Source of the DNA: Planctomicrobium piriforme
GTDB taxonomy: Bacteria > Planctomycetota > Planctomycetia > Pirellulales > UBA1268
Reading direction: 5' to 3'
Assembly (NCBI GenBank): GCA_945869735.1
Contig: CAMBPQ010000001.1
Span: 1-64,000, forward strand
DNA: 64,000 nt
Positions within the stretch are counted from its first letter, which is position 1, and each line of letters starts with the position of its first letter. Below, in pieces: positions 1 to 64,000 of the stretch. Below the pieces are notes generated by a model, which had not been told where the DNA came from, searched no databases, and worked only from the letters and a program-made list of their open reading frames with translations. A program made the position numbers and the translations under genes.

Positions 1-37
1 CGAGTGACTTCGACCAGCACGGGAACTGGCCGACGGT

Positions 38-198
38 GAGAGCGCATCGGCTTGTGGGAGAGCGGCGAGGTGGCACCGTGGAGGAGGGAGGCACGGGGGT
101 CGGCGAACGCTCGAGGAGCTTGGGGCGGATCCTCGCCCTGGCGACGAGACTTTTGCCGCCCCCGAGCCGGCGATCCACGGAGGTCGGATGCGCTCTAG
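38..198 (+). repeat. Family A interspersed repeat, copy A1 (~160 bp, TIR-like ends agagcgcatcggc / gtcggatgcgctct)
   Basis: Near-identical to 21458-21614 and, inverted, to 35588-35746, 52676-52835 and 60213-60372; right end overlaps the mqnD stop codon. Confidence 0.85.
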
Positions 199-1028
199 CC
201 GGCGAACACCTCGAGCCGCCCGCCCGCCAGGCCGAGTGATGCCGCGCGGGCCGAGAGTTCGTCGAGGGCTCGTGCGCCCGTCGGGCCGAGATCGATCGTC
301 CAGTCGTTGACGTAGAGATCGACGTGCTGCATGAGCACGCGGTCGTCGAACTCCTGCGCATGGGTCCGCATCGTCGGCAGGGCAGCGTCGCGATCGTGAA
401 GTGCAAGCGCGAGCGAGTCGTGGATCACTCGCTGCACCACGGCGATCGTCTCGGCCGGAAGCTGGCGGCTGGCCACGATCCCCCCGAGCGGTAGCGGGCA
501 GGCGGTCTCCATCTCCCAGCGCGTGCCGAGGTCTTCGACGAGCTCAAGGCCGTGCGCCTGCCACGTAAACCGTCCCTCGTGGATACAAACGCCGAAATCA
601 GCCGTGCGGGCCTCGAGCCGCGGCATGATCTTGGAGAAGACGACGTGCTCGACGCGGGAACTGCGGGGATGGAAGAGGTCGAAAAGGAGAGCTGCCGTGG
701 TGTGCTTTCCTGGGCAGAGCGTGAGCTGGCCCGCGTCGGTCGGTCGCCCGGCTTTTTCGGCCGCGAGCAGAAGCGGGCCAACACCGAAGCCGAGGGCCGA
801 GCCGCTCGGCAGCACGACCACGTCGTCGGCGGCCAGGAGGGCGGCATGAAAGCTTGTCTTGCAAACGTCGAAATCCCCTGCCAGCAGCCGCTCGTTGAGC
901 GTTTCCACGTCGAGCAACTCGATCTGAAAATCCAGGCCCCGCCAATCCACCGCCCCCGTGAGCAGGCCATGAAACGCGAACGTATCGTTGGGGCAGGTGG
1001 AGATGCCCAGCCGGATGGCATGCGTCAC
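195..1028 (-). CDS. mqnD: 1,4-dihydroxy-6-naphthoate synthase (MqnD, futalosine pathway)
   Basis: 277 aa; ISTCPNDTFAFHGLL start and family-like sequence; overlaps mqnB by ATGA. Confidence 0.88.
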   Translation of the reverse strand: MTHAIRLGISTCPNDTFAFHGLLTGAVDWRGLDFQIELLDVETLNERLLAGDFDVCKTSFHAALLAADDVVVLPSGSALGFGVGPLLLAAEKAGRPTDAGQLTLCPGKHTTAALLFDLFHPRSSRVEHVVFSKIMPRLEARTADFGVCIHEGRFTWQAHGLELVEDLGTRWEMETACPLPLGGIVASRQLPAETIAVVQRVIHDSLALALHDRDAALPTMRTHAQEFDDRVLMQHVDLYVNDWTIDLGPTGARALDELSARAASLGLAGGRLEVFAG

Positions 1029-1690
1029 GACCGGCCTCCGAGGAGCATGATGGTCAACTCGGCGGCCGCGCGGCAGGCGGTGTCTGTCTTCCAGCCGGCG
1101 GTGTCGCGGTCACCGGCCGTGTTGGAGATGCCGCGCACGATGTCCAGCGGCACCCCGCCGAGGCTGCAGGCCACCGCGACCGCGAAGCCCTCCATGTCTT
1201 CCGCCGCCGCCTCGGGATGGAGTCGCAGACGCGACCGCACGTCGCCGTCGCCCGCCGAAGCCGAGCAGGCGGAGAGCAATAGGCCGGCTCGTGCGGCGGC
1301 CGTGATCGGAAGCTGGCGGCTCGTGCAGGAGAGCAGATCCCCGATCCGCGTCGTCGGATCGACTTCGTCGCCGGGCCATTGAGGCCAGCCCATCGCTTCC
1401 GCTGGCGCGAACTCCAAAGCGCTGCCCGCGCCGACGCCGTGGCAGGCCACCCGCTCGAACGCATAGGCCTGGCCGATCGCGAGGCGGCCGGCGAACCGGC
1501 CGGCGATGCCGACGAGCAGAACGGCCGCCGGTCGGTGCTCGGCAATCAGCCGCGCCGTGCGGGCGGCCGCCACCACGGGTCCGAATCCGCAGAGCTCGAC
1601 GCTCACCGATGAGCCACATCCGGCAGCCACCATCGGCTCGATGATGCCGCGTTCCAGTTCGGTGGGCACAAGGATGAGATGCTGCTGCAT
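1025..1690 (-). CDS. mqnB: Futalosine hydrolase (MqnB, nucleoside phosphorylase fold)
   Basis: VLLVGIAGRF, DMEGFAVAVAC motifs; next to mqnD; start chosen at MQQHLILVPT. Confidence 0.82.
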   Translation of the reverse strand: MQQHLILVPTELERGIIEPMVAAGCGSSVSVELCGFGPVVAAARTARLIAEHRPAAVLLVGIAGRFAGRLAIGQAYAFERVACHGVGAGSALEFAPAEAMGWPQWPGDEVDPTTRIGDLLSCTSRQLPITAAARAGLLLSACSASAGDGDVRSRLRLHPEAAAEDMEGFAVAVACSLGGVPLDIVRGISNTAGDRDTAGWKTDTACRAAAELTIMLLGGRS

Positions 1691-1791
1691 ACCGACCGAA
1701 CACAAATCAGTCCGGTCTCCGCCTGGGAGTTTGCCTCACCGGCATCATAGGCGTTCGACGCGACTCGACGGCCGCCGACGCGGCCCTCTCT

Positions 1792-3453
1792 TCAGCGGAC
1801 CGGATTCGCGGCAGGGAGGAGTGCGACGTCGGAACTGTTTTTTGGGACGGCGTGGCCTGTGTCTGCCGCATGGCCGTGATGGGCCTTCGAGAGGTGATCG
1901 ACGAAGTCGGACCGGGCTCCCTTGAGCACGAAGACCTCGCTCGATGCGTCGGCCGAGCCATGGGGCCGCACGATGCAGATCACCTCCGCCTTGCCCTCGT
2001 GATGCCGCACGTGATCGAGCAGCGCCGCCTCGCCCGCTGAGAGCGCCGTGTTCACCGGCACACCGTGGGGTTCGGCTGCCATGGTGCCGGCCGCGGGCTG
2101 TGTCGACGCGACCGGTGCGCCGGTCGACGCCGTTGGTACCGCATCGGCACGGTCGCGGCGGTCAAACGACACCGGCGGCATCGCCGCGGGCATACTCGGC
2201 ACGTGCGGGCCGCCGGTCGACGCGACCGCTTCGAGGCCGCTGCTGGGATAGACGTTGCGGAACACGAACGCGAGGCCCGACTCCTCGAGCTGATCGTGGA
2301 TGGAGGGGAGCGCCGCGAACAAGCCCTCGTTGTCGGCTGGGTCGGCGGCGTTGCAGACACCGATCAGCGTGCCGTCGATCGCGAACAGCCCGCCGCCGCT
2401 GCGGCCCTGCACCGGCTGGCCGGCGACCTGGAGGTTGGAGGGACCGAGATACTTGTCGACGGCGGTCACGCGGCTGTGGTGGATCGTCGGATCCTTGCCG
2501 CCGTCGCAGCCGACGGTGACCACGGGAGACCCGACCGTCGTGGTGCGGTCGGTGCCGCCCACGCGGACCGGCTCGACGGTGGCGTCGGTGAAGATGCTCA
2601 CGAGCGCGAGGTCGCGCTTCAGGTCCCAGGAGACGACCTGACCAGCGACGCCCCGCGGCCCCTGCGGCCCGAAGAGATCGACCTCAATGCGGCCCTTGCC
2701 CTGCGAGTCGCGAAACACGTGGCCGCAGGTGAGAATCAGCGCCTCCCCTTGGCGGCAGTCGATCACGGTGCCTGTGGCCCACGACACGCCCGCGGTGTCT
2801 TCGACGCGCAGGCGGGCGGTGGCCGCGAGGAGTTTTTGTTCGAGATCAGCCCGCGTGCGGGAGTCGGGCTGGCGGTCACCCTTTGCCGCAGCTGGCGGCA
2901 TGGCGACGGGCGAGGCGACGGGGGTGGTGGCCGCTGTCGCGTAGGCCAACGGGGACGCGGTCGGTGCCGGTGCGACGGCAGCCGGTTCGGTGGCCAACGG
3001 TGCCGTCGCCGCGGCGACGGGGAGCGGAACGCCTGGAATCGGTGGCGGATCGCCCAGGGAATGGACGGCGGCGGGGGATGCTGGGCCGCCAAGCGGCGCC
3101 GCGCTCTTGGCGAGCAGCGATTCAAGTTCGGCACGGGTCGTGGCGCCATTGATCCGGCCCACTTCGTGTCCCTTTACGAGCAGCACGTAGCAGGGCACGC
3201 CGGTGACGCTGAACCGCCGCACCAGATCGGTCTCGCTGTCGACGTCGATGTGCCGGACCACCCAGCCGGCCGCTGCGATTTCACCGACGAGCGGCGCCAT
3301 CTGGCGGCAGGGGCCGCACCACGATGCCGCGAAGTTGAGCAGCACCACCTCCCCCGAACGGGCCGCGGCGACCGGATCGGCGGCGTGCGAGGCGATGCAG
3401 GCGAGGCTGCACAGGGAGACGACCCAGGGAGTGATCGTTCGGAGATGCATCAT
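1792..3453 (-). CDS. Secreted thioredoxin-fold / trypsin-like serine protease fusion protein
   Basis: Signal-like N-terminus; AASWCGPCRQMAP thioredoxin motif; TCGHVF, DLALV and GRSGGGLF catalytic triad region. Confidence 0.8.
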   Translation of the reverse strand: MMHLRTITPWVVSLCSLACIASHAADPVAAARSGEVVLLNFAASWCGPCRQMAPLVGEIAAAGWVVRHIDVDSETDLVRRFSVTGVPCYVLLVKGHEVGRINGATTRAELESLLAKSAAPLGGPASPAAVHSLGDPPPIPGVPLPVAAATAPLATEPAAVAPAPTASPLAYATAATTPVASPVAMPPAAAKGDRQPDSRTRADLEQKLLAATARLRVEDTAGVSWATGTVIDCRQGEALILTCGHVFRDSQGKGRIEVDLFGPQGPRGVAGQVVSWDLKRDLALVSIFTDATVEPVRVGGTDRTTTVGSPVVTVGCDGGKDPTIHHSRVTAVDKYLGPSNLQVAGQPVQGRSGGGLFAIDGTLIGVCNAADPADNEGLFAALPSIHDQLEESGLAFVFRNVYPSSGLEAVASTGGPHVPSMPAAMPPVSFDRRDRADAVPTASTGAPVASTQPAAGTMAAEPHGVPVNTALSAGEAALLDHVRHHEGKAEVICIVRPHGSADASSEVFVLKGARSDFVDHLSKAHHGHAADTGHAVPKNSSDVALLPAANPVR

Positions 3454-3673
3454 CGGTCACTCCACTAGTCGGCAGCGTCGATTCAACGAGCAGGGAACTG
3501 CGGTTCGCCGCAGGAAACAGCCGGGCGAGCGGGCGGGATAGTGGCGGCGTCGCCGGGTGCCGACAAGGTCACTTTCGGCACCGGCGGCTTGCCCAGTCGG
3601 CCGGCATTTCCTCGATTCACCACTGATTCCTACAATCGCGACCACCAGATCCCGCCACTTCGGTCCGCACCGC

Positions 3674-5761
3674 ATGCCCGTACCACTCCAGCGCCGCATC
3701 CTCGTCACGTCTGCGCTGCCGTACGCCAACGGGCACATCCACCTCGGGCACCTCGTCGAGTACATCCAGACCGACATCTTCGTGCGGTTCCAAAAACTCC
3801 GCGGCCACGAGTGCATCTATCTCTGTGCCGACGACACGCACGGCACCGCGATCATGATCCGGGCCCGGGCCGAGGGCCGCAGCGAGCGGGAGTTGATCGC
3901 CGAGATGCGGCAGGCCCACCTCGCCGACTTCGCCGGCTTCCAGGTCGCCTTCGACCATTACGGCTCGACCGACAATCCCGCCAACCGCCGGCTGTGCGGC
4001 GAGGTCTGGGGCGCGCTGCGGCAGCGCGGTCTCGTCGTGTCGCGCGAGGTGCAGCAGCTGTTCGACGCGACCGCGGGGACGTTCCTCGCCGACCGGTTCG
4101 TGAAGGGCACCTGCCCCCGGTGCCGCGCGGCCGACCAATACGGCGACACCTGCGAGCAGTGCGGCGCGACCTACGCCCCCGCCGACCTGATCGACCCAGT
4201 GAGCACGCTCTCGGGCAGTCGGCCGGAGGTGCGGTCGGCCGAGCATCTGTTCGTGACGATTGAGGAACTCCACGGGTTTCTCGCCGCATGGACAACGTCG
4301 GGGGCCCTCGATCCGCCGATCGCCAACTACCTGGCCGGCCACTTCCTTGGCGAGCCGCTCCGGGACTGGGACGTCTCTCGGCCCGCGCCCTACTTCGGCT
4401 TCGAGATTCCCGACGCCCCCGGCCACTACTGGTATGTCTGGTTCGACGCACCGGTTGGCTATCTCGCAGCCACGGCTGAATGGTGTGAGGCCCACGGTCG
4501 TTCGTTCGACTCGTGGTGGCGCCGTGACGGCAGCACGCCCGCCGAGATCCACCATTTCATCGGCAAGGACATCGTCTATTTTCACACCCTCTTTTGGCCC
4601 GCGATGCTTGAGGTGGCCGGCCTCGTGCTGCCGACGAAGGTCCGCGTGCACGGCTTTCTCACCGTCAACGGCCAGAAGATGTCGAAGAGCCGCGGCACGT
4701 TCCTGCTCGCGCGGACATGGCTCGACCACCTCGAACCGGCCGCGCTCCGCTACTACTACGCGGCAAAACTCTCCGGGGGTATCGACGACATCGATCTCAA
4801 CCTCGACGAGTTCATGACGAAGGTTAACTCCGATCTGGTGGGCAAGGTCGTGAACCTCGCCAGCCGCACCGCGCGGTGGCTCGCGGCGACGGGCCTCGCG
4901 GCGACCTATCCCGATGACGGCGGCCTCTTCGCGCAGGCGGCGGCCGATTCCGCCGCGATCGCCGACGCCTACGAGGAGGGCGACTTCGCCCGTGCGATGC
5001 GCGCCGTGATGCTCGCCGCCGACCGGGCCAACGCCTACGTCGATGCCGAGCAGCCCTGGAAGCTCGCCAAGGCCGGGCCTGACGCCTCCGGCCGCCTGCA
5101 GGACGTGGCGACGGTAGCGCTCAACCTCTTCCGCCAGATCGCCGTCTATCTCGCGCCGGTGCTCCCCGGGCTGGCGGAGCAGGTGGGCCGGCTCGTGGGC
5201 GGGCCGATCCGCTCCTGGGACGAAGCGCACACGCCGCTCACAGGCGTGCCCGTGGCGGCCTTCACGCCGCTGATGAAACGTGTCGAGACCGCACAGATCG
5301 AGGCCGTGATCGCCGCCTCGAAGCAGGATGCGACCCAGGACAACCACACCACAGGAGGATCCTCGATGGACACACCCACCGCTCCCCCGGCCGACTCCGG
5401 CGAGGCGCTCGCCGCCGAGCCCCTGGCCGCGACCTGCACGATCGATGACTTCGCGAAGATCGACCTCCGCATCGCGCGGATCGTCACGGCGGAGGAGGTG
5501 CCCGAGGCGAAGAAACTCCTCAAGCTCATGGTGAGTCTGGGCGGAAATGACACGCGGACGGTGTTCGCCGGCATCAAGGGCTTTCACGACCCGGCCGCGC
5601 TCGTGGGCCGGCTGGTGGTGGTGGTTGCCAACCTCGCGCCGCGGCAGATGAAGTTTGGCCTGAGCGAGGGCATGGTCGTGGCTGCGAGCGGCGCAGGCGG
5701 CCCAGGTGTCTACCTGCTCTCACCCGACTCTGGCGCGCTGCCGGGCATGCGGTTGCACTGA
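3674..5761 (+). CDS. metG: Methionyl-tRNA synthetase with C-terminal tRNA-binding domain
   Basis: [30 protein letters not shown] (KMSKS), C-terminal [26 protein letters not shown] opens at 3557 but MPVPLQRR start is at 3674. Confidence 0.95.
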
Positions 5762-5867
5762 CGGCAGGCGACGACGTGTTTTCCTCGCCGGGTATGATGC
5801 TCTCAGGCAAGAAAACGCCTTCCCCAGGCAGAAGCCTTCGCGACGCCGTCACATGGGAGACACGACC

Positions 5868-6329
5868 ATGGCCAAAACGATCCTCTTTCCGACCGACTTC
5901 TCCACCGCCAGCGATGCCGCGCTCGAGCATGCCGCCACGCTCGCCAAGTCGAGTGGTGCGAAGCTGCTCATCGTCCACGTCGAGGAACCGCCGCTGGCCT
6001 ACGGTGGCGGGGAGCTCTATTACGGAATCCCGGAGCCCGATTCCAACCGGATCCTGAAGATGCTCGAGGACGTCAAGCCCAAGGATGCGTCGGTGCCGTT
6101 CACACACCGGCTCACGATGGGCGATCCGGCGGGTGAGATTGTCCGGATCGCCGGTGACGAGGCCGTCGAGATGATCGTGCTCGGCACCCACGGCCGCACG
6201 GGCGTGACGCGGATACTGATGGGGAGCGTCGCCGAGGCCGTGGTCCGGAGGGCGCCCTGCCCGGTGCTCGTGTACCGGGAGACAGCCGTAAAGCTCACCC
6301 GCCCCAAGGCCGCCGCGACCGGCGGCTGA
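5868..6329 (+). CDS. Universal stress protein (UspA family)
   Basis: MAKTILFPTDFSTASDAALEHA ... VLGTHGRTGVTRILMGSVAEAVVRRAPCPVLVYR; alternative start 5853. Confidence 0.9.
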   Translation: MAKTILFPTDFSTASDAALEHAATLAKSSGAKLLIVHVEEPPLAYGGGELYYGIPEPDSNRILKMLEDVKPKDASVPFTHRLTMGDPAGEIVRIAGDEAVEMIVLGTHGRTGVTRILMGSVAEAVVRRAPCPVLVYRETAVKLTRPKAAATGG

Positions 6330-6344
6330 ACCACCTCGTCACGC

Positions 6345-7295
6345 ATGACGGCACGGCCCATCCTCGAACTCCGCGCCCGGGTGCGTCGCGATCTCCGCGG
6401 CGTGTTCGACGGCAGGGGGTTTCTCGAGGTCGACACCCCGGTCCTCTCCCGCGAGGTGCTGCCCGAGGCGCACATCGACCCGATCGCGGTGCGTCTTGAC
6501 GGCGAACCCGAGCCACGGTTTTTGCAGGCCAGCCCCGAGGCGCTCATGAAGCGGCTGGTGGCGCAGGCCGCGGGGCCGATCTACCAGTTTGCGCAGGCCT
6601 TTCGCGCGGGCGAGCGGGGGGGCCAGCACGACGTTGAGTTCATGCTGCTGGAGTGGTACGAGCCGGGGGCGACGCTCGACGGCTCGGCCGGCCTCATCGA
6701 GGCGGTCTGCACCGCCACGCTCGGCAGCCGCGGCATCGAGCGGGTGACCTGTCGCGACGCCTTCACCCTGCATGCGGGCGTCGATCCCTTCACGGCCCAG
6801 GCGGAGGATTTTGAGCATGCAGCCCGCCGTCACGGCGTGGCCGTGCCCGAGGGGAGCGCCGTCGTGGCGGCCGACGATCGCTGGGACCGCGGCTTCGAAC
6901 TGCTGCTCGCCGAGGTGGTACAGCCGCGGCTCGGCCTCGAGCGACCCACCATGCTTGTCGACTGGCCTGCCTCGCAGGCCGCGTTTGCCCGCATCGACCC
7001 GGCGATGCCGATGCTTGCGCGGCGATTCGAGCTCTTCGTCGCGGGCGTCGAACTCGCCAACGGCTGGGAGGAGGAGCCGAGTCGCGCGGTGCTCGCGGAC
7101 CGGATTGCGCAGGCCAACGCCGTTCGCTCGAAGGCAGGCCGCGCGGTGCTCCCGCTACCGGAACGGCTGCTCGCTGCGCACGGCGCCGCGATGCCCGCCG
7201 GCTTCGGCGCCGCCCTCGGTTTCGACCGGCTGGTGATGCTCGCCGCCGGGGCCGACTCGATCGCCGCTGTGCGATGCTTCACGCACGAAGCGTGA
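6345..7295 (+). CDS. epmA: EpmA/PoxA/GenX-like class II lysyl-tRNA synthetase paralogue
   Basis: 316 aa; FLEVDTPVLSREVLPEAHIDP, YQFAQAFRAGERGGQHDVEFMLLEWY; no N-terminal anticodon-binding domain. Confidence 0.82.
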   Translation: MTARPILELRARVRRDLRGVFDGRGFLEVDTPVLSREVLPEAHIDPIAVRLDGEPEPRFLQASPEALMKRLVAQAAGPIYQFAQAFRAGERGGQHDVEFMLLEWYEPGATLDGSAGLIEAVCTATLGSRGIERVTCRDAFTLHAGVDPFTAQAEDFEHAARRHGVAVPEGSAVVAADDRWDRGFELLLAEVVQPRLGLERPTMLVDWPASQAAFARIDPAMPMLARRFELFVAGVELANGWEEEPSRAVLADRIAQANAVRSKAGRAVLPLPERLLAAHGAAMPAGFGAALGFDRLVMLAAGADSIAAVRCFTHEA

Positions 7296-7321
7296 TCTGG
7301 GGCCACCTCCTGGCGGCCTGA

Positions 7322-7382
7322 ATCGCATCTGTCTTTGTTGGAGCGGCGAGACGGCGTTCCACCAACGTCGAATGCGCTCGAG
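7322..7382 (+). repeat. Family A short derivative, copy A6 (~61 bp, both ends kept, interior missing)
   Basis: tcgcatctgtctttgttggagcggcgag joined to ...ccaccaacgtcgaatgcgctcg; matches the two outer ends of full-length family A. Confidence 0.6.
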
Positions 7383-7398
7383 CAGTGCCACTACGAGA

Positions 7399-8052
7399 TC
7401 AGCGCTCGAGATCGACAGCGCTGACCGTCCAGCGTTCGATGGCAGCAGCCCCCGACGCAACGATTCTCGGGGCGACGACGAACCGGAGCGTGGAATCCCC
7501 TCCACCGCAATCCGCGAGGGACACACGCACCGTCCAGCCGCCGTCATCCGCACCGGTAGGCTCCGCTTCCAACACGGCGGGGCGGCCCGCGCCGCACGCG
7601 GCGACGACCCGCACGGCGGGCAGCGTCGTGAACCGTTCGATCCGCTCGGCATTGGTCTCGTCGGCAGCCGCGTCGGGGACGCTCGACACCGGTGGCAGCA
7701 CGGAGACCCCGACTGCCTCGGCCATGCGGCCCTCGCGGACCGCGTCGATCCAGACGGTGGCCGCGGCGCAAGCCCGGTGGCTGACGATCCACCGGTCCAC
7801 GGCAGCCGTGGTCACGGCCTGAGCGCCGAAGCCGATCGCCAGCGCGAGGCCCGCAAGCGCCAGCGGCCGCCCCGCCTTGGCCGCCCCGGGCCGGGCGATG
7901 TCGATAAGCGCCGCGACCGAAAGGCCGATGCCCAGCAGCGGCAGCACCCAGGCGAAGCGGGTGACGACGGCCAACGCCGAGCACGCCCCGGCTAGCAGGC
8001 CGGCGACGGCCCACGCGCTTACCGGCCGATACTCCGCTGTCTGTTCCATGGC
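7399..8052 (-). CDS. DUF4190-like membrane protein
   Basis: MEQTAEYRPVSAWAVAGLLAGACSALAVV ... hydrophobic N-terminus; start chosen internal to the 274-aa ORF. Confidence 0.55.
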   Translation of the reverse strand, partial: AMEQTAEYRPVSAWAVAGLLAGACSALAVVTRFAWVLPLLGIGLSVAALIDIARPGAAKAGRPLALAGLALAIGFGAQAVTTAAVDRWIVSHRACAAATVWIDAVREGRMAEAVGVSVLPPVSSVPDAAADETNAERIERFTTLPAVRVVAACGAGRPAVLEAEPTGADDGGWTVRVSLADCGGGDSTLRFVVAPRIVASGAAAIERWTVSAVDLER

Positions 8053-8056
8053 TGCC

Positions 8057-8644
8057 TCACGGAGTCGCGACGCGGAGGGCAGGCATGTCTTCGAGCTGCT
8101 TTCGCCGGGTGGCGTAGTTGAGGATAAAGCGGGCATCGCGATCGAAGGCGTGGTCGGGCCGGGCAAACGGCCCGGAGAGCGACGAGCCGCGGACCCATTG
8201 GAGCCAGCGACGATCGGGGGCAAGCCCGAAGAACATTCGCGCCTCGGGCGTGCGCTGCACGAGGTCCCGCGGCACGGCTGCGGTGTGGAGCGAGGCCGCC
8301 GTGAAGCAGACCATGATCCAGGCGGCGAGCGCCGCGACGATCGGACAGCCGAACAACTCTACCGGTCTGCGGAACCGCACTTTCGTCTTGGAGACTCGGT
8401 CAGTGGCCTCGCTGAGCGCCAGCAGGATGATCACGAAGAGTCCCCATAGACAGAGGCTGTCGAGGAGATAGTCGAAGCTTGCTAGGCGGGGCTGCACGAG
8501 CGCGACGAGTGATTCGTACCACGCCGCCGCAAAACTCGCGGCGAACAGCAGGTTGAGTACCATGATCATCGCGCTCCAAAGCCCTTCGCGCCACAGCGCG
8601 AAGGTCACCACCACAAACACGGCGAGCAGTCCGAAGCCAATCAT
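8057..8644 (-). CDS. CvpA-like membrane protein
   Basis: 195 aa with several hydrophobic segments; overlaps upstream gspE-like gene start/stop. Confidence 0.5.
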   Translation of the reverse strand: MIGFGLLAVFVVVTFALWREGLWSAMIMVLNLLFAASFAAAWYESLVALVQPRLASFDYLLDSLCLWGLFVIILLALSEATDRVSKTKVRFRRPVELFGCPIVAALAAWIMVCFTAASLHTAAVPRDLVQRTPEARMFFGLAPDRRWLQWVRGSSLSGPFARPDHAFDRDARFILNYATRRKQLEDMPALRVATP

Positions 8645-10476
8645 TTTTTCGCGATTCCTTTCCTGGCAGCGGCTGGAGCAGCCCCTGCGACCGCGAACAC
8701 CCGCTGGAGTTCATCGAGCGACGTGACGCCCTCGAGGACCAGGGCCATGCCGGCGTCGCGGAGTTGCTTCATGCCGTCTTGGATCGCGGCCTTGCGGACG
8801 ATGGCGGTGTCGGAGCAGGCGGCGATCGCCTTGCGGAACGTGGGACCACTGGCGAGTTCGTGGATCGCCGTGCGGCCCATGTAGCCGGTGCCACCGCAGA
8901 GCCGGCACCCATGTGGCGACGCCTTGCGGAGGTGAGGGAGCTGTTCGGGAGTGAGCCTGAGCCGCGCGAGCAGTTCCGCCGGGGGGGGGTAGTCCTCGCG
9001 GCATTTCGGGCAGAGTTTCCGCACGAGCCGTTGCGACAGCGACCCCACGAGCGTCTTGGCGAGCAGTTGCGGCGGCACACCGCAGGCGAGGATTCGCGCG
9101 ACCGCATCGGCCGCGTCGGAGGCCTTGAGGCTCATGATCACAAACTTGTCTGCATCGGCCAGTTTCACAAGTTCGGCGACCAGCGCCTTGTCGCGGACGT
9201 CGCGGGTGAGAATTACGTTGGGGTAGGTGCGGAGCACGCTGGCGAGCGCGTCGAGCGGGCTGACGCCGGTCCGCGCATCAAACGGCACCGGCTTGACGTT
9301 CTGGATCTCACGGGGAGGCAACGCCGCATCCTCGAGCGAGATGAAGTCACGGAGGAGGCGGTCGGCCGACTGCACAAGCATGTCGAACGTCGTCGTCAGG
9401 CCGGTGCCCGGTGGCGACGAGACGAGGATCAGGCCCCGCTCCACGGCCGTCAGGCCGATCAGCTTTTCAGCGAGCGGTCCGGGCATGCCAAGATCGACGA
9501 GCTTCTTGAACGCGGCGGCCGGCGGTTCGAGTTGGATGACGAGCTGCTCGCCCGTGGGCTGCGCTCGAACGGAGAGCCGGCAGTTACGGGCTTTGCCGTC
9601 GACCTGCAGGAGGAACGGTGTGGCCTTGGCATCGCGTGCCGCCGCTGGCAGCCCGCCGAGCGTCTTCAGTGCCGCGACGACCGCCTGGCCCACCCCGAGG
9701 CTCGACTTCGGCGCCTCGACCCATGACTCCTTGTCCTTGCGGCTCTTGGGCGGCTGGCGGATCCGGGGCTTCTCCCAGACCCCATCGACCTCGTGCCGCA
9801 CGCCCATGCCGGCGGGCTCACAGTCGATGACCAGTGTGGCGGCGCGGGCCATGACGGCCGCGAGCATCGTCTTGCGGGCCTCCTCGAAGCCCGGCAGTTT
9901 CGTCGCCGCCTCCAGCCGGGCGGCGTTCTCGGCCGCGTCCTTGCCGCCGATGGCACCCAGTTGCACCTGCGGGAGCACGTCGCATTCATCGATTTCGGCG
10001 TCGATCTCGATGCCCAAGGGCTGCACGAGCGCGGCGAGGATCCGTCGCGCATGGCCGACGGTGAGCACCTGCTCCGCAGGCGGCAGCGACTTGTTGCGGA
10101 TCAGGGAGTAGGTGATCACCGGGGCAAGCCAGGCGACGAGCAGCAGCACGAGGCCGCCGACCACGGAGGGAATCCACCACGCGAGCAGTGCCACGACGAA
10201 CAGCGGCATGCCGCAGGCAGCGCCCCAGAACGCAGGTGTGAACTTGTGCTTCGTGGCGTCGCGGGAGACCCAGTCGACCGAGCGGATCCAGCCGAGGATG
10301 ATGAGCCAGGAGATCGCCGCGGGCAGGATCGCCAGACCGCCGCCCGCGCCGCGGGTATCCCAGCCCTGCGGCATGACCGCCGGCCAACCGGCGGTGGTGT
10401 CGGCCGCGGCGGCTGGCACGGCGATCGCCGTCGCCACCATGGCCGCTGCGATGCGGCGCGAAAAATCGGGCATCAC
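8641..10476 (-). CDS. GspE/PilB-like protein with N-terminal transmembrane segments and degenerate Walker motifs
   Basis: Zn-type CPKCRED...CRLCGGTGYMGRTAIHEL as in GspE/PilB; Walker A reads SSPPGTGLTTTFDM (K to L); hydrophobic N-terminal region. Confidence 0.8.
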   Translation of the reverse strand: MMPDFSRRIAAAMVATAIAVPAAAADTTAGWPAVMPQGWDTRGAGGGLAILPAAISWLIILGWIRSVDWVSRDATKHKFTPAFWGAACGMPLFVVALLAWWIPSVVGGLVLLLVAWLAPVITYSLIRNKSLPPAEQVLTVGHARRILAALVQPLGIEIDAEIDECDVLPQVQLGAIGGKDAAENAARLEAATKLPGFEEARKTMLAAVMARAATLVIDCEPAGMGVRHEVDGVWEKPRIRQPPKSRKDKESWVEAPKSSLGVGQAVVAALKTLGGLPAAARDAKATPFLLQVDGKARNCRLSVRAQPTGEQLVIQLEPPAAAFKKLVDLGMPGPLAEKLIGLTAVERGLILVSSPPGTGLTTTFDMLVQSADRLLRDFISLEDAALPPREIQNVKPVPFDARTGVSPLDALASVLRTYPNVILTRDVRDKALVAELVKLADADKFVIMSLKASDAADAVARILACGVPPQLLAKTLVGSLSQRLVRKLCPKCREDYPPPAELLARLRLTPEQLPHLRKASPHGCRLCGGTGYMGRTAIHELASGPTFRKAIAACSDTAIVRKAAIQDGMKQLRDAGMALVLEGVTSLDELQRVFAVAGAAPAAARKGIAKK

Positions 10477-11624
10477 GACACCCCGATGCCCTTCAACGCC
10501 ATCTCGAGCGCCTCGCGGTTGGGGGCGATCTCCATCGCATCATTGCGGTCGATGAGCTCCTGGTCGATGAGGCTCTTGAGGCTCTGCGTGAAGTCCTGCA
10601 TGCCGTCGCGGAACGATTTCGTGATGTGGTCGGCGAGGAGGTGATCCTGCTCCTCGAGCACGTACTTCCGTACGAGCACGTCGAAGAACATCACCTCGCA
10701 GATCGGTACACGGCTGACGCCGGGCCGAATCGACTTGAGAAGTTTCTGGGCGATGATCCCCTTCATGTTGAAGGCGATGGCGCTACGGATCGAGGGATGC
10801 TCCTCCTGGGGGAAGAGATCGAGGATGCGGCCGATGCAACTGGAGGCACTGGCGGCATGAATCGTACCGAACACGAGGTGCCCGGTCTCAGCGGCGTGGA
10901 TCGCCGTCTTGAAGGTCTCCACGTCGCGGAGCTCGCCCACGAGGATGATGTCGGGATCCTCACGGACCGCGTGCTTCATCCCGATCTCGAAGTTCTTGAC
11001 ATCGGTGCCGATCTCCCGCTGGTTGATCAGGCACTTGTCTTCGGTGAATACGAACTCGATCGGATCCTCGAGCGTGAGGATGTGCTTGCGGTAGGTGCGG
11101 TTGATGTAGTTGAGCATCGAACCGATCGTCGTGCTCTTTCCCGATCCGGTCACGCCGGCGAGCAGCACCATGCCCTGATCGAGCACGCACATCCGCTCGA
11201 TGCTATCGGGCAGGAAGAGCCCCTTGAAGTCGGGAATGGTGTTGTTGACCCGGCGGGCGACCATGCCGAGCGAACCCTGCTGGTAAAGCAGGTTGACGCG
11301 GAACCGCCAGCGAATGTCATCGACCACGCAGGTGTGGGCGAAGTCGCAGCCGCCGTCGGCGTCGAGAATCCGCTTCTGGCGGTCGTCGAGCATCGCGAAG
11401 CAGAGCCGCTGCATCGTTTCGGAATCGATCTTGTCGTGCTTGAGTGGCTGCAGCGACCCCTTCACCCGCATGAACGGCGGCTGATCGACCTTGAGGTGCA
11501 GGTCGCTCCCCTGAAGTCTCACCAGCGCCTCGAAGAGCCTGTCGATCTCGAGACGGCCCGTCTTCTTCAGACCCCGGGTCGGGGTCGGCGAAGATTCGTC
11601 CTGCGGGATATCGGTCGTGGCCAT
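10473..11624 (-). CDS. pilT: Twitching motility/retraction ATPase PilT
   Basis: [19 protein letters not shown] Walker [31 protein letters not shown]. Confidence 0.93.
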
Positions 11625-11645
11625 GGTGGGATCGGCGCGGGGGGG

Positions 11646-12422
11646 TCAGCGGGCGGGGGGGCGGACGGGGATGCCGCGGCTCTCGAAAAGTTCCTTGACC
11701 TGCCGGATCGTACACTGCCCGAAGTGGAAGATGCCAGCGGCCAACACGGCGTCCGCACCACCGCGTTCGACCGCGTCCGCCAGATGCTCTGGAGATCCCG
11801 CGCCACCGCTGGCCACCACCGGGATGCCGACGGCTCGGCTCACGGCGGCGGTGATTTCCAGGTCGTATCCCTCGCGCGTCCCGTCACGGTCCATGCAGGT
11901 GAGCACGATCTCGCCGGCGCCGAGTCGCTCGACCTCGCGAGCCCAGGCGACAGCCTCGAGACCGGTCGGCACACGGCCGCCGTTGACGAACACCTCCCAG
12001 ACCTCGCGGCCGTCCTTGAGCACCCGCTTCGGATCGATGTTGACCACCGTCGCGCAGCTGCCGAGTCGGCCGGCGATCGCGGTGACGAGTTCGGGGGTGC
12101 GGACAGCAGCCGAATTGATGCTCACCTTCTCGGCACCGGCCTGCACCAGTCGGGCTGCATCGTCGAGCGTGCGGATGCCGCCGCCAACCGTGAAGGGCAT
12201 GAAGACTGTTTCTGAGACGCGGCGGACGACGTCGAGCATGATCCCACGGCCCTCGTGGCTCGCTGTGATGTCGAGAAACACAAGTTCGTCGGCACCCGCG
12301 GCTTCGTATCGCGCGGCAACGGCCACGGGATCCCCCGCGTCGACCAAGTCGAGAAACTTCGTGCCCTTCACGACGCGGCCGCGGTCGACGTCGAGGCAGG
12401 GGATGATGCGCTTGGCGAGCAT
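11646..12422 (-). CDS. hisF: Imidazole glycerol phosphate synthase subunit HisF
   Basis: [51 protein letters not shown]. Confidence 0.96.
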
Positions 12423-12446
12423 GGCTTCAGGCGGAGGGAAAGGATG

Positions 12447-13313
12447 TCATGAGCGGGGGCCCGCGATGCTCCCCTCGTCGGGGCTCGACGCCGTCGCGTA
12501 GAGCCGCCGCGGCATGCGGCCTGCAAGGAAGGCGAGCCGGCCGGCACGGCAGCCGGCCCGCATCGCCTCGGCCATCCGCACCGGATCCCTGGCGTGCGCG
12601 ATGGCGGTGTTGAGCAGCACGCCATCAGCGCCCAACTCCATCGCCACCGCCACGTCGCTGGCTGTGCCGACGCCCGCGTCGACGATCACCGGGTAGGACG
12701 GGTCGTCTTCTTTGAGATACTCCAGGCAGATCCGCAGGTTGTTGGCGTTGAGCACGCCTTGGCCCGAGCCGATCGGGCTGCCAGCAGGCATGACGCTCGC
12801 TGCCCCGAGATCCTTGAGCCGTTTGGCGATCACGGGATCGTCGCTGGTGTAGACGAGCACGGTGAACCCATCGGCGACCAGCTTCTCCGTGGCCTCGAGC
12901 GTACCGACCGGATCGGGTAGGAGCGTGCGGCGATCACCGAGCACCTCAAGTTTTACCCACTCCGAACACGCAGAGCCCATGTCGCGGAGCAGTTCGCGGC
13001 CGAGCCTGGCCACACGGACGGCATCGTTGGCCGAGTAGCAGCCGGCCGTGTTGGGCAGGAGCGCATACCGCGTGGAGTCGAGGTGGTCGAGGATGTTTTC
13101 GCCCGCGGCGTTGACGAGCCGCTCACGCCGCACGGCGACGGTCACGCAGTCGGTGCCCGATGCGTCGAGGCAGCGGGCCATCTCAGCGTAGGTCGCATAC
13201 TTGCCGGTGCCGACGATCAGGCGACTGTTGAGCGTGATCCCGCCCACCACGAGCGGAGCGTCGTCTGCCGGTGCGGCCACGGAAGGAATCGCGCTAGACT
13301 GGTTCATCGTCAC
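12447..13313 (-). CDS. thiG: Thiazole synthase ThiG
   Basis: [56 protein letters not shown]. Confidence 0.96.
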
Positions 13314-13328
13314 TCCTCGCCTTGATAG

Positions 13329-13574
13329 TCAGCCGCCACCGACGAACATGACGATCTCGATCTTCTCGCCACCGACGAGCCGGCGGTCGGCGAACCGCCC
13401 GCGGGACACCACCTGACCGTCGACCTCGACGGCCACCGGCCGGCCCGCGAATCCAAGCGCCTCCACGAGATCGTGGAGTGAGGAGCCCGCCGGGGCGAGC
13501 CGCCGCTCTCCGTTTACCGTGACCATCACGTCAGGATTTCCTGCCACGTCGGCGGTCGGCCGCTCGCTCACCAT
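13329..13574 (-). CDS. thiS: Sulfur carrier protein ThiS
   Basis: 81 aa ending ...VGGGEKIEIVMFVGGG; directly upstream of thiG. Confidence 0.85.
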   Translation of the reverse strand: MVSERPTADVAGNPDVMVTVNGERRLAPAGSSLHDLVEALGFAGRPVAVEVDGQVVSRGRFADRRLVGGEKIEIVMFVGGG

Positions 13575-13575
13575 C

Positions 13576-14127
13576 CTACTGCACCTTCGCGCCGCCGCCG
13601 CGGGGCGACGCCTTGGTGATCGGCACGAGCTTGGCCATCACCGGGCCGCCGCCTGCTGGCGGTTGCTGTGCATTCCACGGAATGCCATAGGCGACCGTCA
13701 CGCCGGTCGCCGCGTCGGTGACGTAGAGCACCGACTGGGCCATTCTCGCCCCGGTTGTCCCGCCAAATGCCGCCATGCCGGGCACCAGCAGGAACTTCGG
13801 GTTCTTGACCTTGCCGGGTTTAAAGCCGAGATCTTCGAGCACGTTGTAGCGGTACGACACGCCGAAACCGGACATGGCCTGGTTGAGGACGCCGCCGGTC
13901 AGATCGCCCGTCTCGAAGTCGAGGAGGAAAAAGCCTTCGACGCTCGAGTCGATCGGGGCGGTGCAGACGGCGAACGACTCATGCGATAGCGACGTGACGG
14001 CCGCGGCCCGGGGCAGTGGCGTGGCTGGCCACCACGAGCCGGCGAACAGGCCGACTGCTGCCGAGACGAGGGCCACCGTTGCCACGGCGATACGGGGGCG
14101 CGTGTCGGCTGGGGTGGACGGGGACAT
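13576..14127 (-). CDS. Hypothetical protein with N-terminal membrane anchor
   Basis: 183 aa ORF directly upstream of thiS. Confidence 0.6.
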   Translation of the reverse strand: MSPSTPADTRPRIAVATVALVSAAVGLFAGSWWPATPLPRAAAVTSLSHESFAVCTAPIDSSVEGFFLLDFETGDLTGGVLNQAMSGFGVSYRYNVLEDLGFKPGKVKNPKFLLVPGMAAFGGTTGARMAQSVLYVTDAATGVTVAYGIPWNAQQPPAGGGPVMAKLVPITKASPRGGGAKVQ

Positions 14128-14220
14128 GCGAGAGGCTCCTTCCTGGATGCGGGACGGACTGAGTTTCTTTCTGGCACGAGGGCGACCAGCGGCAGCTGGG
14201 CACCTTGACGAGTCGTTCGG

Positions 14221-15876
14221 TCAGGGCTCCTTGGCAGGCTCGGCCGCGGCGACCGGGATGATCGAGAGTCGAAACTTACCAATCGTGTGCTGCCCGTCGA
14301 CGTACTGTTGGTCGAGGGTGATCGTCACCGGTGCGCCCGGCTGCAGGGCAGGCTCGGCCGCGACGGTGAATGTCGCCGTGTGCGGCTTGCCGATCCCGCC
14401 GCCGATCGCCCAGCCGGTGTCGGCCTTGTCATCGATCGCCGCGGCGGCGAGATACTTGTCCTGCTCGAAGTCGGCCTTGGCTGCCGAGAACTTGACCGGC
14501 TGAGAGGCGTCATTCCCGCCGGTTGGACCCGCCAGGACGGCGAACGTGCTCAGCACGAAGTTGCCGTTGCCCGCCCGGCCCGGACCCTGCTGTGGCAGCG
14601 CGGGATCGGTGAGCGCCTCGATCTGGAAAGCCTGGGCCTTCACCCCCGCCGGCAAGATCGCCTTGAGCGTGTAGGTGTCTTTGGCGAGCGGTCCGGTGAC
14701 GGTGACGATCCCGTCGGCGGTGATCGTAGCGGTGGCACCGGCCATGCTTGTAAACTCCGTCGGCACCAGGGGCGTGGTGGCCGAGGCCACCGCCGGCTGC
14801 GGCGGGGAAGGCGGCGACGCAGGTACAGGTACAGGTACAGGTACAGGTGGCGGCGGCGGCAAAAGATTGGCTGCGGGCGTGGGCAGGAGCCGGGCTCCGG
14901 CATGGCTGCCGACAAGGATGGTCTTGCCGTCCGGCGCGAAGGCGACGCTCCACACGCTCGATGTGGTCCGCTCCGGACCCTCCTGCTCGCCTTTCGCGGT
15001 GACGTCCCAGAGCTTCACAGCGCCATCGAGACTACCGCTCACCAGTCGCGTGCCGTCGGGAGAGAAGGCGAGCGAGGTCACCCAGTCTTTGTGGCCGGCG
15101 AGGGATGCAAACTCCTTCCCGTCGGACGTGGTCCAGATCCTGATCGTGCGATCGGCGCCGGCGGTCGCGAGCCTGCTGCCGTCGGGAGAGTAGGCCACGG
15201 ACCAGATCGCGTCGCCATGGCCTTCGAGTTTGCCTTTTTCCTCACCCGTCGCCGGATTCCAGAGTTTGATGAGCTTGTCGCTGCCGCCGCTGGCGAGCGT
15301 CTGGCCGTCCCGCGAGAAGGCCACGGTCGTGGCCGCGCCCGCATGGGCCGCGATCGACGTCACCTCAGCGCCCGTGTCGGTGTCCCAGATCACGACGGTG
15401 CCATCCTCGCCGGCAGTGGCCAGTCGCTTGCCGTCGGGGGAGAAAGCGACGGACCGCACCCAGCCTTTGTGCTTCCGGAGGTCGTGCTTCGTGCCGCGGG
15501 TCGCGACGTCCCAGAGTTTCACGAGCCCGTCGTAGCCCGCTGTGGCTGCGAGCCGGCCATCGTCGCTGATCCGCACGCTCCACACGGCGGTGGGATGCCC
15601 GGCGAAGTCACCGATCTTCGCCCCGTCGGCCTTCCAGGCGATGACGCTGCCCGGACGGTAGAGCAGACTGTCGCCACCGGCCGTCACGATCACCTCCCCG
15701 TCGCGCGAGTATTCGCCCGCGATCACCCAACCATGATGATCGGCCAACGTGGCTGCGGCCACCGGTGCGGGATCGTCGGCCAGGGCGGCCGGGCCGATCG
15801 CGGCGGCAACGAGGGCCAAGACGGAGGCAAGTCGCAGTGCGACGAGGTGTCGAATGGAACGGCGGCGTGTGGACAT
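14221..15876 (-). CDS. Secreted WD40-repeat protein with Pro-Val linker and C-terminal domain
   Basis: Repeated VAFSPDGKRLATAGEDGTVVIWD-type units; start MSTRRRSIRHLVALRL at 15876 with signal-like segment. Confidence 0.85.
   Translation of the reverse strand: MSTRRRSIRHLVALRLASVLALVAAAIGPAALADDPAPVAAATLADHHGWVIAGEYSRDGEVIVTAGGDSLLYRPGSVIAWKADGAKIGDFAGHPTAVWSVRISDDGRLAATAGYDGLVKLWDVATRGTKHDLRKHKGWVRSVAFSPDGKRLATAGEDGTVVIWDTDTGAEVTSIAAHAGAATTVAFSRDGQTLASGGSDKLIKLWNPATGEEKGKLEGHGDAIWSVAYSPDGSRLATAGADRTIRIWTTSDGKEFASLAGHKDWVTSLAFSPDGTRLVSGSLDGAVKLWDVTAKGEQEGPERTTSSVWSVAFAPDGKTILVGSHAGARLLPTPAANLLPPPPPVPVPVPVPASPPSPPQPAVASATTPLVPTEFTSMAGATATITADGIVTVTGPLAKDTYTLKAILPAGVKAQAFQIEALTDPALPQQGPGRAGNGNFVLSTFAVLAGPTGGNDASQPVKFSAAKADFEQDKYLAAAAIDDKADTGWAIGGGIGKPHTATFTVAAEPALQPGAPVTITLDQQYVDGQHTIGKFRLSIIPVAAAEPAKEP
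14821..14848 (+). repeat. Hexanucleotide tandem repeat (aggtac)x4.7
   Basis: aggtacaggtacaggtacaggtacaggt, encodes the PVPVPVP linker on the minus strand. Confidence 0.95.
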
Positions 15877-16012
15877 GGCGACGCGTGACTCGTGGGTGGA
15901 GCAAACAGCCGGGGATCGACCCCGAACCCCAGGAGTATAGTTGGCGGCGAAGCACCGAATCCAACGGCCGGCTGCAGCCGGCGGTGCTTGCCTTCCGCAC
16001 GAGGAGTCTTTC

Positions 16013-17707
16013 ATGGCCGCCCCATCGTCTCCCGCATCATCCACGCCGCGGCGCGGCGCCACCCGCCGAGCCGTCCTCGTCGCCAGCGGCGACCTCCGCG
16101 AGGAGGCCAACCGCGTCTGCTGGCCGGCGCAGAAGGCGATGGAGAAGGATCTCGCCGCCGCCTTCTCCCGCGCGGGCTGGACGCTCGACCGCGGCCATGC
16201 GGTGTCGCGACAGCGCGGCCACGGCTTCATCGCCAGCGCCCGTGAGGGGCTCGACGTCTTCTCACGGATCGATCCCCACGCCCCGCTGGTGGTGGCCGAG
16301 GCGGTCTGGCAATACTCCAACCACGTCCTGCCGGGGCTCACGACGCACCAGGGCCCGATCCTCACCGCGGCCAACTGGTCGGGCCAGTGGCCGGGTCTGG
16401 TCGGCATGCTCAACCTCAACGGTTCGCTCTCGAAGTCGGGGGTGCCCTACTCGTCCGTCTGGGCCGACGACTTCGCGAGCCCAAGCTTCGAGCGGCATCT
16501 CAAGGCTTGGCTCGAAACCCATACCGTGCATCACGACACGAGCCACGTCGTACCCTTCGACCGGGTTCGCGTGCCCCGCGATCTTGTCAGGCAGGCCGAG
16601 ACGCTCGCGGCCGACCTCGTGCGACAGAAGGCCCTGATGGGCGTGTTCGACGAGGGCTGCATGGGGATGGAAAACGCGATCATTCCCGACCGGCTGTTGC
16701 ATGCCACCGGCGTCTTCAAGGAACGCCTTAGCCAGAGCGCGCTCTACCACGAGACGATGCGCACGAGCGAGGCGGAAGCTCGTAAGGTTTTTCAGTGGCT
16801 CGAGAAGACCGGGATGACGTTCCACTTCGGTCGCGACGAAGCCACCGACCTGACGCGGCAGCAGGTGCTGCTCCAGTGCCGCATGTACATCGCCGCACTG
16901 CGGCTGGCCGACCGTTACGGCTGCGACTTGGTCGGCATTCAATACCAGCAGGGACTCAAGGACCTGCTGCCGGCGAGCGATCTCGTGGAGGGCATGCTCA
17001 ACGACTCGAAGCGGCCGCCGGTGACGGCGGAAGGCAGTGCGCGTGTGCTCTTCAAGGGCCGGCCACTCGTCCACTTCAATGAAGTGGACGAGTGCGCGGG
17101 GCTCGACGGCCTGCTCACGCAGCGGGTGCACGAGACCCTCGGCCAGCCGGTCGAGAACACGCTCCACGACATCCGCTGGGGCGACTGGGACCAGTCGCGG
17201 TCCACCAACCAATGGGTGTGGGTGTTCGAGATTTCCGGCGGCGCCCCTCCGGCGCACTTCGTGAGCGGCTGGAAGGGGGCGGAGGGCTTCCGCCAGCCGC
17301 CGATGTATTTCCGGCTCGGCGGCAGCACGCTCGCCGGCGTGAGCAAGCCGGGCGAGATCGTTTGGAGCCGGATCTGGATCGACGGCAGCGGCGGGCATGA
17401 AAAGCTCTGCATGGACATCGGCCGCGCGGAGGTGGTGGCGCTCCCCGAAGCCGAGACCCGCCGCCGGCTCGAAGCGACCACGAGGCAGTGGCCGATCATG
17501 CATGCGGTCACCTACGGCGTATCGCGGGATCAGATGATGGCCCGCCACAAGGCCAACCACGTGCAGGTGGCCTACGCGAAGGATGCCGCCAGCGCCGACC
17601 GGGTGGCGCTGCTCAAGGCAGAACTAGCGCGGAACCTCGGCATCGACGTGTCGTTCTGCGGTACACGAGGCCACGGGGCAACGGCGGCCATGCGCTGGGA
17701 GGCGTGA
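16013..17707 (+). CDS. L-fucose/L-arabinose isomerase-superfamily sugar isomerase
   Basis: 564 aa; [15 protein letters not shown] and [25 protein letters not shown]; followed by a xylulokinase-type gene. Confidence 0.65.
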
Positions 17708-17758
17708 CGCGACGCCGAGCAGTTCGTCGCCTCCCGATCAAGAGCGTGTGCCGCCCGA

Positions 17759-17980
17759 CAGGAAGCCCCAAGCGCGAGCGCGAGGAATGCGGACGGCATT
17801 GAGACGGGTTCCGGATTGGTTCGCCGGCGGTGACATGCTCGGCGCCGGGGGATTTTGCTCCAGGATGCCCGCTTGGCCGACTGGGCGTTGCTGGTGAGTC
17901 GCAAAGATTCCCCGGCGTCTGCGCGTGCCACCCCCGGCTCCTCCCGATCGGGAATCGTTTCGATCATCCGTACGCCACGC
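17759..17980 (+). repeat. Family B long-hairpin repeat, copy B1, preceded by a family C unit
   Basis: caggaagccccaagcgcgagcgc then ...gacatgctcggcgccgggggattttgct...gcaaagattccccggcgtctgcgcgtgccacccccggctcc; recurs at 31264, 35789 and inverted at 63495. Confidence 0.85.
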
Positions 17981-18091
17981 CGAGTCGTGCCCGTGGGTTT
18001 CAACTCGTCGCAATCCACCACGGTTGCACCGACCCCGGGGAAGTGGCGACGATACGCTCGGGACCGACCATTCATCATCGAGACGAGTCAC

Positions 18092-19651
18092 ATGAAGAAG
18101 CAGGGTTACCTCGGCATCGATATCGGCACGCAGGGCCTGTCGGTGATCTTCACTGACGAGTCGATGCGGATTCTCACTTCCGGCGAGGGGGCCTACGCGA
18201 TGGTGCCGGGGCTGCAGCCAGAGTGCCAGGAGCAGTTGCCCGCTGACTGGGAACGGGCGGTCGGCGACGCCATGAACGGGCTGCGGGCGAAGCTGACGTC
18301 TTTGGGCTTGGAGATGGAGGTGCGGGCGATCGGCATCTCTGGGCAGATGCACGGCGAGGTCCTCGCCGACGCAGCTGGCCAGCCGATCGGCGCGGCGCGG
18401 CTCTGGTGCGACGGACGGAACGAGGCGGAGGGGCACGAGCTCACGGAACTCCTCGGCACAAAGATTCCCAAGCGGATGACCGCGGCCCGCTGGCTGTGGA
18501 CGATTCGTAACCACCCCGAGAAGGCGGCGCAGACATTTCGGATCACCACGCCGGCCAGCTGGATCAGCCACGTGCTCACCGGCGGATGGACGCTCGGCAT
18601 CGGCGACGCGGCCGGGATGTTTCCGATCGACCAGCAGACGCTCGACTACGACGCCAGGCGGCTCGCTGATTTTGATGCTCTCGTGGCCCGCACCGTCCGT
18701 GGTAGCACTGTGAAGCCGCTTCGCGACCTACTGCCCGAGGTTCGCCGGGCCGGCGAGGACGGGGGCGTGCTCGATGCCCGCGGGGCTGCCCTTCTCGGCC
18801 TACCGCAGGGCATCCCCGTGGCGGCCGCCGAGGGGGACCAGCCCGCGGCGCTCGCCGGCTCGCTGATCGCCGAAGCGGGGACGGTGTCGATGAGTTTCGG
18901 GACGAGTGTGGTGGCCAACTCGGTGGGCGACCGGGCCTTCCAAGGCGTCGATCGTGCGATCGACCACTTCTGCGCTCCCGACGGCAAGCCGATCAATATG
19001 GTCTGGCTCCGCAACGGCACCACCGCCATGAACACCATCATCGAGATGTTCGGGAAGGTGAACGGCTCCACCCGAGGTGACGCGTTTGCGGCTGTCATGC
19101 CGCAGGTGCTCGCTGCCCCCGACGACTGTGGCGGCCTCGCCGCGCTGCCCTTCATGGACGACGAACCCGGTGCCGGTGTCTCCCGCGGCGGCACCGGCCT
19201 GCTCATCGGCCTCAACGAGCGGAACGCCACTCCGGGCAACGCTGCCAAGGCGATGCTCCTCGCCACGGTCTTCAACCTGCGGATGGGGAGCGAGGGGCTC
19301 GACGCCCAGGGCTTCCCACGGAAGGAGATCGTGCTCTCCGGCGGGATCACGAAAACGACGGAACTTGGTCAACTGATCGCCGACGCCTTCCACGTGCCGG
19401 TCGTGATCCTCGCCGGCGCTGCCGAGGGCACCGCGTGGGGGGCGGCTTTGATGGCGGCGTATCGTGACGGGCGGATCGCTGGGCAGATGGGAGACTGGCA
19501 GGCATTCCTCGCGGGGCACGCGACGACGAAGCCCCGGCGGTTCCTGCCACGACCGGCGGCCGCCGCGACGTTCGACCGCATGTACGCCCGTCACAAGAGG
19601 CTCGTGGCCCTGCACGGGCAACTCAAATCGGCGGTCGGTCAGGAGGGCTGA
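18092..19651 (+). CDS. xylB: Xylulokinase (FGGY carbohydrate kinase)
   Basis: MKKQGYLGIDIGTQGLSVIF, GISGQMHGEVL, SFGTSVVANS; 5' part of the 598-aa ORF is repeat B1. Confidence 0.88.
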   Translation: MKKQGYLGIDIGTQGLSVIFTDESMRILTSGEGAYAMVPGLQPECQEQLPADWERAVGDAMNGLRAKLTSLGLEMEVRAIGISGQMHGEVLADAAGQPIGAARLWCDGRNEAEGHELTELLGTKIPKRMTAARWLWTIRNHPEKAAQTFRITTPASWISHVLTGGWTLGIGDAAGMFPIDQQTLDYDARRLADFDALVARTVRGSTVKPLRDLLPEVRRAGEDGGVLDARGAALLGLPQGIPVAAAEGDQPAALAGSLIAEAGTVSMSFGTSVVANSVGDRAFQGVDRAIDHFCAPDGKPINMVWLRNGTTAMNTIIEMFGKVNGSTRGDAFAAVMPQVLAAPDDCGGLAALPFMDDEPGAGVSRGGTGLLIGLNERNATPGNAAKAMLLATVFNLRMGSEGLDAQGFPRKEIVLSGGITKTTELGQLIADAFHVPVVILAGAAEGTAWGAALMAAYRDGRIAGQMGDWQAFLAGHATTKPRRFLPRPAAAATFDRMYARHKRLVALHGQLKSAVGQEG

Positions 19652-19669
19652 ACGTGCTACAACTCTTCT

Positions 19670-20482
19670 ATGTTGCCGACTGAGCCGAGCCCTGCGTCCG
19701 CACCGCCTGCGACTCCCGCGCAGAAGCCGCTGGCCGTCTGGCTGGCGGGCACGATTCGCTGGGCCGACTACCTCGCCATGAGCGAGCGACTCGTGGGGGA
19801 GGTGGCCGAGCCAGCGGGCCGCAATCCGTCGCTCGTCATCTGCGAACTCGAGCCCTGCATCACGATCGGCCGGCTCGGCTCGCGGGCCGACGTGCGCCTC
19901 GCCGACGCGGACCTGCGCTCCCGGCGCATCCCGGTGGCCTTCACTGGCCGCGGCGGCGGCGCCGTCCTGCATGGCCCGGGGCAGGTGGTGGTCGCGATGA
20001 CCTCTTTCCTCCCCGACCTCGGCCTTCGACCGCACGATGTCGGCGGGTATCTCGCCCGCTTCCAGGAGGCGATCGCCAGCGCGATCCGCGCAGTTCGCTG
20101 CGGCAGTGCCGCGACGCATCCAGCCGCCAGCGGCGTGTTTGGCCGCACGGGCCTCCTCGCGGCGGTGGGCGTGGCCGTGCGGCGGGGCGTGGCCTGCCAC
20201 GGGGCCTTCGTCAACGTCTGTCCGGCCGTCGATCTGCATCATCGAATCGACACGCTGCCTCCGCGGATCCGCCAGCCCGGTGGCGAGTCGTTGCCGCGGA
20301 TCATGGGGTCACTCGAGGCCGACGTGCAGCGGCGGGTGAGGCTGCAGGACGTCCGCACTGCTCTCGTGCAGAGCCTCGGCGATGCATTCGCGTTTCCACG
20401 GACCCACATCAACGCCGGCTTTCCGTTCAAAATCAATGCGGTCGCCCCGCACCAGCCGGAGGTCGTTAGCCGTGTCGGATGA
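19670..20482 (+). CDS. LipB-like (BPL/LplA/LipB fold) protein, atypical
   Basis: FTGRGGGAVLHGPGQVVVAM, VAVRRGVACHGAFVNV; overlaps lipA; canonical Lys and Cys not found. Confidence 0.75.
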   Translation: MLPTEPSPASAPPATPAQKPLAVWLAGTIRWADYLAMSERLVGEVAEPAGRNPSLVICELEPCITIGRLGSRADVRLADADLRSRRIPVAFTGRGGGAVLHGPGQVVVAMTSFLPDLGLRPHDVGGYLARFQEAIASAIRAVRCGSAATHPAASGVFGRTGLLAAVGVAVRRGVACHGAFVNVCPAVDLHHRIDTLPPRIRQPGGESLPRIMGSLEADVQRRVRLQDVRTALVQSLGDAFAFPRTHINAGFPFKINAVAPHQPEVVSRVG

Positions 20483-21419
20483 GAAGACGATCGGCGGGTC
20501 CGCCGTGCTACTGCCGATCCTCCCGAATGGCGCGGACACCGCTCCCGCAGTGCCGCCGGCGCGGCGGCTGCCCCCGTGGCTTCGGCAAAACCTCGCCCCG
20601 GGTGGCGGTCATGCCGAAACGGCCCACCTGATCGCCGAGCTCAATCTCGAGACGGTCTGCTCGTCGGCCAAGTGTCCCAACCGGCTCGAATGCTGGTCGC
20701 AGCGAACGGCCACGTTCATGATCCTCGGCAACGTCTGCACGCGGCCCTGCGGATTCTGCTCGGTGCCGAAGGGCAAGACGGAAGCTCTCGAACTCGACGA
20801 GCCGGAGCGGGTGGCAGAGGCGGCGCGGCGGCTGGGGCTCGAGCATGTCGTGATCACGAGCGTGACCCGCGACGACCTTCCCGACGGCGGCGCCGAGCAC
20901 TTTCGCCTCACGGTCGAGGCGGTCCGCGCGGCGACCGGTGCGGCGATCGAGGTGCTCGTGCCGGATTTTCTGGACAAGCCCGGCGCCCTCGAACGACTGA
21001 TGGAGGCGAAGCCCGATGTCTTCAACCACAACACCGAGACCGTGCCGCGGCTTTACCGCAGCGTCCGGGGCCGCAAGAGTGTGTATGCGTGGACGCTCCG
21101 CCTGCTCGCTGACGCCAAGCGGATCATGCCGGAGGTGAAGACGAAGAGCGGCCTGATGCTCGGCCTCGGCGAGACACGTGACGAACTGCTCGACGTCTTC
21201 GCCGACTTGGTCGATCACGGCGTTGACTTCCTCACGCTCGGGCAGTATCTCCAGCCGACCCTTGACTCGCTCCCCGTGGAGCGGTTCGTGCCGCCGGAGG
21301 AGTTTGACGAGATCGGCGTGATCGCTCGTGGGATCGGCTTCAAGAAGGTCGCCAGCGGGCCGCTCGTCCGCTCGAGCTACCACGCCCGGGAAATGACCGA
21401 CGACGGCCGCGTCTCCTGA
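20472..21419 (+). CDS. lipA: Lipoyl synthase (radical SAM)
   Basis: CSSAKCPNRLECW and CTRPCGFCSV cluster motifs; GTG start at 20472 overlaps previous stop. Confidence 0.96.
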   Translation: MSDEKTIGGSAVLLPILPNGADTAPAVPPARRLPPWLRQNLAPGGGHAETAHLIAELNLETVCSSAKCPNRLECWSQRTATFMILGNVCTRPCGFCSVPKGKTEALELDEPERVAEAARRLGLEHVVITSVTRDDLPDGGAEHFRLTVEAVRAATGAAIEVLVPDFLDKPGALERLMEAKPDVFNHNTETVPRLYRSVRGRKSVYAWTLRLLADAKRIMPEVKTKSGLMLGLGETRDELLDVFADLVDHGVDFLTLGQYLQPTLDSLPVERFVPPEEFDEIGVIARGIGFKKVASGPLVRSSYHAREMTDDGRVS

Positions 21420-21457
21420 CCGAACCAAGGCGTGTGCCCGAGGCCCCCGTCGCACCA

Positions 21458-21614
21458 GGGCGCATCCGCTTTTGGGAGAGCGGCGAGATGGTACCTTGGA
21501 GGAGGGAGGCGAGTGGGTCGGCGAACGCTCGAGGAGCCTTGGGCGTATCCTCGCCCCGGCGACGAGACTTTTGCCGCCCCCGAGCCGGCGATCCACATAA
21601 GTAGGATCCGCTCG
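21458..21614 (+). repeat. Family A repeat, copy A2
   Basis: gggcgcatccgcttttgggagagcggcgagatggtacc...gccggcgatccacataagtaggatccgctc. Confidence 0.85.
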
Positions 21615-21629
21615 CGGACGGTTTCCTTG

Positions 21630-22700
21630 TCACGCTCCGCCCGGTTCCTCGAGGCCATGCTCAAGGAGCTTCTTGCGGAGGGTGTTGCGGTTGATGCCGA
21701 GGCGGGCGGCGGCTTTGAGTTGGACGCCATTGCAGGCGGCGAGCATCTGCGCGATCAACTCCCGCTCGACGCGGCTCACGATCCGATCGAAGAGATTGTC
21801 GTCATCGGGGCCGGCCGTCGCCATGCCCTGCTCGACCAGGTCGCGGGCGAGGCTGTCGAGGTCGCCGCCGCGGCCGGGCATCTTCGCGGCCGATCGGTCA
21901 CCTCGCATCGTCGGCGGCAGCAGGTCGAGCGTAAGCTCGTCGCTCTGCGCCATCACCACACATCGCTCGACGGCGTTTTGCAGCTCGCGGACGTTGCCCG
22001 GCCAATGGTACTTGACCATCGCATCGAGCGCGTCTTTCTGGATGTGGACGACGTAGCGGTCATTCTCTTCGTTGTAGATCGCGAGGAAGTGGGTGACGAG
22101 CAGCGGGATGTCTTCGCGACGTGCCCGCAGCGGCGGCAGGATGATCGGCACGACGTTGAGCCGATAGAAGAGGTCTTCCCGGAAGGTCTCCTTTGCGACC
22201 TCGTCGAGGAGGTCGCGGTTGCTCGCGGCGATGACCCGCGTGTCGACGCTGATGGTCTCGGCGTCGCCCACCCGCTCAAACTCCCGCTCCTGCAGCACGC
22301 GGAGGAGTTTGACCTGAAGCTTTGGCGTGGTGGAGTTGATCTCGTCGAGGAAGATCGTGCCGGTGTGGGCTGCCTCGAACCGGCCGGCGCGGTTGGCGAC
22401 CGCACCGGTAAAAGCTCCGCGGACGTGGCCGAAGAGCTCGCTTTCCAGCAGGCTTTCGGAGAGGGCGCCACAGTTGACGCGAACGAACGGCCCGCTGCCC
22501 CGCGGGGAAAGTTCGTGGATCGCCCGGGCGATCAGCTCCTTGCCGGTGCCCGTCTCACCGAGGAGGAGCACCGAGGCGTTCGACGCGGCCACGCGGCGGG
22601 TGGTCGCATAGACCTCGAGCATGGCTGGGCTCGCGCCGATCAGGCCCGCGAGGGGCGCGGCCGTGGAGTCGTCAGCGGGTGGGCCGGGTGAGCGGAGCAT
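21630..22700 (-). CDS. Sigma-54 interaction-domain transcriptional regulator with Fis-type HTH, no receiver domain
   Basis: [59 protein letters not shown]; start [11 protein letters not shown] at 22700. Confidence 0.88.
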
Positions 22701-25086
22701 CGGGCTGGGCGGGCCGGTTCTTCCGGTCGGCGGTCTCGAGCACCTCGAGGATGTCGCCGGGGACGTCGCGCGACGCCCCGTCGGCCAGAGTGTACCTCGT
22801 GGCCACGCCGCGCACCTGACCGCAATCGAGCAGCACGCCGTGACGCTCGACGCTCGACGCGAAGGCCGAGAGGGCCGCTTTTCGCAGGTCTTCCGGCAGA
22901 TCGGCCCGTTCGGCCTCGATGGCGAGCGCCTCCTGCGCCTCGGGCCGTCCGAGCGTCGCCAGGAGGGACACGGCGGGGTCGTAGAGCTCTGCGGTGGTGA
23001 GCGCCGCCAGCGACGTGGTCGCCGCGGGCCGCACGTCCCAGCCACGGCGGGAGAGCTGCCCGAGCAGCGTGAGGGCCTCGCGGGCGCGGGCCAGCCGCGT
23101 CAACCGCCCGGCCTCACGGCTGGCTGGATCGACCGCCGGTGGGCCCGCGGCCTGCGCGAGCATGTCGGGAAACCGCGGCGGCATCGTCACGCCGCCCGTC
23201 CGCTCGTCGACCACCGGTTCGAACACACTGGCGAGTCGGTCGACGATCGCCATCCCCTGCAGATCACTGAACGTCATGAGCAGGTGCATGAGAAAACAGC
23301 CCCGCCCGTCGTCGTCGAGCGGATCGACCACGACGAGCACCGCTGGAGCGTCGCCGAGGCCCTGCTGCTGCAGGAACTGGACAGTCTCGAGCGCCGACGG
23401 TGTGGCGATCCGTGCGGCCACGAGCACGAGCACGGTGTCGGCATGCGCGCGGGCGGCAAAGATCGCTTCCCTGCCGGTCGAGACGCGCACCGGCTCATAG
23501 CCAAACCGCGAGACGCCCGTGGCGAGAGCGTCAACGACCACGGTATCGGGGTGTGCGACCACGGCGCGATCGCCACCCGTTGAGGTCGCCGCGTGCATGA
23601 GCGCGTCGAGCACGCGGCTCGAGCCGGCATACGGAGGCTCGCCGGCCGTGAGGGCGAGCGTGCGAGCCACGGTGAACTGGAGGCCAGCGTCGGGGACCGC
23701 CAGCGCTCGCACGAGTGCATTGCGGACGGCCGGGCTGAGCGGCGCGGCTGTCCTGGCGCCCTGCGGAGGCGCAAGCGCCGCCGCCGCCCCCGCGGCCGCT
23801 TCCCACAGGCCATGCGCGGCGGCCGCGTCGAGGACATCCGCCGCAGTTTCGGCCGTGAAGCCGTTGGGGCCCGCGAGCACCGCCTCGAGCTCCTTGGGCG
23901 GGATCCCAGCAGGATCGCCCGCCGTGACCAGCAGCGACTCCATCCGCGCGAGAAGCGTCAGGTTCACCGCCCGTGGGTCACGGGCGTCGATCGCCATCAG
24001 GTCGCGGGCCAGATGAAGCGCCTCGCGGGCCCGTGCCGCCCGCGGGGTCATGCGGACCGACTCGAACCGCTCTGCCGCGGCGTTCCACACCCGCCGCTCG
24101 ACGACGCCGGCAATGCTGCCGCCGAGTGCGACCGCGGCAGCAGCCGGATCCGTGAGAGGTTCCAGGCAGAGGTGGTCGACCTCCGGCAGGCCCTCGGGGC
24201 CGAGTGTGCGGTCGAGCCGGTCGGCGATCATCGTCTCGACCACGTCCCGCGCCGGCGGCACGGATTCGCGGTGGCTGCCGCGTCGGGCCGCGCGTCGGGC
24301 GAGCACGCGAACTGCCGCCTCGCGCACCTTCGGCGGCGCGTCGGTGACCGTGGCCGGTCCGAGCAGGAAGGCCTCGATGTCGTGAGCGCCACTGACGTCG
24401 AGGGCCTCGATCACGCCGGGCCAATGCTCGACGCTGTCGGAGGCGAGCCATTCCAGAAGCGGCTGCCGCGCGTCTTCGCCGAGCATCGCGATCAGTTCGC
24501 GAGCCGCCTGTTGTGGCTTCGCGTCGACGGCCGCGTTGGACTCGAGCAGCGGAACGAGCACCGGGAGGGCGTCCTCGCGAGCCCGGGCGAGCTCGCTGGC
24601 GGCCGCCGTGCGGATGGCGGCCGAGTCGCTCCGGAGTTTCTCCACAGCCTGGGCCAGCCGACGTGGATCGCGGCGGCGGAGTCGTGCCGCTGCGCGGATG
24701 GCGGCCACCACCTTGGTGACGGCCGGATCGCGGGCCTGGAGCAGCCGCTCGAGCCGGTTGAGCGCCGCCGCGTCGACACGGTCGCCGATGTCGGCGAGCA
24801 GTTCGAGTTTTCCAGCACCGGCCGCGTCGACCGCCGTCACGAACCGGCGGAGCCACTCCTCGGTCGCCGCGAACGCCTCGACCTCGGATGCGCGAAGCAC
24901 CGCGTCGAACAGATCCTCCGGCGCACTGCGGGGCGAGGAGGCGAGGGAGCCGACGACCGCTTGCTGCAGCGCATCGAGCGGCGGGTCGGCAGCGGCGGCC
25001 GCCATCGAGGCCACGAGCGTGAGGAGGACTGCGTAGGCGGCCGCCGCGAGCGGTCGATCAGATGCGGTCCGCGGGATTCCTGGCAT
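22672..25086 (-). CDS. Large secreted/HEAT-like helical repeat protein of unknown function
   Basis: 804 aa, signal-like N-terminus, Ala/Leu-rich helical repeats; overlaps the following sigma-54 regulator gene. Confidence 0.65.
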
Positions 25087-25106
25087 GGCGAGCGACGACG
25101 CGGGTG

Positions 25107-26537
25107 TTACGGCGCGACCGCGACACCGAGCCGCCGTCGCCAGACCGCAATCTGTTCGGCAACCGCCGCCGGGGCGGTCGAGCCGAAACTCGCCATCCGC
25201 TCAACTGCCCGGGATGCCCCCAGGGCCCCGCGCAACGAGCCGTTCCAACCGGCATAGTCCCGAGAAAACTCCTCGTCGGAAAGTTCCGCCAGCGACACCC
25301 CCCGGGTCATCGCGCGGCGGACGAGATGGCCGACCGTCTCATGGGCCGTCCGTTGGGGAACTCCCTGGGCGATCAGCGCCTCCATCAGGCTGGTCGCGTC
25401 GAGGTGGCCGCGCTCGAGTGTGGCGGTGATCCGCGGCCGGTCGAACGACGTGCCCTCCACGAGGGGCGCGGCCACGCCGAGCACCGCCTCGAGTGTGTCG
25501 ATCGAGTCGAAGATCCGCTCCTTGTCTTCCTGCAGGTCGCGGTTGTATGCGGTGGGCAGGCCCTTCAAGAGCACGAGGAGCGCCTGCACGTTGCCGATCG
25601 CGCGGGCGCTCTTACCGCGGATGAGCTCCAGCACGTCGGGGTTGATCTTCTGCGGCATGATCGAGCTGCCGGTGCAGAAGCCCTCCGGGAGTCGGATGAA
25701 TCCAAACTCCTGTGTGCTGTAGAGAATCCATTCCTCGGCCCATTGCGAGAGGTGCACCATGCACAGGGAGACCACGAAGGCAAGCTCACAGGCGAAGTCG
25801 CGATCACTCGCGCCGTCGACACTGTTGGCCGCCACGGCCTCGAAACCGAGTGATTCCTTGACGTGCTCGCGGTCGATCGGCAGGCTCGATCCGGCGAGCG
25901 CCCCCGAACCGAGCGGCAGCACGTTGGTCCGCCGGCGGCAGTCGGCGAGCCGCTCACGGTCGCGGCCGAGCTTCTCGCACCACGCCAGAAGTTGGTGCGC
26001 CGCGAGGAGCGGCTGCGCCCGCCGCAGGTGCGTATAGCCCGGGATCACGAGCCCCTGCTCCCGCTCCGCCATGCCGAGAAAGGCTCGCTGGAGTTCGACA
26101 AGTCCGCGGTCAAGCCGGTCGATTGCCCGCCGACAATACAGCCGCAGGTCGGTTGCGACCTGGTCGTTGCGGCTGCGCGCTGTGTGGAGTTTCCGGCCGG
26201 TGTCGCCCAGCCGAGCCGTCAGCGCAGACTCGATGTGGAGGTGGATGTCTTCCTTCGACACGGTGTATTCGAACCGGCCGGCGTGGATCTCACCACGAAT
26301 CTCCTCAAGCACGTGCGCGATCGCATCGGCCTCCTGCACCGTCATCAGACCGCAGTGGGCCAGCATCTGCGCATGGGCGATCGAGCCGTCGATGTCATCG
26401 TCGGCCAGCCGCCGGTCGAACGACACGCTCTCGGAGAAGAGCTCGACCCGCTTGTCGGTTGGCTCGCGGAACACGCCCCCCCAGGCCTTGCCTTTGGGGG
26501 CGGACGAATCGGGCTGCGGATCGGCGGAGTTGGGCAC
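25107..26537 (-). CDS. argH: Argininosuccinate lyase
   Basis: TARSRNDQVATDLRLYCR, GSSIMPQKINPDVLELIRGKSAR. Confidence 0.96.
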   Translation of the reverse strand: MPNSADPQPDSSAPKGKAWGGVFREPTDKRVELFSESVSFDRRLADDDIDGSIAHAQMLAHCGLMTVQEADAIAHVLEEIRGEIHAGRFEYTVSKEDIHLHIESALTARLGDTGRKLHTARSRNDQVATDLRLYCRRAIDRLDRGLVELQRAFLGMAEREQGLVIPGYTHLRRAQPLLAAHQLLAWCEKLGRDRERLADCRRRTNVLPLGSGALAGSSLPIDREHVKESLGFEAVAANSVDGASDRDFACELAFVVSLCMVHLSQWAEEWILYSTQEFGFIRLPEGFCTGSSIMPQKINPDVLELIRGKSARAIGNVQALLVLLKGLPTAYNRDLQEDKERIFDSIDTLEAVLGVAAPLVEGTSFDRPRITATLERGHLDATSLMEALIAQGVPQRTAHETVGHLVRRAMTRGVSLAELSDEEFSRDYAGWNGSLRGALGASRAVERMASFGSTAPAAVAEQIAVWRRRLGVAVAP

Positions 26538-26634
26538 GCGGGCATTCCTTGCGGGGTCGCAGACGCTGAAACCTTACCTTACCCGGCGGGAGCATGGGGA
26601 AACCCAGCCTCGTGCCCGTCGGTAGACTCTTTCC

Positions 26635-28749
26635 ATGACGAACCCTGAGGATTTCCTGGCGCCCGGCGGGCGGCTTGCCGCGCGGCTGGCCGGGTGGGAG
26701 TCGCGGCCCGAACAGGTCGAGATGGCCAACCTCGTCGCCGAGGCGATCGCGGTGCGAAAGCACGCGATCATCGAGGCCGGCACCGGCGTGGGGAAGAGCC
26801 TCGCGTATCTCGTGCCCGCGGTGCTCGCCGTGACCGCCGACCAGGCCGAGCCCGTGGCCGATGAGATCGAGCCCGACTGGGACAACGAGGATGAGCCAAC
26901 GGCGGCGGCACCGGTCGGCCGGCCGCGGCGGGTCGTGATCTCGACCCATACCATCGCCCTGCAGGAACAGCTCGTCACCAAGGACATCCCGCTCGTCGCG
27001 GCGGTGATGCCCAGAGAGTTTTCCGCGGTGCTCGTCAAGGGACGGCGCAACTACGTGAGCCTGCGGCGGCTGACGCTGGCGCTGGAGCGGTCAGGGAGCC
27101 TGTTTTCCGACGAGGGCGAGCGGGCCGAGCTCCTCGAGATCGCGTCGTGGGCCAAGCACACAGCCGACGGCTCGCTCGCCGACCTGCCGGCCTTGCCCAG
27201 CGACGCCGTCTGGGACGAGGTGGCCAGCGACGCCGGCAACTGTATGGGCCGCGCCTGCCCGACCCACCAGCAGTGCCACTACTACGCCGCCCGACGTCGG
27301 ATGGCCCACGCGCAGGTGCTGATCGTCAACCATGCGCTCTACTTCGCCGATCTTGCCGTCCGCCGTGCGGGGGCGAGTCTGCTTCCCAATCACGACATCG
27401 TGATTTTCGACGAGGCTCACACCGTCGAGGGCGTGGCGAGCGAGCACCTCGGCATCGGGGTGTCGAGCGGCGGCGTGGAGCGGGTGCTCTCCAAACTCTT
27501 TAGCGAGCGGACCCATCGCGGGCTGCTCGCGCATTACAGGATGCACGACCTCGAAGCCGACGTCCGCCGCGGCCGCCGCGCCGCCGAGGCTTTTTTCGCC
27601 GCGGTCCGTGAGGAGGTGGGCGGACGCGGCGAATCACCCTGGCGGGTCACGAGGCCGGGCCTCGTGATCAACTCACTCGGCGAACCGCTCGCGTCTCTGG
27701 CGAGAAAGCTCCGCGCCGCATCCGACGGGATCGGCAATCCGGCGGAGCGACATGATTTTCTCTCGCTCGCGGATCGGCTTGATGCGCATGCGGCCGCCCT
27801 CGAGACCTGGCTAGGACAGAAAGCGGCGGGGAGCGTCTGGTGGGTCGAGGCCCAGCGGTCGCGCCGTGGCCGCGAGCGGATCACGCTCTCGAGCGCCCCG
27901 GTGGATGTCAGCGAGACGCTCCGCCGCGAACTCTTCGGCCGCGTTGGCACAGTCGTGCTCACAAGCGCCACGCTCGCCGTCGAGACGCCGGGGCCGAGAA
28001 AGCCCATGAACTCCGACATCAATGACTTCCGCGAGGCAAAAAAGAACGCGGATAGCTTCGCCTTCCTGCGGAGCCGGCTGGGCGTGGGCGACAAGGCCCT
28101 GTCGCGGCGGCTCGGCAGTCCCTTCGACTATGCCAGGCAGGCGAAACTCGTGCTCGTCGACCGGCTGCCCGATCCGGCCGACCGTGATGCGTATGACAGC
28201 GGCGTGGCCAAGATGATCCGGCGCTACGTGGCGCGGAGCGAAGGTCGTGCGATGGTGCTGTTTACGAGCCACGCCGCGCTCGCCAAGGCATCGGCGGAAC
28301 TCACCGGCTGGTGCGTGCGGCGGAACTTCCGGCTCGTGAGCCAGGCCGACGGCCTGCCGCGGTCACGGATGCTGGAGGAGTTTCGCGAGGGGCCAGGGAG
28401 CGTGCTGTTGGGCACCGACGGCTTCTGGCAGGGGATCGATCTACCGGGCGACGTGCTTGTGACCGTGATCATCACGAAACTTCCCTTTGCGGTGCCCGAC
28501 CGGCCGCTGGTCGCCGCCCGCATCGAAGCCATCAAGCAGGCCGGCGGCAACGCCTTCGCCGAATACCAGCTCCCCGAGGCGGTGCTCAAACTCAAGCAGG
28601 GTTTTGGCCGGCTGATTCGCACGCACACCGATCGCGGTTCGGTGGTGATTTTGGATCCGCGCATGGTCACGAAACCCTACGGCCAGGTCTTCCTCGATAG
28701 CCTGCCCCCCGCGGCGGTCGAGATCGAGCCCTTCGCTGACGACGCGTAG
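26635..28749 (+). CDS. dinG: DinG/XPD-type ATP-dependent helicase
   Basis: IIEAGTGVGKSLAYLVP, FDEAHTVEGVASE, LLGTDGFWQGIDLPGD, KQGFGRLIRTHTDRGSVVILDPR. Confidence 0.88.
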   Translation: MTNPEDFLAPGGRLAARLAGWESRPEQVEMANLVAEAIAVRKHAIIEAGTGVGKSLAYLVPAVLAVTADQAEPVADEIEPDWDNEDEPTAAAPVGRPRRVVISTHTIALQEQLVTKDIPLVAAVMPREFSAVLVKGRRNYVSLRRLTLALERSGSLFSDEGERAELLEIASWAKHTADGSLADLPALPSDAVWDEVASDAGNCMGRACPTHQQCHYYAARRRMAHAQVLIVNHALYFADLAVRRAGASLLPNHDIVIFDEAHTVEGVASEHLGIGVSSGGVERVLSKLFSERTHRGLLAHYRMHDLEADVRRGRRAAEAFFAAVREEVGGRGESPWRVTRPGLVINSLGEPLASLARKLRAASDGIGNPAERHDFLSLADRLDAHAAALETWLGQKAAGSVWWVEAQRSRRGRERITLSSAPVDVSETLRRELFGRVGTVVLTSATLAVETPGPRKPMNSDINDFREAKKNADSFAFLRSRLGVGDKALSRRLGSPFDYARQAKLVLVDRLPDPADRDAYDSGVAKMIRRYVARSEGRAMVLFTSHAALAKASAELTGWCVRRNFRLVSQADGLPRSRMLEEFREGPGSVLLGTDGFWQGIDLPGDVLVTVIITKLPFAVPDRPLVAARIEAIKQAGGNAFAEYQLPEAVLKLKQGFGRLIRTHTDRGSVVILDPRMVTKPYGQVFLDSLPPAAVEIEPFADDA

Positions 28750-28760
28750 GCACGGGTGCG

Positions 28761-28967
28761 GTGGTGGAGAGCGAGTTGAGGTGGCTCACGTCTTCCCCGC
28801 GCTCGCGCTTGGGGCTTCCTGCCGGGAAGCAACCGTACGGCGGCGGTGCCGACAAGAAGCCCGGAGCGCGAGCGATGGGAATGCGGGTGGCGTGCGTGGG
28901 TGGTGGTGGGGAGCGAGTTGAGGTGGCTCACGTCTTCCCGGCGCTCGCGATTGGGGCTTCCTGACGG
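28761..28967. repeat. Paired ~60-bp direct repeats with an inverted family C unit between
   Basis: gagcgagttgaggtggctcacgtcttccc[c/g]gcgctcgcg[c/a]ttggggcttcctg at 28768-28821 and 28911-28963; inverse unit gacaagaagcccggagcgcgagcg at 28851-28874. Confidence 0.85.
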
Positions 28968-28988
28968 TACCCGCGCCGCAACCGTTGC

Positions 28989-29681
28989 TTACTCGACGAG
29001 TTCCAACTCCGCCCACGTGGTCGGGTCGCCGTCCCAGGGAAACTCTGGCGGGGCGAAGCACGGCACCTTGCCGAGCCGACGGTCGACGAGCGCGGCGAAG
29101 AACCCGAGGCGGGGGATCTCTGCGGGGTCCCAGCCGGGTAGGGCGGCGGCGGCGATCATGGCATCGATCTGCCAGCCGTCGGCCGAGAGTTTCGACTCCA
29201 TCGTGATCGAGCCCTCGGGCAGTTCCGCCGGCACCTCGCTGGTGCGCGGAATCGTCGCGGGCACGGCCACGGGCTTGTCGGCGAGCCGCCCGCCACCTGT
29301 CGGCAACAGCGCGAGCCGCCGGCAGTAGCGGCCGGCGCGGTGGCTTTCGCCCGTCGGCCGCGTCGCGATCCAGAGGTGCAGGCCGTCGCTGTCTTCCGGC
29401 CGCGTCGGGTGGCACCACCGGGTCGCACCGACGCTACGGGCCACGCCCCGCACGGCGAGCCCCGCGGGGTTCCACGCCATCCAGAGATCGAGTACGTCGG
29501 GCACACTCGCCACGTCGGCGAAGGATGGCAAGCGGCAGGTCTCGTCGAACCCTCCCGTGGCTGGGGGCCAGAGCTTTTCCCGGCGGCGGCAGCGGAGCCG
29601 GAGTGTGAACAGGGCGGCCGGGTTGACGAGGGGGCACATATGGTTGGAAAGGAAAATCGTGAGGGTTTTATTGGGCCGCAC
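28989..29681 (-). CDS. CBM9/DOMON-like domain protein
   Basis: Small ORF, DSDGLHLWIATR and W-rich pattern of CBM9-like proteins; start uncertain (MCPLVNP at 29639 possible). Confidence 0.45.
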   Translation of the reverse strand: MRPNKTLTIFLSNHMCPLVNPAALFTLRLRCRRREKLWPPATGGFDETCRLPSFADVASVPDVLDLWMAWNPAGLAVRGVARSVGATRWCHPTRPEDSDGLHLWIATRPTGESHRAGRYCRRLALLPTGGGRLADKPVAVPATIPRTSEVPAELPEGSITMESKLSADGWQIDAMIAAAALPGWDPAEIPRLGFFAALVDRRLGKVPCFAPPEFPWDGDPTTWAELELVE

Positions 29682-29768
29682 GGCGTCGGGACCGTGCCAA
29701 ACCGTGACCTATACTATCAATAGCCGTGCGGGAATTGTTCCACCGCCGCTCTCCGTGGATCGCCGTGC

Positions 29769-31250
29769 ATGCGCGTTTTTGAAATTGCCAGCGAGGCCGT
29801 CCCCTTCGCTAAGACCGGCGGCCTGGCCGACGTCACAGGGGCGCTGCCGGAGGCACTGGCCGGCCTCGGCTGCGACGTGTCGCTGGTGATGCCTGCCTAC
29901 GGTGAGGTGTTTTCGAAGGGGCTGACGATCGAGCCGACGGGCATCGAGTTCGAGGTGCCGATCGGAGCCCGAGCGCCGCTGGCGAGGATCCTCCGCTGCC
30001 GCCGCCCTGGCTCGCGGATCGATGTCTATCTCGTCGCCAACAACGAGCTCTACGACCGACCCACGCTCTACGGCGGCTCACACGATTACGCTGACAACGC
30101 CGAACGCTACATCTTCTTTTCGCGGGCCGCGGTCGAGCTGGCCTGCCGGCTCGGTGGGCGGTGGGACATCCTCCACTGCCATGACTGGCAGACGGGCCTC
30201 GTGCCGGCCTACCAGAAGCTGCTCTATGGATCGCACGCGGCCGTCGCTGCGGCGCGGACCGTGATGACGATCCACAACATGGCCTACCAGGGACTGTTCT
30301 GGCATTGGGACATGCTCCTCACTGGCCTCGACTGGCGGTATTTCAACTGGCAGCAGATGGAGTTCTACAGTCAGCTCAACCTGCTCAAGACCGGCATCGT
30401 GTTCGCCGACGCGATCAGCACAGTGAGCCCCACCTACGCCCGTGAGATCCAGTCGGCGCCGGGCGGCTGCGGCCTCGAGGGCCTGCTGTCGTCACGCAGC
30501 GACGCGCTCACCGGCATCGTCAACGGTATCGATACCGTGGTCTGGGACCCGGCCACCGACCCGCACATCCCCAGACCCTACGGCAGCGACGATGTCGACG
30601 CGGGGAAGTATGCCGCCCGCGTGGCCTTGGCGGCGCGGCTCGGCCGCGCGGCGCCCGATTCGCGACCGCTGGTGGCCTTCGTCGGCAGGCTCGTCGAGCA
30701 GAAGGGGGTGGAACTTGTGCTCGAGGTGCTCGGCCGGATGGCGGGCTCGGGCTCGGCCCATTTCGTGATTCTCGGCACCGGCAACCCAGAGTATGAGCGG
30801 CAGCTCCAGCGTGCGGCTGCCACCTTCCCCGGCACGGTCGACCTCATGGTCGGCTTCGACGAGGGGCTCGCCCACCTCGTGCAGGCCGCCGCCGACATCA
30901 CCCTCGTGCCGAGCCGGTTCGAGCCCTGTGGTCTGACACAACTCTACGCACAGCGTTACGGCTCGATCCCTGTGGTTCGGGCCACCGGCGGCCTTGTCGA
31001 CACCGTCGTCGACACCACGCCCGAGACACTCCGCGATGGCACGGCGACCGGATTCGTGTTCGAGGGCTTTGACGCGGCCGGGCTCGACGCCGCCTTGAGC
31101 CGCGCGATCGAGGCCCATGCCGACAAGCCGCTTTGGACCAGGCTCGTGCGGCACGTCATGCGGCAGGACTGGTCGTGGGGGACGAGCGCCCGCGAGTATC
31201 TGCGGCTCTTCGAGCGGACGCTGGCGAGCGCGCCCGCACCGGTTGAGTGA
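29769..31250 (+). CDS. glgA: Glycogen (starch) synthase
   Basis: ASEAVPFAKTGGLADVTGALPEAL, ILHCHDWQTGLVP, PSRFEPCGLTQLYAQRYG. Confidence 0.95.
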   Translation: MRVFEIASEAVPFAKTGGLADVTGALPEALAGLGCDVSLVMPAYGEVFSKGLTIEPTGIEFEVPIGARAPLARILRCRRPGSRIDVYLVANNELYDRPTLYGGSHDYADNAERYIFFSRAAVELACRLGGRWDILHCHDWQTGLVPAYQKLLYGSHAAVAAARTVMTIHNMAYQGLFWHWDMLLTGLDWRYFNWQQMEFYSQLNLLKTGIVFADAISTVSPTYAREIQSAPGGCGLEGLLSSRSDALTGIVNGIDTVVWDPATDPHIPRPYGSDDVDAGKYAARVALAARLGRAAPDSRPLVAFVGRLVEQKGVELVLEVLGRMAGSGSAHFVILGTGNPEYERQLQRAAATFPGTVDLMVGFDEGLAHLVQAAADITLVPSRFEPCGLTQLYAQRYGSIPVVRATGGLVDTVVDTTPETLRDGTATGFVFEGFDAAGLDAALSRAIEAHADKPLWTRLVRHVMRQDWSWGTSAREYLRLFERTLASAPAPVE

Positions 31251-31263
31251 AGGCCGCGATCCG

Positions 31264-31470
31264 TCAGGAAGCCCCAAGCGCGAGCGCGGGGAAAGCGGGT
31301 GGCCTTGATGCGGTGCCGGATTGGTTCACCGGGGGTGGCATGCTCGCCGCCGGGGGATTTTGCTACAGGATGCCCGTGTGGCCGACGGTGCGTCGCTCGT
31401 GAGTCGCAAAGATTCCCCGGCGTCTGCGCGTGCCACCCCAGGCTCCTCACGATCGGGAGTCGGTGCGATC
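31264..31470 (+). repeat. Family B long-hairpin repeat, copy B2, preceded by family C unit
   Basis: Arms ccgggggtggcatgctcgccgccgggggattttgc (31329-31363) and gcaaagattccccggcgtctgcgcgtgccaccccagg (31406-31442). Confidence 0.85.
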
Positions 31471-31504
31471 AATCGGACGGTAGCCCTTGAGGTGGTTCCT
31501 GCAG

Positions 31505-31537
31505 TCAGGAAGCCCCAAGCGCGAGCGCGGGGAAGAC
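31505..31537 (+). repeat. Family C short GC-rich repeat unit
   Basis: tcaggaagccccaagcgcgagcgcggggaag, same as at 31264 and 17759. Confidence 0.8.
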
Positions 31538-31649
31538 GCGACGGCCGCGAGGGGGAAACGTCTGCGAAGATGGGCAACTTGGTTGCGATGATGCCGTGGC
31601 TCCGCATGTCGCGAGCAGCAGCGCGACCCGGGCGACCGATACACAACGC

Positions 31650-32027
31650 ATGACTCGAATCTTTGTCGTCATCATGCTCACGGTCGCCGCAGTGGCTCTT
31701 GTGCCCGCCGGCACTCGGGCGGGCGATCCCTGCGGGAAGTGCTCCGCCTGCAAGCAGACGGCGGCGGGTGACGAGACGCCTTGTGGCGATACGGGCTGCG
31801 GGCCGAGGTATTGCGGCGCGGTCCACGACGAGTCGCGGTGCCCCGATCCTTGTGATTGCAGCGGTCGGTGGCGGGGCTGTAACGGCACGCGGCAGGGGCC
31901 GGAAAAACTCGCACCCTGGCAGTTGCCGCCGGGTCGCGGTTTCCAGAGCGGCGAGGACGTCGGCTATCTGGCGCCGCGGTGCGGCGGGTGTCAGACCTGC
32001 GGACCGCGGTTTCCCTGGTTCTTCTGA
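31650..32027 (+). CDS. Small secreted Cys-rich protein
   Basis: MTRIFVVIMLTVAAVALVPAGTRAGDPCGKCSACKQ...CGDTGCGPRYCG...CGGCQTCG; signal peptide-like start. Confidence 0.6.
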   Translation: MTRIFVVIMLTVAAVALVPAGTRAGDPCGKCSACKQTAAGDETPCGDTGCGPRYCGAVHDESRCPDPCDCSGRWRGCNGTRQGPEKLAPWQLPPGRGFQSGEDVGYLAPRCGGCQTCGPRFPWFF

Positions 32028-33244
32028 CACTCCGCTACGAGCGTGGCGGCGAACGTGACCTCGTCGCCGCGGTCGCTTGAAGCGCGACGAAGCAGTTCCC
32101 ACTCGCCCGCAGTCGCGGCGAGATCGACGAGCGACGGCAGGGCGCCGGCCGCCTGAAGCGGGCTCGGCATCCCGTCGTCTCGCGGCCGCGCGATCGCGGC
32201 GTGGAGTGCCTCGGCAGGCCGTTGCAGCCTGGTGAGCAGGAGCACGAGCGTGTCGCAGGGCAGAGCGCCGGCTTCGGGCTCGGCCGTGGCTGCCGCCCTG
32301 CGAAAAAACCGCACCGCCTGCTCGACGTCGAACCCGAGTTGGCTACCGTAAAACAGCCGCGACGCCTCACCGACGTTTTCGAAGGGTGGTTCCCCAGGAT
32401 AGACGACGTCGGCCGGCAGCCGGCTGGCATAGGTGCCGAGTTCCCAGGCGCGACGGATCGTCGGCTCGTCCTCGCACAGCCGCGCGATCCGGAGCACCGA
32501 TTGCACGTGCGAGACGTCTGCGTACAGGCCGGCCTCACCCTCACCTGCCACCGCGAGCAGCGTGGGAATCGACGCCGGCAACGCGGGGATGGCGATACCG
32601 CGATGCTCGAGGTCGTGTGTGAGATTCGCCACCACCTCGGCGTGGAGGTGGGCGACGAGCACTCCCGCCGCGGGCCGCTGCCGCGCTGCCGGCAGCCGGG
32701 AGACGGCTTGCTCGTAGGTGGTGATCGCGTTGCACGTGCCCTGCGTGCGGAGCACGAGCGAGATGCCCAGCGCCGGATCGACGGCCTCCCAGAGCGCGAT
32801 ACCGAGAATTTCCTGGAGCTTGTGGGAGGACTGTTCGTCGTTCTCGTTCGCCGCGGTCGCGAGCGTGAGGGCCAGTGGCTCGAGTTTCGCGGAGACTTCC
32901 GCGGGGTCGGCCACCGCCCGCAGATACATCCAGGCCGCGGCCACCTGTCCTTCATCGAGCAGCGACCAGCCCACTTCGCGGCAGGCGGCAAGCGACCGCT
33001 CATCAAACCGCTCGCGGACACCGGCGGGGATGTCCCCTGGGGAACCGACCGGCGGCAGGCCGACGGCCACCCGTGCCTGCATGAGCCGCGCGTCGAACAG
33101 GGCATGCCAGCGTCGTCGTTCGGCGAGCGATGCGGCGAGCGCCTCGAGCATGGCCTCCGGGCCGGCGTCGGCGCAGGTGCGACGGAGGCGGGCAAAGCAG
33201 TCGGGGGTGGCGAAGTCGTGGAGGGTGTCTGGTGTGGTGGTCAT
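31991..33244 (-). CDS. Hypothetical protein
   Basis: 417-aa ORF from MTTTPDTLHDFATPDCF; ATGA overlap with upstream RNA methyltransferase. Confidence 0.7.
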   Translation of the reverse strand: MTTTPDTLHDFATPDCFARLRRTCADAGPEAMLEALAASLAERRRWHALFDARLMQARVAVGLPPVGSPGDIPAGVRERFDERSLAACREVGWSLLDEGQVAAAWMYLRAVADPAEVSAKLEPLALTLATAANENDEQSSHKLQEILGIALWEAVDPALGISLVLRTQGTCNAITTYEQAVSRLPAARQRPAAGVLVAHLHAEVVANLTHDLEHRGIAIPALPASIPTLLAVAGEGEAGLYADVSHVQSVLRIARLCEDEPTIRRAWELGTYASRLPADVVYPGEPPFENVGEASRLFYGSQLGFDVEQAVRFFRRAAATAEPEAGALPCDTLVLLLTRLQRPAEALHAAIARPRDDGMPSPLQAAGALPSLVDLAATAGEWELLRRASSDRGDEVTFAATLVAECQKNQGNRGPQV

Positions 33245-34077
33245 GAGTGGGTGTGCCTTTGGCGGACGGCCTCGTAGGCGAGCACGGCCGCGGTGGCGGA
33301 GAGGTTGAGGCTGTCGGCGAGGCCGTGCATCGGCAGGCGGACGGTCTCGAACGCCAGTCCAGCGGCGCTGCCCCATGCCGACGAGAGGCCGTGGGCTTCG
33401 CTGCCCAGCAGGATCGCGACGTTGCCGAGAAGATCGGCCTCGTGCCAGAGCTGCCGTCCTTCGGGCGTGGCCGCCACGACCCGCCGGGCGTGCCTACGGC
33501 ACCAGGCGATCGTATCCGTGGTCGACGCCGCCGCCAGCGGCATCGAAAAGACCGTGCCGAGACTGGCGCGGATCACCGCGGGGTTGGTGACGTCGGTCCG
33601 CGCGTTCGAGACGATCACGCCACCGAGGCCGGCGGCATCAGCGGTGCGGATGATCGCGCCGAGATTCCCAGGTTTCTCAACTCCTTCGATGATCAGCAGG
33701 GGCCGGTCCGCGTCGAATGCGACGTCGGTGAGTGGCCGCGGTCCGAAGCGGACCACGCCGACCACGCCCTCGTTACGGTTGCCGAAAGCGATGCGGTCGA
33801 ATGCCTTGTTGGAAAGCGTGGCGATCCGCGTGCCACCGGCCGCGAGTCGCGCCAGCCAGTCGCGCAGCGGTGGGGCATCGGCGGTGCGGAGCGCCTCGGC
33901 ATCGATGGCGACGAACACCTCGACGAACTCCGCGCCGGCCGCCTCGGCACGCGCAAGTTCCCGCCGACCGTCGACGAGTGTCAGGCCGGTCACCCGCCGC
34001 GCCTCGGCGTCGCGAAGCGCCGCGGCCTGCTTGACCCGCGGGTTGGCGGGGCTTGTGATCGATTCCGGTTCGTTCAT
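33241..34077 (-). CDS. SpoU/TrmH-family RNA 2'-O-methyltransferase
   Basis: EGVEKPGNLGAIIRTADAAGLGGVI, ILLGSEAHGLSSAW, LNLSATAAVLAYEA. Confidence 0.88.
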   Translation of the reverse strand: MNEPESITSPANPRVKQAAALRDAEARRVTGLTLVDGRRELARAEAAGAEFVEVFVAIDAEALRTADAPPLRDWLARLAAGGTRIATLSNKAFDRIAFGNRNEGVVGVVRFGPRPLTDVAFDADRPLLIIEGVEKPGNLGAIIRTADAAGLGGVIVSNARTDVTNPAVIRASLGTVFSMPLAAASTTDTIAWCRRHARRVVAATPEGRQLWHEADLLGNVAILLGSEAHGLSSAWGSAAGLAFETVRLPMHGLADSLNLSATAAVLAYEAVRQRHTHS

Positions 34078-34988
34078 GGTGCGGGAGCCACGCGGGCGAA
34101 GGAGCCGAGGTCGACAGATCGACCCGTGTCGTCAGTGCAGGTGAGCGAGCCGCTCTCGATCCGAGCCGGTGCCGGAACCGCCGCGGCGAGCAGGGCCTCG
34201 GAGAGTGTGTCCCGGAGTCGGCGATGATGCCAGCCGGGCGAGTGGCAGGTGAGGAGAATCGGCCCGGCAGTTGGCGGACCGAGGAGCCGGGCGATGTCGA
34301 CGAGCAGGCCCGGCAGGTCACGGTCGATGGAAAACGACTGACCCTTCGGCCCATGGCCCCACGACGGCGGATCGAGGATCACGCCGGAGAAACTCCGGCC
34401 GCGGCGCAGACAGCGCTGCACGAACGTGGCGGCATCTTCACAAACCCACGACACCGGCAGGTGGGCGAGCCCCGAGGCCTCGGCATTACGGCGTGCCAGG
34501 GCGATTGACTGCCGCGACGCATCGACATGAACGACTTCCGCGCCCGCGGCGGCGGCGGCGAGCGTGGCTCCGCCGGAATGGGCAAAGAGCGAAAGTACCG
34601 CGCTCCCGGCGGGCGTCGTCCGCTGGAGCCATCTCCACTGGTCGATCTGCTCGATGAAGACCCCGATCTGTCCGGAGGGTGCTGGATAGACTTCGAGCGC
34701 GAGCGTGGCCGGGCCAATGGGCACGCTCGCCACCCAGGGATCGGGCAGAACACCTGTGAACTCCCACTGCCCGCGGGGGGCCTCGGTGGCGCCGGAGTCG
34801 GACAGCCGGTAGACCGCCTGCGCGGCCCGCCATTCACCGGTGAGTCGACGTCGCACGCCCGTCTGGGGCAGTGGCCGATCGACGAGGATCCCGGCGAGTC
34901 GTTCGAGTCGGCGGCCGTTGCCTGCCGAATCGACACCGAAATCGACGAGTGCCGGGTCGCGAAACTTTCCAGGGGGTGAAGCGTTCAT
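34074..34988 (-). CDS. Class I SAM-dependent methyltransferase (RlmI/RlmK-like)
   Basis: VLSLFAHSGGATLAAAAAGAEVVHVDASRQSIALARRNAEASGL; FSGVILDPPSWGHGPKG. Confidence 0.8.
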   Translation of the reverse strand: MNASPPGKFRDPALVDFGVDSAGNGRRLERLAGILVDRPLPQTGVRRRLTGEWRAAQAVYRLSDSGATEAPRGQWEFTGVLPDPWVASVPIGPATLALEVYPAPSGQIGVFIEQIDQWRWLQRTTPAGSAVLSLFAHSGGATLAAAAAGAEVVHVDASRQSIALARRNAEASGLAHLPVSWVCEDAATFVQRCLRRGRSFSGVILDPPSWGHGPKGQSFSIDRDLPGLLVDIARLLGPPTAGPILLTCHSPGWHHRRLRDTLSEALLAAAVPAPARIESGSLTCTDDTGRSVDLGSFARVAPAP

Positions 34989-35157
34989 AGAAGGAAGACA
35001 GAATACCCCCGGGTTCGGTCCATCGCGGACGGCAGCCCCATTCGCACCATAGATTAGGACCTTTCCATCATGGCATGACCCCGGTCGGCACGGCGATCAT
35101 GGCAGGCAGGTCCGCGGTCCCGGACGTCATCACGCGCGGCCGCCGCATCACGGTGGC

Positions 35158-35463
35158 ATGCCGCCGCATGGTCCGTGGCCCGATGCCATGGCCAAACTCC
35201 ATGAGATCATCGGCCAATTGTCGCGGATCGAGGCGAAGCTCGACGATCGCGACAAGGATGCCGGCTCCCGTGCCAGCGATCGGCCTCAGCCGGCAATGCC
35301 CGCCGAGGCGCGGGCGATGATGGAGAAGCGGATGGAGGAGAGCCAGCGTCGAATGGAGGAAGGCCGTCAGAAGATGGAACAGGCCCGCAAGCGGTTCGCC
35401 GAGATGGAGGAGCGGATCAAGAAACTCGAGGCCGAAGTCGAGCGGCTGAAAGCCGGAAAGTAG
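35158..35463 (+). CDS. Small coiled-coil protein
   Basis: 101 aa, charged heptads RMEESQRRMEEGRQKMEQARKRFAEMEERIKKLEAEVERLKAGK. Confidence 0.55.
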   Translation: MPPHGPWPDAMAKLHEIIGQLSRIEAKLDDRDKDAGSRASDRPQPAMPAEARAMMEKRMEESQRRMEEGRQKMEQARKRFAEMEERIKKLEAEVERLKAGK

Positions 35464-35490
35464 CCGAGCGGCCTCCACGAGATTCTCGCG

Positions 35491-35525
35491 GAGCCTCCGT
35501 GGCTTACGCCATTGGGCTTCCGGAC
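35491..35525 (-). repeat. Family C short repeat unit (diverged)
   Basis: Reverse complement reads ccggaagcccaatggcgtaagccacggaggctc. Confidence 0.55.
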
Positions 35526-35587
35526 TCAGGCAGCGTAACCGCGTGAACGGTACGGCAGGGCCACGTGAAGCTTCGCCCCGCGACCTA

Positions 35588-35746
35588 AAGCGCATTCGAC
35601 TTACGTGGATCGCCGGCTTCGGGGGCGGCAAAAGTCTCGTCGCTGAGGGCCGCGGCGGCTCAGGCGCTCCTCGAGCGTTCGCCGACCCCCTTGCCTACCG
35701 CCTCCAAGGTGCCATCTCGCCGCTACACCAAAGGCGGATGCGACCT
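35588..35746 (-). repeat. Family A repeat, copy A3 (inverted)
   Basis: agcgcattcgacttacgtggatcgccggcttcgggggcggcaaaagtctcg...catctcgccgctacaccaaaggcggatgcga. Confidence 0.85.
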
Positions 35747-35788
35747 CGCCTCGGCTCATGGTTGACCCGTACGAGCTGCTGTTCTCGG

Positions 35789-35975
35789 GTGGCATTGAGA
35801 CGGTGCCCGATTGGTTCGCCGGCGGTGACATGCTCGGCGCCGGGAGATTGTGTTTTAGGATACCCGCTTGGCCGACGGTGCGTTGCTCGTGAGTGGCAAA
35901 GATTCCCCGGCGTCTGCGCGTGCCACCCCCGGCGCTTCACGATCGGGGATCGTTTTGAGCATCCGTGCGCCCTGC
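35789..35975 (+). repeat. Family B repeat, copy B3
   Basis: gattggttcgccggcggtgacatgctcggcgccgggagattgtg...gcaaagattccccggcgtctgcgcgtgccacccccggcg. Confidence 0.85.
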
Positions 35976-36012
35976 CGAACTGCCGTCCGTGGATCGCGTG
36001 CATCCGGCCCGC

Positions 36013-38271
36013 CTATCCCCTCTCGCTGCGCCGCTTGCCCGGCTTCTTCGCCTGACGCTTCGCCCCTTTGTCCGCTCCACGGGGCTTCGTGCCCACCGAC
36101 TCGCCGTCGTCGATCGTCGCGATCCTCGACTTTCTGCCCTTCGCCGTCGTGGTCTTGGTGGCGCCGTCTGCCGCGCCCGGCTCTGCCTGCCCGGGGATCA
36201 CCTGCGGCACGATGATGCAGTTGTCGCCGAGTTCGAGTTCCTCCTCATCCTCGATCGGCCGGCCGCGGTCGTCGAGTTTCATGTCGGCCTCGGCTGTTTT
36301 CTTCTTGGCCACGGCCAGGAGTTGCTCGTAGAGTTTTTCTTTGTCGACGCCGTTAATCTGTGACACGGCCGCCGCCACCTCGCCGAGATACCGGAGGAAG
36401 ATGCTCCGCCGCTGACCTTCCTGGGCGACCCGGAGTCGACGCCGCATGTACATGCCGAGCTTGCGGCCCACGGCCTGCAGCGCCAGGCGGATCTCCTTTT
36501 GGATCTCGGGGTAGGAGGCGACCGCCTCCTTCGACTCGCTCGTGAACGGTACCCAGACGCTGGCCACGTGGACCATCACGGTGACCGGGCCACTCGGCAG
36601 GCTGCCCCGCGATTGGGATAGGCCGTAGGACCGCCAGTTGGTCGAGAGAATCATCTGCGTCACGGCGCAGGCTGCGGGCTGGAATTGCAGCGGCACGCGA
36701 TTGGCATATCGCAACACGTTCATACTCTGGCCATCGTCGGCGTTGACGTGCTGCATCGCGCCGTGGAGCGCGTCGAGCTGGGGCTTCTTGAGTTTCGAGG
36801 GGCTCTGCCGCGGCACGAGCTGGGCCGCCGTGAGAATCTTGTCGGCCGCCTCGCCGCCCATCCCTGAGAACGTGGTGGTGAGGAACTGCCGGAGGCTGCG
36901 GGCATCGCTCTCGGAGGCGAGTTCACTGAGCCCCTCGCGGGTGATCTTCTGCGCCGAGGTGCCGCCACCGTAGGCAAGCGCCGCCTCGATCACGAAGGGG
37001 TTGCCGCGGTACACGGCCGGCGGCCGGGTGGCCGCGGTGAAAAACTCGCCGGGTACGACCTGCCGTAGGCCGGCCAGCAGCCGTTGCTCGCCGATCGGCA
37101 CGACGCAGTCGGTGGCTGGCGGCGGGATTTTCGTCTCCTGGATGGCCTTGAAGAGGGCGTCGGCCTCGCCACGTCCGAACTTGCCGGTCGTGACCCGCGT
37201 CGAGAGCTTGGAGATGTCGCAGATCTTCTTGGCAGTGCCGTGCGACACCCGGGAGAACGATTGGGTGAGAAACTGTGCGAGCGTGAGCTTGGGGTGCTCC
37301 TGGAGCATCGTCACGAGCCGGCCGAGCTCCACGCCGTAGGGATGCGGCTTGATCTCCTTCGGCTCTGGCGGCAGGTCGTCACTCGATCGCTCGAGGAGCC
37401 GCTCGGCTCCGTCGGGGCCCTGGAAGTGGAGGCGGGCATGCGGATTGGCGATCGCGGTCTGCTCGAGGTACTCCTCGACGCTGCCACGACCCCGCTGGAA
37501 CTTGGCCTCCATCTCGATCGTCACGCGGGTGCCGTGCTCGATTGGCTCGCCCTGGTCGTTCTCACCGACCCACTCGATCGAATGCTTCTTCATAAGCTCG
37601 GCACCACCCTTGCCGGCGGGGATGTCGACGCCGTCTCCCTTGCCGTTCAAGATCTCGGGCTGGTTGGTCTTGGTGTCGATCCGCAGTTCGGAATAGTGGG
37701 CGGGGTGCTTGGCGTCGATCTTGGAGATGATCTTCACCGGCTTGCCGGTCGTGAGCACGCCATACATGCCCGCGGCTGAAATGCCGATGCCCTGCTGGCC
37801 GCGACTCATCCGCAGGCGGTGAAACTTCGAGCCGTAGAGCAGCTTGCCGAAGATCAGTGGAATCTGCTTGCTGACGATGCCGGGGCCGTTGTCTTGCACG
37901 CTCATGCGATACCGCGTGCCGCTATCGCCAACCTCTTCGAGCCGCACCCAGATCTCCGGCAGGATGCCTGCCTCCTCGCAGGCGTCGAGTGAGTTGTCGA
38001 CCGCTTCCTTGACGCTCGTGAGCAGCGCCTTGCGCGGGGAGTCGAAGCCGAGCAGGTGGCGGTTCTTGGCAAAAAACTCACTCACCGAGATGTCACGCTG
38101 GCCGGCGGCGAGCGTCTGGGCCGTGGCCCGCCGTTTTGCGGGGGCCTTGGCCGGGGCGACGTGCACCTGATCGACGGCTGCGGCGGCTGAATCAGCGGCG
38201 GGAGCCTGCACGGACTTGGTTTTCCCGGACTTTTTTCCGGCCGCCTGCGGGCGTGTGGCTGTCTTGACCAT
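36013..38271 (-). CDS. top6B: DNA topoisomerase VI subunit B homologue
   Basis: EFFAKNRHLLGFDSPRKALLTSVKEAVDNSLDACEEAGILPEI (GHKL), RGQQGIGISAAGMYG, transducer-like C-terminal half; Lys-rich tails. Confidence 0.92.
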   Translation of the reverse strand: MVKTATRPQAAGKKSGKTKSVQAPAADSAAAAVDQVHVAPAKAPAKRRATAQTLAAGQRDISVSEFFAKNRHLLGFDSPRKALLTSVKEAVDNSLDACEEAGILPEIWVRLEEVGDSGTRYRMSVQDNGPGIVSKQIPLIFGKLLYGSKFHRLRMSRGQQGIGISAAGMYGVLTTGKPVKIISKIDAKHPAHYSELRIDTKTNQPEILNGKGDGVDIPAGKGGAELMKKHSIEWVGENDQGEPIEHGTRVTIEMEAKFQRGRGSVEEYLEQTAIANPHARLHFQGPDGAERLLERSSDDLPPEPKEIKPHPYGVELGRLVTMLQEHPKLTLAQFLTQSFSRVSHGTAKKICDISKLSTRVTTGKFGRGEADALFKAIQETKIPPPATDCVVPIGEQRLLAGLRQVVPGEFFTAATRPPAVYRGNPFVIEAALAYGGGTSAQKITREGLSELASESDARSLRQFLTTTFSGMGGEAADKILTAAQLVPRQSPSKLKKPQLDALHGAMQHVNADDGQSMNVLRYANRVPLQFQPAACAVTQMILSTNWRSYGLSQSRGSLPSGPVTVMVHVASVWVPFTSESKEAVASYPEIQKEIRLALQAVGRKLGMYMRRRLRVAQEGQRRSIFLRYLGEVAAAVSQINGVDKEKLYEQLLAVAKKKTAEADMKLDDRGRPIEDEEELELGDNCIIVPQVIPGQAEPGAADGATKTTTAKGRKSRIATIDDGESVGTKPRGADKGAKRQAKKPGKRRSERG

Positions 38272-38529
38272 TGGGATCTCAGGGCTGTTTTTGGCTCCCA
38301 GACTGTGATCCGCGGCGCCGACCTTGGCAAGAGGGGCCGACTTTGCCGGTTATGAGGTCCGTCGGTGGGCCGCGGAAAGAGCTGGTCGGGGGCGGCGTGA
38401 AGTTGTGCCTGTCGGGTAGAAGCGGCATACGTGGCATCGCTGGAGTGATGCGCAGAACAGGCTCCGGTCGAACTTCCGTGTGTCGGGGTGAACCCGGCGG
38501 CCTTCGGCTTTTGACCACGAGGTGACGCG

Positions 38530-38877
38530 ATGGTGCACGCCCGCTCGACCAGGATCCAACTGCTCTCGGCCCTGCTCCTCGCGCTGGTCGCCGATGCCGC
38601 CACCGTATTCGCGATCCCGATCGACGGCGGCGTCGAGGGCCCCACGCCCGACGTCTTCTACAACTTCTACGTGCCGCCCGTGCCGGCCGGCGCTGCTCCC
38701 GGCATGGGGGCGCAGCTCTACGTGTCGCCGCGTCCGGTGCCGCCCCGGGTCGGCCATACGTGGCACACCTATCCGCCGTTCATGCCGCACGAGTTTCTCT
38801 ACAAGCACCGCCGCCGCTACATCCGCCCCGCCGGGGTGACGGGCATGCGGACCGATGTGAAGGCCTACTGGTACTGA
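38530..38877 (+). CDS. Small secreted Pro/Tyr-rich hypothetical protein
   Basis: Signal-like N-terminus; VFYNFYVPPVPAGAAPGMGAQLYVSPRPVPPRVGHTWHTYPP. Confidence 0.6.
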   Translation: MVHARSTRIQLLSALLLALVADAATVFAIPIDGGVEGPTPDVFYNFYVPPVPAGAAPGMGAQLYVSPRPVPPRVGHTWHTYPPFMPHEFLYKHRRRYIRPAGVTGMRTDVKAYWY

Positions 38878-38897
38878 TTTCGAGGAGACCCCGCACC

Positions 38898-39482
38898 ATG
38901 CGTGAATCAGTTTTTTCGCACTCCGCGTGGGCGGGACTCTTTACCGCGATGTTCGTCGTCGCTGCGGTTCGCATGACGACCGCGGGCGATGCCTTCGCTC
39001 CGGGGTATGGTCCGGGCTGCAGCGAGGTCGAATCCGGGTACTCTGGCCGCGGGCACTGCGGGCGAGGACGCTGCGGCCACAGTCATGGTGGTGACTGTCG
39101 TCACGTTATTCATGCTCAGTGCAGTCGCTGTGGCGGTCATGGCTGTGGCCTCTGTGGTCCGGGTGCCTGCAAGGGCGACGCCTGGGAGAAGCGTTACTTT
39201 CTCCGCAGCCAGGGCAAGAGCTGGCACAGCGCCTGGTACGACCCGGCGGAGGGCCGACCGATCGCCCTGGTCGTGCCGCCAACCGCTGAGTTCCAGACGC
39301 AATACTCGTGGGGTGTGCCCAGTTCACGGGTGGCGCCGATCTATCACCAGTTCCGCCGTCCCTACCCCGGGCCCGGCGCGGTCGGAGGCAGCGGCGGCGG
39401 CTTCCTGCCCACGCCCAATCAGCCGAGCGACACCGTGCAGTTCGGCGTCAACGCCGTTCGTGGTCCCTGGGGCGCCTACTGA
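38898..39482 (+). CDS. Secreted Cys/His/Gly-rich protein
   Basis: MRESVFSHSAWAGLFTAMFVVAAVRMTTAGDA; GHCGRGRCGHSHGGDCRHVIHAQCSRCGGHGCGLCGPGACKG. Confidence 0.6.
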   Translation: MRESVFSHSAWAGLFTAMFVVAAVRMTTAGDAFAPGYGPGCSEVESGYSGRGHCGRGRCGHSHGGDCRHVIHAQCSRCGGHGCGLCGPGACKGDAWEKRYFLRSQGKSWHSAWYDPAEGRPIALVVPPTAEFQTQYSWGVPSSRVAPIYHQFRRPYPGPGAVGGSGGGFLPTPNQPSDTVQFGVNAVRGPWGAY

Positions 39483-40534
39483 TCCCCGTCGAGGCGGGTG
39501 CGGGCAAGCGTGGCCCACGGGCTTTCCGGCGCCAGGGTCAGAAACCGACGGAGATGGTGCGCCGCCTCGTCGTCAAGGCCCGTCTCCTGCAGCACGCCCG
39601 CCATGTGCCAGTGGGCATCGGCGTAGGCCGGCTCTTGGCGGAGGACGCCTTCGAGGGCCGCCAGCGCCAGTTCGTGTTCGCCGAGTTCCGCGAGCACGCA
39701 GCCGAGGCTCGAGCGGGCTTGCAGGTGGTTGGGATCGAGTTCGATCACCGCGTAGTAGCGCTCCCGTGCGGCCGTCAGATCGCCTGCCCGGTAGAGCAGT
39801 TCGGCCAGCATGAACATCACGCGGGCCGTCGGGCCCTGGGCCTGGAGCACGGCTCGCAGCGCCTCGGCAGCCTCGACAAACTCCCCGGCGGCCTCGAGGT
39901 CGTCGGCAAGATCAAGAATTTCAGCCACGTCGCCGGTGGCAGGAGGATCGGTCTGTTCGTCGCTGCCCGGCAGCTGCTCGTGAACGACCGATCGTCGGTC
40001 CGGCAGGCCGACGACGGTCGGCGTCTCCGGCGGCTGCGGATGGGCCAGCGGCGCCGTGTAAAAGATGAACTGCAACTGGCCGCCCGCGGCGAGCAACCGT
40101 GAGCCGTCGTCGATGCTCAGTCGCCGGCCGTCGATCCGCACTCGTCCTGCGGCGGCGGCCACCGCCCGGGCACCGCCCGGCGCCAGATCGGCGAGTTTGG
40201 CGTCGATCTCACGCAGTGAGAGGCCTTGTTGCAGGAGCCTGGCCAGATGGCGGCCCACGACGAGTTGCTCGAAGTCGAACCATTCCACCGACCCCACGCC
40301 CTGCACGACTTCGAGCAGCCCGCCCCGGACCCAATGACGGACGGCGGCCGGCGGCACGTCGAGCACCGCCGCCATCATCGCGGACGTATGCAGCCGTCGC
40401 ACGCCCGGATGGTCCGCAGGATGCTCGTCGGCAAGCAGGGGCCGTGAGGAAGGCCGGCCGCGGCGGACCGGCCTGCGGCGTGAAGGCAGCAGCCCACCGT
40501 GGGGTGTTTGGTCGTCCTTGACCTCGTGTGACAT
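39476..40534 (-). CDS. MerR-type HTH plus TPR-repeat protein
   Basis: VPPAAVRHWVRGGLLEVVQGVGSVEWFDFEQLVVGRHLARLLQQGLSLREIDAKL followed by TPR units. Confidence 0.7.
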   Translation of the reverse strand: MSHEVKDDQTPHGGLLPSRRRPVRRGRPSSRPLLADEHPADHPGVRRLHTSAMMAAVLDVPPAAVRHWVRGGLLEVVQGVGSVEWFDFEQLVVGRHLARLLQQGLSLREIDAKLADLAPGGARAVAAAAGRVRIDGRRLSIDDGSRLLAAGGQLQFIFYTAPLAHPQPPETPTVVGLPDRRSVVHEQLPGSDEQTDPPATGDVAEILDLADDLEAAGEFVEAAEALRAVLQAQGPTARVMFMLAELLYRAGDLTAARERYYAVIELDPNHLQARSSLGCVLAELGEHELALAALEGVLRQEPAYADAHWHMAGVLQETGLDDEAAHHLRRFLTLAPESPWATLARTRLDGDQ

Positions 40535-40667
40535 GCATGGGCTTCCAGCGGTGATCGCAGGAATGTACTCCGCTCATGCGACGATGCCAAACGTCGCCCC
40601 TCGCATCAGGAGAAGCCGGTCGTCAGCGGGCACACGAAGGAAGAGCCACGGGCCGCAGCGGGCGGGC

Positions 40668-42371
40668 TCAGGTCGTGTGATTGGAAGGGATCGGCCGGAG
40701 AAATCCGGTGCCCGACGTGCCAGCGGCCGGCACATCGCGGGGATCGTGGACCGGCGGAGCCGGCTCGACGGCGGGGCCCACCGGGGCGATCGTCGGCGCA
40801 CCCTCATCAGGAACGGTTGCCGAAGGCTCGGCCGCGGCCGCCGACGGGATGGGCTCGATGCGGCTGAGCGAGCCAGTATCCGCCGGCTTCTCGGCACGAT
40901 AGGCCTCGGGTTGCGGCGGCGATTGGGTGACGCGTTCAGGCGTTGCTGCCTTCCATCCGTCAGCGGCTGGGGCAGCTGTGCCAGCCGGCTTTTCACTAAA
41001 CGTTTTCATGGGACCGTTATCGGCCGGTGTCGCGGGGGAAACGGCGGGCGGCGTGGTCGGGCGGGCGGACGATGCGGCGGGCGCTGGGATCGTTTCGTAG
41101 CTCGCGGCCGCGGCTGGAATGGCAGGGGCGGCCGTGGCCGGGATCGAGGACACGGACACCGGGTTGCCACACGGGTCGAGCGGCACCTTCGTGACCACGG
41201 TCCGCGGCATGCGGACGGTGTAGGTGTAGGGGGTCTTCTTCTCGACCACCCGCGGCACCTGCATCGTGCGTTCCTCGGTGACGTACTTCATCACCTGCAC
41301 CTGCACGGGCTCGACCTTTTCCTCGGTGACGTACTTGCACACCTGGAAGGCGACCTGCCGGACCTGCTCCTCGGGAACCATTTTCATGACCTGCACGGGC
41401 ACCTTGTTGTCGACCCGCTCCACGACCCTGCGCACGGTCTGTACCGGTACCTGTCGCACGGCCGTCTCGGCCACCATCTTCATGCTCTGCACGGGCACCT
41501 GTTGGACCACCTGTTCGTCGATGTAGCGGACGGTCTGCACCGGCACCTTCTGGGTGACCACGCGATTGACCATCGTGGTCTCGGACACCTGCACCGGCGT
41601 GTAGGTCGGCTGGTAGACGCGATTGACCTGATTGACGACCGTGCCGGGAGTCATCACCCAGGAGTAGCCGCCCCGCTGCCAAACAGTGAGGCCGGTGAAG
41701 GGGTCGACGGCCCAGTTGCCCGGGGCGTACGCGAGGCCGGTCGAGCCCGGCGTGACGACGGGCGTGACGGTGTCGACGGCCTGGCTGCCGACCGAGTACG
41801 TGGTCCGCATCTGCGTGACTGGTTCGGCGACGGTGTAGGCCTGTTCCCGCTCGCTCGTCTCGTAGACGGGCTTTCTGACCGTGGTCACCTGCTGCTGCAT
41901 CACGGTCTCGTAGACCGGCTTCATCACGGTGTATTGCTCCTCGCGGGTGGCCGTCTCGACCACGTCGCGGGTGACGTCATAGCTGCGGTCCTCGACCACG
42001 GTCTCATAGACCGGCTTCATGACCGTGAATCGTTCCTCGCGGGTCTGCGTCTCCCAGACGGGCCGCTGCACGGTGTAGCGCCGCTCCTGCGTTTGGGTCT
42101 CCATGACCGGCTTTTGGACGGTGTAGGACCTAGTGTCGTAGACGGTTTCGGTGGAAACGCGGTACGCCGTCATCTGCTGCTCGTCGTAGACGGTTTTGTA
42201 GTCGAGGCGATAGGTCTGCGTGGGGACCGCCACGGGAGCGGGCGGCGCACCACAGCCGCACTGGGCGGTTGCGACTTGCATGGCGGGCGCATGCGGCGCG
42301 AGCACGAGGCCCGCGCAGGCAAGCGACTGCAAGCGGCGGAGGAAGTTCGGACGGGCAGTTGTCGGCGTCAT
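40668..42371 (-). CDS. YTV-type repeat cell-surface protein
   Basis: Many units such as YTVQKPVMETQTQERRYTVQRPVWETQTREERFTVMKPVYET and VPVQTVRYIDEQVVQQVPVQSMKMV; signal-like N-terminus. Confidence 0.8.
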   Translation of the reverse strand: MTPTTARPNFLRRLQSLACAGLVLAPHAPAMQVATAQCGCGAPPAPVAVPTQTYRLDYKTVYDEQQMTAYRVSTETVYDTRSYTVQKPVMETQTQERRYTVQRPVWETQTREERFTVMKPVYETVVEDRSYDVTRDVVETATREEQYTVMKPVYETVMQQQVTTVRKPVYETSEREQAYTVAEPVTQMRTTYSVGSQAVDTVTPVVTPGSTGLAYAPGNWAVDPFTGLTVWQRGGYSWVMTPGTVVNQVNRVYQPTYTPVQVSETTMVNRVVTQKVPVQTVRYIDEQVVQQVPVQSMKMVAETAVRQVPVQTVRRVVERVDNKVPVQVMKMVPEEQVRQVAFQVCKYVTEEKVEPVQVQVMKYVTEERTMQVPRVVEKKTPYTYTVRMPRTVVTKVPLDPCGNPVSVSSIPATAAPAIPAAAASYETIPAPAASSARPTTPPAVSPATPADNGPMKTFSEKPAGTAAPAADGWKAATPERVTQSPPQPEAYRAEKPADTGSLSRIEPIPSAAAAEPSATVPDEGAPTIAPVGPAVEPAPPVHDPRDVPAAGTSGTGFLRPIPSNHTT

Positions 42372-42435
42372 GGGTTCTCTCCTGAAAAGACCCTCTGAGA
42401 CTAATCCGGTCTACGCGGGCCACAAGCGGTGAGTT

Positions 42436-42473
42436 GAGAAAAAATTTGGGCTTTTTTCCGAAAAAAGGCCCCC
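42436..42473 (-). terminator. Intrinsic terminator downstream of the ABC transporter/DUF1854 pair
   Basis: Minus strand: GGGCCTTTTTTCGGAAAAAAGCCC followed by AAATTTTTTC. Confidence 0.8.
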
Positions 42474-42578
42474 CTTCCCGCAGGAACGGTGCAACCCGTC
42501 CATCTTACGGCCCCGGGAAAGGGCACCCGCAGAACGCGGGTCAACCTGGCGGGTCCACGCAGGCTGCGGGCCTCGGGT

Positions 42579-43085
42579 CTACGCCAGTTTCTCGAGGAGG
42601 CGGCGGCTGTGCAGATCGAGGGCCGCCACGCGAGGAATCCGGTATCTCATCCCGAACGTGTCGGTGACGAACACGCTTCCGTCTGATCGTCGGGCGACGT
42701 CGTCGGCGTGCGCGACGGTGAAACGATGCGGCCCACGATCGGTGTCCACGGCCCATTCCGTCGGTTCGGTGTCGGACACCGTCTCAATTCGCTCGATCAC
42801 GGGCAGGAACTCCCGCTGGGCCAGTTCGCGATCGAGCATCGTCTTGAGCGCGGCGGGGAGCGCAGCGAGGGATTCCACCCACGCCAGTTCGCCTCCGTCG
42901 GCGGCGACGACGGCCACCGGCCCCGCCGGCGCCGTCACCGGAAAGGCACGCAGCACGTCGACGTCTTGATGCCGCCTGCCAACCGCGTCAATCAGGTCGA
43001 GCCGGCCGTTGGAATGTCGCTCCAGCCGCCAGCCCTCGGGCGAATCTCGTGTGAATGTTGCAGGGTCGTCGGGAGGTGTGTTCAT
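42579..43085 (-). CDS. DUF1854-like protein
   Basis: 168 aa; RLERHSNGRLDLIDAVGRRHQDVDVLRAFPVTAP ... DTFGMRYRIPRVAALDLHSRRLLEKL; downstream of an ABC transporter. Confidence 0.7.
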   Translation of the reverse strand: MNTPPDDPATFTRDSPEGWRLERHSNGRLDLIDAVGRRHQDVDVLRAFPVTAPAGPVAVVAADGGELAWVESLAALPAALKTMLDRELAQREFLPVIERIETVSDTEPTEWAVDTDRGPHRFTVAHADDVARRSDGSVFVTDTFGMRYRIPRVAALDLHSRRLLEKLA

Positions 43086-43122
43086 GAGTGGAACTGTTTC
43101 GGTGAGGCAGGCGTGTGGCGGT

Positions 43123-45441
43123 TCAGCTGGCGGCGGCCGCCTCCTCGGCGGCTTTCATCTGGGCACGGTAGAGCCGGGCATACATACCGTCGGCGTCCAG
43201 CAGGTCGTCGTGTGTGCCCATCTCCACGATGCGGCCTGCGTCGAGGACGACGAGCCGGTTGGCGCGGCGGAGCGTCGAGAGCCGATGGGCGATGGCGATC
43301 GTCGTCCGCCCGGTCACCAGCCGGTCGATCGCCGTCTGGATGATCGACTCAGTCTCAGCGTCGACACTCGACGTAGCCTCGTCGAGAACCAGAATCCGCG
43401 GATCGACGAGGAGGGCGCGGGCAATCGAGAGCCGCTGTCGCTCGCCACCGGAGAGGCCGCTGCCGCGTTCACCGACCCGCGAATCGTATGCCAGCGGCTG
43501 CGAGAGGATGAAGTCGTGGGCTCCGGCGGCCCGTGCCGCCTCGACGATCTTCTCGCGTGGCGCGGCCGGTCGCCCGTAGGTGATGTTGTCGGCGACGGTG
43601 CCGAAGAACAGGAACGGTTCCTGAAGCACGCAGCCGAGATTGCGATGGTAGTCGGCAATGTCGACGTCGCGGAGGTCGACGCCGTCGACGCGGATCGAAC
43701 CACTCGACGGGTCATAGAACCTGCAGACAAGATTGGCGAGCGTCGACTTGCCGGATCCGCTCGTGCCCACCAGACCGATCATTTCGCCAGGTTCGATCAC
43801 GAGGTCGATGCCGTGGAGCACCTCGCGGGCCCCGTAGCGGAAATGCACGCCCGTGATCTCGATCCGCCCCGCGACGCGGCCGAGGCTCACTGGCCGCGCG
43901 GCCTCGGCGACGGTCGGCTTGCAGTCGAGGATCTCTAAGATTCGCTGGGCGCTCGCCGCCGCACGCTGCGTGGCGGGGACCATTCGGATCATCGATTCCA
44001 CGCGGCCGTAGAACCGGGCGATGTAGGCAAGGAAGGCGGTCAGTCCGCCGACGGTCACGCTGCCGGAGAAGACGAGCCACGCACCGCAAGCCCAGACGAC
44101 GAGCAGCCCGATCTCACTAAACAGGCTGACGAACGGACCGCAGAATGACCAGACCACGTTGACGCGGTCGTTCGCCTCGAGCACCCGCTCGTTGGCGGTG
44201 ACGAAGCGGTCGATTTCCCGCGACTCCTGAGCGAATGCCTTGACGACACGGATGCCGGGGATCGTGTCGGCCAGCACGCTCGTCATGTCGCTCCAGGCGA
44301 CAGCGCCCCGGGCGAAGCCGCGGCGGAGCCGTTCGCGGACCGCATAGATGAGCCAGAACGCAAAGGGAAAAGGCACGAGCGTCAGCACCGCCAGCAGCGG
44401 GTTGAGCCAGATCAAGACCGCCGCCGTGAGCGTGAGCAGCATCACGTTCGAGGCAAAATCGATCAGGTTAACGGAGATGAAAATGTTGATCTTGTCAGTG
44501 TCGCTCCCCACCCGCGACATCAAATCGCCCGTCCGCTTGCCCTGGAAGAAGTCGAGCGAGAGCGACTGCATGTGGGCGTAGGTCCGCGTGCGCAGGCCCG
44601 CAGCGATGCGTTCGCTGACCCACGCGAGCGTCCAGGTCTGCAACCAGGAGAGCAGCCAGGCGACGAGCGCCGCGAGCAGCAGGCCGCCGAGGTACCACCA
44701 GACCAGGGAAAACGGCACTTCCCGGCCGTTCTGCCTGGGGATCAGGACGTCGTCGACAAGCGGCATCGTGAGATAGGGGGGCACGAGCGCCGCGGCCGTG
44801 CTTACCAGTGAGAGCACGCCCCCCAGGATTGCCATGCCCGCATGGGGCTTCGCGAAGGAGATCAGTCGAAAGAGCGCCCGCCAGGAGGCCCAGCCACCCG
44901 TTCCGCCCGCATCGTCGGCAAGGCCACGGGTGGCGGCGGCAGCCGGCTTCTCCTCGGTCTCCTCCGCTTCGGCGGCTGCGGCCGGTTGTCTGACGTCTCT
45001 CAGATTGTCGGGCTCGGTCAGCCCGTTGGGGCCTCGTAGCCGCGCGTCGAAGGCGTCTTCCAGCGCATGGATGGCAGCGGCCTTGGCAGGCGTGAACAGC
45101 CAGCGGGCTACGGTCCGGTCACCCTCCGAGAGTTCCATGCGTCCAACCGCCGATCGCAGTTGCACGTCGAGCCGGGTGCTGGCATCGATCGCCCACGAGC
45201 GCGGGCCGCCAGCCCTGCCCGCGCCCCCCGCTGCGAAGGCCGGTTCGTCAGCGATCACCCGTTTGTTGGTGAGCACGATCCAGCCATCGCTGAACCGCAA
45301 ATCCGCGTCGAGGTCGAAGCGTCCGATCGCAAGCACGGTTTCATCCGGCGCGACGACGACTGCCCCGAGCCAGGGAAGGCCGAGTCCTGCCGGGAGCGCG
45401 GGCAAGTCGCCGTCAGGGCGTTTGGAGGGGGGGGTGGTCAT
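43123..45441 (-). CDS. ABC transporter, fused permease/ATPase with N-terminal extension; possibly cyanophycin-associated
   Basis: GLVGTSGSGKSTLANLVCRFYDP, GLSGGERQRLSIARALLVDPRILVLDEATSSVD; ~190-aa N-terminal extension. Confidence 0.92.
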   Translation of the reverse strand: MTTPPSKRPDGDLPALPAGLGLPWLGAVVVAPDETVLAIGRFDLDADLRFSDGWIVLTNKRVIADEPAFAAGGAGRAGGPRSWAIDASTRLDVQLRSAVGRMELSEGDRTVARWLFTPAKAAAIHALEDAFDARLRGPNGLTEPDNLRDVRQPAAAAEAEETEEKPAAAATRGLADDAGGTGGWASWRALFRLISFAKPHAGMAILGGVLSLVSTAAALVPPYLTMPLVDDVLIPRQNGREVPFSLVWWYLGGLLLAALVAWLLSWLQTWTLAWVSERIAAGLRTRTYAHMQSLSLDFFQGKRTGDLMSRVGSDTDKINIFISVNLIDFASNVMLLTLTAAVLIWLNPLLAVLTLVPFPFAFWLIYAVRERLRRGFARGAVAWSDMTSVLADTIPGIRVVKAFAQESREIDRFVTANERVLEANDRVNVVWSFCGPFVSLFSEIGLLVVWACGAWLVFSGSVTVGGLTAFLAYIARFYGRVESMIRMVPATQRAAASAQRILEILDCKPTVAEAARPVSLGRVAGRIEITGVHFRYGAREVLHGIDLVIEPGEMIGLVGTSGSGKSTLANLVCRFYDPSSGSIRVDGVDLRDVDIADYHRNLGCVLQEPFLFFGTVADNITYGRPAAPREKIVEAARAAGAHDFILSQPLAYDSRVGERGSGLSGGERQRLSIARALLVDPRILVLDEATSSVDAETESIIQTAIDRLVTGRTTIAIAHRLSTLRRANRLVVLDAGRIVEMGTHDDLLDADGMYARLYRAQMKAAEEAAAAS

Positions 45442-46425
45442 AGGAGGAGGGGGTGCCGCGGTCCGTCGAGCAGGTGGGGAACGAGTGAAAACCTTGAATT
45501 TCAGGCTCTTGCGACCGGTTAAAGGGGCTGGTTGCTCCCCGGCAACAGAAATTTGCGTGGCTTTCCGAACATGCCTAGATTACCGTCAGTTGACAAGGCG
45601 ATGCGCTGAACACAGACGCTTTGCCCGCCGCCGACGAGGCCGATCCCCGCAGTCTCGTTGATGGCCCTGAGTGTGCTTGCCATTTTTGTAGAAATGTCCG
45701 ACCCGCCTGCTGCCACTGGCCTTCCATTGCCACGCCCATCGGTCATCTTTTCCGAGATCCTACCCACTGGGATCCGCGCCAGGCTTGATATTTTGGCCAC
45801 AAGAACGGCCGATCCTCGCACTGCGGCCATTCGGCACACAACGTGCTCCTGCTTCGAGGCGTCGAAAAATCATTCGCAGTCGTTGGCCGAAAGCGTAAAC
45901 TCCGGTAATCGAACTGCGAAGATGGTCATGGGAAACCGTGGCCTGTCTTTTCGGCGAGGCAGCGTCGACCGGACTTGTTCCGGAAGGTGTTGTTGTTGGA
46001 ATCATGGTGCCGCGAGGAACGGGTATCGCAAGCGAACGCGCGTCCGTGTGGCGTGCGGCGTTACCATCCGGCCTTGCGGTGTAGGAATCTTTTCGTCCCA
46101 TGGCCACTTCGGCCGGTTGGTTGTCGGTGGGCATCTGTTTCCCATTGTTCTCGAGCCTGTCCGCGAAGAATCGCTTCGCCGGGGGCATCTCTTCCGCGGC
46201 ACCGGATTGCCAACCGCCGCCCTGACGACTTCATTCGTCGGGTTCGTGCGGATGCCTGCCAAGGCGGGCAGGACTGTGCAGGCGACGCGCCGGCGCAGTG
46301 CCGTTGTGAACCGTGCGACCTCCATTCCAGAACAATCCGTCGGAGTGTCCGGCGGCTGGAAGAGGCGCACACGACCAGACCCGCGCATGCGTCTGCGACC
46401 GGTCTAAAAGAACTGCGTTCCATTC

Positions 46426-49400
46426 ATGGAGATTCTTTCGCTCAAGGTCCTTCGCGGTCCCAATCAATGGGCATCGTTCCCCTGCCTGGAAGCCTGGGTC
46501 GATCTCGGCCGGCTGGAAGATTACCCCTCCAACACGCTCCCCGGCTTCAATGAGCGGGTCATGTCGTGGCTGCCGACGATGATCGAGCACCGCTGCTCGA
46601 TCGGTGAGCGTGGCGGCTTCTTCGAACGGCTCCGCGCCGGTACCTGGATGGGCCATGTCCTCGAGCATGTCACGCTCGAGCTCCAGACGCTCGCCGGCAC
46701 ACCGGTGGGATACGGCCGTGCCCGCGAGGCCAAGACCCGCGGCGTCTATAAGGTGGTGATTGAATACAAGGAGGAGAAGTTCGCGATCGAGTGCCTCCAC
46801 ACGGCCCACCGGCTGCTGATAGCGGCGATCGACGGCACCCCCTTCGACGTCGCCTGTGAGGTGAAGCGTCTCCGGAAGGTGCTCCTTGACGTGCAGCTCG
46901 GCCCCAGCACGCGGTCGATCGTCGAGGCCGCAGTGGCGCGGGGCATCCCGCCGCAGCGGCTCACCGAAGGCTCGCTCGTGCGGCTCGGACAGGGGGCTAA
47001 GCAGCGGCGGATCCTCGCCGCCGAGACCGATCGCACCGGCGCGGTCGCGGAGACGATCGCACAGGACAAGGAGCTCACGCGAACGCTTCTGGCCGAGTCG
47101 GGCATCCCCGTGCCTGAGGGGCGGCCCGTCACCGATGCCGCCGATGCGTGGGCAGTCGCCGAGGAGATCGGTACTCCCGTCGTCGTGAAGCCCCGGTATG
47201 GCAACCAGGGACGTGGGGTCTCGGTCAACCTCGTCACCCGCGATGAGGTCGAGAAGGCCTGGCTGCTCGCCAACGAGCAGGATTCGGCGGTCGTCGTCGA
47301 GCGGTTCGTCAGCGGTGGCGACTACCGGGTGTTGGTGGTGGACAACCGCATGGTGGCGGCGGCCCGTCGGCATCCGCCGCTGGTCGTGGGCGACGGCGGT
47401 TCGACGGTGCGGCAACTCGTCGATCGTGTCAACGAGGATCCGCGGCGGTGCGGCGACCATGCCACGTCGCTCAGCCCGATGGTGATCGATGAGGTCGCCG
47501 TCGCGGTGCTCCGGGAGCAGGGTCTGACCGAGATGAGCATTCCGGAAGCGGACCGCGATGTGCTGCTGCGCCGGAACGCGAATCTCAGCACCGGCGGCTC
47601 GGCCGAGGACGTCACCGACATTGTCCACCCCGAGGTGGCGGCCCGGGCAGTCGAGGCAGCCCGGATCATTGGCCTCGACGTGGCCGGTATCGACATGGTG
47701 ATGGATGACATCGCCAACTCGCTCGAATCCCAGCGGGGAGTCGTGATCGAGGTCAACGCGGCACCAGGCCTGCGGATGCACCTGGAGCCGACGGTCGGCA
47801 CGCCACGAAACGTAGGCGCCGCGATCGTCGATGCCCTCTTCAGCCCCGGCGACGACGGCCGCATTCCCACCGCCGCCGTCACCGGCACCAACGGCAAGAC
47901 GACCGTTGTTCGTCTGATCGCGCACCTCGCCACCACGGGTGGCGGCCTCGTCGGCACGACCTGTACCGAGGGCGTTTGGATCGGCGGCCGACAGATCGAC
48001 TCGGGCGATTGCAGCGGCCCCAAGAGCGCCCGTCGTGTGCTGGCGAATCCGGCGGTTACCACGGCCGTCCTCGAGACCGCGCGGGGTGGCATCCTCCGCG
48101 AGGGCTGCGGCTTCGACTGCTGCGACGTCGCGGTGGTCACGAACATCGCCTCGGGCGACCACCTCGGTATTGCTGAGATCGACACGCCCGAGCAGATCGC
48201 GTGGGTCAAGGGAGCGATCGTCGCGGCCGTGCGGCCGGGCGGTGCCGCCGTGCTCAACGCCGCCGATCCGCTCGTTGTCGAGATGAAGAAATGGTGCAAG
48301 GGGCAGGTGGTCTACTTTGCCCTCGATCCGGCGAACCCTGTGGTCGTGGAACACCTCGCCCAGGGTGGCCTCGCGGCCACTGTTCGTGAGGGCTGGATCG
48401 TGCTCTGCGACGGTCCGCGCGAGACCAGGCTCGCCCACCTCGACCGGGTGCCGCTTGTGCATCGCGGGCTCGTCGACTTCCAGGTGGAAAACGTGCTTGC
48501 CAGTGCCGCGGCTGCCTGGCGACTCGGGGTCCCGCTGGAGTTGGTCCGGCTCGGACTGGAGAGTTTTTCGAGCGGCTCGTCCGGCTCGCCGGGCAGGTTC
48601 AACCTCTTTGATATCGAGGGCGCGTCGATCGTGGTCGACTACGGCCACAATGTGCCGTCGCTCGAAAGGATCTGCGGCTCGCTGGCGAAGTTCCCGCATC
48701 CGCGCCGAACAGCGGTTTACTCGGCGGCTGGTGACCGTCGAGACGAAGATCTCATCGCGCAGGGCCGGCTCCTCGCCGCGACGTTTGACCGGGTCGTGAT
48801 CTATGAAGATGCCTACATCCGCGGCCGCCAGCCGGGCGAGATCACAAAACTCATCTCGGAGGGCATCCGCGCGGGCATGCGGGCGGACAAGCCCGTGACG
48901 ATCGAGGCCGGAGGCGACTGGGCGACCAGCGCCGCGCTCGTGATCGATGCCGTCGGCACGGGTGATCTTGTGCTGCTCCAAGCCGATACGATCGAGCAGA
49001 CGATCCCCTGGCTCACGGAACGGTATGGCAGCCGGCTCAAGGACACGGTGTTTGACGAGCTTGCCGGCACCGGAGCGGGCGCCGTCGTTGCGACCTCGCC
49101 GAAGCCGGGCGAGCCGGTGGATGTGAAGGTCGGGCGTCTCGGTCGTGGTGTGACCGCGACCCGCGACATCACAGCCGGCGAGACGGTACTGAAGACCTGG
49201 GGGCAGCAGGTGCCACAGCGGACGCGACACACCGTTCAGGTCGACCGGCAGACCCACATCGTGCCCGACGGCGTGGCTGTGCTCTTGAACCACTCCTGCG
49301 AGCCAAACTGCGGTGTCGAGATTCGCTCCGGTGTCAAGGAGATCAAGGTCCGCGCCCTGCGGCCGATCGCCGCAGGAGAGGAGGTCACCGTCGACTACGA

Positions 49401-49581
49401 GACCTTCGAGGAGGAAGTCGTGCATCTCGGCGGGCCGTGCCGCTGCGGTTCAGCGACGTGCCGTGGCCGAGTGGCCGGCTATAAACACCTGCCGGCCGAC
49501 GCGAAGGCCCGGTACGGCGTCTTCATCGCCGAGTATCTGCGAATCCTCGAGTCTGAGACGTCCCTACCAGTCGGGGTGTGA
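46426..49581 (+). CDS. cphA: Cyanophycin synthetase (CphA) with C-terminal SET/post-SET domain
   Basis: LRGPNQWASFPCLEAWVDLG, ATP-grasp PVVVKPRYGNQGRGVSVNL, Mur ligase TAAVTGTNGKTTVVRLIAHL, YSAAGDRRDEDL; then RGVTATRDITAGETVL, LLNHSCEPNCGVE, EEVTVDYETF, CRCGSATCRG. Confidence 0.93.
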   Translation: MEILSLKVLRGPNQWASFPCLEAWVDLGRLEDYPSNTLPGFNERVMSWLPTMIEHRCSIGERGGFFERLRAGTWMGHVLEHVTLELQTLAGTPVGYGRAREAKTRGVYKVVIEYKEEKFAIECLHTAHRLLIAAIDGTPFDVACEVKRLRKVLLDVQLGPSTRSIVEAAVARGIPPQRLTEGSLVRLGQGAKQRRILAAETDRTGAVAETIAQDKELTRTLLAESGIPVPEGRPVTDAADAWAVAEEIGTPVVVKPRYGNQGRGVSVNLVTRDEVEKAWLLANEQDSAVVVERFVSGGDYRVLVVDNRMVAAARRHPPLVVGDGGSTVRQLVDRVNEDPRRCGDHATSLSPMVIDEVAVAVLREQGLTEMSIPEADRDVLLRRNANLSTGGSAEDVTDIVHPEVAARAVEAARIIGLDVAGIDMVMDDIANSLESQRGVVIEVNAAPGLRMHLEPTVGTPRNVGAAIVDALFSPGDDGRIPTAAVTGTNGKTTVVRLIAHLATTGGGLVGTTCTEGVWIGGRQIDSGDCSGPKSARRVLANPAVTTAVLETARGGILREGCGFDCCDVAVVTNIASGDHLGIAEIDTPEQIAWVKGAIVAAVRPGGAAVLNAADPLVVEMKKWCKGQVVYFALDPANPVVVEHLAQGGLAATVREGWIVLCDGPRETRLAHLDRVPLVHRGLVDFQVENVLASAAAAWRLGVPLELVRLGLESFSSGSSGSPGRFNLFDIEGASIVVDYGHNVPSLERICGSLAKFPHPRRTAVYSAAGDRRDEDLIAQGRLLAATFDRVVIYEDAYIRGRQPGEITKLISEGIRAGMRADKPVTIEAGGDWATSAALVIDAVGTGDLVLLQADTIEQTIPWLTERYGSRLKDTVFDELAGTGAGAVVATSPKPGEPVDVKVGRLGRGVTATRDITAGETVLKTWGQQVPQRTRHTVQVDRQTHIVPDGVAVLLNHSCEPNCGVEIRSGVKEIKVRALRPIAAGEEVTVDYETFEEEVVHLGGPCRCGSATCRGRVAGYKHLPADAKARYGVFIAEYLRILESETSLPVGV

Positions 49582-49590
49582 TTTCTGATT

Positions 49591-49679
49591 CAGGAAGCCC
49601 AACGGCGTGAGCCGTGAGGGCCGAGCCGCGAGTAACGCGGCCTTACCGCCGACGCAATGACGCTTCCTGATTCAGGAAG
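49591..49679. terminator. Clustered hairpins between convergent cphA and mlaD, including a family C-like unit; possible bidirectional terminator
   Basis: ACGGC-GTGA-GCCGT, GCCGCG-AGTAA-CGCGGC (49625-49641) and CTTCCTGA-T-TCAGGAAG (49663-49679). Confidence 0.5.
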
Positions 49680-49687
49680 GCGTCGGT

Positions 49688-50755
49688 TTACTTCAGTCCC
49701 GGGCGGCGGTCGAGCGCGCCCCTGACGCCGAGCTGCTCGGGGTGGCGGGCGATCTTGTCGGTAAAGACACGGACGTCATCGACGATCGGCCGCAGTTCCT
49801 TCGTGAGACGGTTCACGTTACCCGCGGCCTGAGCAAGATCGTTGTAAACCTGTGGGTCGCGAACGAGCTTGCCGAGCGTGCCCTGCGACTCGTTGAGTGC
49901 CTTGGTGAACATGGCGGCTTGCTGGAGGGTCTCGTCGAGCCGTCCGATCGTCTGGTTGATCTGCGCCACCATGCCCTCGCCACGCTCACCAAGTGGCTTC
50001 GTGAGGCCCTCGAGGTTGCGGAGGTTGCGGTCGGCGGTGTCGACCGTCTCACCGATGCCTTGGACCGTGGTTCGCAGGTCGGTGATCACGTCGGGAAGCG
50101 AGTTGAGTGTCTGCTTGAGATTGGCGCGGGCCTGCGGATCGCCCATCACATCGTTGATGTTAGCCATCGCCAGACTAAACGCATCGAGGGCCGCCTCAGT
50201 CTTTCGCACCATCTTGGAGAAGGTGTCGTCGTCGCCGAGCAGCAGTCGGTCGAGGTTGTCGGAAAGTTTCTTCACCGACTCGCTCGCCTCGGCCAAGGAT
50301 TCAAGGGCTCCACCGAGTTTCGGTTCGAGCGTGGCGAACATCTCAAAGGGGTCGCGGGTGACGGCGCCTGGGAGTACCTCGTCCTTACCCACCCGCTGCC
50401 GCGGCGGCTTGATCGTGCCGGGTACGAGCTGGATCTCGGCATCACCGAGCAACGTGGAGGCGATCCGCGGCTGCTCGTCCTTGTAGATTGGCACGTAGGA
50501 GTCGACGTCGGCCACCACGCTCACGCCGCCCCGCTCGTCGAGTTGCACGCTCGCGACGCGGCCCACGAGGATGCCGTTCTTGCGGACCGGTGTTCCTTCC
50601 GCCACGCCCCGGGCGTCGGAGAAACTCATCTTGAGCGGGTAGGTCGCCTGCACGAGCGAGGGCAGGTCGCCGAACAGCACGATCAGGATACCGGTGATGA
50701 TGGCCGTCGCCAGCACCACCACTCCCACGCGAAACTGCATCACGCGGTCGTTCAT
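49688..50755 (-). CDS. mlaD: MCE/MlaD-family lipid transport protein
   Basis: LKMSFSDARGVAEGTPVRKNGILVGRVASVQLDERGGVSVVADVDSYVPIY. Confidence 0.88.
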   Translation of the reverse strand: MNDRVMQFRVGVVVLATAIITGILIVLFGDLPSLVQATYPLKMSFSDARGVAEGTPVRKNGILVGRVASVQLDERGGVSVVADVDSYVPIYKDEQPRIASTLLGDAEIQLVPGTIKPPRQRVGKDEVLPGAVTRDPFEMFATLEPKLGGALESLAEASESVKKLSDNLDRLLLGDDDTFSKMVRKTEAALDAFSLAMANINDVMGDPQARANLKQTLNSLPDVITDLRTTVQGIGETVDTADRNLRNLEGLTKPLGERGEGMVAQINQTIGRLDETLQQAAMFTKALNESQGTLGKLVRDPQVYNDLAQAAGNVNRLTKELRPIVDDVRVFTDKIARHPEQLGVRGALDRRPGLK

Positions 50756-51666
50756 GCGTCGGGCTCCCCTTCGTGCGTGTCGGTTTCGGTGTCAGTGGGC
50801 GATTCGGCCGGGATTCCGTGATCGCGGGCCTGTTCCTCGCGGAGTTCCATGAGCCGTGCCCCGGCCCGGCCCTCGACGAACTGCCGGATCCGCGGGTCGC
50901 GGGAGCCGTCGAGTTCCTCCACGGTGCCGTCGAAGACGATCTGGGGTTCGTCAGGACGCAGCCGGAAGACCGGGTAGAGCATGATCACACGGTCGGCCAC
51001 TTTGCGGGCGGTATGCATGTCGTGGGTGACGACTACGCTGGTCACGTGCGGACGCTCGTGCACCCGCAGGATGAGTTCGTTGATCACGTCGCTCATGATG
51101 GGATCGAGGCCCGTGGTCGGTTCGTCGTAGAGCATGAGTTGCGGATCGAGGGCGAGGGCCCGGGCAAGGCCGGCCCGCTTCCGCATGCCGCCCGAGAGCT
51201 GGACCGGTTTCTTGGTGAGCACGCTGCGGGGCAGGCCCACCTCGTCGAGGAGTCCGCCGACGATCGAGCGGATTTCGGCGTCGGGTATCCGGGTGTGCTC
51301 GCGGAGCGGAAAGGCGACGTTGTCGAGGATCGTGAGACTGTCAAAGAGGGCGGCACCCTGGAAGACGAAGCCATACCGAGTCCGCAGGTGGGCAAGCGAC
51401 CGGTCGTTCAGGCCGGAGAGCGACCGCCCCTCGAACTGCACCTCGCCCTCCGTGGGCCGGATCAGCCCGATCATCGACTTCAGGAGGACGGTCTTCCCGC
51501 AGCCGCTCTCTCCAAGCACCACGAGCGTCTGCCCCGGCTCGAGGTCGATCGAGATGTCGCGGAGCACCTCCTGGCTACCGAAGCGGACGTGCAGCGAGTC
51601 GACCCGCAGGAGCGGGCCGGCGGGCTCTTCGGGGCGTCGTGGCTTGGCGGGGGCTGTGGCGGGCAT
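50752..51666 (-). CDS. mlaF: MlaF-type ABC transporter ATPase
   Basis: VLGESGCGKTVLLKSMIGLIRPTEGEV, LSGGMRKRAGLARALALDPQLMLYDEPTTGLDP. Confidence 0.92.
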   Translation of the reverse strand: MPATAPAKPRRPEEPAGPLLRVDSLHVRFGSQEVLRDISIDLEPGQTLVVLGESGCGKTVLLKSMIGLIRPTEGEVQFEGRSLSGLNDRSLAHLRTRYGFVFQGAALFDSLTILDNVAFPLREHTRIPDAEIRSIVGGLLDEVGLPRSVLTKKPVQLSGGMRKRAGLARALALDPQLMLYDEPTTGLDPIMSDVINELILRVHERPHVTSVVVTHDMHTARKVADRVIMLYPVFRLRPDEPQIVFDGTVEELDGSRDPRIRQFVEGRAGARLMELREEQARDHGIPAESPTDTETDTHEGEPDA

Positions 51667-51673
51667 GGTGGCG

Positions 51674-52555
51674 TCAGAGGAGTCTGCGAGGGCCTTCGGG
51701 ACGGAAGAAGTCGTGGACGTTGTTGAGCCAGATTCCTAGAAACAGGTCGAGGATCAGAATCAGGACGAACGAGTGGACGAAGGCGTTGGTCGCGGCCCGG
51801 CCCACTCCTTCGGCACCGGGCTCGCAGTGGAAGCCGTGATGGCAACTCACCAGTGCGATCGCCGCGCCAAAGAACAGGGTCTTGAAGATGCCGAGTAGGA
51901 AGTCGAAGACGTCGACGTATTCCCGGGAGTTGGCCCAGTAATGGTGGTAGTCGATGTCGAGGAGCACGTGTGAATAGAAGTAGCCGCCGAGCACGCCCAT
52001 GAAGTCGGCCATCACCGTGAGAGACGGGATGAGGATCAGGCAGCCGAGAAACCGTGGGACGACGAGGTAGTAGATGGGGTTAGCGCCCATGCTCTCCAGT
52101 GCATCGATCTGTTCGGTGACCCGCATCGTGCCGAGTTCGGCTGCCATTGCGCTGCCGACGCGGCCCGCCAGCATCGTGGCCGCGAGCACGGGGCCGAGCT
52201 CCCGCACGAGCGACAGGTTGATGACCGATCCGAGCCGGGTCTCCAGCCCGAGCGCCTTGAACTGCGCGTAGCTCTGCACTGCGAGCACCATGCCGATGAA
52301 CAGGCCGGTGAGCGCCACCACCGGCAGCGACATGACGCCGATTTGATAGAAGTTGGGGAGGAGCACGTCCCGCCGCTGTCGCCGGGCGAAGATCCAGCCG
52401 ACGGTCTGGATCGCGAAGACGGCCACGCCACCGACACCCGTGACCCAGTCCATGGCGAACTGCCCGAGGTTCGCCACCTGATTGGCGAACCAGCCGGTGG
52501 CGCCCGTTGCTGAAGAGGCGGACGAGTGTGAAGCCATGAGAGCGAGTCCGGGCAC
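51674..52555 (-). CDS. mlaE: MlaE-type ABC transporter permease
   Basis: SLVRELGPVLAATMLAGRVGSAMAAELGTMRVTEQIDALESMGANPIYYLVVPR. Confidence 0.93.
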   Translation of the reverse strand: MPGLALMASHSSASSATGATGWFANQVANLGQFAMDWVTGVGGVAVFAIQTVGWIFARRQRRDVLLPNFYQIGVMSLPVVALTGLFIGMVLAVQSYAQFKALGLETRLGSVINLSLVRELGPVLAATMLAGRVGSAMAAELGTMRVTEQIDALESMGANPIYYLVVPRFLGCLILIPSLTVMADFMGVLGGYFYSHVLLDIDYHHYWANSREYVDVFDFLLGIFKTLFFGAAIALVSCHHGFHCEPGAEGVGRAATNAFVHSFVLILILDLFLGIWLNNVHDFFRPEGPRRLL

Positions 52556-52675
52556 CGCGTGCGCGATGCGGGCGCATCAAAACCTGCCGGATGTATCGGC
52601 TGTGCGGTTCGGGCAGCATGAGACGGCCGGAGCGATTGCCGGGCGAGTGGGAGGGTTGGGCAAGCCGGGCTGCCG

Positions 52676-52878
52676 AGAGCCCATTCGACTTTGGTGTATC
52701 GCCGGCTCTGGGGCGGCAAAATTCTCGTTGCTGTGGGCCGCGGCGGCCCGACGCTCCTCGAGCGTTCGCCGACCCCCTCGCCTCCGTCTCCCAAGGTGAC
52801 ATCTCGCCGCCACACAAAAGGCAGTTGCGCTTTAGGGCGCATTCGACTTTGGTGGATCGCCGGCGAACCAATCCGGAA
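52676..52878 (-). repeat. Family A copy A4 plus a second A end (52834-52862) joined to a family B fragment (52863-52878)
   Basis: ccattcgactttggtgtatcgccgg...ggcagttgcgctttag then agggcgcattcgactttggtggatcgccgg|cgaaccaatccggaat. Confidence 0.75.
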
Positions 52879-52935
52879 TCAACTCCAGCGCAGCGGTACA
52901 GCTCACGCCGCTACGATTCCTGGCGGGAGCCGTGG

Positions 52936-55482
52936 TCAGCCTTCGGCGGTGCCCTCGGCGGGGGCTGACGCAACCGGCTCAGCGGTCGCCACTCCCTTGA
53001 AGGAGAGTTGCTTCTTACCGGCGACCTCGATGCAGTCGACCTGAATCAGGTCCTTGCCCTCGAACTCACCCTTGAGCAGTTCCTCGCTGACCGGGTCCTC
53101 GATGAAGTTCTCGAGGGCCCGACGCAGCGGCCGGGCACCGAAGTCGGTGTCGGAACCCTTCTTGATGAGGAACTTTTTGGCCTCGTCGGTGAGGTCGAGC
53201 TTGAGACCCCGTTCCGCGAGCCGCTCACGGACCTTTGCCAGTTCGATGTCGATGACCTGCTTGAGGTCTTCGACCGTGAGGTGGTGGAACACGATCACGT
53301 CATCGAGGCGGTTCAAGAACTCCGGCCGGAAGACCCTCTCGATCCGCTCATTGACGCGGCCCTTCATGCTGTCGTAACTGGCGTCGGCGTCCGGTGCCTG
53401 GAAGCCGAAGGCGGCCTCGTTCTTGATCGCTTCGGCACCAGCGTTGGTCGTCATGATGATGATCGTGTTGCGGAAGTCGACGTTGCGGCCGAATGAGTCG
53501 GTGAGCCGTCCTTCCTCCATCACCTGGAGGAGCATGTTGAACACGTCGGGGTGGGCCTTTTCGATCTCGTCGAGCAACACCACGGCATAGGGGCGGCGAC
53601 GGATCTTCTCCGTGAGCTGGCCCCCCTCCTCGAAGCCGACGTAGCCCGGCGGCGCACCAATCAGGCGGCTGACGTTGTGCTTCTCCATGTATTCGCTCAT
53701 GTCGATCTGGATGAGCGCGTCGGCGTCACCGAACATGAACTGTGCGAGGGCCTTGGCCAAGAGCGTCTTACCCACGCCCGTTGGGCCGGCGAACACGAAT
53801 GAGCCGATCGGCCGCTTCGGGTCCTTGAGTCCGGAGCGGCTGCGGCGCACCGCCTTCGAGACGCTCTTGATCGCCGGCTCCTGCCCGATGACCTTCTTGT
53901 GGAGCTCGTTCTCCATGCCCATCAGCCGGGCTTGGTCTTCGGTGCTCATCCGCGTGAGCGGAATACCCGTCATCTTCGAGACCACCTCGGCCACGACCTC
54001 GTCGTCGACCACGCCGTCGGCTTCGCGGCTTTTGTCCCGCCAGTCGCGGGTCATCGACTGCTTCTTCTTCTTGAGCTTGTCGGCCTGGTCGCGGAGCGCC
54101 GCCGCCTTCTCGAAGTCCTGATTGGCGACCGCCTCCTCTTTTTCCTTGTTGAGCCGGTCGACCTCGTCGTCGATCTCCTTGAGATCTGGCGGCTTGGTCA
54201 TTGCCTTCAGTCGGACGCGTGCGCCCGCCTCATCGATCACGTCGATCGCCTTGTCCGGCAGGCAGCGGCCGGTGATGTAGCGGCTGGAGAGGTCGACGGC
54301 AGCCTCGAGGGCGGCGTCGGTGATCGAGACGCGGTGATGCGATTCGTAGCGGTCGCGGAGACCCTTCAGGATCTCCACCGCCTCGTCCTTGGTGGCCGGC
54401 TCGATCATGATGATCTGGAAGCGGCGGTCGAGGGCCGAATCCTTCTCGATGTATTTACGGTATTCATCGAGGGTGGTGGCACCGATGCACTGGATCTCGC
54501 CACGGGCAAGCGCTGGCTTGAGCACGTTGGAGGCGTCGATCGCCCCCTCGGCGCCGCCGGCACCGACGAGCGTGTGGAGCTCGTCGATAAACAGGATCGT
54601 GTTCTTGGCGCGGCGGACCTCGTTCATCACCGCCTTGATCCGCTCCTCGAACTGGCCGCGGTACTTCGTGCCGGCGACCATCATCGCGAGGTCAAGCACC
54701 ACGATGCGCCGGTCGGCCAGCAGTTCAGGCACGTTGCCGTCGATGACCCGCTGGGCGAAGCCCTCGACGATCGCCGTCTTGCCCACGCCCGCCTCGCCGA
54801 GGAGCACTGGGTTGTTCTTGGTGCGGCGGCAGAGAATCTGGATCGCTCTCTCGATCTCATTCTCACGGCCGATCACGGGATCGAGCTTGCCCTGGCGGGC
54901 AAGTTCGGTGAGGTCGCGACCGAAGCTGTCGAGGGCGGGTGTCTTGCTCTTGCCGGCTTTGGGATTCGACTCGCCGCCACCGCCGCCGGCGCCGGCCGGC
55001 TGCCGACCGCCCATGCCGGCCCGCTCGCCTCCCTCGTTTTCCATGCCATGGCCGAGGAGGTTGAGCACCTCTTCGCGGACGTCCTCGAGCTTGAGGCCGA
55101 GGTTCATCAGCACATGGGCTGCCACGCCCTCCTGCTCGCGGAGCAGCCCCAGCAGGATGTGCTCGGTGCCGACGTAGTTGTGGTTGAGGTTTCGGGCCTC
55201 CTCCATCGAATACTCGATGACCTTTTTGGCCCGGGGGGTCTGCGGGAGTTTGCCCATCGTGACCATGTCGGGGCCGCTCTGCACGAGCTTCTCGACCTCC
55301 ATGCGGATCTTCCGCAGGTCGATGTCAAGGTTTTTGAGCACGTTGGCTGCAACACCGCTGCCCTCCTTAATGAGGCCCAGGAGGACGTGTTCGGTGCCGA
55401 TGTACTCGTGGTTGAACCGCTGGGCCTCTTGGTTGGCCAACTGCATCACCTTGCGGGCACGATCCGTGAAGCGCTCGTACAT
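52936..55482 (-). CDS. clpC: ClpC-type AAA+ chaperone
   Basis: [68 protein letters not shown]; start at 55482. Confidence 0.96.
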
Positions 55483-55692
55483 GGGCGAATGTCCTAAGTG
55501 CGTAATGCCGAGGGGATGAAATGCTGACCCGAATCCTGATCGTGGGGCCGGCGTGCCAATCCGGCAGTTGCCGCCGCCATCCTTCTGGAACAGCAAACCT
55601 TACGCCAAACCCGTCGAAGGATTCTAGGAGCGATGGCCCGGAAAGTCTGTCAGCGGGCCGTTGAGTCGGCGAAACCGCGGCTTTCCCCGGTT

Positions 55693-56295
55693 TCAGGCCG
55701 CTGCCGTGCGGCCGGGGGCCGTGGTGGACTCCTCGCGGAGCGGGAGAACGACCGAATCGTCGTCGGCCTCGCCCTGGGGCCCGGCCGCAAGTCGGTGGAG
55801 TTCCTTGGCGATCGCCCCCCGCCACGGCGCCCCGCAATCGCTGCGAGCGAGCCTCTCAAGGGCCTGACGCGACTCGGGCTTCCGGCCCACGCGGCGCAGC
55901 AGTGTGCCCAAGAGGAGTTGGGCTTCGCCGTCGGTCGGTGCCAGCTCAAGGAGTTCACAGATCCGCGTCTCCGCACGGACCCAGTCACGGGCGAGGTACG
56001 CTGCCCGGGCCTTCACGAACAGGGCATCGGCCTCCGCACCGCGGCCCACCGGGATCGACGGCGGGAAGGCTGATGCGGCCGAGACGGCAGACACCAGCCA
56101 GATCACGGCCGTCGCCGTCCAGAGTCCGAGGACCAACGGCAACTCGATAAGCCCGGGCCAGATCCAGGTGGCGACCACGGCGATGTCGAGCGACACGGCA
56201 AACGCGATCGCCAGCGTTAGCCCCATGAGGCTGCCCCGCAGCCAGAGCCAGGGCATTCCTGGCCAGACGAGCGTGAGGTAGCGGAGGGGGGCCAT
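55693..56295 (-). CDS. TPR-like membrane protein
   Basis: MAPLRYLTLVWPGMPWLWLRGSLMGLTLAIAFAVSL; AETRICELLELAPTDGEAQLLLGTLLRRVGR. Confidence 0.6.
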   Translation of the reverse strand: MAPLRYLTLVWPGMPWLWLRGSLMGLTLAIAFAVSLDIAVVATWIWPGLIELPLVLGLWTATAVIWLVSAVSAASAFPPSIPVGRGAEADALFVKARAAYLARDWVRAETRICELLELAPTDGEAQLLLGTLLRRVGRKPESRQALERLARSDCGAPWRGAIAKELHRLAAGPQGEADDDSVVLPLREESTTAPGRTAAA

Positions 56296-56362
56296 GGTTC
56301 GCATCCGAGGCGATTTTCGGGGCGGGGGAGTGTAGGAATCCGGGCGGCTTTCTCCAAGGCGA

Positions 56363-57505
56363 GTGGGGAGCGTGTTACAACGGGGAAAACGAGGAAAGGC
56401 GGCGATTGTGCACCCGGGTGAACCAGACGGAGCGAGCGGCCCGGGGCCTTCGGCCGGTATCTGGCGGGCCGTCGATGCCTCTGCCAATCGTGCGTCCGAG
56501 GCCCTGCGGGTGATCGAGGACGTTGTCCGCTTCACCCTCGATGACGTGGTCCTGACGGCGCTCGCGAAGGACCTGCGACACGGACTGGCCGCGGTGCTCG
56601 CCCGGCCAGAACTGGCAGATCGCGGTGCCGCCCGTGACGTGGCTGGCGACGTCGGCCAGGGCCTCGACGCTGCCGCCTCTCTGCCGCGCACCGGGATCGC
56701 CGACCTCGTGGCCGCGAACGCCGCCCGCGGCACGCAGGCGGTACGGAGCCTTGAGGAGTGCGCCGCTGTCGTGGCCCCGGAAGCCAGCAGCAGTTTCGAA
56801 CGCATTCGCTACCGGCTCTACGATCTTGAGCGGCGGGTGATGGCGATCCTGCGGGCGCGGGACCGGCTCGCGGGAGTCGCGCTCTGCGTGCTCGTCGACG
56901 GTCGGGATGACGTGGCCGTCTTCGAGCGGCTCGTGGAGGGCCTTTTCGGGGCGGGCGTACGGATGCTCCAGATTCGCGACAAGGATCTGCCGATCGCCTT
57001 CATCACCGACCGCATGCAGCGGGCAGTGGCCATTTCCCGACGACACGACCCCGCGCGGCCGCCGCTCGTGGTCGTGAACGACCGGCCCGATATCGCCGTG
57101 GCGGTCGGCGCCGACGGCGTGCATGTCGGCGCCGACGACCTGCCGGTGCCGCTCGTCCGCCGCGTGCTGGGGCCCGGCAGCGTCATCGGCAGCACGGCGC
57201 ACTCGATCGCGGAGGCGCGGACAGCCGCCGCCGCCGGAGCCGACTACCTCGGGATCGGCCCCTGCTTTCCCTCGGCCACGAAGTCGTTCGCTGAACATGC
57301 GCCGCCTGAGTTTCTCCGGACGGTCTGCCGCGAGCTTGCAGTCCCGTCCTTCGCGATCGGAGGCGTCACGCTCGAGCGGCTCGACACACTCGCCGCGCTC
57401 GGCGTCACACGGGTGGCCGTCGCCTCGGCCGTGACGCGGGCAGCCGACCCGCTCCGTGTCGCCCGGACCCTGCTTGGGCGGCTTGAATCACTGCATCGAC
57501 CGTGA
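56363..57505 (+). CDS. thiE: ThiD2-ThiE fusion: thiamine-phosphate synthase with N-terminal ThiD2-like domain
   Basis: RAVDASANRASEALRVIEDVVRF...; ThiE part LQIRDKDLP, VVNDRPDIAVAVGADGVHVGADDLPV, GSTAHSIAEA, GIGPCFPSATK. Confidence 0.88.
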   Translation: MGSVLQRGKRGKAAIVHPGEPDGASGPGPSAGIWRAVDASANRASEALRVIEDVVRFTLDDVVLTALAKDLRHGLAAVLARPELADRGAARDVAGDVGQGLDAAASLPRTGIADLVAANAARGTQAVRSLEECAAVVAPEASSSFERIRYRLYDLERRVMAILRARDRLAGVALCVLVDGRDDVAVFERLVEGLFGAGVRMLQIRDKDLPIAFITDRMQRAVAISRRHDPARPPLVVVNDRPDIAVAVGADGVHVGADDLPVPLVRRVLGPGSVIGSTAHSIAEARTAAAAGADYLGIGPCFPSATKSFAEHAPPEFLRTVCRELAVPSFAIGGVTLERLDTLAALGVTRVAVASAVTRAADPLRVARTLLGRLESLHRP

Positions 57506-57528
57506 GTCTGGGCGGGTCGGTCCAGCCG

Positions 57529-58095
57529 TCACCGTTCCTTGAGCAGCGTGACGATCGTGGCTGCGATCTCGGCCTCGTCGCTCGAGCGATAGCCGGTCCA
57601 GACGCGGCGGACGCGGGCATCCGGACCGATGAGATAGGTTGTGGGGAATGCCTCGAGACCGTAGGTCGAGGCGAAGAGCGACGCGGCGAGCGGGTCGGAG
57701 AGGCTCCAGGCGGAAATGGCGAGTTGTCGTGCGGCAAGGAACTGCCGCGTCTCGCGGGCGAGGTCTTCGAGATTCTCGTCGCCCCCCGAACCACACGAGA
57801 CGGCGACGAGTTGGAAGGCGGGCTCGCTCACGAGCCGATCGGCGAGCCGCACGAGGCCCGGCAGTTCCTTGCGACAGGGTGGGCACCAGGTGCCCCAGAA
57901 GTTGAGCAGTGTCACCTTGCCCGCCAGGGATGGCGCGGGCAGCGTGGCATCGACGAGCGACACCACCGGCAGCGGCCCCATCCGTCGGCCAACCGCGGGG
58001 TGCGCGAGCCGGGTGTCGCCGCAGCCGGCGACCATGGTCGTGATCAGGGCGGTGATCACGAAGGCTGGAGCAGCCTGGAGTGCTCGGGGTGCCAT
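57529..58095 (-). CDS. TlpA/ResA-like thioredoxin-family lipoprotein
   Basis: MVAGCGDTRL; VTLLNFWGTWCPPCRKELPGLVRLAD. Confidence 0.85.
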   Translation of the reverse strand: MAPRALQAAPAFVITALITTMVAGCGDTRLAHPAVGRRMGPLPVVSLVDATLPAPSLAGKVTLLNFWGTWCPPCRKELPGLVRLADRLVSEPAFQLVAVSCGSGGDENLEDLARETRQFLAARQLAISAWSLSDPLAASLFASTYGLEAFPTTYLIGPDARVRRVWTGYRSSDEAEIAATIVTLLKER

Positions 58096-58306
58096 GGGTT
58101 CGGTTTCCAGGTGTGCACGGGGCTCGCAAAAAGTGTAGGGAGTCGAGGTCGTGCTCGACCATATCGCAGGCCCGCGCGCAGGGCAGAAGCGCGATCAGGC
58201 AGCCGCAGAGCATCGTCCCCGTGACGCAGATAGACGCCATCTCGAAAAAACCTCATGCTGCCGGCACGAATCACCCGTCCGGACGCGGAGTCTCCGTGCC
58301 TACCCC

Positions 58307-59620
58307 ATGACCGACGGCCGCACCGCAGCACCGCCCGCCGCCGACCGCGAGGGCCGCAATACATTTTGGCTGGAGTGCCATCAGGTCGTCATTCGCGTTG
58401 GCTGGATCTTCAAGACCGAGACGATCATCATGCCGGCGGTACTCGACGCCGTCGTTGATTCGGGGTTTCTTCGCGGCCTGCTGCCCGTGCTCAATCGGGG
58501 GGGGCAGAGCGTGCCGCCGCTGTGCTTCTCAGGTGCGCTTGCGCGGCGGCCGGTGAAAAAGTGGCTGCTCGTCCGCACGAGCCTCGCGATGGCGGCCTGC
58601 TTCGCGGTGCTGGCCGTGGTCTGGGGTCCGCTTCAGGCCAGCCGCCCGGACCTGCTGGCGGCGGTGTTTCTCGTCGTCTACGCGGCCTTCTCGTCAGCGA
58701 ACGGGCTCAACCAACTCGTGGCCGCCGCGCTGCAGGGGAAACTCATCTCGCCCGGACGCCGCGGCAGGGCCATGGTGATAAGTGTCGCTCTCGGCAGCGT
58801 GCTGGCCATCATTGCGGCGGTGCTACTCCTCGGGCCCTGGCTCCGCGAGCCCGATGGCTTCCCGAAGATCTTCGCCGCCACCGCGGCGTTCTTTGCGTTG
58901 GCCGCCCTGGCGCCGTTGATGCTCGACGAGCACCCTGACGAGTCGAGGCGGGCGGTCGTGAACGGCGGCGGCACAGCCACAGGCTTCTTCACCCGCTCGG
59001 TCACCGCGGCGCGACACGGCTTGGCCCTCTGGCGGGCGACGATCGCCCTCGATCGGGCGCTGGTGCGGCTCTCGATGGTGGCGGCCTGCTTCTCGGCGGT
59101 GCTGATGCTGTTTCCCCACTACCAGGCGTTTGCCCGCGATCGGCTCGGCAGCGGCACGAGCAGCCTGCTGGCGTGGGTCGTCACGCAAAACGCCGCGACC
59201 GGCCTCGCCAGCCTCGTGGCCGGACCGGTCGCCGACCGCCGGGGTACACGGATCGTGCTCGTGTGGCTCGTCGCGCTCTCGTCGCTCACACCGCTGGTGG
59301 TGACGGCGCTTTCGCTGGCAACGCACGCCGTCGCCGTGGAGTGGTTCTGGATTGTCTACGTGCCGCTCGGTCTCAATCCGATCTCACTCAAACTGTTTAC
59401 GAACTACGCGCTCGAACTGGCCCCGCGGGCTGCCGACCACCCGCGGTACGTGAGCATCGTGGGAGCGGCACTTGCGGCACCGTTCGTGCTCTCGCCCCTG
59501 GTGGGGCTGGCGGTTGACGTGTTCGGCTTTCGGCATGTTTTCGTGGCGGGAGCGGCCGTGATCGCCGCCGGGGCCGCGATCGCCCTCGGCCTCCCGGAAC
59601 CCCGGCATTCCCCCGGCTGA
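58307..59620 (+). CDS. MFS-type membrane transporter
   Basis: 438 aa with about 12 hydrophobic segments; AGPVADRRGTRIVLVW loop motif; start chosen at MTDGRTAAPP. Confidence 0.75.
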   Translation: MTDGRTAAPPAADREGRNTFWLECHQVVIRVGWIFKTETIIMPAVLDAVVDSGFLRGLLPVLNRGGQSVPPLCFSGALARRPVKKWLLVRTSLAMAACFAVLAVVWGPLQASRPDLLAAVFLVVYAAFSSANGLNQLVAAALQGKLISPGRRGRAMVISVALGSVLAIIAAVLLLGPWLREPDGFPKIFAATAAFFALAALAPLMLDEHPDESRRAVVNGGGTATGFFTRSVTAARHGLALWRATIALDRALVRLSMVAACFSAVLMLFPHYQAFARDRLGSGTSSLLAWVVTQNAATGLASLVAGPVADRRGTRIVLVWLVALSSLTPLVVTALSLATHAVAVEWFWIVYVPLGLNPISLKLFTNYALELAPRAADHPRYVSIVGAALAAPFVLSPLVGLAVDVFGFRHVFVAGAAVIAAGAAIALGLPEPRHSPG

Positions 59621-59715
59621 CCGTTTCGGGTTATCCTGCGGGGGACTCGGGAACGGCTGTGGCTGCCGCCAAAGGCGCCACCGAATCACCCCGAATCATC
59701 CCTCAGGAGTGCGTC

Positions 59716-60165
59716 ATGAAGAATCATCGTCTCGCCGGTCTGTGCGCGTTCATCGTTGCCGTTGTCTGCTCGGCTGTCGCCATGTCGGCCGCGGTCAAGG
59801 AGCCAAAAGACGCCAAGTGCCCCGTCTCGGGTAAGGGCTGCAATCCGGAGAAGACCGCCGACTTCGATGGCGGCAAGGTGTTTTTCTGCTGCGAGAAGTG
59901 TGAAGCCGCCTTTGCTGGCGACTCAGCGAAGTTCGCCGCCAAGGCGCACCAGCAAATGGTGAGCACCGGCCAACTCGTCCAGAAGGGCTGCCCGTTCAGC
60001 GGTGGCCCCGTGAAGCCGGGCACGCAGATCACGATTGGCGATGCCGAGGTCGGCTTCTGCTGCCCCAACTGCAAGGCGAAGGTAGAGAAGGCCTCGCCCG
60101 ACGAGCAGGTCACGATGGTCTTCGGGAAGATCGAGAAGGGCTTCTCTGTGCCCGCGAAAAAATAG
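59716..60165 (+). CDS. Secreted YHS/TRASH-like metal-binding protein (two Cys modules)
   Basis: Signal peptide; CPVSGKGCNPEKTADFDGGKVFFCCEKCEAAF and CPFSGGPVKPGTQITIGDAEVGFCCPNCKAKV. Confidence 0.7.
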   Translation: MKNHRLAGLCAFIVAVVCSAVAMSAAVKEPKDAKCPVSGKGCNPEKTADFDGGKVFFCCEKCEAAFAGDSAKFAAKAHQQMVSTGQLVQKGCPFSGGPVKPGTQITIGDAEVGFCCPNCKAKVEKASPDEQVTMVFGKIEKGFSVPAKK

Positions 60166-60212
60166 GGTCTTCCAGGCAGTCAGCGGCTGGCAAACGCACC
60201 CGACTTGCGCAC

Positions 60213-60372
60213 AAGCGCATTCGACGGTGGTGGATTGCCGGCTCGGGGGCGGCAAAAGTCTCGTTGCCGAGGGGCGCGGATACGCCCGAGGCTCCTCGAG
60301 CGTTCGCCGACCCCCTTGCCTACCTCCTCCAAGGTGCCATCTCGCCGCTCCACCAGAGGCAGATGCGCTCTA
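60213..60372 (-). repeat. Family A repeat, copy A5 (inverted)
   Basis: aagcgcattcgacggtggtggattgccggctcgggggcggcaaaagtctcg...ctcgccgctccaccagaggcagatgcgctctag. Confidence 0.88.
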
Positions 60373-60432
60373 GGGGGCGTGGCGGAGAACTGAAATACTC
60401 CGTGTGGGCCGCGTGCCCGTGCGGAGTTTTTC

Positions 60433-61668
60433 ATGCGAGTCTTTCTTTCAGCGGGCGAGCCCTCGGGCGACCATCATGCGGCGCTCCTCGTGCGCGCCAT
60501 TCGCGACCGCCGGCCGGACGCGATCTGTGTCGGCCTTGGTGGACCGCACATGGCGGCGGAGGGCTGCACGCTCATCGCCGACATGACGATGCTCGCCGTC
60601 ATGTGGTTTCTGCGGTCGATGCTCAACATCCACCGCTTCGTCGACCTGGCCCGCCGGGCCGAGCGGAGCTTCCTCGATGCGCGACCCGATGTCTGCGTGC
60701 TCGTCGATTTCCCGGGATTCCACTGGTGGCTGGCGTGGCGTGCGAAACGGCATGGGATTCCCGTCGTCTTCTACTGCCCGCCGCAGATCTGGGCATGGGG
60801 GAGCTGGCGGATCAGGAAGATGCGGCGGCTGGTCGACCACGTGCTCTCGGCACTCCCCTTCGAGCACGACTGGTTTACGGCCCATGGGATGCACAGCACG
60901 CTCGTCGGCCATCCCTTCTTCGACGAACTGAAGCCGGCGGAGCTGCACAACGCTGATGATTCCGCGCACCCATTCGTCCTGCTCCTGCCGGGCTCCCGCG
61001 GCCAGGAGATCGAGAGCAATCTCGGCACGCTCGTGAGGGCGGCAGCAGCGATCCATGCGCAGGTGCCGGGGGCCCGCTTCGCCATCGGGGCGATCCATGA
61101 GCGGCACGCGCGGCTGATCACCGCGGCCGTCGACGCCGGGCCCGAGGGTCGCGGCCTCGGCATCGAGATCCACGCAGGCCGCACACGGAGCCTGATCGGT
61201 AAGGCGACGGCCGCGATCGCCTGCTCCGGTTCGGTCTCGCTCGAGCTGCTCGCCGCACGGGTGCCGACCGTGATCGTCTACCGGCTCGCAGGCTGGGAAT
61301 ACGTCGTGCAGAGCTGGTTCCGCCAGACGCGGTATTTCACGCTGGTGAATCTCCTCGCGTCGCGGGAGCCGATCGGCCCGGTGCAGGGCGTGTGGATGCC
61401 GCCGTTTGCGGTGCCGCCGGCCGACCCCGAGGCGGTCTACCCCGAATATCTCGCGGTGCAGGATCCCGCCGACCGGTTGGCGGCGCATGTCGTCGAGTGG
61501 CTCATCGACGCGGGGGCGCGGCATCGGGTGGTTCAGCAGTTGGAGGCCATCGCATCCGTCGTGGCCCGCCCCGGATCGGCGGACCGCGCCGCCGCTGCGG
61601 TGCTCGCGATCGCTACACGCAGCCGCGGTGACGCCTCGGCGGAAGCCGACAATCGCCGGGCCGCCTGA
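60433..61668 (+). CDS. lpxB: Lipid-A-disaccharide synthase
   Basis: MRVFLSAGEPSGDHHAALLVRAIRDRRPDA, VLVDFPGFHWWLAWRAKRHGIPVVFYCPPQIWAWG. Confidence 0.94.
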   Translation: MRVFLSAGEPSGDHHAALLVRAIRDRRPDAICVGLGGPHMAAEGCTLIADMTMLAVMWFLRSMLNIHRFVDLARRAERSFLDARPDVCVLVDFPGFHWWLAWRAKRHGIPVVFYCPPQIWAWGSWRIRKMRRLVDHVLSALPFEHDWFTAHGMHSTLVGHPFFDELKPAELHNADDSAHPFVLLLPGSRGQEIESNLGTLVRAAAAIHAQVPGARFAIGAIHERHARLITAAVDAGPEGRGLGIEIHAGRTRSLIGKATAAIACSGSVSLELLAARVPTVIVYRLAGWEYVVQSWFRQTRYFTLVNLLASREPIGPVQGVWMPPFAVPPADPEAVYPEYLAVQDPADRLAAHVVEWLIDAGARHRVVQQLEAIASVVARPGSADRAAAAVLAIATRSRGDASAEADNRRAA

Positions 61669-61699
61669 TTCGCCGTCGGGCGTGTACGATGGAGGGACG

Positions 61700-62476
61700 A
61701 TGCTCGCCGAACCGCAGACCACCTCCGCCGATCTCGAGTTCGATCTTGCCGGCATCCGCGTTCGCGTGTCGGCCTGGTTCTGGCTGGCCGCGGCCCTCTT
61801 GGGCTGGAGCGTGTGCCAGGCCTACTCGCGGGGTGACCAGCGGATGCTGCTGCAGATGCTCGTGGTCTGGATCGGCATCGTCTTCCTGTCGATCCTCGTG
61901 CACGAGATGGGCCACGCGCTCGCCTACCGCGGCTTCGGCCAGTCGGCCCATGTGGTGCTCTACCACTTCGGTGGTCTGGCGGTCCCGGAATCATGGGGCC
62001 GGCGGCACCTGCGGCCGTTTCAGCGGCTGCTTGTTTCGGCGGCCGGGCCGCTGGCCCAACTGCTGTTCGCCGGGTTGATCGTGGTCGGCCTCAAGGCCGC
62101 GGGATACGCGGTGCCATTCCCGATCCGGACGGTTTCGACCATGTTCGGGCTCGGCGCCGGCCGCGATTTCTCGTCGCCCCTCGTCTACGCCCTCTTCGAC
62201 TTCCTGCTCTACGTCAACATCTTCTGGCCGCTTTTAAACCTCATTCCGGTGCCACCACTCGACGGCGGCCAGATCATCCGCGAGGGACTGCTGACGCTCG
62301 GTGTGTCGAGCGCTCATCGCATCGCCGGCATGATCGGCGTGGTGGCCGGCGGTGCCGTTGCCTGGTGGGGCTACACCAGCGGCCAGCCGTTTCTCGGGAT
62401 CATGTTCGCGATGCTGGCCGCGTCGTGCTTCCAGGGCCTCTCGGCCGGTGATATGCCGTGGCGCCGCTGGAGCTGA
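61700..62476 (+). CDS. M50-family (site-2 protease-like) membrane metalloprotease
   Basis: LSILVHEMGHALAYRGFG (HExxH), NLIPVPPLDGGQI. Confidence 0.88.
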   Translation: MLAEPQTTSADLEFDLAGIRVRVSAWFWLAAALLGWSVCQAYSRGDQRMLLQMLVVWIGIVFLSILVHEMGHALAYRGFGQSAHVVLYHFGGLAVPESWGRRHLRPFQRLLVSAAGPLAQLLFAGLIVVGLKAAGYAVPFPIRTVSTMFGLGAGRDFSSPLVYALFDFLLYVNIFWPLLNLIPVPPLDGGQIIREGLLTLGVSSAHRIAGMIGVVAGGAVAWWGYTSGQPFLGIMFAMLAASCFQGLSAGDMPWRRWS

Positions 62477-63270
62477 ACTCCACCGGCCGACCGGCCGTGG
62501 CCGTCGTCGTGCTCGGGGCGAGCAACGTCTCCCGTGGCCTCTGCCGGCTGAGTGCCGTCTCCCGAGCCAGAGCCGGCGGCGCAGCCGATCTGTTCGTCGC
62601 GGCCGGCCACGGTCGCTCGTATGGCGTCAACAGCCGAGTGGCCCTGCGCCGCCTGCCCTCGATCCTCGGAAGCGGTCTCTGGCGCGGGCTCGATCGTGAG
62701 CGAGCGGCGCGTCCTGATGGCGTAGCGTGGCCGCTGGCGCTGGTGACCGACATCGGCAACGACCTGCTCTACGGCTTTACAGTCGATCAGGTGGCTGCGT
62801 GGGTGCGGGAAAGTGTGTGCCGACTGAACGACCGCGGGGCCAGCGTGGCGGTCACCCGTCTGCCGCTGGCGAGCATTGCCAGCGTGGGCCCGCTGCGGTA
62901 CCAAGCCCTGCGGACGTGCTATGTTCCGGGTTGCCGGCTCACGCTCGATGACTTGAAGTCGGCGGCGCAGCGGCTTGACGACGCAGTTGTGGCGCTTGCG
63001 GCCGACCTCGGGGCGACGCTCGTCGGGCAGCCGGGCGAATGGTATGGGCTCGACGCGATCCATGTCCGCCGCCGCCGGCTCGACGACCTCTGGCATCGCG
63101 TGTGCGACGCATGGGGCCTCGGCCCGACGGTGAACACTCCGCGGCCCTCGATCGGTGAATGGGCACGGCTCGGCACCAGGTCGGCCGAAGTCCGCTCGGT
63201 CGCGCGGATGATGCGGTTCACGCCGCAGCCCGTGGTGCAGCGGCCAGACCTGCGGCTGTGGCTGTACTGA
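62458..63270 (+). CDS. SGNH-hydrolase-like protein
   Basis: VVLGASNVSRGL, TDIGNDLLYG, YGLDAIHVR block pattern. Confidence 0.5.
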   Translation: MAPLELNSTGRPAVAVVVLGASNVSRGLCRLSAVSRARAGGAADLFVAAGHGRSYGVNSRVALRRLPSILGSGLWRGLDRERAARPDGVAWPLALVTDIGNDLLYGFTVDQVAAWVRESVCRLNDRGASVAVTRLPLASIASVGPLRYQALRTCYVPGCRLTLDDLKSAAQRLDDAVVALAADLGATLVGQPGEWYGLDAIHVRRRRLDDLWHRVCDAWGLGPTVNTPRPSIGEWARLGTRSAEVRSVARMMRFTPQPVVQRPDLRLWLY

Positions 63271-63494
63271 TGGGTGTTTCCTGACGAACGAACGGCAAGC
63301 GTGCTGGGCGATTCGACGCGCATGGAGCCCCGGCTGGCTGCGGGACGGCATGAGGTTCCTCGCGGGAGTATTTCGCTCAGCGACTGGCGAGGGTCTGCGC
63401 TCAGAAGAGCGAAATCCTCGACGCTCGTCACGCTCACGCCGATCCCTCCGCCTCCTCGAGCGAGGTTCTGAAATCGTGCTGCCTGACACTGATC

Positions 63495-63690
63495 GTGACG
63501 AGCCGGGGGTGGCACGCGCAGAAGCCGGGGAATGTTTGACTCACGAGCGACGTCGAGTCAGCCAGAAGGGCATCCTGTAGCAAAATCCCCCGGCTTCGAG
63601 CATGCCACCCCCGGCGAACCAAGGCGGCACCGACTCGATGCCACGCGGTTACCCCGCGCTCACGCTCCGGGGCTTCCTGATGGGGAGCCG
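63495..63690 (-). repeat. Family B repeat, copy B4 (inverted) with family C unit (63651-63684)
   Basis: cgatcgtgacgagccgggggtggcacgcgcagaagccggggaat...caaaatcccccggcttcgagcatgccacccccggcgaacc; then ccccgcgctcacgctccggggcttcctgatgg. Confidence 0.8.
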
Positions 63691-63725
63691 CCACGAGAAC
63701 ACGTCGTGATGGCCACCGCGCCGCG

Positions 63726-64000
63726 TCAGAGCACGGGCAGCGAGGGCATCGGAGGGCGGGCGACGGCGGCGGCGGCAAGATTGCCCACGAGCCGTTCGCA
63801 GATGGCCTCGAGGTAGGGCCGGCTCGCCGGGTCGTCATAGTTGGCGGCGGTCTTGCCCGCATCGCCGTGCTCGCGGATCGGGATCTGGAGCGGAACCTCG
63901 CCGAGGAACGGGATGTCGAGTTCACGGGCGGTCCGCTTCGCGCCACCGGTGCCGAAGATGTCGTACCGCTTCTGCGTATCGGGGCAGAGGAAGAAGCTCA
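63726..64000 (-). CDS. Mrp/ApbC-family Fe-S carrier ATPase, C-terminal part (runs off window)
   Basis: Minus-strand reading gives FFLCPDTQKRYDIFGTGGAKRTARELDIPFLGEVPLQIPIREHGDAGKT...; stop at 63726; start lies outside the window. Confidence 0.75.
   Translation of the reverse strand, partial: SFFLCPDTQKRYDIFGTGGAKRTARELDIPFLGEVPLQIPIREHGDAGKTAANYDDPASRPYLEAICERLVGNLAAAAVARPPMPSLPVL

Follow-up and report, generated by a model that had tools for sequence, protein, structure and literature searches.

Cyanophycin attracts research as a nitrogen store and as a biopolymer feedstock. Its main side chain is arginine, lysine can also occur, and these two are the known side chains; we know of no natural methyl-tailored cyanophycin. 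In cyanophycin synthetase (CphA), residues R309, R323, N394, S396 and R458 handle aspartate and the M domain carries a functional Asp-His pair (PMC9427784, PMC9262961), a Cx19HxxEH motif in the N domain acts as the primer maker (PMC9262961), and His267 is important in the cyanobacterial enzymes (PMC9427784). Among SET enzymes, BurB methylates the sulfur of free methionine (PMC12542666) and catalyzes the first step toward a sulfonium unit used by an assembly line (PMC12542666, PMC7496086). Its His93 touches the SAM adenine, and Tyr124 is its catalytic-position tyrosine (PMC12542666).

We analyzed a 64,000-nucleotide stretch of DNA (the window) from Planctomicrobium piriforme, in which positions 46426..49581 on the + strand form a single ATG-to-stop frame of 1051 aa with zero internal stops. 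A preliminary description had read this frame as one CphA-SET protein. This reading was confirmed in that no stop separates the two parts, the Pfam and NCBIfam domains agree, and the motifs RGVTATRDITAGETVL, NHSCEPNCGVE, EEVTVDY and CRCGSATCRG all lie where they had been placed. The gene comprises the following features:

46426..49581, + strand: cphA-SET fusion gene, 1051 aa, single open frame; same fusion in 32 family genomes
46495..46824, + strand: CphA N domain (Cyanophycin_syn), residues 24-133, with an intact Cx19HxxEH primer-making metal site; Pfam E 2.6e-39
47059..47373, + strand: CphA G domain core (RimK-like ATP-grasp), residues 212-316; Pfam E 1.9e-16
47878..48513, + strand: CphA M domain core (Mur_ligase_M), residues 485-696; Pfam E 6.3e-18, P-loop GTNGKTT
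48592..48978, + strand: CphA M domain lid (Mur_ligase_C), residues 723-851; Pfam E 1.1e-10
49066..49116, + strand: flexible, fast-evolving linker, approximately residues 881-897; pLDDT <50 at 881-889, raised dN/dS
49117..49557, + strand: SET and post-SET domain with C-terminal helical pair, approximately residues 898-1044; Pfam SET, AlphaFold pLDDT mostly >85, Foldseek
49288..49299, + strand: NHSC motif, residues 955-958, His956 corresponding to BurB His93; His and Cys invariant in 60 SETs
49393..49398, + strand: Asp990-Tyr991, the catalytic-position tyrosine corresponding to BurB Tyr124; Tyr invariant in 60 SETs
49438..49461, + strand: post-SET CxCx4C (Cys1005, Cys1007, Cys1012), with Cys962 as likely fourth zinc ligand; sequence conservation

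The CphA part resembled the CphA1 enzymes SuCphA1 (7lg5) and TeCphA1 (7wac) in its full N-G-M order, its primer site, and its aspartate-binding and M-domain catalytic residues. Over residues 2-864 it matched the NCBIfam cyanophycin synthetase model TIGR02068 with 1060 bits, well above the 850 required. By alignment to 7lg5, the solved Synechocystis enzyme, the aspartate-site equivalents of R309, R323, N394, S396 and R458 were conserved, and the equivalents of the M-domain pair D585-H586 were present together with the P-loop GTNGKTT. Since the N-domain Cx19HxxEH motif was intact (as seen in the sequence itself and checked among relatives), this CphA is predicted to be primer-independent. The window protein differs from the CphA1 type in adding a C-terminal linker and SET domain, and in carrying Gln at the G-domain position of His267. 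As almost every planctomycete and Massilia/Duganella-type (proteobacterial) CphA sampled has the same Gln, we regard it as no sign of decay, and His267 as not diagnostic outside cyanobacteria.

The C-terminal part matched the Pfam SET model at residues 906-991 (52.8 bits against a cut-off of 22.4, E 5.8e-14). Structure prediction, which the preliminary description had called for, gave a SET fold; the model of 192 residues, built on a 60-sequence alignment, had a mean pLDDT of 84 and a pTM of 0.77. Its top Foldseek match in the PDB was the BurB structure containing S-methylmethionine and SAM (9l4v, E 2.5e-10, probability 1.0), followed by MLL1. A sequence search likewise ranked BurB first, with the MLL and SETD2 SET domains next. 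In the full-length model, residues 898-1044 formed a separate domain after a disordered linker at 881-889, the pTM of 0.51 leaving the relative placement of the domains uncertain. BurB His93, Tyr124, Gln75 and His81 have their equivalents in His956, Tyr991, Gln938 and His944. The SAM-site His, the catalytic-position Tyr and the three post-SET cysteines of CxCx4C were invariant across the 60 SETs, while Cys962, which would complete the zinc site, was invariant in 13 fused proteins; all four cysteines are probable zinc ligands. Residues 898-1044 are probably an active SAM-dependent methyltransferase.

For the SET part we infer catalysis, acceptor and biological purpose as follows. Residues 1-880 would act as a cyanophycin synthetase that polymerizes Asp and loads every Asp side chain with a basic amino acid. 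The SET domain, held on its flexible linker and using SAM, would most likely methylate an amino-acid group handled by CphA i.e., the basic side chain or the end of the growing chain, or a free amino acid awaiting addition. The product of this two-function enzyme would be methyl-tailored cyanophycin, a proposal that we judge to be evenly balanced between right and wrong.

A scan of species genomes yielded 12 full-length CphA-SET fusions in addition to that of the window, and a search for CphA with a C-terminal SET, as the preliminary description had suggested, recovered the same fusion in 31 further genomes of the window's family, a recurrence well past what chance would give. Altogether, 32 of the 74 family genomes, across nine genera, carry this SET at E <1e-68, the count covering frames of approximately 1050-1150 aa and contigs cut inside the gene. 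CphA itself was found in 55 of the 74, so that the fusion is present in 32 of these approximately 55. In 58 sampled CphA-bearing genomes of the same order outside the family, CphA frames were at most approximately 980 aa, none being of fusion length, and no SET was found near CphA at the out-of-family CphA loci fetched from the order. With fusion-length frames lacking elsewhere in the sampled order, it seems that only one family has the fusion. The window does come from a 128-contig assembly, in which an assembly or annotation artefact might join two genes. We nevertheless rejected this explanation as next to impossible, because the identical junction recurs in 32 genomes, many of them MAGs from different groups, and selection acts on both sides of the linker.

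Many family members also encode a second, shorter CphA-like protein of approximately 700 aa (e.g., G007:C148, G043:C22), possibly CphA2-like; the window's genome gave only one CphA match. That genome additionally holds a second, stand-alone SET protein of approximately 180 aa (G000:C89:7598-7885, L081), similar ones being found family-wide. It is not close to the fused SET, and descent of the latter from it was rejected because the two lie far apart in the SET tree.

Pairwise dN/dS values were 0.06-0.15 for the SET domain and 0.04-0.12 for CphA, and 0.07-0.73 for the linker region, which thus rose above both flanking domains. The low values indicate purifying selection, and so genomes that have retained the SET domain are maintaining it. 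In the SET tree the fused SETs clustered together (96/95); a non-fused, long-branched pair (L154, L157) fell within them, probably through long-branch error. The fused state was scattered over the family in the CphA tree, with unfused enzymes in several places, including the window's own genus, and a minimum of five state changes. The simplest reading of these trees is that one fusion event was followed by repeated loss. Within the window's genus, the SET was removed by clean deletion beyond approximately residue 880, and the convergent downstream gene is still present. Neither tblastn nor tail alignment revealed SET remnants in unfused relatives, and at the point where the linker and SET would start, the CphA of the near relatives L013 and L015 ends in a short, variable tail of low complexity.

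These losses can be read in more than one way. That CphA positions stay unchanged when the SET is lost suggests an added tailoring step, not one that polymerization needs. Loss in several close relatives with no obvious change in CphA also implies, however, that the modification is dispensable, which counts against methylation of the polymer. The same losses, with no compensating CphA change, are what one would expect of a non-catalytic module that stabilizes the tetramer or binds the polymer, and the N-terminal GxG motif of the SET is not retained in all members (e.g., L002). We consider such a module very improbable, given that neither the SAM-site His nor the catalytic-position Tyr varies within the fused clade or beyond it, and that the SET domain is under purifying selection.

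The sister of the fused SETs was a SET pair from a different family (99/95). In genome G120, one of the pair (L144) is a separate gene whose ATG lies approximately 190 bases (about 0.2 kb) past the cphA stop on the same strand; the other G120 sister SET sits at a contig end with its neighbor outside the contig, and G120 yielded just one CphA. The next SET relatives in a phylum-wide search were stand-alone genes. In eight other planctomycete genomes, such genes (L180, L183, L184, L185, L186, L187, L188, L189) lie directly upstream of, or overlap, a Pls/PosA-type synthetase, i.e., a large protein with adenylation, carrier and terminal domains whose named relative is epsilon-polylysine synthetase, and which scores below the curated cut-off. 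These SETs (L183, L187, L189 and others) form one loose group (96/77) and resemble the window's in that, by family name, their partner is also a non-ribosomal poly-amino-acid synthetase; they differ in being unfused and in serving a divergent Pls/PosA-like NRPS. Their union with the CphA-type SETs was weak (65/57), and approximately half of the Pls-type loci with a readable upstream region have an adjacent SET, two points that weigh against methylation of the polymer. The arrangement nonetheless suggests a SET lineage serving makers of non-ribosomal poly-amino-acids, a theme into which the assembly-line role of BurB would fit by analogy. We advance only tentatively, and with more doubt than belief, the broader idea that this lineage is dedicated to such polymers (fused or adjacent to CphA and, separately, paired with Pls), and that it makes methylated homopolymers, an undescribed class of storage or surface polymer.

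The window protein shares with the MLL/KMT2 histone-lysine methyltransferases the SET and post-SET layout, NHSCEPNC and CxCx4C. MLL/KMT2 proteins are eukaryotic chromatin enzymes, and the window protein lacks their partner subunits and histone context. Most characterized SET enzymes are protein-lysine methyltransferases, and the MLL and SETD2 domains rank next after BurB. These two points favor a protein acceptor (CphA or a protein of the granule), whose methylation would regulate synthesis, the fusion placing the SET at the granule. We nevertheless consider protein methylation unlikely. The position two before the catalytic-position Tyr, which from general knowledge of SET enzymes we take to be the Phe/Tyr switch, is Val989 in the window protein rather than the aromatic of a lysine channel, and is Val, Ile or Phe among its fused relatives. 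No lysine or other CphA residue was found to track the presence and absence of the SET through its losses. Moreover, with the sister SET being a separate gene elsewhere and its kin pairing with unrelated Pls synthetases, a common protein acceptor becomes less economical.

The preliminary description had also assumed that a SET domain implies protein-lysine methylation. This proved too narrow, since BurB, the nearest solved relative by both sequence and fold (9l4t, 9l4v), S-methylates free methionine. A role like that of BurB, in which the SET would methylate methionine on its sulfur or make some other methylated free amino acid, whether or not the product is then stored in the polymer, would account for the shared H-[ST]-x-Q-x5-H and DY-x-x-x-E motifs (including the Gln and His of the former), SAM-site His and Tyr, and S-methylmethionine is a cation, as are Arg and Lys. 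BurB, however, is a stand-alone protein of 172 aa that falls with its planctomycete look-alikes in a separate, well-supported clade, grouping with L146 and L147 and not with the fused SETs. The post-SET cysteine set is also fuller in the CphA-SETs, BurB having Val where these have Cys962. We thus regard a BurB-like role as quite unlikely, while noting that BurB binds Met mostly by main-chain atoms (PMC12542666), so that specificity is not readable from sequence. L146 (G258) and L147 (G216), the BurB-like SETs from another family of the same order (100/98 with BurB), are possible methionine S-methyltransferases; no DMSP-pathway genes were present among their scanned neighbors.

Our preference for methylation of the polymer or its building blocks draws on several of these observations. 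The fusion is conserved in 32 genomes and nine genera, with low dN/dS in the SET and a looser linker; the SAM-site His, catalytic-position Tyr and cysteines are kept; the fold matches SAM-bound BurB and MLL1; and BurB is a precedent for a SET of this type working on a free amino acid. Methylation within the cyanophycin pathway is further indicated by the sister SET adjoining cphA in another family and by related SETs that precede Pls-type synthetases. Among the acceptors put forward in the preliminary description i.e., the polymer, CphA or a granule protein, those within the cyanophycin pathway thereby gained ground, whereas CphA itself lost it because no residue follows the SET. To our knowledge, SET enzymes acting on arginine or guanidine are not established, which counts against the polymer as acceptor and makes lysine or the chain end a better candidate than arginine. 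Free methionine, as in BurB, would be another possible acceptor.

We also searched for degradation genes of two families, PF03575 cyanophycinase and PF01112 isoaspartyl peptidase, and found neither in the window's genome, which is approximately 95% complete. A PF03575 protein occurred in only three of the 74 family genomes and was absent from 71, though 55 have CphA. The missing canonical cyanophycinase is consistent with an unusual polymer but no proof of one. Other bacteria, too, carry CphA in the absence of recognized degradation genes (PMC10206079), and the lack of cyanophycinase therefore does not by itself demonstrate a modified polymer.

No description of a CphA-SET protein was found in the open PMC literature, where the single co-occurrence of the terms was unrelated; within that literature, the earlier remark that no described enzyme of this kind was known stands. 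The parts are known, while their combination, its conservation and its gene-neighbor form appear new. If our proposal is true, a synthetase with its own methyltransferase would be a genetically encoded route to alter the charge, solubility or digestibility of the polymer, and would extend SET chemistry past proteins and methionine. It might also bear on the retention of CphA without a standard cyanophycinase in this planctomycete family. An aquatic family with a SET domain built into its CphA may thus methylate the polymer, or its building blocks, during synthesis.
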